Source: Branchiostoma floridae
Taxonomy: Eukaryota > Chordata > Leptocardii > Amphioxiformes > Branchiostomatidae
Length of the DNA stretch: 64,000 bases
Reading direction: 5' to 3'
Assembly: GCF_000003815.2 (NCBI RefSeq)
Contig: NC_049980.1
Coordinates: 15,929,576-15,993,575, forward strand
Shown here: positions 1 to 64,000 of the stretch, piece by piece
Layout of the letters: each line of letters begins with the position of its first letter
How positions within the stretch are numbered: position 1 is the stretch's first letter
Made by a program: the position numbers and the translations under genes
Notes under the pieces: model-generated
Told to the model about the DNA's origin: nothing
What the model saw: only the letters and a program-made list of their open reading frames with translations
Databases searched by the model: none

Positions 1-1152
1 AGCAAAACAAAACAAAACAGAACAAAACAAAATAAGAGCCGGAGACCTCATATCTCCATGAAATATCTGATTATGCAAATGACTTCCATCTATACAATCT
101 ATGCTAATTCATGTACTTGAACTAACTTAAATAGGTCAAAATATTGACAGTTCAATTACTTAACACTTAGAAAAATTATGGCACTTTACATTAATTTTGC
201 AAATTAGATTCATTTTCATAATTGGTATCTGTTACTGTTCCACCTTCCACAATTTGAATTTTACATGTATTTGAGTCCTATGATAGAAAACACTGCAAAA
301 AGAGATTTTCCTCATTAGATAGGTAAAAAAGCGCCAATTTACATAATAAGTCAGTTATTATGTTAATCTCTGTCTAAGCTATCTGCATACTAAATATCAT
401 GGGGATCCGTCGTTCCTTTGGTCGTCTATTTTCCTTGGAAGATTTGACAAAGTAGTCCTGCAATTCCAAAGCAAGTTGTTAGGAGGGCCAAACAGACATG
501 ACTTCCTTTACATCACAAGCTATATGCCACCAAAATATCAACACAATAGCACGTCCAGTTCAAAAGATATAAACAAACGGAAGTTCTACAGCAGTACTAA
601 TGTCATATACCAGGGAGCCAGAAATCAGAATTCATTGAGAGGTTCTTGGGTTAGTTATGCTGACTGGAGACACAAGCACGCAAAATACCTAAAGTCATCT
701 GCATAAAGTGATGTGTCTGCAAAAACTGCCCTGCCGAAAAGGATACGTGATCACTTGATATCCTCTCTAGGCCCACTGCACAGACTAATTTCCTAATGGA
801 CGCAGGGATTGTCTGCGTTTTCTTGTGTCTCAAAAAAAGGTCAAAAGAACAACTATGTTGGCAACATAGGACTTTTTAATTGTCTGAGGTTTTCTGTGTT
901 TTACAGGACCAGAAACCATGTTCTAGGCCTACTTATACTCGTAAATTGTCTGCGTTTTGTTGTGTCTGAAAAATAGGTCTGTTAAAGAAACAACGCGGTG
1001 CGCAAAATAGGTCTGAAGTTTACAAGCCAATAGGCAAAGTTCTAGACCTACTTATAAACGAAGCGAAGGCAGAAAAATACCATTTGCAGCCGTTTCTCGA
1101 TCGGGGTAGAAAAGAAGTAAAAATTTCCAGTGGGTCTTGCAGGGTTGTAGTC
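1..1152. other. Upstream non-coding region of the LRR-Ig gene
   Basis: No convincing exon is seen. The first 30 bases are a short CAAAA-type simple repeat. The stretch 806-1060 is a diverged direct duplication, listed separately. The promoter of the gene starting at 1153 must lie here, but no clear TATA box or initiator could be assigned. Confidence 0.6.
806..1060 (+). repeat. Diverged tandem duplication upstream of LRR-Ig exon 1
   Basis: Two copies can be aligned by eye. The string ATTGTCTGCGTTTT occurs at about 808 and again at about 945, each followed by TTGTGTCT and an A-rich stretch. The string GTTCTAGRCCTACTTAT recurs at about 920 and about 1039. The spacing of about 120-137 bp fits a tandem duplication with small indels. 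It ends about 90 bp before the start codon of the LRR-Ig gene. Confidence 0.65.
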
Positions 1153-3916
1153 ATGGTCTGCAAAGTCGTCGTCATCGTTTGGTATGTCTTGCTCCGTCTG
1201 GGTGACAACGCTGTAATATCTGATAACCTAACATGCCCGGCCAGCCCCGCACTGTGCCCGGAGCCACTGATAAAATGGAAGATGTGGGAGTTAGGGCTGG
1301 ACGCTAAAATCAGGGCCAGTGTGATATGCAGAAGGGCAGTTCGGTCGAAGAGAAGACTGTACTGTTCTTCACCGAGTGCACGAGTACTTCTTTCCCCGGA
1401 GGTGATGGACAAGGTTTTGGGACAACATCCATCTCAACAAGTAAGTCTTTCTTATAGCATTTGGTGTGATCGATCCAGTGAAATGGGAGTCGTGTGAGGA
1501 TTGAGTGAAAATATTTGAAACAAATTATGGTAATTATGCAATATGAAATATTAGGATGACAAAGTACCAAAAACATTTTGTCATCAATGATTGTAAAAAT
1601 TACGGATAGGTTGTAGAGACTGACCGTAAAAACTACTTATACAGACCAGGCCTGTCTTTTTTTTCTTATTATGCTGCTTAATCGAAAAAAAACCCTGAAC
1701 CATTGCAATTTGTATGATGACATGAAAATTTAGATACACATCGTAACCGGTTTATTGGCTATGTAAACCGTTAGATATCTACATCATAGCATCTAAATTA
1801 TTCTCTAGTCAGCTATATTTGAACCGCTGACTAAAAATTCCAGGTACAGCTCCTACACTTCGGCATCGGCAATATTGTGGATATAGCGGCGGGGAGTTTC
1901 ATGAACATGTCACGTCTGCACAGCCTGACAATCTCGTCTAACTGCCTCTATTGCATTAAAAAAGAGTGGTTTCAAATGCTGAAGAACTTGAAGCGTCTTG
2001 ATCTATCAAGGAACCAAATATCTATGATCCAACCTGCAGCATTCGAGGGATTGAAGCAACTCAAAAATCTATGCCTCTTGTTGAATAAGCTGCACACAGT
2101 GGATAGATCGTGGTGGCAGGGGATTCATGGGCTTGACATGCTGGAAATCAGTACGGACATCCTGACAACTTCAAATGAAACGGACAAGGCATCTCCTGCT
2201 TTCTCCGGTTTGGAAAAAATCCGAGTTTTGCAATTGAGCTATAGCGAGCTTCGGGTCATCAAAAAGCTGTACTTCGCGGGCTTGGGTACGCTGCAACATT
2301 TGTGGCTCAATGAAAACAGACTGGCCATGATAGAGCCTGGTGCCTTCACGGGCCTGAACATCAAGTACCTTTTCTTACAGGACAACGTTCTCTCGGCGGT
2401 CCGGTGTGGGTGGTTCTCGGGGATGCAGGGGCTGTTGGACATCGATTTGTCGGGAAACCGTATTTCTTTGATCAAGCCTTGCGCCTTCCATGGTGCCCCC
2501 AAACTTCGGAAGATCCAACTCGCGCGGAACCGCTTGTCCTTTGTGGCTTCAGTGTGGTTGGAGGGACTGCAGCAGCTGCAACTCATTGGGCTGAGTCACA
2601 ACAACATCATAGGCTTACAGGACATCAATGTACCCAAGGTAAGATTGGCCAACAACCCGCTTCGATGTAGCTGCACCACAAGCTGGTTGAGGGGAGAACT
2701 CGGCGAGACTCGGAAGATAGTTGACCTTAATCAGGTGACTTGTGACCATCCACCAGGCTTGCGTGGCATTGCTGTCGCGAATGTCTCCAATGGACAAGAC
2801 ATCTGTCCATCTCCAGTCGTTCTGCTAGACCCCATGTACACCATCACAGAAATGTCCACTGAAACATCGTCTGACGACAACGCTACCGAGCCAAGTAGCA
2901 TGGAGGTACTAGTATCTCTGTCTACTACGGGTAACAATTACAATGTTACCAACACAACTGGTATTGGTGCACCGTTGTATCTGTCTTCTATAGGTAACTA
3001 TCACAATGTTACAGAGCCAAGTGACACTGAGGTCCCAGTATCTCTGTCTACACCGGGTAACAATGACAATGTTACCGAGCCAGGTAGCATGGATACATCG
3101 TTCACTCCATCCACTATAGGTTACAACAATGCTACCAAGCCAACCGAGATGAACACCTCTACATCTCCGTCTGCTGTGGGTGACAATAACGCTACCGAAT
3201 CAACGGGAAAAGGCGTCCAGATAACTCTTGGCGTCACGACGGAAACGACGGAAGACGGCAAAGGACAGAGGACCACAATGGCCACACCCACCATTCTCGG
3301 TTCTGAAGGAGAAGATTTCAACATCACATGTATCGTGTACTGGGAACAGCATCCGAAGATCACATGGACCCTACCGAATGGAGCAAGGCTTGCATCTGAG
3401 GAAGGAACGGCAGATTATCCAAACGTGGCTGACAAGATACAGATGGCTGTAGATTACAAGATTAATAAGGAAGGATGGCCGTGTCACAAAATAAGTCATC
3501 GGAAGAGAGACTGCGTCAACATGTTTGGAAAATCCATAGTCCTACTTATGATTAAGGGAGCAAGACCCGGTCTATCCGGTCAGCACAGCTGCACTGCAGA
3601 AACAGAAAATGGAAAGGGCACTGCGGCTATATCTGTTAAGGTCCCCAAAGTGATCTCACCAACAAGGAAAGAGGGGGCAGAAACTCATCCATCTGCAACA
3701 GAAACGAGCTCAAAACCAGATACAGAGTTCCGCACAACAGAGAGCCGGGCAGAGTCGACCGATATCAGTATGGCACCACCGTCAGAAGCACTGATGCCAT
3801 CAGGACTAGTCAGTCCGTTAGTGATAGTCGTGCCGACTAGCGTGTGCTTTGGAGCGGCCTTGATGGTCATCTGTAGCATTATCGGAAGTAAAGTGTCTGC
3901 CAGAATCCGCCATTAA
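1153..3916 (+). CDS. LRR-Ig type I membrane receptor, two exons (1153-1440, 1844-3916), 786 aa
   Basis: Exon 1 ends at a GTAAGT donor and exon 2 begins after TTCCAG, both in phase 0, giving 786 residues. Residues 1-23 form a hydrophobic signal peptide, followed by a cysteine-bearing cap. About ten leucine-rich repeats span residues 100-365, with a C-terminal LRR cap near 366-418 whose NPLRCSC motif is clear. Residues 440-552 are a Ser/Thr-rich stalk of six 20-21-residue repeats, each with an N-glycosylation sequon (NVT or NAT). An Ig domain covers about 582-697, with Cys592, Trp604 and Cys679. A transmembrane helix lies near 753-776, followed by a roughly 10-residue tail. LRR-Ig proteins are greatly expanded in amphioxus and are proposed immune or adhesion receptors; this is family knowledge. 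The ligand is unknown. The tail carries no TIR domain or tyrosine motif, so signalling, if any, needs a partner. An upstream non-coding exon cannot be excluded. Confidence 0.85.
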
Positions 3917-4509
3917 ACTCTTGTCACAAGCGTAAAGCTTATTTCATTTTATCACCTGAAGGCCGTCCGGTTTTAGAATCGACGCGTATAGTCTCTATCA
4001 TGCTAAAGGTATCAGTCAGCCTAGGTCGCATATTGTAGTACTCCCAGGCCTCTGGTATGTTTATCTGTCTATTTCATTTTCGAGCAGTGTGACATCGTTT
4101 TAGCGCCAACCAAAACGAAACTGACTTTAAACCTGCATCACGCAGTAGAAAGCGATTAGTGTTATGGGAGAATCTAACAGCCTGCTTCAATGTAAACGCT
4201 ATAGTAGTCTGTATTACGACTAAACACACTACGGCTACGGATTGATCGTCGGGCGAGCATAAACCAACTTGTTGATCATCGGCTGAAAATCGGATGGCGT
4301 ACGCTCGTCAGTCGGGCGAGTTTCGACTGCTGTTTGCTTGTAAATATTGACTTGCGACATTGTGGCTCATGAAGCTGAAGTATTATCAAATGTGTAGAAC
4401 ACGTTTCCAAACAGATTGTGTAATACTAGTGGCGGCAAAGAGAGTGACAGACAGACAGAAGGGCGCATACATGCCGCGTGGGTGGCAGATTAGACAGCCT
4501 TGCTGGAAT

Positions 4510-4960
4510 AATGATATGATTATGAATACTGCTCCATATTTTCCCCAATGCAAATGGGGAAAGTGAATTAATGACTCTAAAGGTCGCCTTACTTGTCGTT
4601 TTTTTCATCCACAGCCAAAATTGTACAGACACATTAAATGATGATATACGTACGTACTACTGCCAAACGTAATTTTCCATTGATTTTACCCCTGCGACGC
4701 GTCTTGATCCCGAAGCGGCGTGGGTGGGAGGTGTTAGTACTGCTCTGCCTCCGGCATGTGACAGCTTTCCTGTCTGGAACAATCAGATGGTTATATGTAT
4801 ATATATATATATATACATATGAATATTGCTCCATGTTTATCCCCCAGGCCAAACGGAGAAAGTGATTAATGTCTCTAAAGGTCGCCTTACTTGTCGAAAG
4901 GTTTCTGCTTTTTTCATCCACAGACAAAATTGTGCAGACACATTAAATCATGGAATAAGT
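4510..4960 (+). repeat. Diverged tandem duplication, about 300-bp period
   Basis: Copy 1 (about 4510-4650) and copy 2 (about 4815-4960) share ATTGCTCCAT-like sequence, then GAAAGTGA-TTAATG-CTCTAAAG, GTCGCCTTACTTGTCG, TTTTTTCATCCACAG and CAGACACATTAAATSATG, each ending near a CGTACTA. Several small indels separate the copies. Confidence 0.65.
4791..4820. repeat. TA dinucleotide microsatellite
   Basis: An alternating TA tract of about 30 bp, slightly interrupted at its ends, embedded in the second copy of the 4.5-5.0 kb duplication. Confidence 0.85.
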
Positions 4961-5389
4961 ACGTACTACATATTACTACTTTATATGTACCACTGACCTT
5001 ATCAAATTATTCCGATGATTATATGTGCGTAATCACCGCGGTTTGTCGGCGACATTACATTAATGATCTGAAACTGAACACAGGAAGTTAACTCCCACGT
5101 TCACTAATGCGGTAATCCTACAAGACTGCGCCAAATTGCAGTAAAAATTGCGGCAACTTTGCGAATTTTCCATTTCAGATTCATATTATTATTTAAGTAT
5201 TTGATGTCATGCACGGACGATCATGCTATTAACGCAATATGTAAATATGTCTCCATGTGTTTCAAAAAGAGAGAAGAACATGTTAGATTCGGCCATTAGC
5301 GAGTGTAACACATAGTGCCTTAGTTCCCTTCCATTTAGCCTAGTTTAAAATCAGTGTATAAGTTTAGTCTTTTCCTCTACATCCATAAG

Positions 5390-5456
5390 ACCACTTGTGG
5401 TCCTTTTGTGCATTTAGCCCTCGGGCATGAATATGCAATAAAGATTATTATTATTA
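5390..5456 (+). mobile_element. Probable 3' end of a non-LTR retroelement, or a poly(A) site
   Basis: The sequence ends with GAATATGCAATAAAGATT followed by an ATT trinucleotide tail. Ends of this form with a simple-repeat tail are typical of truncated non-LTR retroelement 3' termini in invertebrate chordates. No reverse transcriptase frame precedes it. It could instead serve as the polyadenylation site of the LRR-Ig transcript, which would then have a 3' UTR of about 1.5 kb. Confidence 0.4.
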
Positions 5457-7693
5457 TATGATAGGATCCAGTAATTGCAACTGAAACACCCTGCAGTCTC
5501 AAAGAAAGCTGCTAGAGGGTTAAAACCTTCCTGTGCGTGACACAAGAGCTAGTATATAACAGCCCCAAACCCTTGATTGTGACATGTCATGAACACGATT
5601 TATCAAAACCAGAACTTCCGCTGCAGTACCAAAGCAAGCCTCTAGGGGGCCTAAAAGCTAATCATTTATTTCAAAGGACCTAACCAAATACCAAGTTTAA
5701 AAAAATTCATTCATAGCATACACAATGCAAACATATGTACGAACGCTAACAAAAAAATAGCGCTGATAAATGTCCTTGTGGCCGTGGACAGTCAGTGTTG
5801 GCCATATTGGGAACGTGCTGCGCTTAATCCAATCCATCCAGACGTTAGTCTACAACAAAGAAGTCGGATTCCACATGAATAATTTACATGAAACCTCCTT
5901 TCGTTATAAACCTATTAATGGGTATCCTTGTAAATACCTGGCGAAGACGTGGAGACAGTAATACCTAATGAAGTTAGCCCTGTCGAAATAAGACTTACAT
6001 AAAACTGATATAACAGTTAACATTTGAGTAACACCAGTGTTCTTTGTGTATCTGGTGAGCAGAGTAAGGCTTTGTATGTCCATGACATCATAAAGTCGCT
6101 CTTCAGACAACAGATCGAAGACACATCCGTGCAAACACATAACCTGGTACGACATTCGTTCGTTCGCTCGTTCGTCCCATAGCCTTTTTTTAATCAGCCG
6201 TAGGACAGCACAACAACAACTGTCATGCTGACTCAACAAGCTTTCAGTCCCCTGGCGGCGCCTATCTCCTCTCCGGGGCAGCCTAGCGACATACTAGCTT
6301 ACAAATCATGATAAAGGTGGGCCCAGATTTACATAAGATTCGGCGGAAATGGTGCCCTCGGCGGACGCCGCTCGCCGGGCGGGTGTATCTTCGCGCTAGT
6401 CACACTCTAACTCAACATCGGTGACTTATCTTTAAAAGAAATTCAGTACACAAAGAGATAAGATACTGATTGGAAAGCACAAGAAACTTGGTGATTGTGA
6501 CTTGTATCCTTTTTGCATTGCCGCGCCAGCGGCAATGCCTTATGCCAGCTTTCTTCCATGGTTGGATCAATGGACGGACCTTTTAACCCAGCCCTTCCAA
6601 AGCCCCTTCCAAAGGCCCTTCCTTTTGCTGGAAGGTGACAGTTCAAAATTAGTAATGACCATTCGATACAATGACCATACTCATATGTAGTTGACCCCTA
6701 AGGGTACACAAACATTAGGGAGGCAAGCCAATCCACTGGACCACGCTCGCTCGCGGCTAATCGCTCGCTCGCTCACTCGCGGCTAATCGCGGCCGAGTTT
6801 CATGGCTTAGTTACACAATGGTACATTCCAGGCGAGTATTCAAACGCTCTTCTAGACGCATGTTACTGTATGTGGTCCAGCGTAATAAATCTACGCTTTA
6901 ACTCACCATGTTTATATAAAGATATATCACAAATTGCATCAGAAGGAACTTATTTTGTAATGAAAAATAATGCATATTCATTGTGGGTCAAAAAGTTTTA
7001 CAAAACCTGTTTAATGTGCCAATAATTCATGTGACATAAATTATGATAATGAGGTAAATTTCCAATATCCCCTTTTGCTGCATTTCCTACTGAAGAAGCT
7101 AGGTGTCGCTCTCAGCAGTTCAGTCATAGAATACGCGGCAATGCACAGCTTTTCTTAAAAGATTTCTTGTTTTCTATAATTTGTTTTAGTTGGTCAAATG
7201 AGTTGGCCCGTAACGCGTGGGAGTCATGTTTCACGCGTTACCAAAGGGGGTAATTGCGCTAGCTGCATTAATCCTGCTGATATACGAGGATCCAAACGTG
7301 GTAAATGGCTCTTTGTCATGACATCTATAGCCATCCCCCGAACAATATCAACAATAATGTTTGTCAAGATCGGCTGGATTGACCTTTCGCAAAAGAAGGT
7401 CAACAGCAATATATACTTCGAAAGTTCTCGAATTGTCAATAAAAATGACAATGCCGGGTAGGAATATTTTTACAATGAGATTTGATATTAAATACCTGCT
7501 TAAACATTTCGGCTTATTGCATAGTGTCCACTTTTTTCAGTGTACTCACAGGTAGTTCATATCTACTCTCTTACCAGTGCCACCTTCAATAGGGTTACGT
7601 AAACGTTCATGTTACCGTTGCAGCATTTTCAATATTGATAATGTCACTAGATAAGAGAATTGATGACTTGACGGGAGTAATGTACTGCTGACG

Positions 7694-9669
7694 CTATCTG
7701 TTAGTAGGAAAGTGCCGCCCAACAGCACAAGTCTTCGCATGCTTGCCTAATTTTCTACAACATGTCCAGGTCTGCTTTTTCGTGTCGAAGTAGCCCCGAT
7801 GAAATTGACAGGCTTTACCGGTGTTTTCACGTTTTTTGAATGTCTTCTTGCAGAAAATACAGGACAATGAATCCTTCTTTGCGTTTGTATTATCCCTTTG
7901 GGGGATGGCCGTCGAGCTTTTGGTGACATTGACTCCACGATGTCTTGCTATTTTTGCAAAGGTGTTCGGGCTCATTGTATACAGTGCTCGCTGTGCATTT
8001 GTGACCTGCAGACGGTCCATCTTATCGTCTTCCATGCGCGTAGGTAAGATGTTCTCTTCGTCTGTCCGTGTTACAGGGCTTACCGGTCTGTCCCAGGGGA
8101 ACTGTGGGTGCCGTACCCTTCTGTTGTCTGGCTCTGCTATAGTACAGATGTTTGGCATAGGATCCTCAGTGGAGTCTGGAGAACTAACCACTGTTTTCAA
8201 GTCTTCTATTTGAGCCAGACCAAGGCCATTTTCTTTAGGGTCTCCAACTTTGAAAGAAGCTTGACTCTCAGGAGTGCTATTCCTTGTAGAACCCTCACTA
8301 CTTTCCTCCATAATCGGAGTGCCGAAATCCAGATTGAAGGACAATTTTGTGAAAGTCTGCGTCTTTCTCAGCCTTTGTCTGTAGTTCGGTGGATAAGACT
8401 GAGTACTTTGGAATCTTGGTGCTTGTCTAAAGAAGTTCTTACTTGGGGAAGTCGGGCGTTTACTCTTGTTTCTCAGATCTGTCAGCTCCGCCAATATTTC
8501 GCCTTTTGTTATAGAGCTAGCGTCCAAAGATCTCGACAGAGACCTTTGCTCTAACTTTAAAGTGTTTATTTCGCTCAATACTTTTCTCAGAGCGCCATCC
8601 GTTTCTTGCACTCTGGTCTGCAGTTTCTCCGCCCCGGCCTTGATGAGACGAATGTCATCGCAGACATCACGGGCCGTGAGCTGGAACTCTGACAGCATCG
8701 TCTGGACGGCACACACGCTTTCTGTCAGGTCTGACATCTCCTTGGCTGTCATTTGATGTATCTTTGAGGCGTCCGTTTCCAAATCACCCCGGTTTAGTTT
8801 ATCCACCTTGGCCTGAACTACCTCACTCTGCTTCGTTAGGTTGTCTACTTCAAACACCATTCTGTTCAGCACGCGTTGGAAATCAGGGACTTCATCGACG
8901 TAATGTTGGCTACAACTTGCCAACGAACCACCTGTAAGGTCCAACATGGACTTAATTTTTTTATCTGATCTCGGCGATGTCAGTGCTCTCAAAGACAGGC
9001 CGATACTGGTGCAACTGTTGTCATGACTACCCGATACCATAGCCACACTGGAGTCCTTTTGTGTTACTGGCAGTGGAATGTCCTGATGGGTCGTGAGTGT
9101 TGAACTATGTGCCATCTGTGGAAATGGACGCTGTGGTGCTGCTATTCCTTCGGTATTTCCCAGCGCTTTCCACCTGATAACACAGAACATTACAAACTGA
9201 TGATAATTGAATGCCTTCTACGTAATGTTGCCGGACAGAACAGAAATTCCATGAACTGACGTCTGATGCTACAAATATTTTTTTTTTAAATCACCTATTT
9301 ACAAATCAACGTCTTGAAATGAAGAATGTAAACAAGATCAATCAGATTTACCGATTTACAAATAACCCACCTGAAAGACCTGTCTTCTTAGGGTATACTA
9401 GTAACAACGAATATATGACAACAATTTTTCTCGGGTGCGGAAGGTGATTAGATTATCAATGTTTCCCTGTGTGTATGGGTATAACACTTGCTTGGCTCGT
9501 ACGCATACGTTAACATTTTAGCGGTACTCTACCTCATGAAATGAGCTCTTTTCTCGTCTTCTGCAGAAGGCTCGACATACAATGGTGGAGAATTATCAGC
9601 CAGCATTGATGTAAGTAGCTCCCTGTCGCCGGTCCACGTATTCTCCGTCTGTATTTCGAGTGGTTTCAT
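7694..9669 (-). CDS. Coiled-coil protein with C-terminal CHORD-like zinc cluster, two exons (9533-9669, 7694-9173), 538 aa
   Basis: The start codon is at 9669. Exon 1 (137 nt) ends before a GTAGAG donor in phase 2. Exon 2 starts after TTATCAG and completes an arginine codon. I do not recognise an orthologue. Residues 1-145 and 290-480 are low-complexity, rich in Ser, Thr, Pro and charged residues. Residues 148-285 are heptad-rich and probably form a long coiled coil. The end holds Cys484-x2-Cys487, Cys501-x2-His504, Trp515-x-Cys517-Cys518, Cys528 and His533. That order resembles the CHORD zinc-binding domain (CxxHxG then WxCC then C...H), although the spacing is compact, so CHORD-like is an inference. 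The tight 359-bp intron and consistent phase argue for a real gene. Cellular role unknown; a scaffold or zinc-dependent adaptor would be plausible. Confidence 0.8.
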
Positions 9670-10869
9670 GATGGGCTACTCAGATCAGAATAACGTGCAG
9701 GTTCTGAGCGGAAGCAATAGACATACAGTACTGTAGGCAGTAACAGCGAGAAGTTGGAGAAATATGGCCTTCAGTCGCACAAATGATAGACGATCTAATC
9801 AATCAAAGTCGCGTGCCATCCGCAGAATCCTTTCACAATCGTTATCAAAACCCTACAACGCTTCCCCATTGTATCCATACAATTTCAATGATTAATTCAT
9901 CCCCATCACAGACCAATCCGATTGTTTTTTAGAATAGAATATGTCCACTCTGAACTAATGCTTGCGACAGCTCTGACGCAACGAATTGCAAATTCACGTC
10001 AGAAACGTCTCTTAAATGGCATCTAAAAAATACATCAGTCTCATTAAGCTAGAAATGGACGAGCAAGTGCGCACGTACAAAGGCATTATCAGCTGCGAGT
10101 AGGATGTTACTTCTTTGGTTGCGGGCAGCAACCGATCAATGTTTATTCAATACTCACCATGCATCCTGTTTACATGTGACCAATGTGATTGCAACGTTAT
10201 CATTTGAAGAAACCTATGATGTCATTTCACTTCTTCATCAAGTCGCAAAGAATTAAGCAAGTACATTCATCATTTGCAATAGCTGAAAAAAATCATTGGA
10301 TAGGTACTGTTGTTTTCTCAAGCAGTGATACGTTCTACATTCAGGTACTGCCGATGAATAAAGTGACCTTTCTAGCCTTGCATGTCACGCACAGAGATTG
10401 CGATTTGCGTGACTATGGTTTGTGGGCGATATTGTGGCGGACTGGCATCTCGTGCGAGCTGTCGACATGTTTACTACGGGGCACACAGGATAAGCGAGAA
10501 ATAGTGTAATGTTTACAACAGTAGTCAGTGGGCAATGTTGATACCGACACCTGTGCAGCGCATAAATATGCACAATGCTCTCGCGAGGAATGTCCCTGTA
10601 GCTCAACTGGTAGCAGCCTGAGCTCCTGGTTCCAGTCATGTTGTATTTCAGCCGATGCCTTTCTGCCTGGGAGAACACGCTACAGACGTTATGTCGCAGC
10701 TGAGAACGACTGCATAGAAACGGTGACTAGCCCGCCAATAATTTATGCGGTCACATCGAAGTATCAATCACGTGGATGTGAATTAATTTTTGCAAGAGCA
10801 TGACGAAGTAACCCATTGACATGTTATGTTTAGTCCCAATTCCCAAACCACTCAAACTAAAAACCATGA
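9670..10869. other. Intergenic region between the CHORD-like gene and the thrombospondin 3' end
   Basis: It should contain the promoter of the minus-strand CHORD-like gene just above 9669. No exon was recognised. A tRNA-like fragment is noted at 10588-10640. Short open frames here lack coding features. Confidence 0.55.
10588..10640 (+). repeat. tRNA-like fragment with A and B box motifs, possible SINE relic
   Basis: TAGCTCAACTGG fits the internal A box consensus of RNA polymerase III genes, and about 23 nt further on GGTTCCAGTC resembles a B box. The spacing is too short for an intact tRNA with an anticodon arm and no acceptor stem pairs, so this is at best a decayed tRNA-derived SINE head. 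Confidence 0.35.
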
Positions 10870-11662
10870 CAATCATTTCAAACATTTTCATTTATTACAT
10901 ATCATTTATGCACACATCACATACTATACAGTTCAAATGATGAAGCCATAGGCCTTGTATAGCAATGTGTCAGAAGTGTTAGACAAAGAGATTATGTTAT
11001 AGATGGTCACTCAATGGCGGTATGATAGTATAGGTTATCTAAGACATCGATGCAAAATGAACTGGTTACAAGCGAAAAATCATAGGTATTGAAGGAATTA
11101 CAGCATTACTAAATTATGATGTGTTACCTCAACAAATAATATGGAATATCATGCCTGTGCCATTGTTATCATTTCATTACTAAAATTGATACTGATGACT
11201 GGAACATAAAATTAAAGATATATCAAAAGCATAAATCTTACAAACGAACAAGTAGTTTTCTAACATTTGGAACTAATAAAGAAAAGTATAAAATGAGTTT
11301 TATCAATGAATCCCATATACCCATAGTATCGGATACCATGGTCATACATCAAATTCTTACATCTATAAAGACTATTACCATAAATAGAACGTATATCCTT
11401 ACGCAATGGTTAGTTTGTTTTCTCGACTAAGAACCATAACCCAATATGAGCTGCCTGTCACGTCAAAATCAATTTCTCGGATGTCCATAGCAGAGTCAGG
11501 ACATCTCCTGCAGCTAAACCTCACCGACACTTACTGACTGTGCTACATCAACCTGTCATGTTACATGAGAAGATCCGTCAGAAACAGAAAACCGAGTCGA
11601 TATTGAAGCCCGTGAAGACGATGGTTGGATCATGTTGTGTTTGGGTCTAGGGATGATGCAGA
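10870..11662 (-). other. Thrombospondin 3' UTR with AATAAA signal
   Basis: The stop codon of the thrombospondin gene is at 11663-11665. The first clear AATAAA on the minus strand is at 10891-10896, so cleavage would fall at about 10870-10880 and the 3' UTR would be about 790 nt. No other coding feature is seen. Confidence 0.55.
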
Positions 11663-13900
11663 TTAGTAGTAACCTCTGCCATAACTCTGGCCAGTCGTGA
11701 ACGCATCAGGAAGTGTGTCTGTCAAAAGAAAGTTACGTTAGAGAATACAAGCAATTAAACTCTCCCATTCAGTCATTCAGTGGTAGGAAAGAAAAACGAC
11801 AACTTCACAATCAGGGAATATGGCATGAAATGTGTCACAATACATTGTAAGTTGTACTCGTAATAGACGTTTGGAAGTAACATATGTACTACGATTTCAG
11901 ACAGCTCAATAGTGAAAACGGAAAAGCCGAAAATGCAAAATCTACCAAGAAAACGTACTGTGATATACAATTATGAGAGTCTGAATGACAAATGTAGACC
12001 TGCAACGACGAGGCTAACTAGAAAAGAATTAGCAGGTTTTCTGAATACCTCGCTGATCTTGTGGGCAATTTTGACATCATCGCTATAAACGTAGTGAAAG
12101 GGACGTACCGTTACACGTGTAGGTGAGGTCAGACCAAATGATTTGTTCCTGTGAAAAGCAGAAGACACCCAGTCGACCGCCTCTCATCGTTGTGTCAATG
12201 ATCGTTCCCGAGTCAGCCACCAAATTCTGTCCCTCGTACAGTCGAACCCTGATGACAATCATCAACAAGAGGTCATCAAATGTGTCACGCAAGTGTGTTT
12301 ACAATTTGTCCATGAACATTTTCCACATGATCATACAACCTACCGGAATGATGTTAAAGTCCCGGACAACTTTGGCGTCTACATACCTGATGTACCCAAC
12401 GCTGGGCCTGTGTTCAAGTTGCCACCGGTAAGACGCCTTGTCCTTCCATCCAACATTCCTGGGATCCTTCCACAGAAGTTTCACCTGCAGATCCACAGAA
12501 TTCCATTGATGTATCATTTTGCATATTTACAACGTTAAGTCAGCAATGAATAAAAAATCAGGGCTTGCAATCTTGCAGAATACTTAACAACCCTGTCACA
12601 CATGACGGATCATGTCCACTCAACCTTCTCCAGACCATGGTCGGCAGTCAGTCGACAGCAAGGTCATTTGTGGTTGGGGATTGGTCGGCATTCTCGGCTA
12701 CGTCAATTGAATATAAATTTTGATGAATCAAAGTCAGGAAAGTCCTATTCTGCTTGGAACCGGCAATATGAGCTTTGCGATGAAAGGAGACCTGAATCTA
12801 GAAAGGATGGATTCCAGGTCACTCCCTGTTCAACGCCGACCTTAGTTGGGGATGGTCTCCTAAATGTGAGACAGGGGCTTAAGGCACTCACCTGAGACTC
12901 TGTGTCTCCTGTGTTCCACAGCGCGTTTCGCAACATCTCCCCGGGACCGGTGTTGGACTTCACGGCCTGTTATGAAAAGTGAGCAGAGTAAAGTGGAGTA
13001 TAAAATGTTCCATGGAGCTCCCTCCACTTTCCACTAAAGGCTGTGACCGCTGGGCAAGCAAACATCTGACAGGTCACTCAGTAAATTTCATAGATAAAGA
13101 AAGTTTTACTTTTGAATGCTTTGTTGTTTTTTAGATCTTACTTTGACATCGTACATCATATTCAGATTAGAAAATCGATAGTTCAACGATCGCTGTTTTC
13201 AAGAAAGAGGGCCTTAATAGGAACACATTGTGAAGCTGTATAACAATTTGCTTACATGAGATCTGGTGCTTCATGAAGTTGATATGCATCGAAGTTGAGC
13301 GTGCTCTGAATATTTTGAATGAAGTTTTTGGAAGACACCAGTATAACATATAAGGATCTATATAGCAGAGACTTGACAACGTTTGTGACATGAACCTTAA
13401 GCTGCAGCCCGGGTTCCGCCACGGCTCGGAAAGGCGTGGCCTGCCAGTAGGTCTGCTCCTTCTGTTTCCACATGACGACATAGAAACTGCCACTGTCTTG
13501 GTACGAAAAGATGAAGCCTGCGTAGTCGTCATCAGTTTCTGTGTTGACGTAGAAGGTTCCACTGAAATCCACGCCGTTAAACCCTGTGAAGCCTGAAACA
13601 CAGACAAAAAAATGTAAGGTGGATGCTCAACACAAAAGTTGCTCAAGCAACTGGATAAGTATTGAAGACGGCACTATCCGCTGTCTTCTGTCATCAGATG
13701 TCCAACGTAGTAAGGCAGCTGCATCATTTACAATTCCTTTAAACTCACTACAAGAAGTGTATAATTATCTATACAACGGGACCTAAATGATAACGTTATG
13801 GTATACCTTTAGGCATATGGTAATAGTTTGTGATATGGTGAAGCTACTCACCGACGGCGAGACCTGGGTCACTGTTCATTGTCTGCACGATTTCACGTCC
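11663..13900 (-). CDS. Thrombospondin C-terminal L-lectin domain exons
   Basis: Six exons encode residues 787-990. Diagnostic strings are [91 protein letters not shown] and [11 protein letters not shown], all hallmarks of the thrombospondin C-terminal domain, which packs on the calcium-loaded type 3 wire and binds cell-surface partners. The last exon adds a short tail ending in Gly-Tyr-Tyr. The 13396-13592 exon uses a GTTCAT donor. The interval 13901-15195 contains no residues needed for the domain, because 15196 joins 13900 in phase. Confidence 0.93.
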
Positions 13901-16900
13901 CTGGTAGGCAAGACAATGGCAAATAACATACAGTTGTGAGCACCCAACAATGACAACAGCAGAAAGTAACAACATACGCAAGTACAGATTCTGATACATG
14001 TATGAAAACCAAAGCCAATGGCGTCATCGACCACCTTGTAGGTGTGGATAGATAAGGCGAATGAGACAGTTGATGTTCAAATATGAAGTTGGCGTCTCCA
14101 AGCAGCTGCTGTTGAATGCTTTGCAGTGCTGTACACATCGGGGAACAGCTGCGTTAATCGAGAAGTGTAGACCTCTGTTAACATACAGCAGGCAAGCCTG
14201 TGTCCTCAACATCTCAGTATCACTGCCGACCCTCTGTACCGTGAGTGCCGTCTGGCTGTCGTTCCACGTCACTGTGCTTAATGTAGCATCTTTTGTTCAG
14301 CAGATAACACAGCCAGTGGCTCCTCCTTTGGCATATCTCAAGTCATGACGAGAAATATTTGAGAGCGAATACCAGGAAATGACGTATTGACCCCCGAACT
14401 TAACATAGCAACTTTTTCCAGAGAGAAGATGATGAGAATGACAAAGCCCAGCTCACTCTTGATCGGCCTCCGTATTTCCTCCCAACGACCAACCAATGAC
14501 TGCTGTCACTGTTTGGTTGATGTTAGTGACAGCGCTGTTGTGAGCTTTCAGCCGTTAGATTAACTTATTGCACGTGTGATTGCATAGGTGTTTTTTGTGT
14601 TGACTTTAAAGGCAATGAGAGCGTCATATTGCATGGGGTTGTACAAAAAAAACGCTGTTACCTCTCTGGAGATGACAGTTGTCCGCTCCTCTCACAGCAT
14701 TTACATAGCCACCCTCTGCGTCGTTTTTCTTTGAAACTTACCGCCTAAATTTACACATGAGTCTAGCAGTACATTCGACCTTTTCAAACTCTGAAAATTT
14801 GGGTGTGAATTTTTTTAAATTTCACTGTTAGCCAGGAAAAGTCTACAACTAAAGGCCTCTGGTTGTATTTGATTTTAACTGTCTCCGTCATGATGGCACT
14901 TATTGCAACGTCGTGTGTCTTACGGCGTTAGCAGTCAACCCCATGATTGTCTCTAAACGAACTTGAATGTCTGATGATTCACAATCATGCGGTCCCCCAA
15001 CGTCATACAAACCTGTAACCATAGAGCAATCTATAACACCAACAGTGATCACATGTCTGATAGTTCTTTTTTGGGGGTGCAATTTACATATTGCCATAGA
15101 CGGCACATAAAAATTAGGGACGGTATTCAATGCAGCAGTTATAGTACTATAATACGAGCAAAAGCAAGCCATGTTACAGTAAGACGCAGACTAACCTCGT
15201 TCAGAACAACCCAGTTGGGGTCTATCTGGGCTTCTCCTTCGGGATCAAGGACAACTGTCTGGAAGGCGCGGAAGTCTGTCTTCTGAATGGCCGCGTTTTC
15301 TGGACAGACGTCAATCCAATTCACCACGTTATCGTTATCGAAATCGTCTTCGCAGGCATCGCCGACCAAGTTGCCTGTAAAGAGAGACTCACGTATTAAC
15401 TAGTGAACCAACTGAACACAACATGACGTTTTACCTCGTTAAGAATGACCCAGTTGGGGTCGATCTGAGCCTCTCCCTCCGGGTCCAGCACTACTGTCTG
15501 GAACTCTCGGAAATCAGTCCGCTGGATGTTGGCGTTCTCAGGACATACGTCTATCCAGTCCACCTGGTCATCGTCATCATAGTCATCCTCGCAGATGTCA
15601 CCTCTTCCATTCCCTAGAAAGCAGCCGGCACAAGTCGCCTACCAACTACACTGGTAAAAGTTATTTAAACTAACTGGTACCTTCCATGCGATGCCTCACT
15701 GTTTGATTACACGACCATTTCACCAGAGGCCATGGGTGAGGAGCGACCACTGAGTGACCGCTGAGCGACAAGAAATTTGACAAATCAAGCTCTTGAAGTC
15801 AGAAACACTTGCATATATGTAAACTCCCTAAAACCTACCGTTGGTGTCGAGCTGTGTCGGGTTCACCACCAGGCGGCAGTTGTCGTTGGTGTCAGTAACG
15901 CCGTCGTTGTCGTCGTCATCGTCACACTGGTCGCCTGGAAAAAAAACACAGCTTGTGTTAAACCAGAGCGGACAAGTACTCAACCAAACCACATTGTTGG
16001 TCAAATTGTTGACATGATACCAGACTTTTGACAAGTTTGCTCTGTGCAAGGCCAGAGGCACCGAGCTACGTACTCAACAGTCGACAAGTTAGTAACAATA
16101 ATATACTAACTTGAATTCAGTGCCACAATGTCCACAACTGCCTCAAAGCAAGTAAGAAAGTTCAGCACGTAGCAAGACCCAAAGGCCACTTCAATGCTAC
16201 ATGAGTAGGCGACAACAGCAGGTTGACACCGCGAGCGTATCAGTTGCTTATCGACATCGCACTGAATCCGTACTTAAGCGATCTAAAAGCTTAGGGGTCT
16301 TCTTATTACCATCGTCTTATAAGCTTACCTATGCCGTCGACATCTGTATCTAGTTGGTCACTGTTGGGAACTGTTGGACAGTTGTCTGAACTGTCCTGGT
16401 AGCCATCACCGTCCCTAGTAGGTGCAAACAAAATTCATAGTCCACATCCAAAGTAACGGCAATACATCCTAAACAAAGCACTGGTTCATTTTTAGATGCG
16501 CTTTCTGTGCATTCCACTACATGCAAGAGGGGCTTTAAAGAATCTTTAAATTACTTGCATTATTTTGAATAAGTCAATATCCAAGTCACAATAGTTCAAA
16601 ATTTAAAAAAAATATCAAAATTGAATAAATTCATATGTCGTTGGAAACATTTTAAAAGTGACTGTAGAGAAATCTGTTTGCTCATAATCATTTTCGAACA
16701 TATATGTGATCAGCCGTCCAGAGTGCTACCGTTTTAGGTTCATAGGCTCTTAAAATTAGCTGGTGCGCCTTATAAAAAAAATCATTGGAGCACAGTGCTC
16801 TTATCAATACTTGTTCGTGCCTAAACCATGGACTGCACAGATCAACAGTCAACTGTATACGATATTTTAACGATTTGATACTTTAAGAATGACCTCAGCT

Positions 16901-19900
16901 TTTAGATGCATTCTATCCAAGAGGTAATCTTCCATTCGTCTTGCAAGAAGGAAGGCATGTTAAGTAATTTTGTACTTTTTGCCTTTAAATTTACATCAAC
17001 ATCAAATTTACTAATTTCGTATGTTGCAAGTTGAATTAACGGTCATTTCAACTGTTAACCTTTTCAAAAATACATTTTTAACATTTGACAACAGTCATGT
17101 CTGACTATGGGTTCAGGTACACGGTTTAGGTCTGCGGAATAAAGTAGTAACTGTTGTGAATGTTGTGAATTGCTGGTACGCCCAATTTTGGGGGTTGGGA
17201 GCACAGTGCTTCTAGGTTGAAAATTCCACTTTTTTGAGTAGCAAGTTGCAGCTTACTGGTCTTCATTCGTATCACACGTGTCTCCTACCAAGTCGTCGTC
17301 ACTGTCATTCTGTGAAGAGACGAGAAAAGAATTTTATTGGACATAAAATGTGTAGGCTTAGGGTTGTTGATTAAGGTTCTGGGTTCCAATCCTTGACAGT
17401 GCCCAAAGTTGTACCATTTGGAAAGTCATTACACTCACTTACTCACTTAACTCAGGCGTACATCAGTACCTTCATGTAGCTTCGGTTAGAGACGTCCTCT
17501 GGAATTTGACGTAAAGCTGAATGACTCGTGTTTGAGAAAAGACACTTATCCAAAAGAGTTGGGGCCGATCCCGACTTCACTAGATCAAACATAAGACTCT
17601 GTTCTTCGGATCGACATCTTGAAAAGGTGATGATAGTCACCTGTTATGTCAATCAGTCCCAAAATGAGATACATGTCCATAAGATAAGCCAACAACTCGC
17701 CTGTGTTGGGTTACTGTTGTCCGGACAGCTATCACACTCGTCACCGACCCCGTCCCCATCCCGGTCCACCTGCCTCTGGTTCGGGATCTTTGGACAGTTG
17801 TCCAACAGGTTGGGAATACCTCAAGAGAAATGAGACATGAAAGCTCAAGCCAATGTCACACGAAGTCGATCATGACCTATTGTCCACACCTAACCACTGC
17901 CGAATGTTTTTAACGTTTTAATTTGAAACGTTCGAATGATACAGCTGACCAGTAGCAAACCTCTCATTGCCCAACATAGCCTCCCAGTCGACTCCCAACC
18001 ATGGTCTGCAAACTGTTGGGGAATGGGGATGGTTCGGAGGCGATGGTCGGTTATGTGTTACAGGGGGTTTAGCTCTGTCTCTGTATTCCATGAACGGCAT
18101 ACTTTCATAATTTCTAGGTCTTTACATCAAGTAGAAAAGTCGATCTCTGATTTGCTGTGAGCAAACGTCTTTTCTGTCCAAGAAACTACAATTCATCTAG
18201 CCGAAGTAACAGTCATCATTCTGGTGCATGAAATATCGACTTACTATCGCCATCAATGTCGTTATCGCAAGCGTCGCCCACGCCATTCCTGTCTGTGTCC
18301 AGCTGGCTGGGGTTAGGGACATTGGGACAGTTATCACAGGCGTCTCCATCTGAGTCCGTGTCCGAGTTCTGCTGCCCAGTATTCGGCTTCAACGGACAGT
18401 TGTCCTGTGAATTTGGAAAATACTGGGTATCAGTTGACTGTATGCGGCTAGAACGACTTGTCTCTGAGACTTCGAATTCTTATTTCAGAAGACGAACCTC
18501 ACATTTACATTTCTTTGACAACCCTTATAATTAACAACACATACCATTTGAGCAAGGTATATTTACCGAATATGTTCATCAATTAGTGCTCACCCATGAT
18601 AATTCGTGGATTGCAGAAGAATTTGTGAAGGCTCTCTATGGACCCGATCACATTCGGTTGTCTTACGTTCCCAAATCAAAAGTATTCTTAGGATAATCGT
18701 GTGTGTGCAGTGCAAATTTAGCCACCTTGTAACAAAAAATGCTGTCTTAGATTCTTATATTGCTGTCACAAACTACTTGAACGTCCCACGACTGCAAAAT
18801 AATAGGACGAATTTGGCCGTATCAATGCACACAACAAAGCCCAATTTCGAGGTACATCTGTCGTGCTGTTTATGGTAAGTCGGGCTGACCTCCATGTTGG
18901 GCACGCCGTCACCATCGGCATCATCGTCACACGCGTCTCCGATCCTGTCTCCATCAGCGTCCTCCTGGCCAGAGTTCGGCACCAGAACACAGTTATCCTG
19001 ACCAACAGAGAACAGACATTGGAGTTGTTACAGAGTTCGGCACCAGAACACAGTTATCCTGACCAACAGAGAACAGACATTAGAGTTGTTAAAGAGTTCG
19101 GCATCAGAACACAGTTATCCTGACCAACAGAGAACAGACATTAGAGTTGTTACAGAGTTCGGCATCAGAACACAGTTATCCTGACCAACAGAGAACAGAC
19201 ATTAGAGTTGTTACAGAGTTCGGCATCAGAACACAGTTATCCTGACCAACAGAGAACAGACATTAGAGTTCGGTACCAGAACTATTTTATTCTGACCAAC
19301 AGAGAACATCTACATTAGAGTTGTTACAGAGTTCGGCATCAGAACACAGTTCTCCTGGCCAACAGAGAGCAGACATTACAGTTGTTACAGAGTTCGGCAC
19401 CAGAACACAGTTATCCTGACCAACAGAGAACAAACATTGGAGTTGTTACAGAGTTCGGCATCAGAACACAGTTATCCTGACCAAACAGAGAACAGGCATT
19501 AGAATTGTTTTAGAGTTTCTTGTTCTATAAGGCGATTTGCATCCATTTCCAACGAAATTGCACGGTTTTGAAAGGAAAAATGATATGAAGGAGGTTTCCT
19601 TCCAGCATAAGGTAAAGTGGGTACATTTAGGGTGTATACATAGAACCTTTAGAACCTTACGTTAAAGTACTTACCGGTCGGCACTTAGGATCAGAACATG
19701 GGAGAGCTTCATCTGGATAGCCGTCAATATCAGTGTCCGGGCCGCACAGGAAGCCGTTTCCGCCCCAGCCCACTTTGCACTTTGATACAATAAATGGAGA
19801 AGGGTAAGTGTTGTTCTCATTTGCCAAATATACTAGTAGTCTGTATGGGCTCTTACAATTGATTCGAAGCGATATCTATGTAGGAACTAGCTAGGTAACC

Positions 19901-22900
19901 TTTTCGTTATTGTCACACGGCACATCAACGCGACTCGCACGGCTTGCAGGAGAGGGGATAAAATGTCAACATTTGGACCAAGAGCCATCGAAGCAACCTT
20001 GCAGACCCAGGCCGTGCGCTGAAGAGTCAATGGCGTATTTTCCAATATGTCACAGAGCATGTTAGAACATGTATGTAATATGTGTAGTCAAACCTATACA
20101 ACAGACCACCTCTACATAAAGACCACTGGCCGCTTGTTGGTGGTTTCTTAGGAATTTTCCCCACTGACACCAACATTACGAATCCTGTCCTTTATGAGTA
20201 TCTGTCCACAAAGACCAGATTTTTGCGCTCAGAAGTTCCCTGAGTGGTATTGATTGCATACAATCCTAGGTTATCAAAGTGAAGTTTCAATCAGTAGTTT
20301 TCTAACCTCACACTTGTATTGTCCCGGCTTGGTGACCTTGCAGTTGGCGTTCTCGTCGCACGGGTTCGTACCTCCGTCCGAGCACCGCCTGCCCGGCCGG
20401 CACCCGACCGTCTGGTTCCCCACGTACCCCGTCAAGCACGGCCCGCACCGGAACGAACCCTGGCGGCAAAACATAACATGTAGGAATGATCATGAAAATT
20501 GGACAGGTTTGTATCAGTAACACGTCCTTTGCGCTAGAGGTTTTGAACGATGAGCGATTAATCACATTTTTACATCATGCACCATATCTAAATCATAGAA
20601 CCAAGGGTCACACAAATCCAAGTGTCACCCCGGCAGCACAAATGACCAGTACAAAGAGAAATGGCCAGCAAAAGTGTATTATGAGTAACAACAAAAACAA
20701 GACAAACAAAAAACGAAAAGGGCCTAGAGAGCCTGCTATGGAGACTAGGTCATCCATGCGGCATAACATGAAAGTAATCAGCTTCTATATGCAGCTACAT
20801 GATAATACATGACAAATTCTATAATCATGGCAATCTACATTGAATTTCTTACGGCACTCTTAGAAATCTTTGCAGATATTTGTCGTGTAGTCTAGAGTGA
20901 CTTCACTAGAGCATATTCAGAGGCAATAACGTTTTGTCGACTAGTTTAAACCAAGTTGTATTTTACCCACCATAGTGTTCGTGCAGACAGAGTTAGGCAC
21001 ACAGCCACCGTTGTTGCCGTCGTTACATTCGTTGAGGTCCCGACACACCTGAAATAGATGGGTTCATTAGAGTTTCTAGAAACAACAGCATAGTTTAAGA
21101 TTTATATATTCACAAATGAACATTCAATAGAAATGCAATAACCGTTGCTCGGTAAAGCGGTTATCACACTGGGCTGCGCCTGATGGTGAAAAATTATTGC
21201 GGTATCTTTGCGATTTTTTCGCCAATTTTCCCCTGCGGTCACACCTACTTGCGACACACGGGTAAAATACGTGACAACGTAAGATCCCTACTAACAGCAA
21301 AAGAAACTGAACAAGAATATCTAGAAAGAAACTCTACAAGTAGAAAGAACGGTTTCAGAAAGATGCAAAAAGAATCTCTACATAGAGAAAGGATATTTTC
21401 ACAAAGATCTGTAAAGAACCTTGACGTGTAAAATGAAGATCTGGAAAGAACCACTACACGTACCTGTCTGTTCCTGAGTGCGAACTCCACACCCACCCCC
21501 TCTACCTTGTTCCCTGTGTACCCCCTAGGACAAGCCCTACAGCGGAACCCTGGGGACAGGTTCTGGCACGTTGTCAGCACGGAACAGGGTGTAGCAAGAC
21601 GACACTGGAACAGGTGGCATGGTTATCATTCTGTCGTAATATTTATGGCAAGTATAAATGACTGCAACTAATCTCATACATCAGTGCTTAGATGTTTACC
21701 TAACTAGCATAATTAGATGTTTAGAATAAGATCATTCTCCTACGCAGAGCTTTGCCCGTTGCAAGATACCTTGGGGAGGCTCTGCTCAACCTAAGATTGT
21801 GGGTGTAGCCTGTAACTAGCTGTCAACCAAACAATAACCAAAAACCAGACAATGACCTAAATGTTTCCTTCAGGTAAGGCAATTCTCTAACTGGGTGAAA
21901 GCTAGTTACCGGCGAACCCACAAAAGTAAAAAGAAAACTCCGTCTGGTTTGTATAGACCATATTCGAGGCTATGTGCATGAAGATGGATAAAAGACAGAC
22001 ATCAAAGAAACAGTCCTCACTTCGTCCACATCCGCACAGTGTGTACCGTTGCCTTGGTAACCCCCGGGACAGTCCCCACACTCGAACCCGGTGGGCGTGT
22101 CTGTACAGGAGACTCCCGCCCAGCACGGGTCGTCATTGCACGTCCGACGGGGCTGGGGAACCCCACCTGGGATATTCATAAATACAATACAATACAATAC
22201 AATACAGTACAGTACAAGACACGGCAACTATCATACATAAAAACGACTACCCATGAGCATTTGTATTCATGACTATGATGATAATATTAATAGTTCAAAA
22301 TAAACCTTCATGAAATATTCATGAGAAAATCAAAGCCGCTAACTTAAAAGGCAAGAAAACAACATAAGCCGTAAAAAGCTCTTATGAAATCCGTTGAGCC
22401 ATCTATCAATTTTTTGTTCGCCCGTCCATCGCTCGTCCGTCGCTCGGTGGTCCCAGCCTTTATTGAAATGGATGTGATAATAAAACAGATGATAAAAAAC
22501 AGATGATAATTAACCAGACCGTTACCTCCGCAGGCGTCACAGTTCTCCATAACAGTCCTCAACCCTGCCGTCTCACGGGCCTGCACATCAAGAGAAACAG
22601 TGCAATTAGATAGTTAGTCCTTTCCGCACCAGATGGTATATAGGGCGGCGCCCATCTGCTTGCCAATAGCCCTTGGACCTCACCTTTGTGCAATCACTTC
22701 AACAAGCGGCTAGTCCACTGGAAGACGCGTGCATACTAAACTACCATGATCTTTCCCAAATGCAGAGAACGTTATATGTACCATCTTCTCACTTCACCAT
22801 TTCACCCGTAGAGTAGTGCAGTACTTTTACGTTTGTGTCTGGTATCAACCCTAGCCTAGCCATAGATAATGGGGCGAGGAGGTTGTTTTCCAGGATGCAT

Positions 22901-25900
22901 GGGGTAGAGTATGACGTCAATGAAACTGCAGTTTGCTGAATGACAACGGGAGGCGCTCGTGACTAGTCTACTAGATAATCCTGTCATGCCGTCTAGCTTT
23001 GAACAGGGTGGGTGGGTGTCAAGAAACGTGTTTCCTCGTCCAGTCTTTTAAGTAGAGCTAGAAGGATGAGTTGAAGGGGCAACCCAGTTGTCTTGAGATT
23101 TGGAGAAAAAAAAGATAAGACGTACCTGTGTTCTGACGTCTCTCTGGAGTTGTCTGACAGCCTGTGTCAGCTCTCTCATGGTGGTCACAAACAAATTCAT
23201 CTCACTAGCTCCTGAAAACAAATATTTCTTACGTTGAATTAGCTCTGTTATCCCCATAACATTAGGCAAAAATCAGACTGTTTCGACACTATTAGCATGT
23301 GTTGTTGTTGTTGTTGTCGATGTTCGTATAACATCCCAATAACAATTGCATTGGCACGAAACGAATCGAAAACTAGTATACATTAAAATATCTGCTCTAT
23401 ATACACCATAGTATATATATAATATACACCATAGTAACTTTGCACATCGAACACAATATAGATCTATGCCTTCACTAAAAACAAAGTACTCACCAAACGA
23501 GCCAGGAACTGGAAGAGAATAAATAGAGAATAGATATTAAAGAAAATTTAAGTGCAAATCATGACTACGATTTGTCGCAAGCGTGTTTACAAAAGCATTC
23601 ACGCAACAAGTAATGTGTACTATTAACCAGAGTCTATAAACCACATGCCTTTTACTAGTATAATGGAACAGAATGTCCCTAGCTATCATTGCATACAACT
23701 TTCAAGCGCCCCCTACCGACATTGCCAATCACATCTCTCTGTGCCGTAGAGCCCCTTCCCTCGTGGTGGTCCCCCTGCATCAGGCAGTCCTGGAACTGGA
23801 GCACGGACAGCAGGTCTGTGTTGAACATCAGCCGCAGGTTCTGCAAGCTACCCTGTCAGGAGCAGATACATCGCAAAGTTCTGTCAAACACGTAAAAGTC
23901 GCAGATAACCATTGATAACCATCTCACACAGTTGGCTTCATAACATGTACTACACTGAAATTGAGTGAATGCCAATGTCCTTTGTACAAATTGTAACTGA
24001 TAACCAGTAGACGTTTTAGTGACCGTCTGTCATCTTCCTTAGAACTAAATGCTTCTACTTCGCACTACAGCTCGTTGCTGCAGTTTGAAGAATGTGGTCC
24101 CAACTATACAAATGACTTTGTTAACGTTATACAGGGATTCGCAAACTTGTTGAAAGTATTCACAGATGTACATTGCCTGTCACAGTTGTACCAGGAGAAA
24201 TACTGAGTTCTAAATTCAAAAAAGATAACAGGCTTTTCATTTGACGTCATCTGCGTCATGTTTACAGCATACGTCTGTAAACCACGTAAACCACGCGAAG
24301 ATGCTACTGCTTAATTAAATTACCTGCCAACATGGTCGTCGGAGGATTCAAATTATGAATAGTATGACGTCAATGAAAAGCCTCAATATCGTGTACATTT
24401 CTGCACATTTCACCGCTGACTTGAGAAGTGTAAGGAAATACGCTGCACAATCAGCAGGGCAAGCTGTACCACGAAAACAAAATCATGTTTCTGTGAAGTA
24501 CACGGAATCTCTATTCGACTAATTGTTGCCTAAGGGTAGAGAGTCCAGAGACCATCGTGTTTGAGTCAGTAGGTTTCAATGTAATGACGTGTTCTGGTCC
24601 TTGTGTCCTCGGGACCACCGGGTAAGAAACGACATCCAATATGCCCGAGCTAACAAAACAACAGGTGGCAATGATTTGGGGAAGTGTGCTTTATGAAAAC
24701 ATGACACGTTTGAGCATTGGCCTTGGCATTGCTCGTTTCATCCCATGACTTTTGTCACACTTGTTTTCAGTTTGGGCATGAAGTCGTGGGAATGCGACGC
24801 AAGCAAAGCGAAGATACATGTCAAGTGAAATGGCTATTATGTAACAACAGCGTGGCAGCTGTGTATTATGGATAATTGCTCTTGTCACTTCTGTGAAGCG
24901 GGACAGGTGCATGGTTGATAGATTAAACGTGGCAACACTGTCTGTCAGTTTCGAATGTTTCATCATAAATCATTTCTTGTCCTCATTGTTAAAGAACACT
25001 TCACCGGAGTTAACCTGTGGCATCCTTAAAAAAAAGGACAAATTGAACAGATAAGCACAGACATGTCTTCTCACCAACCTTAAACTTGAGCTGCCCTTTC
25101 CCAGGTCCCCTCTGCGCCACTCTCAGCTCAGCCACCGTCTCCAAGTAGTCAGCGCCCAGGGACTCCAGCACAGGGGCGCTCGTCCTCACCTGTACAGGGG
25201 TAACACCATTACTCATACAGAGATAGGCACAACTAGACTGGGTACCATCCTATTTCTACATAGGGGCTACACACTCGCTACCATAATTTTTATAAAGTAG
25301 CGAGTGTGAGGAGACCAGGTAGAAAAAGGATGGTACCCAGGCTAAGGCACAACAGGTGTCAGTGGAACATGACAATACGCATGACTCCACCGTTTACATG
25401 GTCTATAGATGGTCTACCCACAGCGATATTAAATTCACCCAGGTCTAAGCAATATCAAATTTACGGAGTACTTTCCTACACGAAGGTGCAATAATGGGCT
25501 GGCTAGCTACCCGTATTAAATGTTAGTGGGTTTTGGTACACCAATCATTTTAAATGCAGGTGTGGAAATTGATTCAATCTACCCTTCTGTCAAATTTCAG
25601 GAATGACGAAGATAAATCGAAAAAGAAGATTTTACAGAAGGAGGAGAAGAAACATCGGGAAAGATATATTTGTATTGTTGAAATATAAAAACTTGAATCC
25701 ATTTGAAGATTTGACAGGAGAAGGAGAAGAAAAGGAAGAAGCTTTAGAAAACGACAAAAAGCAATGTACATATAAAAAGGAAAATTTCCCGTACAATGTA
25801 AATACTGTACGTTACATGATATAGTGTCTTGTCTTGTCTGTCACAAACTGTGGAAGACAGCTCTTCGGTGAGCCAAACTTGATTGACATCACCTCCACAT

Positions 25901-28900
25901 GTCTTACCTTGTCGTCCAACATACAGTCCACGTACAGCTCCACAGTGTTGGAGTCGTGCAGGACGTCAGTGATGCGGACCAGGATGGAGTGCCACTTGTT
26001 ATCAGCAATGGGAGTCTTCCCCAGGTGGAGGGACGTCCGCTCCTCCCCACTCAGGAAGTTTACGGTCACTTAGGATAAGAAATGGAACATCTGTTAATAC
26101 TTTCATCAGCGAAGCTGGTAAATGAATGCAAAATGCTTTCCTGATCTTTTGGCTTGGGTACACAAACTTATCTTTCTCTTCGACATCTTCTTCTCCTTCT
26201 CGTGTCATCAGTTCAACCGACTGACTCATTTGGGACGAACGTAAACTCACGAGGATGGTACTCTAGGCTACTCCCACTCCCATCAGACAAAATCAGGCTA
26301 TTTGAAGATAATACCCTCTCAACTAAAACAGGAGTTTTACAGTTTACAGATTGATGACAAACAGGACAAACTATGTTTAGATGTATTTGTGAGAGCGAGT
26401 GTTAACTCAAGGGGAATAGATGGTACCTGGGCAGTTGGATGCCAGACCCACCTCCATGGAAGACCCATGGCCACCTCCATGGAAGTTCGGTCGTTGAAGT
26501 TGGCTCAAATCTCTAAATGTTCTCTTGTGTCAAAAGTTTTTCGGGGTCATGTTCCTATAGTGTAGACCCTAAAATAGTCTGGCAGGCTACTTCCACATTA
26601 ACATTTTGAACCCATTCAAATAACATAAAACTACAGGAGTAAGAGGAGCAAGCAGGACCGTGTGTTACAAATTATTGAGGAAGAGGTGACACTCTCGACT
26701 CTATTTGAACAGTTTCACTGAAAGCAACTAAACTTTGACATCAAACTCTTAGCGCAAATCACATGAGCATTTTTGTGGAGGAATGTGTCCTTTCGACTGC
26801 TGTTCCTCCCAAGAGCTCAACAATCAAGGCTCGAAAGCTGAGAAAACGTTTAAACAATTTGCCACGCAGCTTCTCTGTCAACGACATGTTCTGAACCTCT
26901 CCTGATCTCTGCACGGCGCGTGGCCCTGGGAGTGCCGGGGAAGGAAGGCGAGGAGACCGTGAAATCTGGAGATGTTCTGCTCTACTTCTGAACACGCAAA
27001 CACGTGCAGACCTGGCGTGGTTCGGATTAGAACCTGCATGGCTTGTACAATTAGTAGGATTAAGGATATGGACACGTAGTAATTAACGATTGAACCCGGT
27101 AATCTTTCTCGAGCTCCATGGCCAGATGACGGCTTATGACTGAGGATGTGAGTATAATGGGCTCAAACACGAGTACATTCATCACATCCATCTATGGTGG
27201 GTGGGTGGAGTCATGTTGTGGGGGCGGGTCAGAATGTGTGATTGCCCGTATGTATTCATGTTACATGTGATTTCTTTCATCAGAGCAGAGCCGGCGACGG
27301 TGTTTGCACATAAAAGTTTTCTGCATCTAAGTTAACCTTCCTACATATATATACTACAGATTTCAGAATCACACCATGTAAGATTGGTCACTCATCACTG
27401 CGGCAGATGGACGTACAGAGTGCACGTATGCGCAATTAATACAGGCTTTATAAGTTAACACTATCTGAGTAGAGAAAGTGATCTTGAACCATCTTCCGAA
27501 AATAATTTCACCAGGTTGGTAGAACATGGGATATTGGGGGTTTCTTTTACACAACCAGGACCGCCCATGAGGAACAGTGTCCCGAGATGACCTGAGATGA
27601 CCTATCTGGTTGTACAGAATTTCTACAAACAGTAGGCTATCTCTGTCCAACATCAGGAACTGATGAGCCGTTAGTACTAACACCTGGCAATCTCCATGAA
27701 AGGGATTCGGATGAGCGAAGAACAAAAAGGTCCTTGTTCAGGACGGTACACCCATAGACAGGCCAAGTTTGCTGAGCATAAATCAGGCTAGGGAGTTCGC
27801 CGGTGTGAGAGCTTTTCTTGTCTGAGAGAGGGAAGGTCATGATATTACGAAAGAAGGGGTTTTCGAACCTGTTTATCTCAAATACACCAGAGAGATTTCG
27901 AACCAGATTTATCAATAGCTCAACTGAACACAATGGCCAGATATAGATGATCTTCCACTAGTTGTGGAGAATATATAGAATATCGGGTTCATCGTACATT
28001 GCACATTGTACATTGTACTAGGAATATTCCCTTGCTCTACAGATCTTTTGAACAATTACCAGTGGTCCTCAGGATTTGTTCTTCTTCAAATTCTTGGCCA
28101 CTGAGGCAGGGTCACACGCTACGCTTGTTTGGGGGAAAATACCATTCTTGTGTCACGCAATCTGGACCGTGAGGGCTTTTCCTAGTGTGGTTTCAACCAC
28201 AAACCGCCCAAAAATATAGGTCTATGTAGAACAACTGTAAATGTCGTCTAGACGAAGCACATCCACAAAGGTTCTTTGCCAACTGGCAGGCTCTGCAGAC
28301 CATGACCAATTCCGCTGACAGGCGGACAGACGGGGAAACTGATCAGATACAGGTAGTTCAACCACCAGGTTGTGCAACTATCTCCTCCTTTTTCTCACAC
28401 CGTCTTGGCACACGAGGTAAGGTTGCGCTGGACGGGGCCTTGGCACTTGTAAGATTTGAAGCGGCTATCGGACAGATTATCATGGTGAATGTCTGCCAGG
28501 CATCGGCTGTCTAATGTAATTTCTCTTCATATACGTTTGCCTTTGCAATATAAAAGTTTTAGTTTTTCTTTATTTTCTTTTATTCCATAAGTATCAATCC
28601 AAACTCGTATGTGTCTGAAGGCCACAGAAGAACACATCTTCATCATAGCAGTTTTGAAACTGTTGCATGACCGTCCGTCAGTCACATTAGTTCAGCATCG
28701 TGCCAAAAAGTGACGTAGGACATGACTTCAGTGTTTGAAGTTCATTGACTTGCAGTTGGATGTATACTCTTCCGCCACACACTGCCTACATTCGGTAATA
28801 CGTTAAATTAAAGGGGCCAATATCGCTCGACGCAAAATGCACCGATTACGCTCTACGTTGAATTCGAACGGTCCCGCTAGGACAGCACGCGCACCAAGCA

Positions 28901-31900
28901 GGCATGGAGGGATCATACATCATGCTGTTCATACCTCAATGTCAAATGAGGGCCCCCAAGCACGGTTCTCAGTGGCTGTGGATTCTACGGTGAATTGAAT
29001 CGAATCATGATTATCTTCTATGTACTAGTATCAGGCCACACTGCCTTGATTATATAGATAGAACCCGCACGCAAATCAATTTTCTGTCATATTATAAATC
29101 AAACAAAGAATCTGCGAAAGGAGCTAATACATCCCGTAGATTGCAGATTTATGTCGGAGGATAATACTTCTAATGTTAGATACTAGCACTAATGGATACT
29201 TGTAGTTGTAGGAATAATATTTTCCAATCGTTTTCTTTTTCCATCATCCATGTGTATCACTACAATGCCCTGGGTATCTGACTTGGGTCGTGGAGGTGAA
29301 AGACTACATTTACGTCTGTAAGTTACTAATTTGAGAGCAGTGCCACGTTGCCTTGCATGTCTGCATGAAAAAGCATGCCATGTTCTGCGTGTTCAGTTAT
29401 ATGATCAACCTCTCTAGGTGACTATAATAAACTTTGATAATAAAGGTAAGTTGCTTTTTCTTGCATACTCGTGTAAGTTTCGGAATGCCCAGAGGATGCC
29501 ATATCACAGAATCAAACCGGTATGGCCGTAGTCACAGTAGTGAGATCAACGACATCCCGCCGAGTACACCTCATTGTGCCAAATACAACTCATGGTGAGC
29601 CCTGCTCAAGATGAACGTACGTAAACTTAATCAGCCAATATTCTACATATGCTTCTTATATCCGGCGGCAAGGGAAACCTTCATGTCTGCGATGACCCAA
29701 CACAGGTAGCAATTTGGGGTCCTTAGCTGATAGGATCTATCCTGCAGCGAGGTCTTGAAGTCATCGTGACAATGGGCATTAGAAACCGTCACAACTTGAG
29801 TAATTCATTTCTGAGTAAGGCGAGCCAATGGCACGAACGATCGATACCTCCCATGTCTAGACATCATATGACCACCTTCATCGGAGTTCAATGCCCGTAA
29901 GACGAATATACATTCTGTAAGCCTCACCTGTTCTTGATAAAAACTGAAACCTATAGTGTGAGCATGCGAACGTGTGTCATGATGTAATTTGCATCTTACA
30001 ATCAATGAATGATGAATTGTATTTCTTAAAGTCTTATCTTGAAACATTTTGGCACATGTATACACGACATTGTTTAGAAAATCCAACAGGGTAAATCGTA
30101 TCTTACCTTTGTTTGTCTTGCCATTTAAGACGACGTCAAAGTACTGTCTTGGACCTTCCATGGCGTACACGCCGAAGAGCACGCCAGTAGTTTTGGTGGC
30201 CATCTTCACATTGGCCATGACGAACACGTCATTTCCGGTGTCTACACCTCTGAGGAGCTGCGTGAAGTACGTCCGGTTTGCCACCAGGCTACAGAGAAGG
30301 GACACATTCAACAGGTGGTTAACTGACATAGAGGGACAACAGTCACGACACGTATTTTTCTAGGAAGCAGTCAGCTGAAAGACGTGAAGGGAGAGAACAT
30401 CTAGCCATTTCCTATCGCTGTGATCGCTGAGCGTCTACAGTTTGACATATCGCACAGTGAATTTCAGAAAGAACGATTCCATTCCGTTTTGTGTGTTTTA
30501 TTGTCTTTCAAACTTTGTCTTACATAATTTTCCAATCCTTAAAGCCCGCGTAAATCCTCACTGGGATGTAAATATAAAGAGCTTACACCATAGGCGGTAG
30601 GCCATCGAGTTTTTGTTGAAATCAGTATTAGTTTGCTGTAATAAAAATCCTACTCTAATGAACTCAAAGTGTGTAGTCGTTCCACCATGGGATTCCCGAG
30701 AATCATAAACTATATTAAACATACACTTTGTACTCGGTCCACTGAAACATTCCCGAGAATCGTCATACACTTACACACACCGTGCACTCGGTCCACGAAA
30801 AGATTCCCGAGAATCGTACACTTACACACACTGTGTACTTGGTCCACGGAAAGATTCCCGAGAATCGTACATTTACACCAAATAACCTCCTTGATTTACA
30901 CACACTGTGTACTTGGTCCACGAAAAGATTCCCGAGAATCGTACACTTACACACACTGTGTACTCGTCCACGGAAAGATTCCCGAGAATCGTACATTTAC
31001 ACACACTGTGTACTTGGTCCACGGATAGATTCCCGAGAATCGTACACTTAGCGGTTACACGAACTGCCGATTCCAAAGAATCGAACAGTTGCCGAAATCA
31101 CCCGAAGTTTGCCGAACACCGACTTCCGAACGCTTTGGTGTTAGGAACAATAATGAATAGGTAGGAAACGCCGTTTCAAAAGCCCTTGTTTTCGGCGAAA
31201 GGCCGCAATGAAATAAAACGCGTCGATACTACTTATTATCTGGGTGTTACTTACTAGCTATGTGAGATTACTTGGGACACAACACCTAATAATAAAGAAG
31301 ATATGCAACATTTTGTAAAGTCCGATTTCCGGGGAACAGCGTTACTAGCAGTACCATATCTGGCCGCTAGAGTCGCTGCTGCACAAGACTATTACATCAT
31401 TGCTAGCCAATCAGAGAGACGCGAGACTCAGATTTCCCGCCAAAGTTTCAGTGAACCAAGTACACACCGCGTGTTTTATAGTGTAATAGTGTAGTGTATG
31501 ATTCTCGGGAATCTTTTAGTGGACTGAGTACACAGTGATGTCAATGATTCTCGGAATTCTTTCAGAGAAAGTGTGTCAATGTATGATTCTGGGGACTATT
31601 TGAGAGGACCGAGTACACTGAGTGCGTGGAAGTCAGTGTATGATTCTCAGGAATCTCTGTGGAAAGAGTACACACTGTTTGAGTTCATAAAGTCTGATTT
31701 TAGTACGACAAAGTACATGTAATACTGATTTCAACAAATACTCGATGGCCTATCGCCTTTGGTCAAACCAGCCACGTTGAAAACTATTCTCATGTAAAAG
31801 CCGAGAAGTCCCAGATCCACCATAGAACCGTGGTTCTAACTCACTTTTCCTGCTGGTCACCCCTATTGGTAACGCTCTTTCCGGGTAGCATTTCCTACCC

Positions 31901-32921
31901 AGTCATTTATATGTAGTTAGTGAAGTTAGCCCTCTAGGCGATTCATCGGTTCGAGCAGGGCTTCGCGAACGCGTTCGAGCAAACTGCGAAACTGTTCTAC
32001 TCCCGTCGGCCTTTGCGTGAACTATCCCGTGATCTAAATTTAGAACGACGCAGCAAACGGAGCTCGGCGTACACAGTGCGTCTTTCAAGCTAAGCATCTT
32101 GTTTACTATTTGATTTAATGGACTGAGTACACAGTATGGTATTAATGTATACAGTGTGTGTTGAGTACATACGTACAAAGATAGCAACAGCGATTTCAAC
32201 AAAAACTCGATGGCCTATCGCCCATGCTTACACTTGAGAAGTTGAGCGAAAGAGGTGAGTGTAGATCAGACACAGTACCTGGGTACGCGGTTTCCATCGA
32301 AGCTGTAAGCATATCCAAAGTCGGGGGTGAGCCCCTTTGTGACCGTCACTCCGTGCGGGAGGGAGCCGTGCTTTTGAGGAAGCGTATCCAGCAAGTCGAT
32401 TTCTGTCAACAAGAAAGTCAAGGTCGCAAGTTGTAAAGCGGAATGTCATAATATAAGGTTAATGATATGTAAGTTGTGTAACAATGGCATTGTGAAAGTA
32501 TCCCTAACCGTAGTCATTTCTTCACGAGTCCAAGACCTATTTGATTTCGACTTGTCGTAAGTCACTTATTTGTCTACATAAGATAGTATGAGTACATAGT
32601 ATGAGAGTATATACAATACTAGAAATTGTGTCTAGACGACAATTCTATTATCATGGGATGAGATACCAAGGGCGACGCCAGGGTCTGGTCGACTGCATCA
32701 AACTCTGCTTGGATCAGTAGCACTGTTGCAGCAACATGGAAAGCTCATTGGGAAAACTGATTGCCCTAAAGGCTAAACGTAAAACTAGTAAAAGTCCATA
32801 GACCCTGGACGTGGGTGGCCCAATCTCAGAAGTACTAGTAGCACAGTTCTTAATCATTGGTTATATCGGATGTATGAATGGTACTATTCCCTTTAGATGA
32901 TTTTCTCTTCATTGACCTGAG

Positions 32922-32966
<45 letters not shown>

Positions 32967-35075
32967 GAGCACGTGCAACAGATCCAGCAGAGATAAGTTA
33001 ACTTTGCCAAAATCAAAACCAGTCACACACATGAGTCACACATGTCAGGCATGCCCGAAAGGTACATGGTTGGATATAAGGTTGACAACAATCAGGCATG
33101 ACAACAATCTAAAGATAATGCCAGAACACCTCATTCACAAACTACAACTGGTCTCCGCAAAATAAAACTGGTCTCGACTTCGTAAGACTAGACCACAAGA
33201 CTAGTCCACCAGACGGCAACCACGTTGTGATTTTGCTGCGACCTGGGTTGGATTTTTGTGCCCCAGACTTTAGAATTATGGGTACATAATGCAAAATATT
33301 AACTGAAAAGACAAAACACAAAAAGCCTAAAAAGATCCATTTTAAGGAATTTGTTGCCAGCCTCTAGTGGAAATAGATGGTTCCAAGACGGATGAGTGAC
33401 CCACGGTAGCAGGGCCTGTGATCGATTGTGTAGAACCTCACATCCGCAGGGGAAGTTGAGTTTCAGTTCCCATGAAACCTTATTCCTCCCAAGGAGAATT
33501 GCGCTTTTGGGGGGGCCAATCAAACCGGGCCTGGCACGTTTGGTCGCGGTGAGCCTGTGTTCTCTTGCCCTTCAAGTAACCCCGTGATTCACGCGATTTT
33601 TCGCAAATGCCAGGCAACGGGGAAGAGTCTTTTTATCACTGTCAAAGTTGCGCACAGATGTCTGTAACTAAAGACCCGAGTTTCTTTCTGATCGTCAAAT
33701 TCAATTGAGCAGTGTTTTTGATCATTGAATATGGACTATGCCCCATCGGTTATGGTGGTAAATATTCTGCCTTTCACTACGATATAAATAGTAGACTTTT
33801 TAATCTTATCTACCGCCTGAAGCTCTAAATGTCATATTTTGTTACGTTCAAGTTCACAAATGTGTTCCACACCCACCCCCTCGTTCGTGGGGACATTTAC
33901 ATGTTCTGAGATGATCGTAGTCGTTCCAGATCACTTTGTTTGATCTGCTTTGGACCTCCGAAGGTCACAGGTCACACATTAGGGTACAGAAGGTGATCTC
34001 CCCCTACACAATTGTTTCCAGATGTACTGCAGCTAACTGTGCTACGTCACGTGACTTCTCCAGTGGACCGTTCACTGATTGAGTACGTCCATGTCCAAGG
34101 CCCAGTGGTGAATGTCACCCTGGGGTCAGCTCGACTCTGTCGTCGCCCGCCGCAGGCTGCCGGTATGGCAGAGCACGGGGTTATGCCCGTTTAATTTTCC
34201 CAGCGGGAAGAAATTGCAGATGGGAAGGGTTCAAGGTTGTTTATAGCCAATAGGATACAATTCCGTCCTTTTCCCATTTAGTAGGTAACATTTGGCAACC
34301 AGACAAGAGACGAGCCTCGGAAAACCAATAGACAAAGGGCGGGAAACGTGGGAAATAGCATCAACATAGTGGGAAAAAGCATGAACATAGTGAGGCATAT
34401 ATTCACGAATTTTCAAACCTCTTTCGGCATGGCAATATTCTTGTCAAATGAGTCTTCCTGCATAATGTTTGAAAGGGTCCCAAACATATCACAAATACTC
34501 TGATAAAGCCCACAATGTACGGTTGTGCGGGACTGGTCTCTTGTTCTATCTATGTGAACATGGAGACTTACTCCACAGGAGGCAGAGTGATGAAGGACTG
34601 ATGTCCTTGGGGAGTTTACCTAGGCTAAACACAAAGAAAAGAATTCTTTCTTCATTCCGTGAGAAGCACCGGTTTGTCGCAGAGGGTTACAGTTTGGCCC
34701 AGATCGCCAGGTACGGACTCTATACCCGCTGATTCGTCTAGACAAGACTTGTGGAGAAAACTACTAAAAAGGTCTTAAAACAGAGAAAGGGGGGCTCATA
34801 ATTTTCTTCATCATCCACATTCTAAACTAGGTATGGTGCTGCGGTTAATGCACATAAAAGTTTCACAAAATGGAGAACGTTCGAACGCTGATGGACAATG
34901 GACTTCCTCACCTAGGCGAATCTCTACCATGTGAACACCAATTCAGTGCTTTTATACACTATGGGTCCCTGTATATAAACACCCCATAGATGCAGTTTAG
35001 CGTTCACTTACCGGTTACTCTGCCGCAGCTCGAGCTGACCAGAGCCACGAGGACGATGGCGAATATAGGAAGCAT
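11663..35075 (-). CDS. Thrombospondin, subgroup-B type (TSP-3/4/5-like), 27 coding exons, 990 aa
   Basis: Secreted, calcium-binding, oligomeric matrix glycoprotein. CDS exons in transcript order: 35012-35075, 32279-32402, 30107-30288, 25908-26068, 25079-25189, 23717-23852, 23494-23508, 23126-23211, 22526-22580, 22021-22166, 21464-21604, 20971-21048, 20307-20459, 19675-19779, 18890-18997, 18245-18404, 17701-17819, 17257-17309, 16329-16414, 15839-15934, then 15435-15613 or 15196-15374, 13852-13900, 13396-13592, 12892-12966, 12387-12484, 12109-12248, 11663-11718. All phases agree and the total is 2973 nt. The order is signal peptide, LamG-like N domain, coiled coil, four EGF-like domains, type 3 repeats, L-lectin domain. 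The absence of VWC and TSR domains and the four EGFs place it with TSP-3/4/COMP, which form pentamers. All splice sites are GT-AG except one GC-AG. Exon 5 has an atypical GTTGGT donor, required by frame. Confidence 0.93.
15196..15374 (-). CDS. Thrombospondin alternative exon 21b (non-RGD version)
   Basis: 179 nt, starting in phase 1 after TCTTTACAG and ending in phase 0 before GTTAGT. It encodes the end of the last type 3 repeat and the entry into the L-lectin domain. It is the downstream twin of 15435-15613, with 48 of 60 residues identical by my count, including [13 protein letters not shown]. At the RGD position it has Leu-Val-Gly-Asp. It cannot be spliced to 21a without a frameshift that meets a TGA within 18 codons. 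Confidence 0.9.
15435..15613 (-). CDS. Thrombospondin alternative exon 21a (RGD version)
   Basis: 179 nt, starting in phase 1 after TTTCTAG and ending in phase 0 before GTAAAA. It begins Gly-Asn-Gly-Arg-Gly-Asp-Ile-Cys. The RGD codons are at 15597-15605 (residues 730-732 of this isoform), the same place as the RGD of thrombospondin-1, where the motif reads GRGDAC. The 60-nt gap to exon 21b is very short for an intron, which may physically block splicing of a to b. Confidence 0.9.
15839..19779 (-). CDS. Thrombospondin type 3 (calcium-binding) repeat exons
   Basis: Seven exons encode residues 485-726. They start with the hinge of the last EGF ([14 protein letters not shown]) and continue with Asp-rich repeats such as [61 protein letters not shown] and [11 protein letters not shown]. 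The regular DxDxDG and Cys-Asp patterns are the calcium-chelating wire of thrombospondins. The exon at 17701-17819 ends at a GC donor. The acceptor region of exon 18890-18997 has been amplified as a minisatellite. Confidence 0.92.
18972..19513 (-). repeat. Minisatellite of about 61-bp units derived from an exon/intron junction
   Basis: GAGTTCGGCAYCAGAACACAG recurs about nine times, near 18972, 19033, 19094, 19155, 19216, 19267 (diverged), 19329, 19390 and 19451. Each is followed by TTATCCTGACCAACAGAGAACA and a GAGTTGTTACA linker. The first unit is the real 5' end of the coding exon 18890-18997 plus its splice acceptor. The remaining units lie in the upstream intron and carry copies of both. 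Confidence 0.92.
19675..22580 (-). CDS. Thrombospondin EGF-like domain exons
   Basis: Residues 294-519 come from six exons. A short linker exon with NCDACG leads into EGF1 ([12 protein letters not shown] to CADVDEC), EGF2 ([13 protein letters not shown] to RNRQVC, with the typical EGVGVEFA insert), EGF3 (DLNECNDG to GSFRCGPC) and EGF4 (CSDGGTNPC to KCECKVGW). Four EGFs is the count of vertebrate TSP-3, TSP-4 and COMP, against three in TSP-1 and TSP-2. DVDEC and DLNEC suggest calcium-binding EGFs. All exons from 21464-21604 through 19675-19779 begin and end in phase 0. Confidence 0.92.
20092..20245 (+). repeat. Copy of a dispersed short repeat family
   Basis: Contains AGTCAAACCTATACAACAG, GACCACCTCTACATAAAGACC and TTCCCTGAGTGGT. 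Related copies are near 42028-42125 (reverse orientation), 56708-56870 and 59079-59285. It lies in a thrombospondin intron. Boundaries are approximate. Confidence 0.5.
22181..22216 (+). repeat. AATAC pentanucleotide microsatellite
   Basis: About seven copies of AATAC, the last ones changed to AGTAC, directly upstream (in transcript sense) of the EGF1 exon acceptor at 22167. The tract is in the intron. Confidence 0.85.
23126..23852 (-). CDS. Thrombospondin linker, 15-nt microexon and coiled-coil exons
   Basis: Three exons: 23717-23852 (end of the N domain, [10 protein letters not shown], then a charged linker), a 15-nt microexon at 23494-23508 and 23126-23211. The last encodes residues 265-293 with heptad-spaced hydrophobics ([18 protein letters not shown]), which I take as the oligomerising coiled coil of subgroup B thrombospondins. 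Phases 1-1-0 are consistent. The microexon has a strong GTGAGT donor and a TTCCAG acceptor. Confidence 0.85.
25079..32402 (-). CDS. Thrombospondin N-terminal LamG-like domain exons
   Basis: Exons 32279-32402, 30107-30288, 25908-26068 and 25079-25189 encode residues 22-214. Recognisable strings include [72 protein letters not shown] and [14 protein letters not shown]. This order matches the TSPN fold, which in other thrombospondins binds glycosaminoglycans and receptors. The large introns hold mobile DNA (30.6-31.8 kb and 32.1-32.2 kb) and a GA microsatellite. The long intron 26069-30106 shows no gene that I can support. Confidence 0.9.
25238..25340. repeat. Imperfect inverted repeat, MITE-like hairpin
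   Basis: CTGGGTACCATCCTATTTC at the left end pairs with its near-complement GGATGGTACCCAG at the right end. The inner arms ACACTCGCTAC and GTAGCGAGTGT flank a roughly 15-bp AT-rich loop. Arms are about 43 bp with mismatches. It lies in the thrombospondin intron upstream of exon 5. No autonomous coding is present. Confidence 0.65.
30589..31766. mobile_element. Non-autonomous DNA element with long inverted ends built of subterminal repeats
   Basis: The left end (about 30589-30628) reads ATAGGCGGTAGGCCATCGAG, then TTTTTGTTGAAATCAGTA. The right end (about 31728-31766) is its inverted near-copy. Next to the left end are seven tandem units containing GATTCCCGAGAATC (30690-31045), and next to the right end are four diverged inverted units (31500-31660). 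The middle has no transposase. It sits in the intron between thrombospondin exons 2 and 3. No target-site duplication could be fixed with confidence, so the superfamily is unknown. Confidence 0.7.
32117..32228. mobile_element. Second end fragment of the 30.6-31.8 kb element
   Basis: ATTTCAACAAAAACTCGATGG and CCTATCGCCCAT repeat the right terminus seen at about 31730-31760. They are preceded by GGACTGAGTACACAGT-like remnants. The fragment ends about 50 bp from thrombospondin exon 2 (32279-32402), close to its donor. Confidence 0.7.
32925..32969 (+). repeat. GA dinucleotide microsatellite
   Basis: About 22 GA units with one GGGA interruption, in the first large thrombospondin intron. Confidence 0.95.
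35012..35075 (-). CDS. Thrombospondin first coding exon (signal peptide)
   Basis: The ATG at 35075 starts [18 protein letters not shown], a clean signal peptide with a predicted cleavage near Ser-Cys-Gly. The donor GTAAGT is in phase 1. A CCGCCACAG acceptor ending at 35091 lies 15 nt upstream of the start codon, so a separate 5' UTR exon is expected. Confidence 0.9.
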
Positions 35076-35252
35076 TTTGTCGGCGGGTTTCTGTGGCGGG
35101 TAGAAAAAGAACGGGCGCCAAGTCAGGGAAAATGGAGAAGCATATTTGTGGGAACTCTCATAGATCCTCATAGGGAGAGAAAGATTAACATAGGAAAACA
35201 AACAAAGCTTTGCTAGTCACAACGTATTCCCAAGTCCAGCGATGACACGTAC

Positions 35253-35346
35253 CTGTGATTGGTTCACTTCGCCTGTGGACCGGCCACACTGCGAGGGTGA
35301 AGGCGATGGGTTGAGTGAGAGACTGGTCACGAAGGAGCCTTATAAA
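35253..35346 (-). promoter_or_regulatory. Proposed thrombospondin promoter and 5' UTR exon
   Basis: On the minus strand a TTTATAAGG sequence at 35338-35346 could be a TATA element, with initiation near 35312. A GTACGT donor just below 35253 would end a 5' UTR exon of about 60 nt, joining the acceptor at 35091. This is inference from motifs only. Confidence 0.45.
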
Positions 35347-37402
35347 AGTGTGCTTATGAGAAGGTGCCAAGTCCTGCGCGGCGTTGGAGCGGTGTGAGAT
35401 GGCAGTGTCAGCTGCTCCGGGGTACGACCGTCAGGGGGCCCGCTGTCAAGCAGAATTGATTAGGGCACCGTCGCCTGGGGACACCGGGGGATGGAGAATC
35501 GGAAAAGGGAATAAGACGGGTTGCCGTACATCTGCTACTTGAACTATACGCACGAATAATAGTATTTGTAAAGGCAACTGTTTTGCATGATAGCTAATGT
35601 AACATTTCAATGACTGCGCTTTCATCAAAGAAAACTGCAAGAATCTATTTTTTCACATCCATCATTACTTGTCACCGCATTTGACATGAGAAGATATCAG
35701 CTGGATTTGTCTCGCTGTTGGAAACACTTCAAACAGAAACATATCAAGGTAGGTTATTACTTGTAGACGGGTTTGTTTAGTATACATGCATACGTGGCAT
35801 ACATGCATATGATCAAATAATTTGCCAAAGTATACCAGCGCCCAATAAAACCTATTATACAGAAGTTCTCGTATGGATAAATAAACGTTACCTTATCAAT
35901 GGATGATATAGGACTGTCGACACGGTTCCGATTTGGTGACTGGAAATATCTAAGGACGGTGCATATCTCACATGAAGTTGAAGTCAGACTACAGGTATGC
36001 GCTCCCGTTGAAACTTAGCTTCAGCGTTGCTAATAACAGGAAAGAGTGGGAGGGCACGGTGCCTTAAGGGACTCCGGCCAGACGAGACAGGATCATTACC
36101 GTGATTAAGGGGAGGAATTTTAAAGGTATATAAGGAAACGATTAGGTAAATCTCAGGATACCCTGAAGCCAAATAGTCTTGTTGAAGGAAATGGGACTCT
36201 CTTGGCAGACTTGAGACCGATACTGGACATCTGGTGTACAAGTTTGCACGGCTGAGAATGTAACTGCCTACAACACGAAATCTGTTGGCTTTGAACCTAA
36301 GATTGTCTGAAGGTTTATTGTAAGAAGCTGAGGTTGGTGACAGTGTCTGGCAATAGTTCATCAGCAACAGTTATCGTCCTGACACTCCAGAAAGACTAAT
36401 CACTTTGACCAACACCTATGAAATTGAAGTTCGCATACACTGAGCCTGGCTCCACAGACAAAAGACGACCTGGGACAGAGGGTGATTAGATGTGACGTCG
36501 TCAGCACCTGGCTCAACACCTGTGTCAACAAACATAAGGAAATCGGGCGTCTTTGAACATGTCAGTTTGGTGGCTTCAACGGGAAGACGATTGTCCTTCT
36601 TGTAAAGGTCTCTCTTTGTAAAATAAAATCGTTTTTGAAAGGGATTGAGAAAATGAGTCGAGTTGAGCATGGAAAAAGGCGACGAATGCTGATATAAGAT
36701 ATTGGTAGTGACGTCACTACGACCTCCAGTCCCCTCACCTCCGTATTTGAACGTGTTCTTGTCGATTATTCATGCACCAGCCGTGGTCACGACAATGTAC
36801 GATAAAATGAAAATTGACAGCAGGCGTCACATAGATGAAAGCATTCTGAGAACAGGGGTCGTCCGGTACAAACTGTGTGAGTCAAATGTTTTTGACAGCT
36901 CGAGAGGGTAGTTTTGCCTCCCACATTACACCGCCTCGGCCGCTCGTTGAGCGACCTGGTTGCTCAATGAATTTCATAGATATAGAACGACTATTTTTTT
37001 CGCGTTTTGTTATCTTTCAAATCATACGCTCAAGTCGTGCCTTACATTCTAACTATGAAGCAGGGGTCACATATGAGCGCACAACTGTACAACGGTCGCT
37101 CAGCGATCGCAGGGGGCATAACGGTGATAACCGACTCCATAGTAATTTCACCCAGCCGCTCCCACCTGTGCCCTATGTTACGACAGACCTTTAGTTTGTT
37201 ATCTTAGCACTTACCCAAATAAGAGGGTTTTCCCGTAAAGATTATGTGCTTTGATTTGACCCCGTCTTTCATCAGACAAAGTTGACGGAACCACAACTCG
37301 AATGATTCATCGGTTGTAATCTCGACACTCAAGACTGGTGGGAAGGTTGACAAGCCGAGTAGATCACCGATCAAAGCCAACGAAATAGCTCACTGTCGAG
37401 AG

Positions 37403-37549
37403 ATCGATTCAGACAGGTGTATATAAAGTGTCATCTGTACAGCTTACAGTAAGTACACACACGTATACAGTTACAGTAACACATGTATATACGTGTGTCT
37501 TACAATAAGTTGTACAGATTACAGTCTATGCACACCTGTTTGAATCGAC
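37403..37549. repeat. Long imperfect palindrome, about 65-bp arms
   Basis: The left arm, ATCGATTCAGACAGGTGT through ACACACGTATA, is mirrored by the right arm, TATACGTGTGT through CACACCTGTTTGAATCGA. The arms hold several mismatches and flank a short loop near 37470-37485. The structure is typical of a MITE or a foldback element. Confidence 0.7.
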
Positions 37550-38041
37550 CATGAGAATTATGAAAGCGAACACCCAAAGAAGGGAAATTAAGGGTCATTA
37601 AGTATTTTACCAACTCTCATGATCTTTGCTTTCTTCCTAGAAATCTGACAGCTACCGGCAAGAGGACACAACATGCTGTGTGAGTCACTGCCGCAGGCAG
37701 GTCCTGGTCCCTCCGCTCCGAGGGGGGTTTCAGCCAGCGCACCTCTAGGTACCCGAGGAATGCTAGTAGCAGTATGGCTTCAGGTTGTTACACTCATGGA
37801 GGTAATTTAAAAATGAGGGCAATAGTAACTCAACAAGGCTATAGAAAAACCAATTACCGACATGGATCCAAGACAGTACAAGGCAGCTGGATATCGTACG
37901 AGATATTCACGACGACACAGCGGGCGTACGACGATCGTACGACAGGCGTGACCTGGTCCATGCGGGAAACTCGGCTGTCGTAACGTTATACCGGGTGCAA
38001 TTAGAAGTAACGTTACTAAGAAGATTATGAGGAAAGTCGTG

Positions 38042-38224
38042 NNNNNNNNNNNNNNNNNNNNNNNNNNNNNNNNNNNNNNNNNNNNNNNNNNNNNNNNNNN
38101 NNNNNNNNNNNNNNNNNNNNNNNNNNNNNNNNNNNNNNNNNNNNNNNNNNNNNNNNNNNNNNNNNNNNNNNNNNNNNNNNNNNNNNNNNNNNNNNNNNNN
38201 NNNNNNNNNNNNNNNNNNNNNNNN
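38042..38224. other. Assembly gap (183 N)
   Basis: Run of undetermined bases. Any open frame through it is meaningless. Confidence 1.
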
Positions 38225-38293
38225 TCATTGTTCAGACATTGATTAGTCATTGTTGAACAAGCAAATGACAGCAAAGCACCACTACACTAGTTA

Positions 38294-38365
38294 AAAATTA
38301 GCGTAGTGGCCCTTATTTTAGCGTAGGGGTCACAAATTTTAGCGTAGGGGCCCACTACGCTAAAA
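38294..38365. repeat. Short direct and inverted TTAGCGTAG repeats
   Basis: Three direct copies of TTAGCGTAGKGG near 38298, 38319 and 38339 are followed at once by an inverted copy (CACTACGCTAAAA), so the last pair can form a hairpin. It lies just past the assembly gap. Confidence 0.6.
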
Positions 38366-39171
38366 TGCACTGGCTAGAACCCTGGTATGGTGTCAGGACT
38401 CAACAACATTAATCTGTAGAGACCAGATGATGACTCTCTCTGTCCTTTTCCATCCTGATCGATCTGGAGTTGAGTCAGACGTCAGGCGTATTTTGGACTG
38501 CTGTACGTCCGGGAGTTTTAGATGAGCGTGCGCTTTGCCTCAACTTCAGCGTTCGGGAGACTTTATACCGTTGATACGTTTGACGTCCAAGTTCAGATCG
38601 TGGCCAGGTATTCAACATGCAAAGCATAACATGCCCTAAATGCCAATGATGTATAATCAACCCCGACTCGAGATATTGTAGAAACCTTGCCATCTTCGTA
38701 TTGGTTGAAAGTTGAAAGACCGGATGACTTTTCTTCGCACGTTTGCGTTGGAAATGGATGCCTTTGAGTATGACTTATGAAGTTTTCGGTGTACCTGGGC
38801 GGTATCTATTACAGAAGGGTTGACCTTTTAGGATCCATAGTTTCAGATGTCCCCTTCACTTGTCACAAAGAAGGCCCCCTCCCCCTCCTTCGAAATCGTT
38901 AGCGATGAACATTGTCAAGGTCATCCCGGGTTACCAGTACCTTAGATCTGCGACCTATTAAAGCCTCAGTGTCCTCGACTGACCCCAACAATCGATTCTG
39001 ACAGTCATCACAGTTGGTGACTCAAACAAGCAAATGTGATTCAGCAGAATTCACACAAGTTCTAAATTCTAAACTAGGGTGGTAGATGAGGTATTAGAAT
39101 TTCTTTTCTTAACCTGGAACTGCTGTTCACTTTCCCAATTATCCATAATGTCTCATACTGTAGTTTCCTGC

Positions 39172-39250
39172 TTTAGTGTACATCTCTGAAGCTTCGAAGA
39201 TATACTAGTTTCCTGTAGTATACCTTTCGATTGAAGAGATGTACACTAAA
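39172..39250. repeat. Hairpin with 16-bp perfect terminal inverted repeats
   Basis: TTTAGTGTACATCTCT (39172-39187) and AGAGATGTACACTAAA (39235-39250) are exact reverse complements. The inner arms (TATACTAGTTTCC and GTAGTATACC) pair partially. Probable MITE or foldback relic. Confidence 0.75.
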
Positions 39251-40517
39251 ACATTTTGTCACATAAGCAGATGCTAACCATGTTTCCATGGTTCCTGATC
39301 ATAGTCTTGAATGGCAGTAGTAATTTAGCCACAGAGATGATCTGCTTGGAAATCATAAGTCTCAAGTCCTCGTCATAAATATCTCTTGGTGCTTGTCTGT
39401 GTAATCAATCATTCCCAACCACATGCATGCACCTTACCACTGGTTTATTTTTGTCATACGACCATGGCTGGTATAGTGGAAACAAGTGACTGACGTACCC
39501 ACCAGAGCTGTCTCCGGAACCCATTCCTCCGTCCTGGGATGGAAACTTTCTTGTTAATTTTTCCCTTTCCGTCCCCAGAATCTGAACTCATTACATGAAA
39601 TAGATGAGAATGTGTTTAAAATGACAGATTCAGCAAATAGAATGAACATCATGAGCTCCCAAACAATTGGAGGGACGGAGAAACATTTAAAGCTGGAGAC
39701 AGCCCTGATACCCACAGTCAGTTGGGTTTAAAGTCATCTATACCTTATAGAACATACTGTAACAGTAATGAAATCAGATTACCATTTTGAAGCAGAAAGC
39801 ACCATTTTAATGACAGAATGATCTACCCTCATCTAACTCCATACGGCATACGCTACTCTTTCAGACAATTTTCTCATTATGTATCTAAGAGTAGGACTTT
39901 CAAGTACATTTTCACAGGACATTCCCACCTGCCTACTGCATCTCCTTAAAGAGCTGAGCTGCTTTCCCAAAATGTTTGGTCTTCAATTCTTATTGCAAGG
40001 CCCTTTGACTTAAATAAACAAGTAGTTCTATAAATTGTGTCAAGCTGAGGGAAGAGTTCATGTCATATATAGTTGTTGAATGAGTTGAGAATGGTTAAAA
40101 ACATTATAAAACATAGTGGCAGCAGATATGATTTAATATGTAGTAAGAAATACAAGGAAAATGGAGGACAACCGAACCTGATGCAACAGTTGGCTGACTG
40201 TCACGTGGTGTTTAACACCAGTTCCTATAAATGCAAACTTGCATTGGAAACTGTTAGTGGTCATTGCACATCCCTGTTCTTTTTGAGAAGTTTGATACAA
40301 GTAACACTTGTTCCACCTATCTGGATGACATCTTTCACATGAATAGTTCTCAGCAACAAAAATTCTAGTGGCAGTATAACTGATCATTTTGGAGTAAACA
40401 TGTTGTTACCCTGTTTCCCAATAAAGCAAAAGAAAGTAACTGATGAAATAATATTTTCTCTCATTTATGATAAACATATTTTCCAATGATTATCTACAAC
40501 AAGCAGTTCTAGTAACA

Positions 40518-43500
40518 TCATTGTGCTCCCTTGAATTGGGAATATAGTAACCCTGTTGCTGATATTGCATCACCCAAGCCAACAGTCCTGATTGGATTCT
40601 TACATACTAACACTGGACTAAATGCAAATTCTACCTTTTCCCTCATCCAGCTTGTGACAGGATGATAAGGATCATACTTGACTACTCTCCTCCTCAGTGG
40701 AGGGTGTTGCACAGATAGTGGGAATGCCAGTGGAATCTTTAAGTCGGTATCTGCAGGTGTGATGATGTCATCCACTCCACAAGCCTGCTGGGGCGCCACC
40801 ATGCATCCTGCTGCAGTGGCTGATGGGAGGTTCCCCCATAGGTTGGGGAGGGCAGCGGTGACGTGGAATGTCAGCGAATGGAAGTGGATCCGGGAGAAGC
40901 GGGAAGTGGGGTTCTCTTCTGAATTGCCATAAGTGTCGAGAAGCCAGAAGAGGATATCGTTTACTGCTGGGATTTCCGGCTGGCCCCCTTCCAGAACTTC
41001 TGCATGGAGTGGCCCATCCACAGACTTGCACAGGAAGGTCAGCTCTTGTTCATTGAGTCCAATGGAATGAACCACAGGGAAAACCTGCAATCAGGGTACA
41101 AACCATTCTTCAATACACAACTAGTGGTGATCAATTATAGGTAGATAATTGACTATTGATAGGGCAAAGGATGAAGCTTAGAAAGAATTAAGGAATTGAA
41201 GACACAAGAAAGTCTTGAAAACAGATATTCCAATCCTTGCAATTTTCTGCACCTACAATCCTTTGGTAGGTGTATTTGCAAAATTGAGATTAATGCAACC
41301 TGAGTGTCACCCTAGTTAATTGGTTATGGGAGACTATAAAAGACCCGATAAACTCACTAGAGTGACACTCAGGCCAAGATGAAAAAAAGTTTGAGATTGA
41401 CATGTTTTGAACTTTTGAAGAAAGAACATGCTTAATCCTATAACAATCTCTATCCCCACAGAGAACCCACCCACCTCAGCTGCAACTTTTTTCAGGAACG
41501 CCATGTCGACCATGCTGGCCAGCTCCAGGTGGACAGCGATGCCTGCAGGAATGTTCCTCAGCATGTGGACGATCCTCTCCAGCCGTGTCTGTCTGAAACT
41601 CTCCTTCTCCTTCTCTAACAGGTGCAGCCCGGACAGGACCACCAAGTCTGGGCGGAACTGCTCAAGCTGTCCGAAGAACGCCTCCAGCGGTTCCATCCTC
41701 GCGTTGGAGATGTCGTTGGAAAAGATGAAGCGGGTGGCGACGGCGGCCTCCACGTCCCCCCAGGTCTCCCCGCGCCCAAACTCCAGGATGAGGTGAACTT
41801 CGTCCTGTGCCCTGATGCAGTCCCTCGGGACCTGAATGTCGGAGCTCAGCAGCTTCATGGCCTGTGGACCCATTGGTCCACCTAACAATACCTGAGGATA
41901 GTAGAAATATGGAGGATGTGTAGACGATTTACAGGAACGTCCCAAGAAGACCAGTCAGGGTACCAATAATATCTTGTCTATATGGATAGGTGTTTATCAT
42001 GCACAGAATTCTTAATACTTGTATCAATGGGAAAAACTATCAAAGGGACCACCAAAAAGTGGTTACATTGGCCAGGTGGTCTTAATGTAGAGGTGAGGTG
42101 GTCACTTGTACAGGTTAGACTGTGTATCAAGTGTTTATCTTCATGCAAAGTGATAGGATATGCTGAACTCTTGAATCTTAACCCAAACCCGGATATATCC
42201 GGCACACCTATACATGCCCTGTGTGCCGCTCCCGGTTATATACGGGATAGCATATTCCTGTAAAGTAGCAGCTTTGCACGCATGTAGCGTACGAACCCTG
42301 GAAGTTCTGGACTAAGGCTTGTTCTGGGGTTTCTTTTTGGAGGTCAGCGGCCAACCCTGGCGCTGATAGCATTTTATAGGGCTGAAACTCTGGCAGTTTA
42401 AGGGTTAAAGAAAACAGCAATATGACTGAACAAGCTCCTTTCAGCTCAATGTTGAGCTAACACTGCCTTTTTGAATACTATTGGCAACTTTAAAATCAGA
42501 ATAAAAACTTTTTTATGAAACTGTGAGTAAAATTCTAAAAGATAAGGTTGATGTATATCTACCTGAACACCCATGGCTGTCATTCTCTCACCCATCAGTG
42601 CTGCATTACCACCAATGAAGAACTAATGGTGATAAAAAGGACACTTTTGTCATCTGAAAAAAGATACTGTTGTCATCTGTACAGACCAAAGCTTTCAAAA
42701 AAGGTATCAAGAATAAAAATTTTTCGTTCAACCTAACAAGCTAAATGACATTCAACTACAATTGTACAAGCTCACTGACAATGTAGTCTACCAAAAGCAT
42801 ATTTTGATGAATTCAAGGCGGTCCTTGATTAAAAAAAACCTGAGCACATTGTAGAAGACATCTAACAGATCAAAGAAGTACTGCAATTGTAAATTCTGAA
42901 GGACAGTTGACTGTAAACCGCAAGTAGGTTATCGGGGACGAAGTTCCAGTGGGATCTGCTGGAAAAGATCTGAATGCGTAAATTTCTTGCAATGGCAGGC
43001 TGTCACAATTTGCCCCTATGATCTGCTTGGAGATTAGTTGACTGCAAAATACATATTAGGCCACAGCAAGTAAATTTTATGGATTACATCAGCGCGCGCA
43101 TTAATTTTCGCCTGATTTCAGAAAAAAAAAAACATGAATTTTTTTCTTCTGCAGGGATGGTCAACATAATGATAAAGTACCAAAATGAGACAATATGTTG
43201 TGTTGTAGCCTAATAGTTGTACTTGTAGAAGTGACACTTGCAAGGTACCCGAGACTGTAGTTATAGAAACGAAACTTATTGGATAGTTGTGACACAAATA
43301 TTGAAGCTATGAGTGTGGTTACGAACTTTGTTGGTGATGTCAGTCTACCACACTAATGCCACTTTTACCACACCAGTACATGTCTTGAATACAGGAATGA
43401 ATGCCTTGTTGGCTCTGATACCATGTTTTGTCCCTTTAGTTTTTTTACAACAGTCATCACAACGTTACGGTGCCTATTTTTGAAGATGTAGCCATCTTGT

Positions 43501-46076
43501 TTTTTTTACCCATCTTGTTTTTTTCCCGCCCTATCGCACTATTTTTGCAATCTGCAGAGGATGTCATCCATAAAATTTACTTGCTGTGGCCTTATACATG
43601 TAACATCCATTGGCATAACACCGGTCGGTTTACTGCAATTTCTCAAGCAATGCTAATTTGGCAAATGATCAACGCATCATTTTCTCCAGTTACATGTTGC
43701 TGTTACAGCTTACCTTTGCCACTTCTTCTGTGTAAATTATTTTGTCTCTCTGGTCCTGCTAAAAACATAATATCGTAATTGGAACACACCGCGGAATTGC
43801 ACGGAGAACGGGCGCGTGGTTGGAAGGGGGTGCACTATACCGGTCGAACGAAACACGGCACAATTAACTGCCGCTATGTACCTTTATTCATCCTCTGTTG
43901 TTCCTTTCTTTCCTGTTAGTAGTTGCACAAAACAAAAATCTGCATGAGCATACAAAAAGTCATGAGAAAATGGGCGTATACTGACAAGAATTTTCATTTA
44001 ATTTTGGTCCGTCACAACCGCTATGACGTAAAACTTTACTGCTGGCCGTAGCATTAAAAATGGCGGGAAAATGGCGGCGTACGTTCAATTTGACCCATTC
44101 AGCCGTAGATCCGGGCTATTATGCAACGGTTCCTCACACTTTTACATGAGTTGTAGGTCACCAAAAGAAATTCAAGATTACTGTTGAATCATGCTCGTCT
44201 TGTGCCGTGAGAATATGTGATTATTATCTACAAATCTGGCGATGAACGTGACAGTGTGTTTGTCCCACGACGAGCTCGCCTGCCCCGAAAATGACCTGAA
44301 AACTTTTGGCCTTGTTGTCTTCGAATGCATTGTTATCGATGCTTTGTAAATTATGTATTGGACACCTAGATGTCTGAAGTGTGCATACCTCAGAAATAAC
44401 TATTGTTGCATGTGTAGATCTCTTTAAGTTCCACTATTTTTAATCGACCGGTATAAGGCTTATGACCGGTATTATGCCAATGCATGTTACACATGCAGTT
44501 TACTAGTCTTACTAATTAGTATGGTAGCTCCTACCTTTCTGTCTGGAAGGTTCCTGGCCACCCCCACTATCTGCTGGAACAGTGCCCCGTCCCCCATGTA
44601 GCGCTCCCCTGCCGCGCCCTTCTCCATGTAGTACCCCACAGCCTCCTCCAGCTGCTGCAGACTGTCCAGGTGCAGGTGGTCAGTCCTGGTCTGACTAGGG
44701 GTCATCCCCAGACTCTTCAGCAGCTCTGTGGCAGACACGATCAGGTCCACTCCAGCATTCACTCTGGAACAGGTATGTAGCATCATTAGACAACTGACCC
44801 AACTCAAAATACATTACATGCTATTTTCATCTCCATGAAAATGGAGATATAGGTTTGGGTGTGTCCGTTCGGAGTCTGCATACTACTACTAGTATCTGTT
44901 TGTGTTTCTTGATTTTTGTAGTCAGCACAGGGCTCGAAATTCATTTTTGGGATTAGGTGCACTGGTGCACCCAGCTTAAGAAATTGGGTGCACCAAAAAT
45001 GTTTTGGGTGCACCACTTAAATTTAAGTAGAATGTCAGAAAATCCTAATAATAAAACTTAGTTACAAGCTATCAAATTCTGAAACAAGTAACATGACAGA
45101 CATTTTTATTATCTTTCTAACACTTAGATGTCAAGAATATGATGTATACTAGTATACTTGATATCTTTCCATACATAAACCTAAGAAAATATTTGGGTGC
45201 ATCCTGTGCACCCACTGAAAAAAATTGGGTGCACAGTTCCAATTTTGGGTGCACCTGGGTGCACATGCACCCAGTATTTCGAGCCCTGCAGCATAACTCA
45301 AGAACTTCTTAATGGATTACAATATTTGATGTGTGTGGGTATGTGTTGGGAAGACGAAGGTCAAGGTTGGTTTTGGGTCCCCTAGTATGTGATGTCGGTA
45401 CTGCAGCAGAACTTTTAGTATCTTTTGACCTGGACATACTTTGTCTTGATTTTTTTGGTGGCAGGTAGCTTGGGATTAAATCTGATTTTATGAATAAAGA
45501 TTAAAAAAAAACCCCACAACTTTGAATCTAGGTCACTAGATCAAGGATGATAAGTAACCTGTATTGTTATGTCTAAAGTTACTTTCTGGCATTTTTCTCT
45601 CAACATCACACAAATCAAAATGATTGACAACAGTCTCATTGACTCCCAAAGTTGTCTCTACACCTTATTTTACCACTGTGAGCAGCTGGATTTCTGGTTA
45701 ATAACGTGGTCCCATTCGTTGTGACAAAGTGCACAATATTGACACGCCCACAAGAAGAAGACCAGAGGATTTATGATATGACCAAGGAGGTATGACATGG
45801 TGGAGTACATAACTAACGTCTCTACCTCTTCTCTGCTATATACCAAAATAAATGCATTCCATTTCCATCAAAGTGCATCTCTTCAAACATTACAAGTCAA
45901 AATAGGTGTCCCAAAAATTATGCTCACCCAACTGCAACTCGGTGAAAGCGGACCACCGGTAGTTGGATCTGAGCCTGCCATGATTGCAGGGTCCTCTCCA
46001 CGGGTCCATGGGGCGAGTAGTACATGTAGGCTGCAATAAATACGCAGAAGGCAATAACAAATCGTCCCGAAACCAT
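40518..46076 (-). CDS. ADPGK: ADP-dependent glucokinase, five exons, 473 aa
   Basis: Exons in transcript order: 45928-46076, 44535-44763, 42563-42622, 41475-41891 and 40518-41084; phases 2-0-0-0 agree and the total is 1422 nt. The enzyme phosphorylates glucose with ADP as donor and in animals is associated with the ER lumen. Residues 1-20 are a hydrophobic signal or anchor (FVIAFCVFIAAYMYY). RVAVGVNAGVDLIVS marks the start of the ribokinase-like fold. FFIGGNAALMGERM and VLLGGPMGPQ are the glucose-binding region, and PDLVVLSGLHLLE is typical of the family. The C-terminal PIRTVGLGDAIS (GLGDAIS at 454-460) carries the catalytic aspartate. Its length is close to human ADPGK (497 aa). It lies head-to-head with metaxin-1. 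Two pairs of mobile elements each contribute a copy to its introns. Confidence 0.95.
42028..42125 (-). repeat. Copy of the dispersed short repeat family in an ADPGK intron
   Basis: In reverse orientation it reads GACCACCTCACCTCTACATT, AAGACCACCTGGCC and AACCACTTTTTGGTGG, matching the copies at 20.1, 56.7 and 59.1 kb. The AACCACTTTTTGG block is shared exactly with the 59.1 kb copy. Confidence 0.55.
43059..43591 (+). mobile_element. Harbinger-like non-autonomous element, copy 1 (533 bp, TTA target duplication)
   Basis: Ends are GGCCACAGCAAGTAAATTTT and its inverted copy AAAATTTACTTGCTGTGGCC. It is flanked by TTA on both sides (43056-43058 and 43592-43594). Three-base TWA duplications and GGCC-type ends fit PIF/Harbinger MITEs. 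No transposase is encoded. A second copy lies at 46824-47362 in the opposite orientation. Confidence 0.85.
43836..44455. mobile_element. Possible element bounded by 12-bp TATACCGGTCGA inverted repeats
   Basis: TATACCGGTCGA (43836-43847) and TCGACCGGTATA (44444-44455) are exact inverted repeats 620 bp apart. TATA could be a 4-bp target duplication around CCGGTCGA ends. The interior has an ATGGCGGGAAAATGGCGGC motif near 44058. No coding capacity. A further GACCGGTAT lies just outside. Confidence 0.4.
44928..45288 (+). mobile_element. CAGGG-ended MITE, copy 1 (361 bp, CAGCA target duplication)
   Basis: Terminal repeats are CAGGGCTCGAAAT and ATTTCGAGCCCTG. The flanks are CAGCA on both sides, a perfect 5-bp duplication. 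The subterminal regions are full of GTGCACC/GGTGCAC motifs. CAGGG ends suggest the hAT superfamily, in which 5-bp duplications are known for one clade. Located in ADPGK intron 1. Confidence 0.85.
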
Positions 46077-46405
46077 AGTTAAAGCTTCTACTATCAGTAT
46101 CACGGCTCAAGCGTAGGGCAAAAGTCTCAGGCGAATGGATTCAACTTTCTTCAAGGGGTCGACCATGGAACAACCTTCATTCTAGATATACAAGCGCACC
46201 ATACAAAATAGTCCAACCAAATTTGCAGTGAAAATATTTCTTATGATTAATTAGACAAAATATTTCTAGTATCAAAAATATCTTAAAGACTGTGATACTT
46301 CTTTGATGTAAATCTAAATCGGTTAGATGGGACCAAGGAGATGGGACAAAAATGAGCGCATTGATTTGACCACGTAAGCATACCGCCGTGACCCAAGATG
46401 GCGGC
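46077..46405. promoter_or_regulatory. ADPGK-MTX1 bidirectional promoter interval
   Basis: Only 321 bp separate the two divergent start codons (46076 minus, 46398 plus), so both promoters and 5' UTRs must share this space. No TATA box is evident for either. AAGATGGCGGC at 46395-46405 spans the MTX1 start codon and matches the YY1 consensus often found at the 5' ends of TATA-less housekeeping genes. Confidence 0.7.
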
Positions 46406-49400
46406 GCCCATGGAGCTGTGGTGCTGGAAGGGGGATTGGGGCCTGCCGTCGATTGATGTAGACTGTTTGACCGTCATTGTAAGTGTGAAAACAATCTTAA
46501 GCATTGACAAGACTATACCACATATGCTTGAAAGATTTTTGTGTGTTTCATACCTTTATATGGTTCATAAATCATATAAATGCATAATTTGATGGGTGGG
46601 CCGGATGGCCGATGGGTGGGTACTCGTCTGACATATCGTCTGACATCCGATACAAATATCAACCCCAGCTTCTTAGGAGTCGGAGTATGAGGACCAGACT
46701 TGTGTCGTTCTTTCGTGCTCTAACATTTAGCATTGCCTCATTGCTGGCATACCCTAAACTTTTACCATATACTTTTACTTTAAAGTATAATTCATGACTG
46801 GACCAAACTGTCAAGCCCAGTAAGGCCACAGCAAGTAAATTTTATGGATAACATCCTCCGCAGACTGCAAAAATAGTGCGATAGGGCGAAAAAAAACAAG
46901 ATGGGTGAAAAAAAACAAGATGGCTACATTTTCAAAAATAGGCACCATAAAGTTGTGATGAATGTTGTATACACAAGAATTCAAGGGGCAAAACATGGTA
47001 TCAGAGCCAATAAGGCATTCATTCCTGTATTCAAGACATGTAATAATGTGGTAAAAGTGCCACTGGTGTGGTAGACTGGCATCACCAACAAAGTTGGTAA
47101 CCACACTCATGGCTTCCATATTGGTGTCACTTTTACAACTATCCAATAAGTTTCATTTCTACAACTACAGTCCTGGGTACCTCGCAAGTGTAACTTCTAC
47201 AGTACAATTATTAGGCTACAGCACAACATATTTGCCCATTGTGGTACTTCATTGTCATGTTGACCATCGCTGTAGAAGAAAAAAATCTTTTTTTTCTTTC
47301 TGAAATCAGGCGAAAATTAATGCGCGCGCTGATGTCATCCAGAAAATTTACTTGCTGTGGCCTAAATTATGATATTGCATTCCCCAGAAATCCTAAACCA
47401 TAGTGCTTATTTACACATCTGGCGCGATAAAAGACATCTATCACATGTTGTTCCCTCCTTTTCAATCCATAGGCTTATGCAAAGTTTGCAGGTGCCCCAC
47501 TGAAGCTGAAGAAAATCAACAACCCATGGAAGTCTCCATCAGGTAGTATTTTAATACACATGTCCCTCTCAACCCTTTGTAACAGTTATGTTCTGCCTGC
47601 TTGTTAAAGTTTGTACCCTTGATGCTATTTCAGGCATGAAAATTTTGTGTTTTTACACATCACTGTGCTTTCTTGATACAGGCTCCCTACCAGTGTTCAA
47701 GAATGGTGAGGACTTGGTCTTTACATCTCCTGGAAGGATACTTGACTACCTTAGGCAAGAGGTATATGCTATCTTCATGTATGATATATTTTTATATGTT
47801 TTAATAACCATGGACAGGTTAGCAAACAAAAAGATTGAGCCAGTGATTACTACGGAGGATGGCATCCAGGCTAAGAGATGTGGATATATGTAAAGATATA
47901 TGATATATGAAAGATATATGTAAGATAACATACGTATTATAACACTACTAGTATCAAGTCTACCTGTTCATGGTTATCAACCCACAAGAATGAGCCAATG
48001 GTTACTATTAATGATTGCACCCAGGTAAAATACATACCTAGACTTTCACAAGAGAATCCACAAGTCAGAAACATTATCTGCTTTTCAGTATATGTGTACC
48101 TAGTGGTATGGGGTAAAATGAGTAAGGCTACTATGCAATGTTTCTCAGTGATGTTAGTCTATAGTCAGTGGATATTGCAGTTGTGCAGTGGTACATGTGT
48201 ATAGTGTGACTATGGTAATGTGGAGCCCCATGCACATGTTTTTGTAACCCTTAAAATTATGTTACAGAAATTTAATGCTGACTATGAACTCACAGCAAAG
48301 CAGAGCTCTGATGTGGTGGCGTTCACATCACTTTTGGAGGAAAAATTTATACCAGCAATGGTAAGGTTTTTGTAATTTAGATTGTTTGAATTACATTTGT
48401 TTTGTTGCTAAACAACTTCATTCCATGATCGAGCATTCCTAGATATATCAAGAATGGAGAGGACTTGGTCTTTTTATCTTCTAGATGGACATTTGACATC
48501 ATGATTTGTCATCATATCTTTTGGTCATCATTTTTTTCAGCTTCACTCCTTCTGGATGGACGCTAGAAATTACGTAGATTTCTCGCGCCCATGGTATGCA
48601 CGGGCACTGCCATTTCCGCTGAACTTCTTTGTCCCTGGCCGGATGCAACAAGCAGCAGAGGGGAGGCTACAGTACACACGTGGTGGGGACCACCTCATAG
48701 ATGGGGAGATGGAGTCTCAGGTATATCAAACATACAGATCCAGCTTGTTAGAATACTTATTTGCATTTTGTTTGTTTTAGCCTTTGTTTATTCATGTAAA
48801 AATCAAATCGACCTGCTGGCTGCTTTTCATTGAGGTTATGAGTGAAGAGGTAAGGGTCAGATGAAAAATAAAAAGGACATAGCTTACATGATTTAAGTGC
48901 TTATAAACCTATCAACACATAGTCTTGATAAACCCATAAACAAATGTCTTTATATACATGGTACTACAAATGTATTAGTGTTCTACCATGTCATATACAT
49001 GTATCTCAATGGTTAACTATGCTTTTCTCTGGTACGAACTTGAATGACTGTTGCCCACTTCTTATTCTCAGATCTACAGAGATGCTAAAGAGTGTTTAAA
49101 CCTTTTATCTGGACGATTGGGGGAACAGGATTTCTTCTTCGGCCAAAGGTACACGTTGTTTATATTCCTTTTACACATTCATAAGACAATCCCTTTCCCA
49201 TCTGCGTGTTTTATATAATTCATCGATGGTATATCTGGCATAAGGTGTACGCTGTCATGGTGTTAGTATAAGCAGTATGCTTGAGCATTTCACCAAAATG
49301 TATCATACATGTAAGTATGTTTGTGTCTTGAAATAAAAAAGGTATGCTATACGTCAATAAAGGTAAGACATCCTGGTAATAAGATATGCCAAATAGCCAT

Positions 49401-50725
49401 TACTCAAGCAACTGGATAATATGCATAGGTATTTTTTGTGCCCAGTAATTAACAGTGTATACTCAGTATATTTTGACTATCATCACTCATCAGGGAGGTT
49501 TAATACTTGCAACATTGTTATCAATTGTGGAAATGCATTATTAGGAGATGAAATATATAGGAATGTTCAAGGCAAGAAAAATCATGTACAAAATACGTGT
49601 TTATGATTAGGAATCAGGGCTCGAAATACTGGGTGCATGTGCACCTTGGTGCACCCAAAATTGGAGCTGTGCACCCATTATTTTCTGTGGGTGCACAGGT
49701 GCGCCCAAATATTTTCTTAGGTTTATGTATATTAAGATGTCAAAGTATACTAGTATACATCATATTCTTGACATCTAAGTGTTAGGAAGGTAATAAAAAT
49801 GTCTGTCATGGTACTTGTTTAAGAATTTGATAACTTGAAAAGAGCCGAAGAGACTTAAATTTAAGTAGTGCACCCAAAATTTTTTTTGTGCACCCAATTT
49901 TTTTAAGGAGGGTGCACTAGTGCACCTAATCCCCAAAATGAATTTCGAGCCCTGGGAATATACAAGACTTTCAAAATCTCTTAAGTCTAGATGATTTCCA
50001 TTACCTTGCACTTAATGAATCCCCTTTGCTGTGTCGTCCCTAGCCCCACCACCCTGGATGCTATAGTGTTTGCCCACATTGCCCCGGTACTGAAGGCTCC
50101 CCTCCCCAGCAACCAGCTCCAGAACCACCTGAAGAACTGTAACAACCTCGTCAACTTCTGTGCTCGTGTAACCAGCAGATACTTCCCATCAGACTCAGAA
50201 GGTACTGGTTTTTTATATTTGCCACATTACATTATCAAACATCCATTAAGCATTGTCCAGGGCAGGATATTTTCCAGAGTATTCAGACAGAGACATATTG
50301 ACTCCTGTATACATTTGAAATAGAGTAGTTCATGTACATTATAATATTTATGTGGACATCAAAGCCTGAATTAATTGCATGTTTGATGCACCTTTTCTAT
50401 AATTTGTCAGTATATTGACCATTGACATAAGTAATTTTTAAAATTTTACTTCTTAGGTTCTTAGACTTTATTACATGTATTATTTTTCCCTCCAGATGCA
50501 GACCATTCAACATTCACACCAAGTACTGTTGATGATCGGCAGTACAGCACAACCAACAAGATCCTGTCAGCAGGCGTGGCCATTGCTGCCATGGTCGCTT
50601 ATGCCCTCCTTAGTGGACTAGTCCAAATTGACATGAGTGGGGATGATGATGTTCCAGCAGTTCCTGAGTCAGATATCAATGTTGAAAATTTCAGGTTTCA
50701 GGAAGAAGAACAAGAGGATGATTAA
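46398..50725 (+). CDS. MTX1: Metaxin-1, eight exons, 322 aa
   Basis: Exons: 46398-46478, 47473-47542, 47682-47761, 48268-48360, 48541-48720, 49072-49148, 50044-50201 and 50496-50725; phases agree and the total is 969 nt. Metaxin-1 is an outer mitochondrial membrane component of the SAM/MICOS-linked complex that inserts beta-barrel proteins. The start MAAPMELWCWKGDWGLPS is nearly diagnostic. A GST-like N domain follows (VFKNGEDLVFTSPGRILDYL, KFNADYEL), then the C domain (FVPGRMQ, FFFGQSPTTLDAIVFAHIAPVLKAPLPSNQLQ). A transmembrane helix near residues 269-291 (AGVAIAAMVAYALLSGLV) is followed by an acidic tail. The length matches human MTX1 (317 aa). It is divergent from ADPGK. Confidence 0.96.
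46824..47362 (-). mobile_element. Harbinger-like non-autonomous element, copy 2 (539 bp, TAA target duplication)
   Basis: Same ends as 43059-43591 but in reverse orientation, flanked by TAA at 46821-46823 and 47363-47365. It lies inside the first MTX1 intron, ending about 110 bp before exon 2. Confidence 0.85.
49615..49954 (-). mobile_element. CAGGG-ended MITE, copy 2 (340 bp, GGAAT target duplication)
   Basis: Terminal repeats CAGGGCTCGAAAT and ATTTCGAGCCCTG, flanked by GGAAT on both sides. It is inverted relative to copy 1: the GGTGCAC-rich end and the end with the AAATGAATTTCGAG motif are swapped. Located in the MTX1 intron between exons 6 and 7. Confidence 0.85.
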
Positions 50726-53062
50726 TTTTGGGACCTGTGAATTAAAGATATGTAAGCTTGTCTGGCAGCTTTGATCTGTAATCAATGAATGCGTACAAGA
50801 AATGACCAGTAGATAGACTTTGAATGTTGATTGGCAAGCTTTGTATTAGGGAAGCTTACACATGTAATTGTATGATATGTATTTTTTTTGTTTTAAAACT
50901 GTGTAAGACATTGAAAAAAATGTTTGTTATGACAAAGATGTCATTTTTTGTAATCTTTAAGAATGTACATATTAGTTGGTCCTTGAACAGTGAATTTATG
51001 ATTTATTGCATTTGCAATTGCATTAGTGTTGCTTGAAATTGTTAGTCATATTTCTTTTCAGGGCAGTGACTTGTTCAGTAAGAACAATAGCAAAGCTTTG
51101 CTAGTAAACATCAATGTATGTGTAATTGCTGTATTGACGGAGGGACAAGGGTACTGCTGTAGGGTAGTGCTGTTCTGACTGCATGTAGCTCACCTGTTAT
51201 GTCAAGTTGAACATGATGGTACAGGAATGAAGACATTGAGATGCCTCATTAAAAAAGAGGAAGATGACCACTTGTGTACACTTTTGTGTTCCTTTATGTC
51301 TTTTGTTTGCTACATTGAACACAATCAAGAAATCAGTTCCTTTTTGTCACTATGGAAAGGCAGGCTAAAAGTGTTATTACTGCCCTCTACTTTTAGAGTA
51401 TGGTACTGCAGTAATCCATAGGGTAGGATACATTGTACTTCAAATTTGTGATTTGATTTTGCAGCAAGGAGAAAATTAAGTGTTCACAGTCAAGATAGTG
51501 GTGTAGCCACCACCGCAAAAAGCAGGTAGCTTTAAATTTAAATTAAATATCAATTCCTATTTCAAAAATTGGCAACCTGAAAATTGTCACTTTGATTCAC
51601 TCCCCAGCAGAATGTTTGCTGCTCAAACATAAAAGTGCCTTGCTTTCAAATTACAGCAAGTTCTTTGCTTTGAATGCAAGTTTTCAAAAACTTGCCTTCT
51701 CCAAAGAAACTATGAGAACAAACCAAATTTACTGCCTTTCTTGGGTTGATATTACTTTTTTTCCACAAACACTAGAGAAAGACCATACAACACTTTTTAG
51801 CCACACATCCTCATTTTAATACCATGGTGTATTCATTAGTGATAGTGTAACACAATCTTGAAGCAGGAGCAAGCAGTGACAATAAGTCTTACCAAAAATA
51901 GCTAAGCATTTGACATACATTCTGGTACCATGAATGAATTTTAACTACTGTGTCATGATTTTTAGGAAGAGGTGTTGCTTAAGCACACTTGGATGGTTAT
52001 GTTGCCCCTTAGTTGGTTTCATTGGCCGTTGTACCTACAAAATACTAACCATCAAATGAGCCAAACATCAGCTAAAAGATCATGCTAGTAAGGTACTGAT
52101 CATTCGGATCAACTCTTCACTTTAATGGCTATGCAAGGCGCCCTGTGTCTAACCAGCATCTACATAATCATCAGAGGCAATCTAATGAATACAAACAACC
52201 TCACTGCCTAAATGCTTCAAACACTTTTTGTTGATGATAGGTAACCAATTCTTAAAAATCATTAACATATGTGATGCAATTGAATTCAAACACACAAAAA
52301 GTCCTGTACTGTATACATAAGTAAAGAATTCTTGGGATAAAAACATTTCAGTATTTTGTTGTTTCTCACAGCAATTTTTATAGTGTGGTCCAACAGGTCG
52401 AGTGGTCCTGAGCTGAAACAATGTGTAATTTGTGGGGCACAGTTGTCTGCGACATTTTTTACTGCTGGGTAATTGTAACTCATGCTATTACCTCATCTCA
52501 AGGAGGTTCTGATATAACCTCCTTGCTCATCTCTACCCAGAGAAGAGGTTAGTACTCGTAAATGTGCACAGTATTTGAATTAAGAAAAGCAACATTCCAT
52601 TGTTTCAATTTCATTAGATTTCACATGGAGGTTAAAGAACCTCTTAGTTTTTCCACTAGCCGAGGAATCAAATGGTTTGATAACGGAGCAAAGTGGACCA
52701 TTACTACTAAATTGCTGTAAGAAACATTCTGATGATTGACATTTTATTCCTTCTCTCCTCGCACTTACGCCAGTAGTGCACCAATTCTGACTAATACCAT
52801 TCATCTAATTCACAGGACAACCTCAAATTTCAAAATAGGAATGATTCTAAGTCTGATAGCCATATTCCTCAATTATTAATAACACTCTAATTTATGTGTA
52901 CTACACAAAATGTGACACTGTAATATAATGTTGATGATACCACTTGTTTTGTGACGATAGTAAGGTATTCCAGACTTGCATCAACTCTTTAACATTAAAT
53001 GTGACAAAATTCTAGAAGTCCTTTCTAAAAGTCCTCATAGAAAATTCAGCATGCATGATGAT
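50726..53062. other. Convergent 3' UTR region of MTX1 and LIN7
   Basis: MTX1 (plus) and LIN7 (minus) converge here. On the minus strand AATAAA at 52743-52748 could end the LIN7 transcript about 320 nt after its stop. For MTX1 only an ATTAAA just after the stop (about 50741) was noticed, so its 3' end is unresolved. No additional exon is supported. Confidence 0.5.
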
Positions 53063-53665
53063 CTAACATTCCATTGGCCTACGTCCACGGCGGTTGTTTC
53101 GCATCTTCTCGAAGCGGGCCTCCATCTCCTCCAGGACTTTAGGAGTGTAGCGGACGACCAGCTTGACGGTGCCGGTGGCGGCCTTTAACAGCTCGACGGC
53201 CTTTTCGTGATTCTCCCCCTCCACACTGACGCCGTTCACGGACAGGAGCTGATCGCCTCTCTTCAGCCCCCCGTGCCTGTCTGCCACACCGCTGGGGATG
53301 ACTCGGGAGATGTAGATCGGGGAATTTTGCTCCTTTCCACCCATAACATTGAAGCCCAGCCCTTCCTCCGTCTTCGGCAGCTCCACAACACGGGGGTGTG
53401 CGTGGCCCTCGCTGGCAGCGAAGGCGGCAACTGTCGCTTTCGCGGTCGCGTTGGCTCGTATCTCTGGACTGCCGGTCAGGTCCACCGTTTCGTAGACATG
53501 CTCGTAGACCTCCCTGATTGCGTTGCAGAAATCGGACTGGAGAACCTTCTGCAGAGCCTGTAGCTTCTGAGGAGGGACTTCTCCTGTCTTCTGCAGGTTA
53601 TCCAGCAGCTCAATGGCCCGCCTTACATCTCTCTCCAGAGTCAACGCTTCACCTGTAGACGCCAT
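53063..53665 (-). CDS. LIN7: LIN7 polarity scaffold, intronless, 200 aa
   Basis: A single uninterrupted frame encodes the whole LIN7 protein. An L27 domain spans about residues 10-65 ([36 protein letters not shown]). A PDZ domain spans about 93-175, with GLGF at 102-105, [18 protein letters not shown] and [19 protein letters not shown]7 binds CASK/LIN2 and PALS-type proteins through L27 and receptors through PDZ, working in basolateral sorting and synaptic complexes. Length matches vertebrate LIN7 (about 200 aa). The start lies in ATGGCGTC, a common YY1-like context. Vertebrate LIN7 genes are multi-exon, so the lack of introns suggests retroposition or intron loss. No frame damage is present, arguing for a working gene. 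Confidence 0.95.
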
Positions 53666-54294
53666 TTTGGATGTCTCAGAGTCTAGCTTGCCTTTGTGAT
53701 TTTGTGTCCCGCCGCGACGTCCAGAAAGTAGTCCCTACGTATTTCAAAGAGCCATGTCTGCGATAGACCGCTTTGAAATAAATACTTCTCTATATAGTAT
53801 GATGATAGATATATGTATTAAACATGGACGTCAAAATCACCCATATTTCCTAAACACAATGTTTATCTCAGTCCACCCTTCCCGCCCCTTCGACCTGATT
53901 ACAGCTCCCTATTACTATACAGTGGCGTAGTGATCTACAATAAACAGCTAATTATAATATCAACATTTGGTATCGGCACACAGTTCAGTTGCAAAATGCT
54001 ATTGTATCGTATTACAACTCTGACAACGCTTTGAATTAGCAGCCTTTGATATATTCAAGAATAAATGCATTTAAAGTCGACTCTACTCTGACTGTAGGCT
54101 ACTAAAGGGTCAGAGTTCTCGTTTGCTTTGCAGAGCTTTGCAGCAATCATTCAAACTGTAGAGTGAGACCAACTCACTCGAGGTCAAAGTTGAGGCGCCT
54201 AATTTGTTTTCACTTTCTGCAGTGTCTTGGAGAAGCGTTTCATTTTGGGGGTCATTCTCTCACATCAACTGCTAAACAAACAGAGACAAGAGTA
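53666..54294. promoter_or_regulatory. LIN7-PIGB divergent promoter interval
   Basis: The two start codons are 629 bp apart and divergent. The region holds both 5' ends but no clear TATA box. Nothing else was recognised. Confidence 0.5.
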
Positions 54295-57200
54295 ATGTCT
54301 CAGTACAACCTTCGTTCCCGTGGACCTTTGAAGGTGGAACTTGGACATGGACCAGGAGCCCTGACGGCTGCGGGCGAACTAAAGCCCCCGTTGGGGAGGG
54401 GTGCTTCTACAGGACCGGTGGTGGAAACAGCATCAAACGAAAGGGAAAGTTCTAGCACGTTACTGTCATTAGGTAAGTTGTAAGAAATGAGTTGAATTAG
54501 ATATTGAGTCCTCTTAATTCCCCCTTCTCAATTTTATTTCAACAGCCTATTTCCTTTATATTTGCCATTGATATTTCTGTACTGTAAAATTCATTGCAAC
54601 ATACGCCGTTACACATGTAACGTTACATGACTCTGTCTTGAAAATTATGGCGAATACTAATAGTTAACAGAGTTTATTTTTTTCAACTGTAAAATCAAAA
54701 CACAGTGAAAGCCCTCCAACCATCGCAGATATTAATGATTTACAGTAGGTTACAAATGTGAAATGTGCTGGATGTTGGATGCATCGCACCTGTTACGAAC
54801 TTCAATCTGACCAACTCGGACCAACATCCAGGTTGAGTCATAATCCAATTCATAACCCTAATCCTAACCCAACACTGAGGTTGAGTCCTAAACTTACACC
54901 TATCCCCCAAAAAATGTTTTTCTGATTTGACCATAGGCTGTAGGGTAGTACTACTAGTAGAGTGTTTGTCTGTGGACGAATGCTCTGGATGGATCAAAAA
55001 GATAGCGGGCGAAAAGATCGGTGACAGCTGATCCCAAAAGCTGGTGTCAGAACCCCGTGAGTTGACTTGTCCAAGTTGGTAATGATCCAAATCGCTCTGA
55101 TCCTAAATTGTGATGACATGAAGTTTTCTGCTGCAGGAGACGGACAGTTGTTCGTGGTGCTGCTGACTGTGCGGTTGCTGAATGCAGCAGTGGTACAGAC
55201 AGCACATGTGCCTGATGAGTACTGGCAGTCTATGGAGGTGGCACACCATATGGTCTTTGGATATCCTTCATAATAATTTTTAGAGAAATTGATTGTTAAC
55301 CCCCCTCTTTATTCCCAACACTTACACAAGTTACAGAGTTTCCAATTTTCTTATATGTATAAACACAGCTCAAAAAGCTCAGAAACTTGAATTTGATCAA
55401 TCATATCTCTGTGAATACTTTATGATTTTATCAGTTGCATTTATTATACAGTAATTGGAAAGCCTATTCATTGTCCTTTAAAATGATACAATGTTTATTA
55501 AGACATATGATTGTTCATGAAAGTTGTATATTCTCCTTTAGAATGGTACCTTGTATGTAGCTCATTTGTTATGGTCATGATTTTGTGAAACAAGTGCCAT
55601 GACTGACGTTACCCAGAAAACATCAGCCATTCTGTTGGCAGGGAAGTTTTGGCACTTTCGCTCTGTGCTGCACTCTAATACTTTGTAATAGACAACTCTA
55701 GTGTTTGAATAGGATCATGACAAATTTGTATAAATTCTCCATTCCTGTACTATGGTAGTAGTAGTACCAGTACTTGTAAAGTTGTATGTTTTCCTTAACC
55801 AGTGAAACCTATGGTTACCTAACATGGGAGTGGCAGGCAGGGCTGCGAGGGTTCACTTACCCACTGGTGTTTGCTGCCCTTTACAAGGGTCTGGCTGTCT
55901 TCAGGCTGGACAGTGTCACCTTATTGGTAAGTTAATGTGATGATGGTATGTTGTCACATCTACTGGTATGAATTGCAATCTGTCAAAATTGGCAACTTTA
56001 CACCTGTGGAGGTCATGATCTGAGCCAATGTCAACAGAGATCCAAATTGCGGTTTCAGTCAGTTTGCATGCAATTGCTGAATGTACATGTACTGATACAA
56101 TCAGTTAATCCACTAGTGCAGTTGGTGCAATTCAACATGAAATATTATTACCCCTAATTTACAGGTTCTTCTCCCAAGACTACTCCAGGGATTCTTTACA
56201 GCACTATGTGACCTTTACCTATTTAAGGTCACCAGGAAGTTACATGGCGAAGGTGTAGCACAGTGGACTGTATCCTTTTGCATGTGCCAATTCAAAATCA
56301 AATAGAAGTAAAGTATGTTCACAATAGAGGGGAAAACAGTAAGTAATCAATTTGCATGAATTGTGGTTGGCAAGTACATGTACTAGGATATATAATTCTT
56401 GTTTACAAGGTACAATGTATGAAAGCCCATGCCTTACAATAGAAAATGTGTTGTACGGTTTGTACCAGTGTGTGATGATTCCATAACAAATTTGCCAGCT
56501 ATTGTGCCAGATTCTGTCTTGGTTTATGTTTTATTGTGGACCCAGAACTCTGACCAACTCCATGGAAACAGTCCTCACTACAGCTGCTCTGTACTACTAT
56601 CCCTGGCCACAGGAAGCTTCAACAACAGGGTCAAGGTTTGTTTTTGATAACTGAGTCTGGAGTGTTGTTTTTCATTGTTGATGTCAAATGCAGCCACATT
56701 TCCTGTACAAGTGACCACCTCTACATAGGGATCACCTAGGGATTGCCAATGTGGTCCCCTAGACAATATATCCCGTCAACACAATCCTGTCTGCAGTACT
56801 GGTAACCACCTGTCCACGTTGACCAGATTTTGTTGGTTCCCTGAGTAGTCTTCTTAGGCAGTTTTGACCGCATGGGTGCATGTATATTTGAAATTATTAT
56901 ATTTACATGTAACAGTTATTGTCCTGAAGGTAGCAATTTCAGAATTTACTTTGTTAGTTACCCATATAGATTAACAATCCGAGTGAGTTACTCAGTCTTT
57001 CCTGTTCCCACAGTAAACAGGTGGTGATGTATCTGAGTCTCGCTGCTCTGTCCTGTGTGGTGAGACCCACAGCAGCCATCATGTGGATTCCATTGTGCAT
57101 GCTACATTTAGTCAACAGTGGGAGCAAGCTGCATACAGTCACTCTGCACTTTATACCAGTTGGGTATGTGTAAATTGCTTTTTTAATACCCGGATCTTGG

Positions 57201-60200
57201 ATTCTGTAACAATGATATTTTGAATTGAAGAGTACCATAGTGACTCATTAAAGTTACTTGGCTGATAGTCTGAAATATTTTGCGTCTTTCATCTGTTGCA
57301 GATTAGGGGCTCTCACATGGTCTGCTGTTATCGACAGGATTTTCTATGGGAAGGTCTGTACAGTAGCATATACAGAATGTAGAGCAACTTTCAAGACCTT
57401 GAAATACTATTAGATGTTTTGCCAGTAGTGTTTGATTCTGACAGCATTTATATTGTATACTTGTAATACATTTATCATTCCAATCTGAAAGTGTAATATG
57501 TTTGTTTTAATCAAGATGAAGAAAAGCTTGAAAAAGTCTAGAATTTGCCAGTTTCTTGCACTCAGAATCAGATCTTGTTAGTCATCTTGTTTCTTTGTGT
57601 CTATTTTACAAGTGTTGTGTTTTGTTCTTGAAGTGGGTGCTGGTTCAGTACAACTTCCTGGAGTTCAACGTCCTGAGTAACATGGGCTCATTCTACGGCA
57701 GCCACCCCTGGCACTGGTACATCAGCCAGGGCTTCCCTGTTACCATGGCAACACAACTTATTCCCTTCATCTTCGGTTCTGTGAAGTTCTGGAGGAAGCA
57801 AATGCTGGCTTTGCTGGTCATTCTATGGACAGTAGTGGTGTACAGGTTAGCGTCCTTATGTTTGATAGGGCTGTTCAGAATTAAGTATGGATCAACCAAC
57901 AGCCAGCTCAGGAGGATGATCCCATACATAAGTGTGTGTAAAGCTTTTTGGGGTTATTAGTGGTGGCAGATATGACTGCTAATGTACATTTGTAGTTGGA
58001 GTCAATCAAATATCAGACAAAAGTTAATGATAGAGCTCATTACAGCAAATACAACAAAATACAGTAGATACAGTATTCTTTGATTTTACCTTAAATTTTA
58101 TAACCTTTTCAACAAAAGCTACACAGAAAATGTGATAAAACCTTTGATGTGGATATTATATTAGTGGTAACATCAGTTACATGATCACTTTGTACAAATC
58201 AATTATGAATATTTCCAGTGCTAATGAATCACCACTGTTTCTCCAGCTTCCTTGGTCACAAGGAGTTTCGTTTCATCATGCCAGTAGTGCCTCTAGCCAT
58301 GATGTCTTGTGGTAAGTTGATTCCATTTCTTGTCATTAAAAGTTTGTTTTTCTTCAGAACTATCATAGAATGGGACTCATCACCAAGTTCTGTAGGCTGA
58401 GCCTCCTTAGGTATAAACAACACTTACAGCTAGATGTGCAAAGGTTACATGTGACAGGTTGTTAGTGTGATATGACCAGCTGCTGTAGCACTGAGTGCCT
58501 GTGGAGCTGGTGTGTCATGCTGAAGGGTGGTTATACCAGCTACTAGTATACTGATAAATATTGTGAGGTGAAAAATGATTACATCCTTACTCAGGATGCT
58601 TTAATGAATATTACGCTACAGGACTGTTTCTCAGTTTTATCAACTGCCAATTCACTTCGCATCGTGTGAAGCCTAAAATACCACTCTTGCCTGGATGGCA
58701 CTAAACTTAGTCTAAAGCCAGTAAGGCAGGGAAATATGCCAGCATGTAGCTGAATATGCAAATGCCAAACATTTGTTACCACTATTCTTGGAAGGGCAGT
58801 GACCAGAAGACTGGCCTAAAGTTAGGGAGTGCAAGAGGCTACATGTTTATGATTTTACTGCAAAAAAAATTAAAATATGTCTCAATCCAGAGTACAAAAT
58901 GTACCTTACACAAGTTACAGGAAAACAAATCTTCTGCCTAGAATGGTACAGTATGTACAGTCCCAATGTACCATGGGAATTCCCTTTCCTCTTGATAAGT
59001 ACAAGGAAAAATAGGCTTTAGGGTAACAACCCAAACACAGGGTTGATAGCCTCTGCACCACATGTGCTGTCTATAAATTTACAGTCAAACTTGACTGTGG
59101 ACGCATGCGCACCTCTTCGTATGGACGTCCCGGCCAATTTAACCACTTTTTGGCGGGCCCGTAGATAATTTTCCCCTTATCACAAGCAATTCTGTCTAAA
59201 GTGACAATGTACCTGTTTATATAGACAGTACTTTATTGGTCCAATGTGCTTATTTGGTCCATCTTTAGGCAGTTTTGCTGTATCAGTGTGGTGTTTTCTC
59301 CCAGGCCTGTGGTTACACTGGCTGACTCCATGGCTGCGGGTCACCACAGTGGTGTTCCTTCTGGTGACTAACCTCCCCCTGGCCCTGTACACCAGCCTGG
59401 TGCACCAGAGAGGCACTGTGGACGTCATGTCATTCCTGAGCCAGGAAGCAGACAGACATGGGCAGGACATGTCTGTGTTGTTCCTTATGCCTTGCCATTC
59501 AACTCCCTTTTACAGGTGCGTTGGATAGTCTTGTTTGATTGATGTATTTTCTCAACAAGATAAGTAAGTAAGACTCAGTAAGACTCATGAGTCAGGTTAG
59601 TCACAGATAAGAGCTGCATGTTTTTAGGGAGGCACTGTCCTACTCTGTGCAGAAAGAAGAAAATCCATAACAGGGGTCAGGGGATGTAAAAAAGTCTGAA
59701 GGTGAACTTGTCCCTGATGATAATTTGGGTTGATTTTTTTTTTCAAATCTACAAAATGTAACTCTTCAAAGTTGAGTTTGGTAGAATGGATAAGGATGAT
59801 TTCTTAACATACATTTTTGTACATATAGCACCAATATTGTTTAGTGTATAGAATACACATTTGCTCTTCTCCACTGGAAATCTTAGTCATGTTCACCACA
59901 ACATCAACATGAGGTTTTTGGAATGTCCCCCTGACTTGGAGAGAAGACCAGACTACATGGATGAAGCTGACATATTTTACCAGGACCCCTCGGCATGGTT
60001 GAAAAACAACCATGGGCCAGATGTCCCACTCCCAACACATCTTGTCATGTTCAACACTCTACATTTGGTAAGAGGCCTATGTTACTATGGCCTTTAGCAA
60101 GGTTCAGATCTAGTCTTTCCTACTCCTTTGATGCCCCCATAACCTAAACTGTTGCACCAGTATAGTGGTAACTAAGTGTATAGTCTAAAAACTAAAAGGG

Positions 60201-61027
60201 ATTTCACAGCAACAGGTAGTACATCTACCCTCTGCACCCTCTAATAATACTAGTACAGTATCACACATCTTGAACCTTTTTAGTTTAGTTATCGAAAATA
60301 CATGTAGATAGGATTATATCCAATGTGATGCCTCCAAATTAACAATGTTGTGGTGCTGAAAAGCATTTCATCTAACAGGTTAGTATTAACTATAGTATGA
60401 ACTATATACCTTTGTACTACTACAGGACATAGAAGACTTCCTCACAGAGAAACAATTTTCCAAGGTATGTTCTGTACTCTTTTCATTTTCCTTATCCTTT
60501 CAAAGCATACTCTGTTGCATTACTAAAAGTAATTCTAATCTTCTTACTTGAATGTGTATTTTGATTAAGTACTAGTATTGTCATGTAGAATGGAGTTTTA
60601 AACTGGAAATCATACTTTTTTTAAAAACAGTAGCGTAAACATTAAATCAGAAACACTATCAACCATCATTGAGGTACTTTATTCTCTTCCACACCATAAC
60701 ATGAACTCTGTAGCAGCTAGCACCTCCTAAGGTAGCCTGAGAACAAGATTACTCGGTGTGATTCACTTTTCAAGTGTTGCTGGAGTATCACAGCACTCTA
60801 AAAATTAACATGTAGTGTTGTTCCTGTTTAGTTTTTTTTTCACAATCAGTAGTCATACATGTAGTAGCTTTTTCTTGTTTACAATTTTTTCACTGATACC
60901 ATTGCCAGTGTAAGTTATGTTTGATTTAAATTCCTTTCAGTGTGCAGAATACTTCCACACCCACATCACATTGGAAAGAAGAATTGGCAACTATGTGCAA
61001 GTCTACTGTCAACAGCAGGCCACATAA
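54295..61027 (+). CDS. PIGB: GPI mannosyltransferase 3, 13 exons, 552 aa
   Basis: Exons: 54295-54472, 55137-55260, 55809-55926, 56165-56269, 56499-56635, 57014-57163, 57302-57353, 57634-57845, 58247-58311, 59305-59515, 59887-60067, 60426-60464 and 60941-61027; phases agree and the total is 1659 nt. PIGB adds the third mannose to the GPI anchor precursor in the ER lumen (GT22 family, multi-pass). Diagnostic strings are [98 protein letters not shown] and [10 protein letters not shown]. The acidic PDE motif is the likely catalytic site of the first luminal loop. Length equals human PIGB within two residues. Introns 2 and 4 are U12-type. The poly(A) signal AATAAA is at 61350-61355. Confidence 0.95.
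56708..56870 (+). repeat. Copy of the dispersed short repeat family in a PIGB intron
   Basis: GACCACCTCTACATAGGGAT, GTTCCCTGAGTAGTC and AGGCAGTTTTGACCGCAT match segments of the 20.1 kb and 59.1 kb copies. It follows exon 5 of PIGB. Boundaries are approximate. Confidence 0.5.
59079..59285 (+). repeat. Copy of the dispersed short repeat family with inverted ends
   Basis: The left end, TTACAGTCAAACTTGACTGT, and the right end, AGGCAGTTTTGCTGTA, are imperfect inverted repeats. The interior AACCACTTTTTGGCGGG is shared with the 42.0 kb copy. It sits immediately before PIGB exon 10 and supplies sequence close to its acceptor. Confidence 0.5.
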
Positions 61028-62092
61028 CTTATACAACAGAGAGCTCCATAACATATTCCTAAAGATGTCATGATGACAAATCATAACATATTAATATCTT
61101 AACTTCTTACTCATGCATACTCAAAAGTACTTTAGATTGATACTTTTTAAAACCTATTCTTTTAAATAACAAAATGAAAGGGGGATCTTTTAAATAACAG
61201 AATGAAAACGAACAGAAAAAAACCTCAACACATTATTTCCTGTATCAATTCCAGAGCTGCATAATGATTGATTTCAGCTGTTTGTATTTCAGAATTTTGG
61301 TTGTTGTAATTGAAACATTGTCACACCCCCTGTATGCTATTTTAGATTAAATAAAAATATTTTAAAGAGTAAGAAAGAGAGAGCGTCTTTAGATATGAAA
61401 TATCAAAAGTCTAGAATTCTGGTTTATGTAGCATACATGAATGCTACAGCACAGCTTCTTATTGATTTGTCAGTACCTGTGTTCATTCCGATCTATTATC
61501 TTTAAAATGTACATGTTTATCACTGCATTAAATGCTATTGATAGATTGGGAAACACCAAATAATATGGTACAAACAAACAAATTAAAGTACATTTGAATA
61601 ACTGCTTTTTTAATCTTTGAAGCATACAAAGCAGTGTTAGAAAACGAAATAAAATCCTACTTTTTCAAAGTGATTCAGTCTATGTCTACATGCACAACCA
61701 TGTGTATGATTTTTGTACTTAGTAAAAATACGCAAAATGCTTGAACATCAATGTTCATTTTGAGACTTACCATAATTTGACTGTCATACCACGTAAAGAC
61801 AATGATATGTTACATTTGGGTTTTTGAGTGATGGTGATTTTGTAACTCATAGCACTTAACAACTGAGTTAAAGGGAACAATAATTTGTAATATGATTCCA
61901 ACATAACATGTTTTGTAGCATTAAAAATGTACATTTACAAAATCAAATATAGATTATGCCACACAAAAACACAAATCAAATCTTGTCTAGCAGAAATTTG
62001 TCACACTTTGCAGTTGCTTGTATGAACTGGCCATGTGGTCATTTTTAAAATTCTAGTCTTTGTCAGCTCTTTTCATATGAACGTATTTTAAC
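61028..62092. other. Convergent 3' region of PIGB and the CCPG1-like gene
   Basis: It holds the PIGB 3' UTR up to about 61375 (AATAAA at 61350-61355) and presumably the 3' UTR of the minus-strand gene ending at 62093. No other feature was seen; the sequence is AT-rich. Confidence 0.55.
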
Positions 62093-64000
62093 TTAACCCT
62101 TTGTCCTCTGTTTTTCCCTTGCTTGTGCTCTCTTGGCGAGGTTGTCGTACAGAGGGAATGTTGTTTTACCGTATCGTTCCTCTTCACGACCAGTAGCTCG
62201 ATGCAGGAACCAGTTGTCTGGTTTGCCCCTCTCGCGCTGTCGTTGCTCAGCTCGCTTGAAGACCCAGTCTGCGTGGTCGCCCTGGCACTTCTGACCTTTA
62301 CACTTCTTACCAGGCTTCTTACTGCTGCCTTTCTTTCCTCCTTTGTGCTTGGGGCTGTGCTCTGTATGTGCCTGTGGTCTGTCCTGGCTGCCTGTCTTTC
62401 CTCTGGCTTTCTCTAGTTTTCGGTGATGTTTCATCTGACTGCGGATCCTTTCAAACTCCTTGATCACATCACGATCGACATGATCCCAGTCATCATCTTT
62501 GTCCCAATCGCCATCTTCGTAGTCGTCCAAGAAGTCGGCCCAACACTCCTTTTTTTCGTCATCATGCTGACAGATCTTTGCTAGGATGCCACGAAGCCTC
62601 AATCGGTACTTGTCGAAGTTATCAATGTCGTCATCATCGTCATCATCCTCACCATGTCCTCTGGATTTTCTTCCCTATGATAACAAGTCAGGAGGTTGTA
62701 GTGAGAAACTTAAAAAATAGCTACACTACATTGCTATCCTCTATCTTATTGAAAAATAGGAATGCATGAAACAAGAAGATATTCTTCAAATTCATACAGG
62801 AGCAAGGGTCCAACTTTTCATCATCTACCATTTTGAGAAAAACCTATTCATTAAATAGCATAATCTACTATCTTCAGAACTCACTTTTTTGTCATCATCG
62901 TCATCATCATCACGCCGTCTTCCCACACGTGGCCCGGCACGGTGACGACCCTCGATGTCCACCTCTACGCCTGAGTCATCGCCATCACCATCCGGATCCC
63001 CCCGGCCATGTCGCCTGGGGCCGGCGGAGGCACTGTCGTCTTCCTCATCTCTCCTGCGTCGGAATCGGCGAGGTCTGTTGTTGCCACCATCATCCTCAGG
63101 ATCCCCATCTACAGACAGATAGAGTACTGAGTATCCATGTACCTGCAAAAAGCTCTATACCCCGGGCTCAAAATTCATTTTGGGGAATAGATTCCTAAAA
63201 TGAAGAATGTTAGCAAATCTAATCTCAAACCTTACTGTCTCTCTGCAGGGATGTAGTCTGAAATTCCATAAACCAATCAAATAAAAACTTAAGAATTTTT
63301 TCTGACATAAATGTTAAAACATGCTATATGCCAGTGTACAATTTTTAGGAACACAAGATTTACGAATATGTTCCTGACAAACCTGGTTCATCCTTGCGCC
63401 GCCTCCTGCCATGACGTGCAGGCTCCCCTTCACGCCGGTCAGCATCCTCAGCTTTTCTTCGAGGAAGGTGTGGGCCCGTCTTCTCTGCAACTTTTCCTTT
63501 CTTTTCTTCTTCCTCTTCTTTCTTCTGCACTGTTGCCTACATAGGTTACAGATAAGCCTTTTCATGCCGTTCTAAAATACTGAGGTGTTTAAGCAAGGAG
63601 CTTTAGAAAGAAATTCTATTTTGTACTTCAATATGAAATGACTTAAATTCTCAGGATATGAGTTAACTAAGCCAACTAACCTGTCGTCCTTTTGAAGATT
63701 CAAGTTCCTCTTCAGGCGCCTGTTTTGTTGTTGTCACTTTTACTGGTTTAACCTCAGAGATAGTGGCGGGAGGGGTGATCTTGGCTTCCATTTTTCTTGC
63801 CGTCTCCTGCTCTAGAACCTCATCGACCCGTGAATGTGCAGGCCGTTTCCCATAGCTGCAGGATGGTTCTGGTTCTGGTGACTCTGGCTGGACTGGGGGA
63901 GGGGCTCGTACCTCTTCATCTTGTCCACGGTGATCCTCCTGCTGTCGCTGCTTGTTCTTTTGTCGCCACCATCCTCTAGTTTCCTTGACTCCCTTGTCGA
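62093..64000 (-). CDS. Acidic/basic low-complexity protein, possibly CCPG1/PBXIP1-like; 3' four exons, 5' end outside the window
   Basis: Exons: 63681 to beyond 64000, 63383-63536, 62885-63108 and 62093-62674 (stop at 62093-62095). Phases 0-1-0 agree, giving about 426 visible residues. The visible part begins with charged and Pro-rich sequence, has Lys/Glu and Arg-rich runs, several poly-Asp tracts, then an ordered tail with spaced aromatics: CWADFLDDYEDGDWD, DWVFKRAEQRQRERG and DNWFLHRATGREEERYG. Repeated W-x-F-x-R-A motifs near the C terminus remind me of the CCPG1/PBXIP1 family, and CCPG1 is the neighbour of PIGB on human chromosome 15, which supports the guess. CCPG1 is an ER-phagy receptor; this function is not shown here. 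A calcium-binding acidic ER protein or an unrelated nuclear protein remains possible. Confidence 0.75.
63162..63195 (+). repeat. End fragment of the CAGGG-ended MITE
   Basis: CGGGCTCAAAATTCATTTTGGGGAATAG closely matches the CAGGGCTCGAAATTCATTTTTGGGATTAG end of the element at 44928. No opposite end is found nearby, so it is a truncated relic in an intron of the CCPG1-like gene. Confidence 0.55.

Follow-up and report, generated by a model that had tools for sequence, protein, structure and literature searches.

The closest described relatives of the locus reported here come from two fields: tandem mutually exclusive exons, and the integrin-related tripeptides of thrombospondins (TSPs). In a survey of human mutually exclusive exons, lengths not divisible by three were seen in 60% of clusters and donor-to-branch distances below 50 nt in 9%, both being devices that enforce exclusion (PMC5740500). 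Exons IIIb and IIIc of FGFR have been reported in amphioxus, and the part of that work available to us discusses them as Esrp-regulated (PMC5703972). On the thrombospondin side, excerpts of PMC6526912 describe the RGD of the last type 3 repeat as conserved in subgroup-A TSPs of chordates and relate the tripeptide VGD to β1-integrin binding in certain disintegrins. The RGD of TSP-1 binds an integrin and becomes more exposed upon calcium removal or disulfide reduction, according to the section of PMC8044760 used here. In vertebrate TSP-3, mutation of EGD to RGD reverses the block that this protein imposes on integrin trafficking, which, as far as the consulted portion of PMC6325143 goes, indicates that such a tripeptide change can matter.

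Our analysis concerns the window, i.e., the 64-kb stretch C2:15929576-15993575 of an amphioxus assembly of 513 Mb in 431 contigs, and within it a thrombospondin gene on the reverse strand (Table 1). A first-pass annotation had described two tandem 179-nt exons of this gene as mutually exclusive, and re-reading the sequence confirmed their coordinates, lengths, phases and motifs. Each exon is preceded by AG and followed by GT, is entered in phase 1, where it completes a codon whose first base is the final one of the exon ending at 15839, and ends in phase 0 on a codon boundary. Exon a reads GNGRGDIC and exon b GNLVGDAC; the identity of 48/60 residues counted by the annotation holds in the alignment (129/179 identical at the nucleotide level), and tblastn with exon a as query within the window retrieves exon b at E = 9.5e-30. 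Both are internal exons, adjacent to each other and with further exons on either side in the gene model. The pair shows the similar length, same phases, compatible splice sites, homology without a stop codon and internal neighbouring position that mark mutually exclusive exons.

Table 1. Features of the thrombospondin gene, in positions of the window; splice-site percentiles refer to 130 TSP-family sites.
Feature	Position	Strand	Remarks
Coiled-coil oligomerisation segment, two open frames	22347..23272	-	PF11598; exon ends approximate
EGF-type exons	19675..22166	-	Pfam EGF_CA, EGF_3
Type 3 repeat exons	18890-18997, 18245-18404, 17701-17819, 17257-17309, 16329-16414	-	Pfam TSP_3
Upstream exon (type 3 repeat)	15839..15934	-	ends after first base of Gly codon, phase 1; donor ACG/GTAGGT, 57th percentile of 130 donors
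Exon a	15435..15613	-	179 nt; RGD codons 15597-15605; acceptor 22nd, donor 68th percentile
Intron between twins	15375..15434	-	60 nt, GT-AG; yTnAy matches: branch A at base 31, 39 or 57
Exon b	15196..15374	-	179 nt; VGD codons 15358-15366; acceptor 54th, donor 44th percentile
Intron 3′ of exon b	13901..15195	-	1295 nt
Downstream exon (TSP_C region)	13852..13900	-	gene model
C-terminal exons	13396-13592, 12892-12966, 12387-12484, 12109-12248	-	Pfam TSP_C; model stops at 12109, short of coding end

The reading frame behaves as the annotation had claimed. Exon a alone or exon b alone lets the frame run on into the exon at 13900. When both are joined, a TGA appears as the 18th codon past the junction, early in exon b, and when both are skipped, a TGA appears at the second codon past the joined Gly. 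Since duplicating in tandem an exon whose two phases differ disrupts the frame, only one copy is usable at a time; transcripts with both twins or with neither are frame-shifted, so that productive mRNA would carry exactly one of them.

The gene itself, judged by the sequence of its product, is a COMP/TSP-4-type (subgroup B) thrombospondin. The spliced model keeps one frame from the EGF repeats, across type 3 repeats with seven xGDxC motifs, into the C-terminal domain, and Pfam recognizes TSP_3 (E = 5.7e-58) and TSP_C (E = 9.5e-100) in the model protein. EGF_CA and EGF_3 were also matched in the scanned protein, outside which the first EGF-type exon lies. Two upstream pieces, joined by hand, match the COMP coiled coil (PF11598) at E = 5.3e-10. 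An N-terminal laminin-G-like domain is a feature of the TSP-3/4 type; here, one N-terminal piece scores 21.9 bits for Laminin_G_2, below the cut-off of 22.9, and another piece gives no match. No Pfam match to VWC or TSP1 repeats was found ahead of the EGF domains in the pieces scanned from the 5′ half, which is only partly modelled. Among solved relatives, COMP ranks first for both isoforms, before TSP-2 and TSP-1, and a tree of the 60 residues places a, b and COMP together (85/85) and TSP-1, TSP-2 and a gene on C1 together (83/80). It is the combination of the COMP coiled coil, COMP as best solved relative and the tree that assigns the gene to subgroup B, and the encoded thrombospondin is probably pentameric.

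Two peculiarities of the type 3 repeat region were noted in passing. The exon at 17701-17819 is followed by GCGAGT, i.e., a GC-AG donor in the gene model. Before the exon at 18890-18997 lies a minisatellite (window 18970-19517; 61-bp unit, 9.1 copies) the unit of which copies that exon's acceptor together with its opening bases, so that a series of decoy 3′ splice sites precedes the true one. As 61 is not a multiple of 3, use of the nearest decoy would shift the frame.

Among the places listed by a protein search of the assembly, the tandem arrangement is peculiar to this gene. Of the 16 places, two are the twins, 11 are single exons of other genes and three are weaker matches, and among these 16 no neighbouring second copy of the exon occurs elsewhere. 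Twelve paralogue loci were modelled with a small spliced aligner, giving 11 multi-exon models (the remaining locus, L039, is one exon with no intron). The exon is single, with phase 1 before and 0 after, in 10 of the 11; L028, a subgroup-A-like gene, has it fused with the exon that follows, and this only copy carries RGD at the same column. At the position before GD in the last repeat, seven of the 11 paralogues have V, three have I and one (L028) has R. Ten more thrombospondin-like genes, in addition to the window gene and L028, were modelled (L029-L038, on C1, C4, C10, C19 and C180), eight of one kind, with GAEI... after the exon, and two distant ones on C10 at 14.56 and 14.65 Mb. Searches of the window and the assembly, the 1295-nt intron included, found no third copy of the twin exon, and the window search found no twins of 14 other exon pieces of the gene; its other matches reflect the usual resemblance of type 3 or EGF repeats to one another, apart from one short minisatellite match.

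How the two copies diverged is informative as to their age. Their 60 codons comprise 21 identical ones, 27 with silent differences and 12 with replacements, and 32 of the 50 nucleotide differences fall at third positions (32/60 third positions against 18/120 first and second positions; Fisher p = 1.5e-7, exon a versus b). Fourfold sites are saturated, 14 of the 18 comparable ones being different, while dN is about 0.14. Even the lower 95% limit of the fourfold difference, 0.52, means, under Jukes-Cantor, that the copies are about 0.9 substitutions apart per silent site, which would make about 0.45 on each twin if they shared the change equally. A dN/dS ratio is not given, as NG86 returned no dS and the maximum-likelihood dS of 4.7 was set aside. 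Neither exon has acquired a stop codon or an indel, the four ordinary splice sites are kept (22nd-68th percentile of 130 TSP-family sites), and both Cys and the GD are retained in each. Taken together, saturated silent sites, a conserved protein and kept splice sites point to twins that are old and maintained, and both copies look constrained.

These same data bear on whether one twin is merely an unused or decaying duplicate. The acceptor of exon a is on the weak side (22nd percentile), as one could expect of such a copy, but silent saturation alongside a conserved protein, intact splice sites, no stop or indel, and the retention of both Cys and GD in both exons are hard to reconcile with decay. 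In simulations of an unconstrained copy (3000 runs), 48/60 residues or more were retained in 59% of runs at 0.1 substitutions per site, in 0.7% at 0.2 and in none at 0.3 or more; at 0.3, a clean frame with GT and AG survived in 10% of runs, and these simulations contained no indels, which favours a decaying copy looking intact. We consider decay very improbable.

Amphioxus is highly polymorphic, and the pair could in principle be an assembly artefact or an uncollapsed haplotype. A trace of likeness, at most, persists in the introns beside the twins: 11 of 28 bases agree before the two AG and 12 of 28 after the two GT, values equalled by 70 and 43 of 1000 shuffles, respectively. Against an artefact, the twins differ by 28% at the nucleotide level with saturated silent sites, and the assembly matches the whole region at a single place. 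When 861 bases from here were used as a DNA query, the search returned the region itself and two short partial matches, on C1 (70% over 175 bases, a paralogous exon) and on C4 (77% over 75 bases), and thus no second haplotype copy in the assembly. An origin of this kind deserves next to no weight.

Residues N2, E9, W20, Q31 and E60 are common to both twins and absent from COMP, TSP1, TSP2 and the C1 gene, although N2, E9 and E60 recur in some other amphioxus paralogues. In the 60-column tree, a and b group with support 79/80, and the alternatives joining b or a to COMP have p-AU values of 0.247 and 0.077, respectively. The tree is compatible with exon duplication either before or after the split from vertebrates and does not settle the order.

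Other parts of the window also hold genes. A complete LIN7-like protein (L27 and PDZ domains) is encoded in one uninterrupted frame at 53063-53665 (-), and among the assembly protein matches listed it has no other close copy, partial ones reaching at most 49% identity. This gene may be a retrogene that replaced the original, as has been reported for amphioxus SYCP1 in the accessible part of PMC5803294. An ADP-dependent glucokinase-like gene lies at 40518-41945 (-; Pfam ADP_PFK_GK), and a single-frame protein of 679 residues at 1877-3916 (+) looks, by eye, like a membrane protein with leucine-rich repeats and Ig-type domains.

Mutually exclusive splicing of the twins is well supported by the sequence. 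The annotation's reading stands on length, phase, homology, splice sites, frame logic and long-term constraint, all of them read from genomic DNA. In a Drosophila X-chromosome survey, a neighbour of the same length and frame and with homologous sequence accompanies only 0.56% (90/16180) of the exons outside mutually exclusive sets, according to the portion of PMC3228551 on which we rely, and this rarity makes for a high prior. We hypothesize that exclusivity would be achieved mainly via the frame-shift, which would by itself be enough to remove double inclusion: a transcript with both twins would stop inside exon b and be degraded or yield a truncated protein.

The short intron between the twins may contribute. 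The 60 nt between the twins compare with a minimum of 82 nt and a median of 305.5 nt in 120 paralogue introns. These 120 derive from 121 introns in 11 of the 12 loci, of which a 35-nt one in a misaligned stretch (L036) was dropped; an 86-nt (L031) and a 112-nt intron (L034), as well as a few others in the poorly aligned C-terminal loop, were kept though possibly wrong, and the 82-nt minimum is flanked by well-aligned exons. The annotation had taken 60 nt to be close to or below what a spliceosome can use: within this one gene family it is indeed the shortest intron met, but unspliceability does not follow from length. Some other animals regularly have introns of about this length, and this one might be spliced normally in amphioxus. 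Steric hindrance is nonetheless plausible, as the branch points that look usable are only about 31-39 nt away from the 5′ splice site. The distances refer to branch points predicted by yTnAy pattern match only (A at base 31, 39 or 57) and compare with a steric criterion of less than 50 nt from donor to branch.

Two further enforcing devices were considered. The donors are GTAGGT, GTAAAA and GTTAGT, all paired with AG acceptors; none is of the U12 kind by the usual consensus, which speaks against a U2/U12 mixed-class mechanism. A search for competing RNA structures between introns found no convincing excess over shuffles, pairing as strong arising in 63/100, 2/100, 4/50 and 29/50 shuffles of the four intron pairs, with the 1295-nt intron covered at its first and last 400 bases.

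The stop codon created by double inclusion also admits a different use, in which the transcript with both exons is made on purpose and destroyed to lower output, in the manner of a poison exon. The TGA lies early in exon b and upstream of several junctions of the model, as such a switch would have it. Two constrained coding versions, however, are not needed for that role, and the 60-nt intron would make the joining of a to b harder, not easier. An expression switch is quite improbable in our judgement. For the locus as a whole, we are considerably confident that the best explanation is a pair of tandem mutually exclusive exons in a subgroup-B thrombospondin; that exon choice would set the last calcium loop and the xGD of the last type 3 repeat is a weaker part of this reading.

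What the exchange may do is a separate and weaker matter. The annotation had placed the RGD of exon a where thrombospondin-1 has its own, and it does fall exactly on that column: it aligns gap-free with the RGD of TSP-1 and TSP-2, and the VGD of exon b with the VGD of COMP. The type 3 exons from 16329 to 18997 carry IGD, DGD, VGD, VGD, VGD and IGD (the last completed by the exon at 15934) and no RGD; more broadly, no other RGD occurs from the second EGF-type exon to the exon at 12109-12248, the N-terminal part being only partly modelled. The annotation went on to contrast an integrin-binding with a non-binding isoform, and this is not supported as stated. COMP also has VGD at this column, and VGD is itself related to β1-integrin binding in the disintegrins mentioned in the excerpts of PMC6526912. 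Nor does an RGD amount to binding, as the calcium- and disulfide-dependent exposure of the TSP-1 motif illustrates (PMC8044760, in the section used). Choosing exon a or b would set the last calcium loop together with the RGD or VGD of the last type 3 repeat, and the swap would then alter integrin preference and/or calcium-dependent exposure rather than turn binding plainly on or off. From the sequence, the swap appears to be an exchange of the whole RGD-plus-calcium-loop unit, for which altered integrin preference or exposure is the likeliest consequence, though we hold this integrin part only tentatively, at somewhat less than even.

A competing view of similar standing, to which we likewise give a little under an even chance, accepts the exon choice and differs in the functional half only: the target would be the calcium loop or protein stability, and the RGD of exon a would be incidental. 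The twins differ at positions 14, 16 and 19, which are Asp in a and Asn in b and lie in the last calcium loop, near the RGD. N19 is peculiar to b among the six sequences compared (D in a, COMP, TSP1, TSP2 and the C1 paralogue), and the summed charge of the 60 residues is -15 in a and -12 in b. Moreover, R is found at just 3 of 62 paralogue xGDxC sites, and its presence in exon a could have arisen by drift at a tripeptide of which only G and D are conserved. Against an incidental RGD stand its exact coincidence with the TSP-1/TSP-2 column, its being the only RGD in the assembled part of the protein, and the changed integrin handling when RGD replaces EGD in vertebrate TSP-3 (the consulted portion of PMC6325143).

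Two lines of reasoning about the RGD were abandoned. Replacements between the twins seem to cluster near it (8 in the first 24 residues, 4 in the last 36), but b versus COMP shows the same tilt (9 and 6), and we no longer read the clustering as evidence of selection. That exon a obtained its RGD by exchange with the subgroup-A-like gene was rejected, since over its length this exon resembles b and COMP more closely (48/60 residues identical with b, 42/60 with COMP, 38/60 with TSP2 and 38/60 with the C1 gene).

Thrombospondins link cells to matrix via integrins and calcium-sensitive repeats. If both isoforms are made, they would constitute matched natural proteins that differ in the integrin tripeptide and the adjoining calcium loop within the same 60-residue frame, and they would offer a clean test of the function of the RGD in the last type 3 repeat. 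The fullest reading, a regulated splice switch that exchanges the RGD-plus-calcium-loop unit of a pentameric matrix protein and is perhaps as old as early cephalochordates or the chordate ancestor, goes further than the tandem exons themselves, and we regard it as rather doubtful. Among the open-access papers listed in our searches, we found no description of mutually exclusive thrombospondin exons, which is not proof of absence in print.

Compared with TSP-1 and TSP-2, whose RGD in the last type 3 repeat aligns with that of exon a, the gene studied here belongs to subgroup B and offers the motif in one of two exchangeable exons. In TSP-1/2 the RGD is constitutive. COMP (TSP-5) shares 45/60 residues and the VGD with exon b, and differs from the window gene in having an RGD in an earlier repeat, where the latter has none. 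We know of no duplicate of this exon in COMP. The twins resemble tandem mutually exclusive exons in general, as characterized in the portion of PMC3228551 on which we rely, in length, phases, splice-site compatibility and homology. FGFR of amphioxus and vertebrates likewise uses mutually exclusive exons (IIIb/IIIc) to exchange a binding segment within an extracellular domain, in the available part of PMC5703972; FGFR is a receptor, whereas the thrombospondin of the twins is a matrix protein. Finally, vertebrate TSP-3 (EGD) and TSP-4/5 (RGD/KGD) illustrate, in the consulted portion of PMC6325143, that integrin trafficking is influenced by which residue precedes GD in a type 3 repeat, although there the variants reside in separate genes and in the third type 3 repeat (of TSP-4), and here in one gene and in the last repeat. 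If the fullest reading is true, exon choice within a single amphioxus gene would loosely parallel the vertebrate use of separate subgroup-B paralogues, the RGD-bearing TSP-4 and the EGD-bearing TSP-3.
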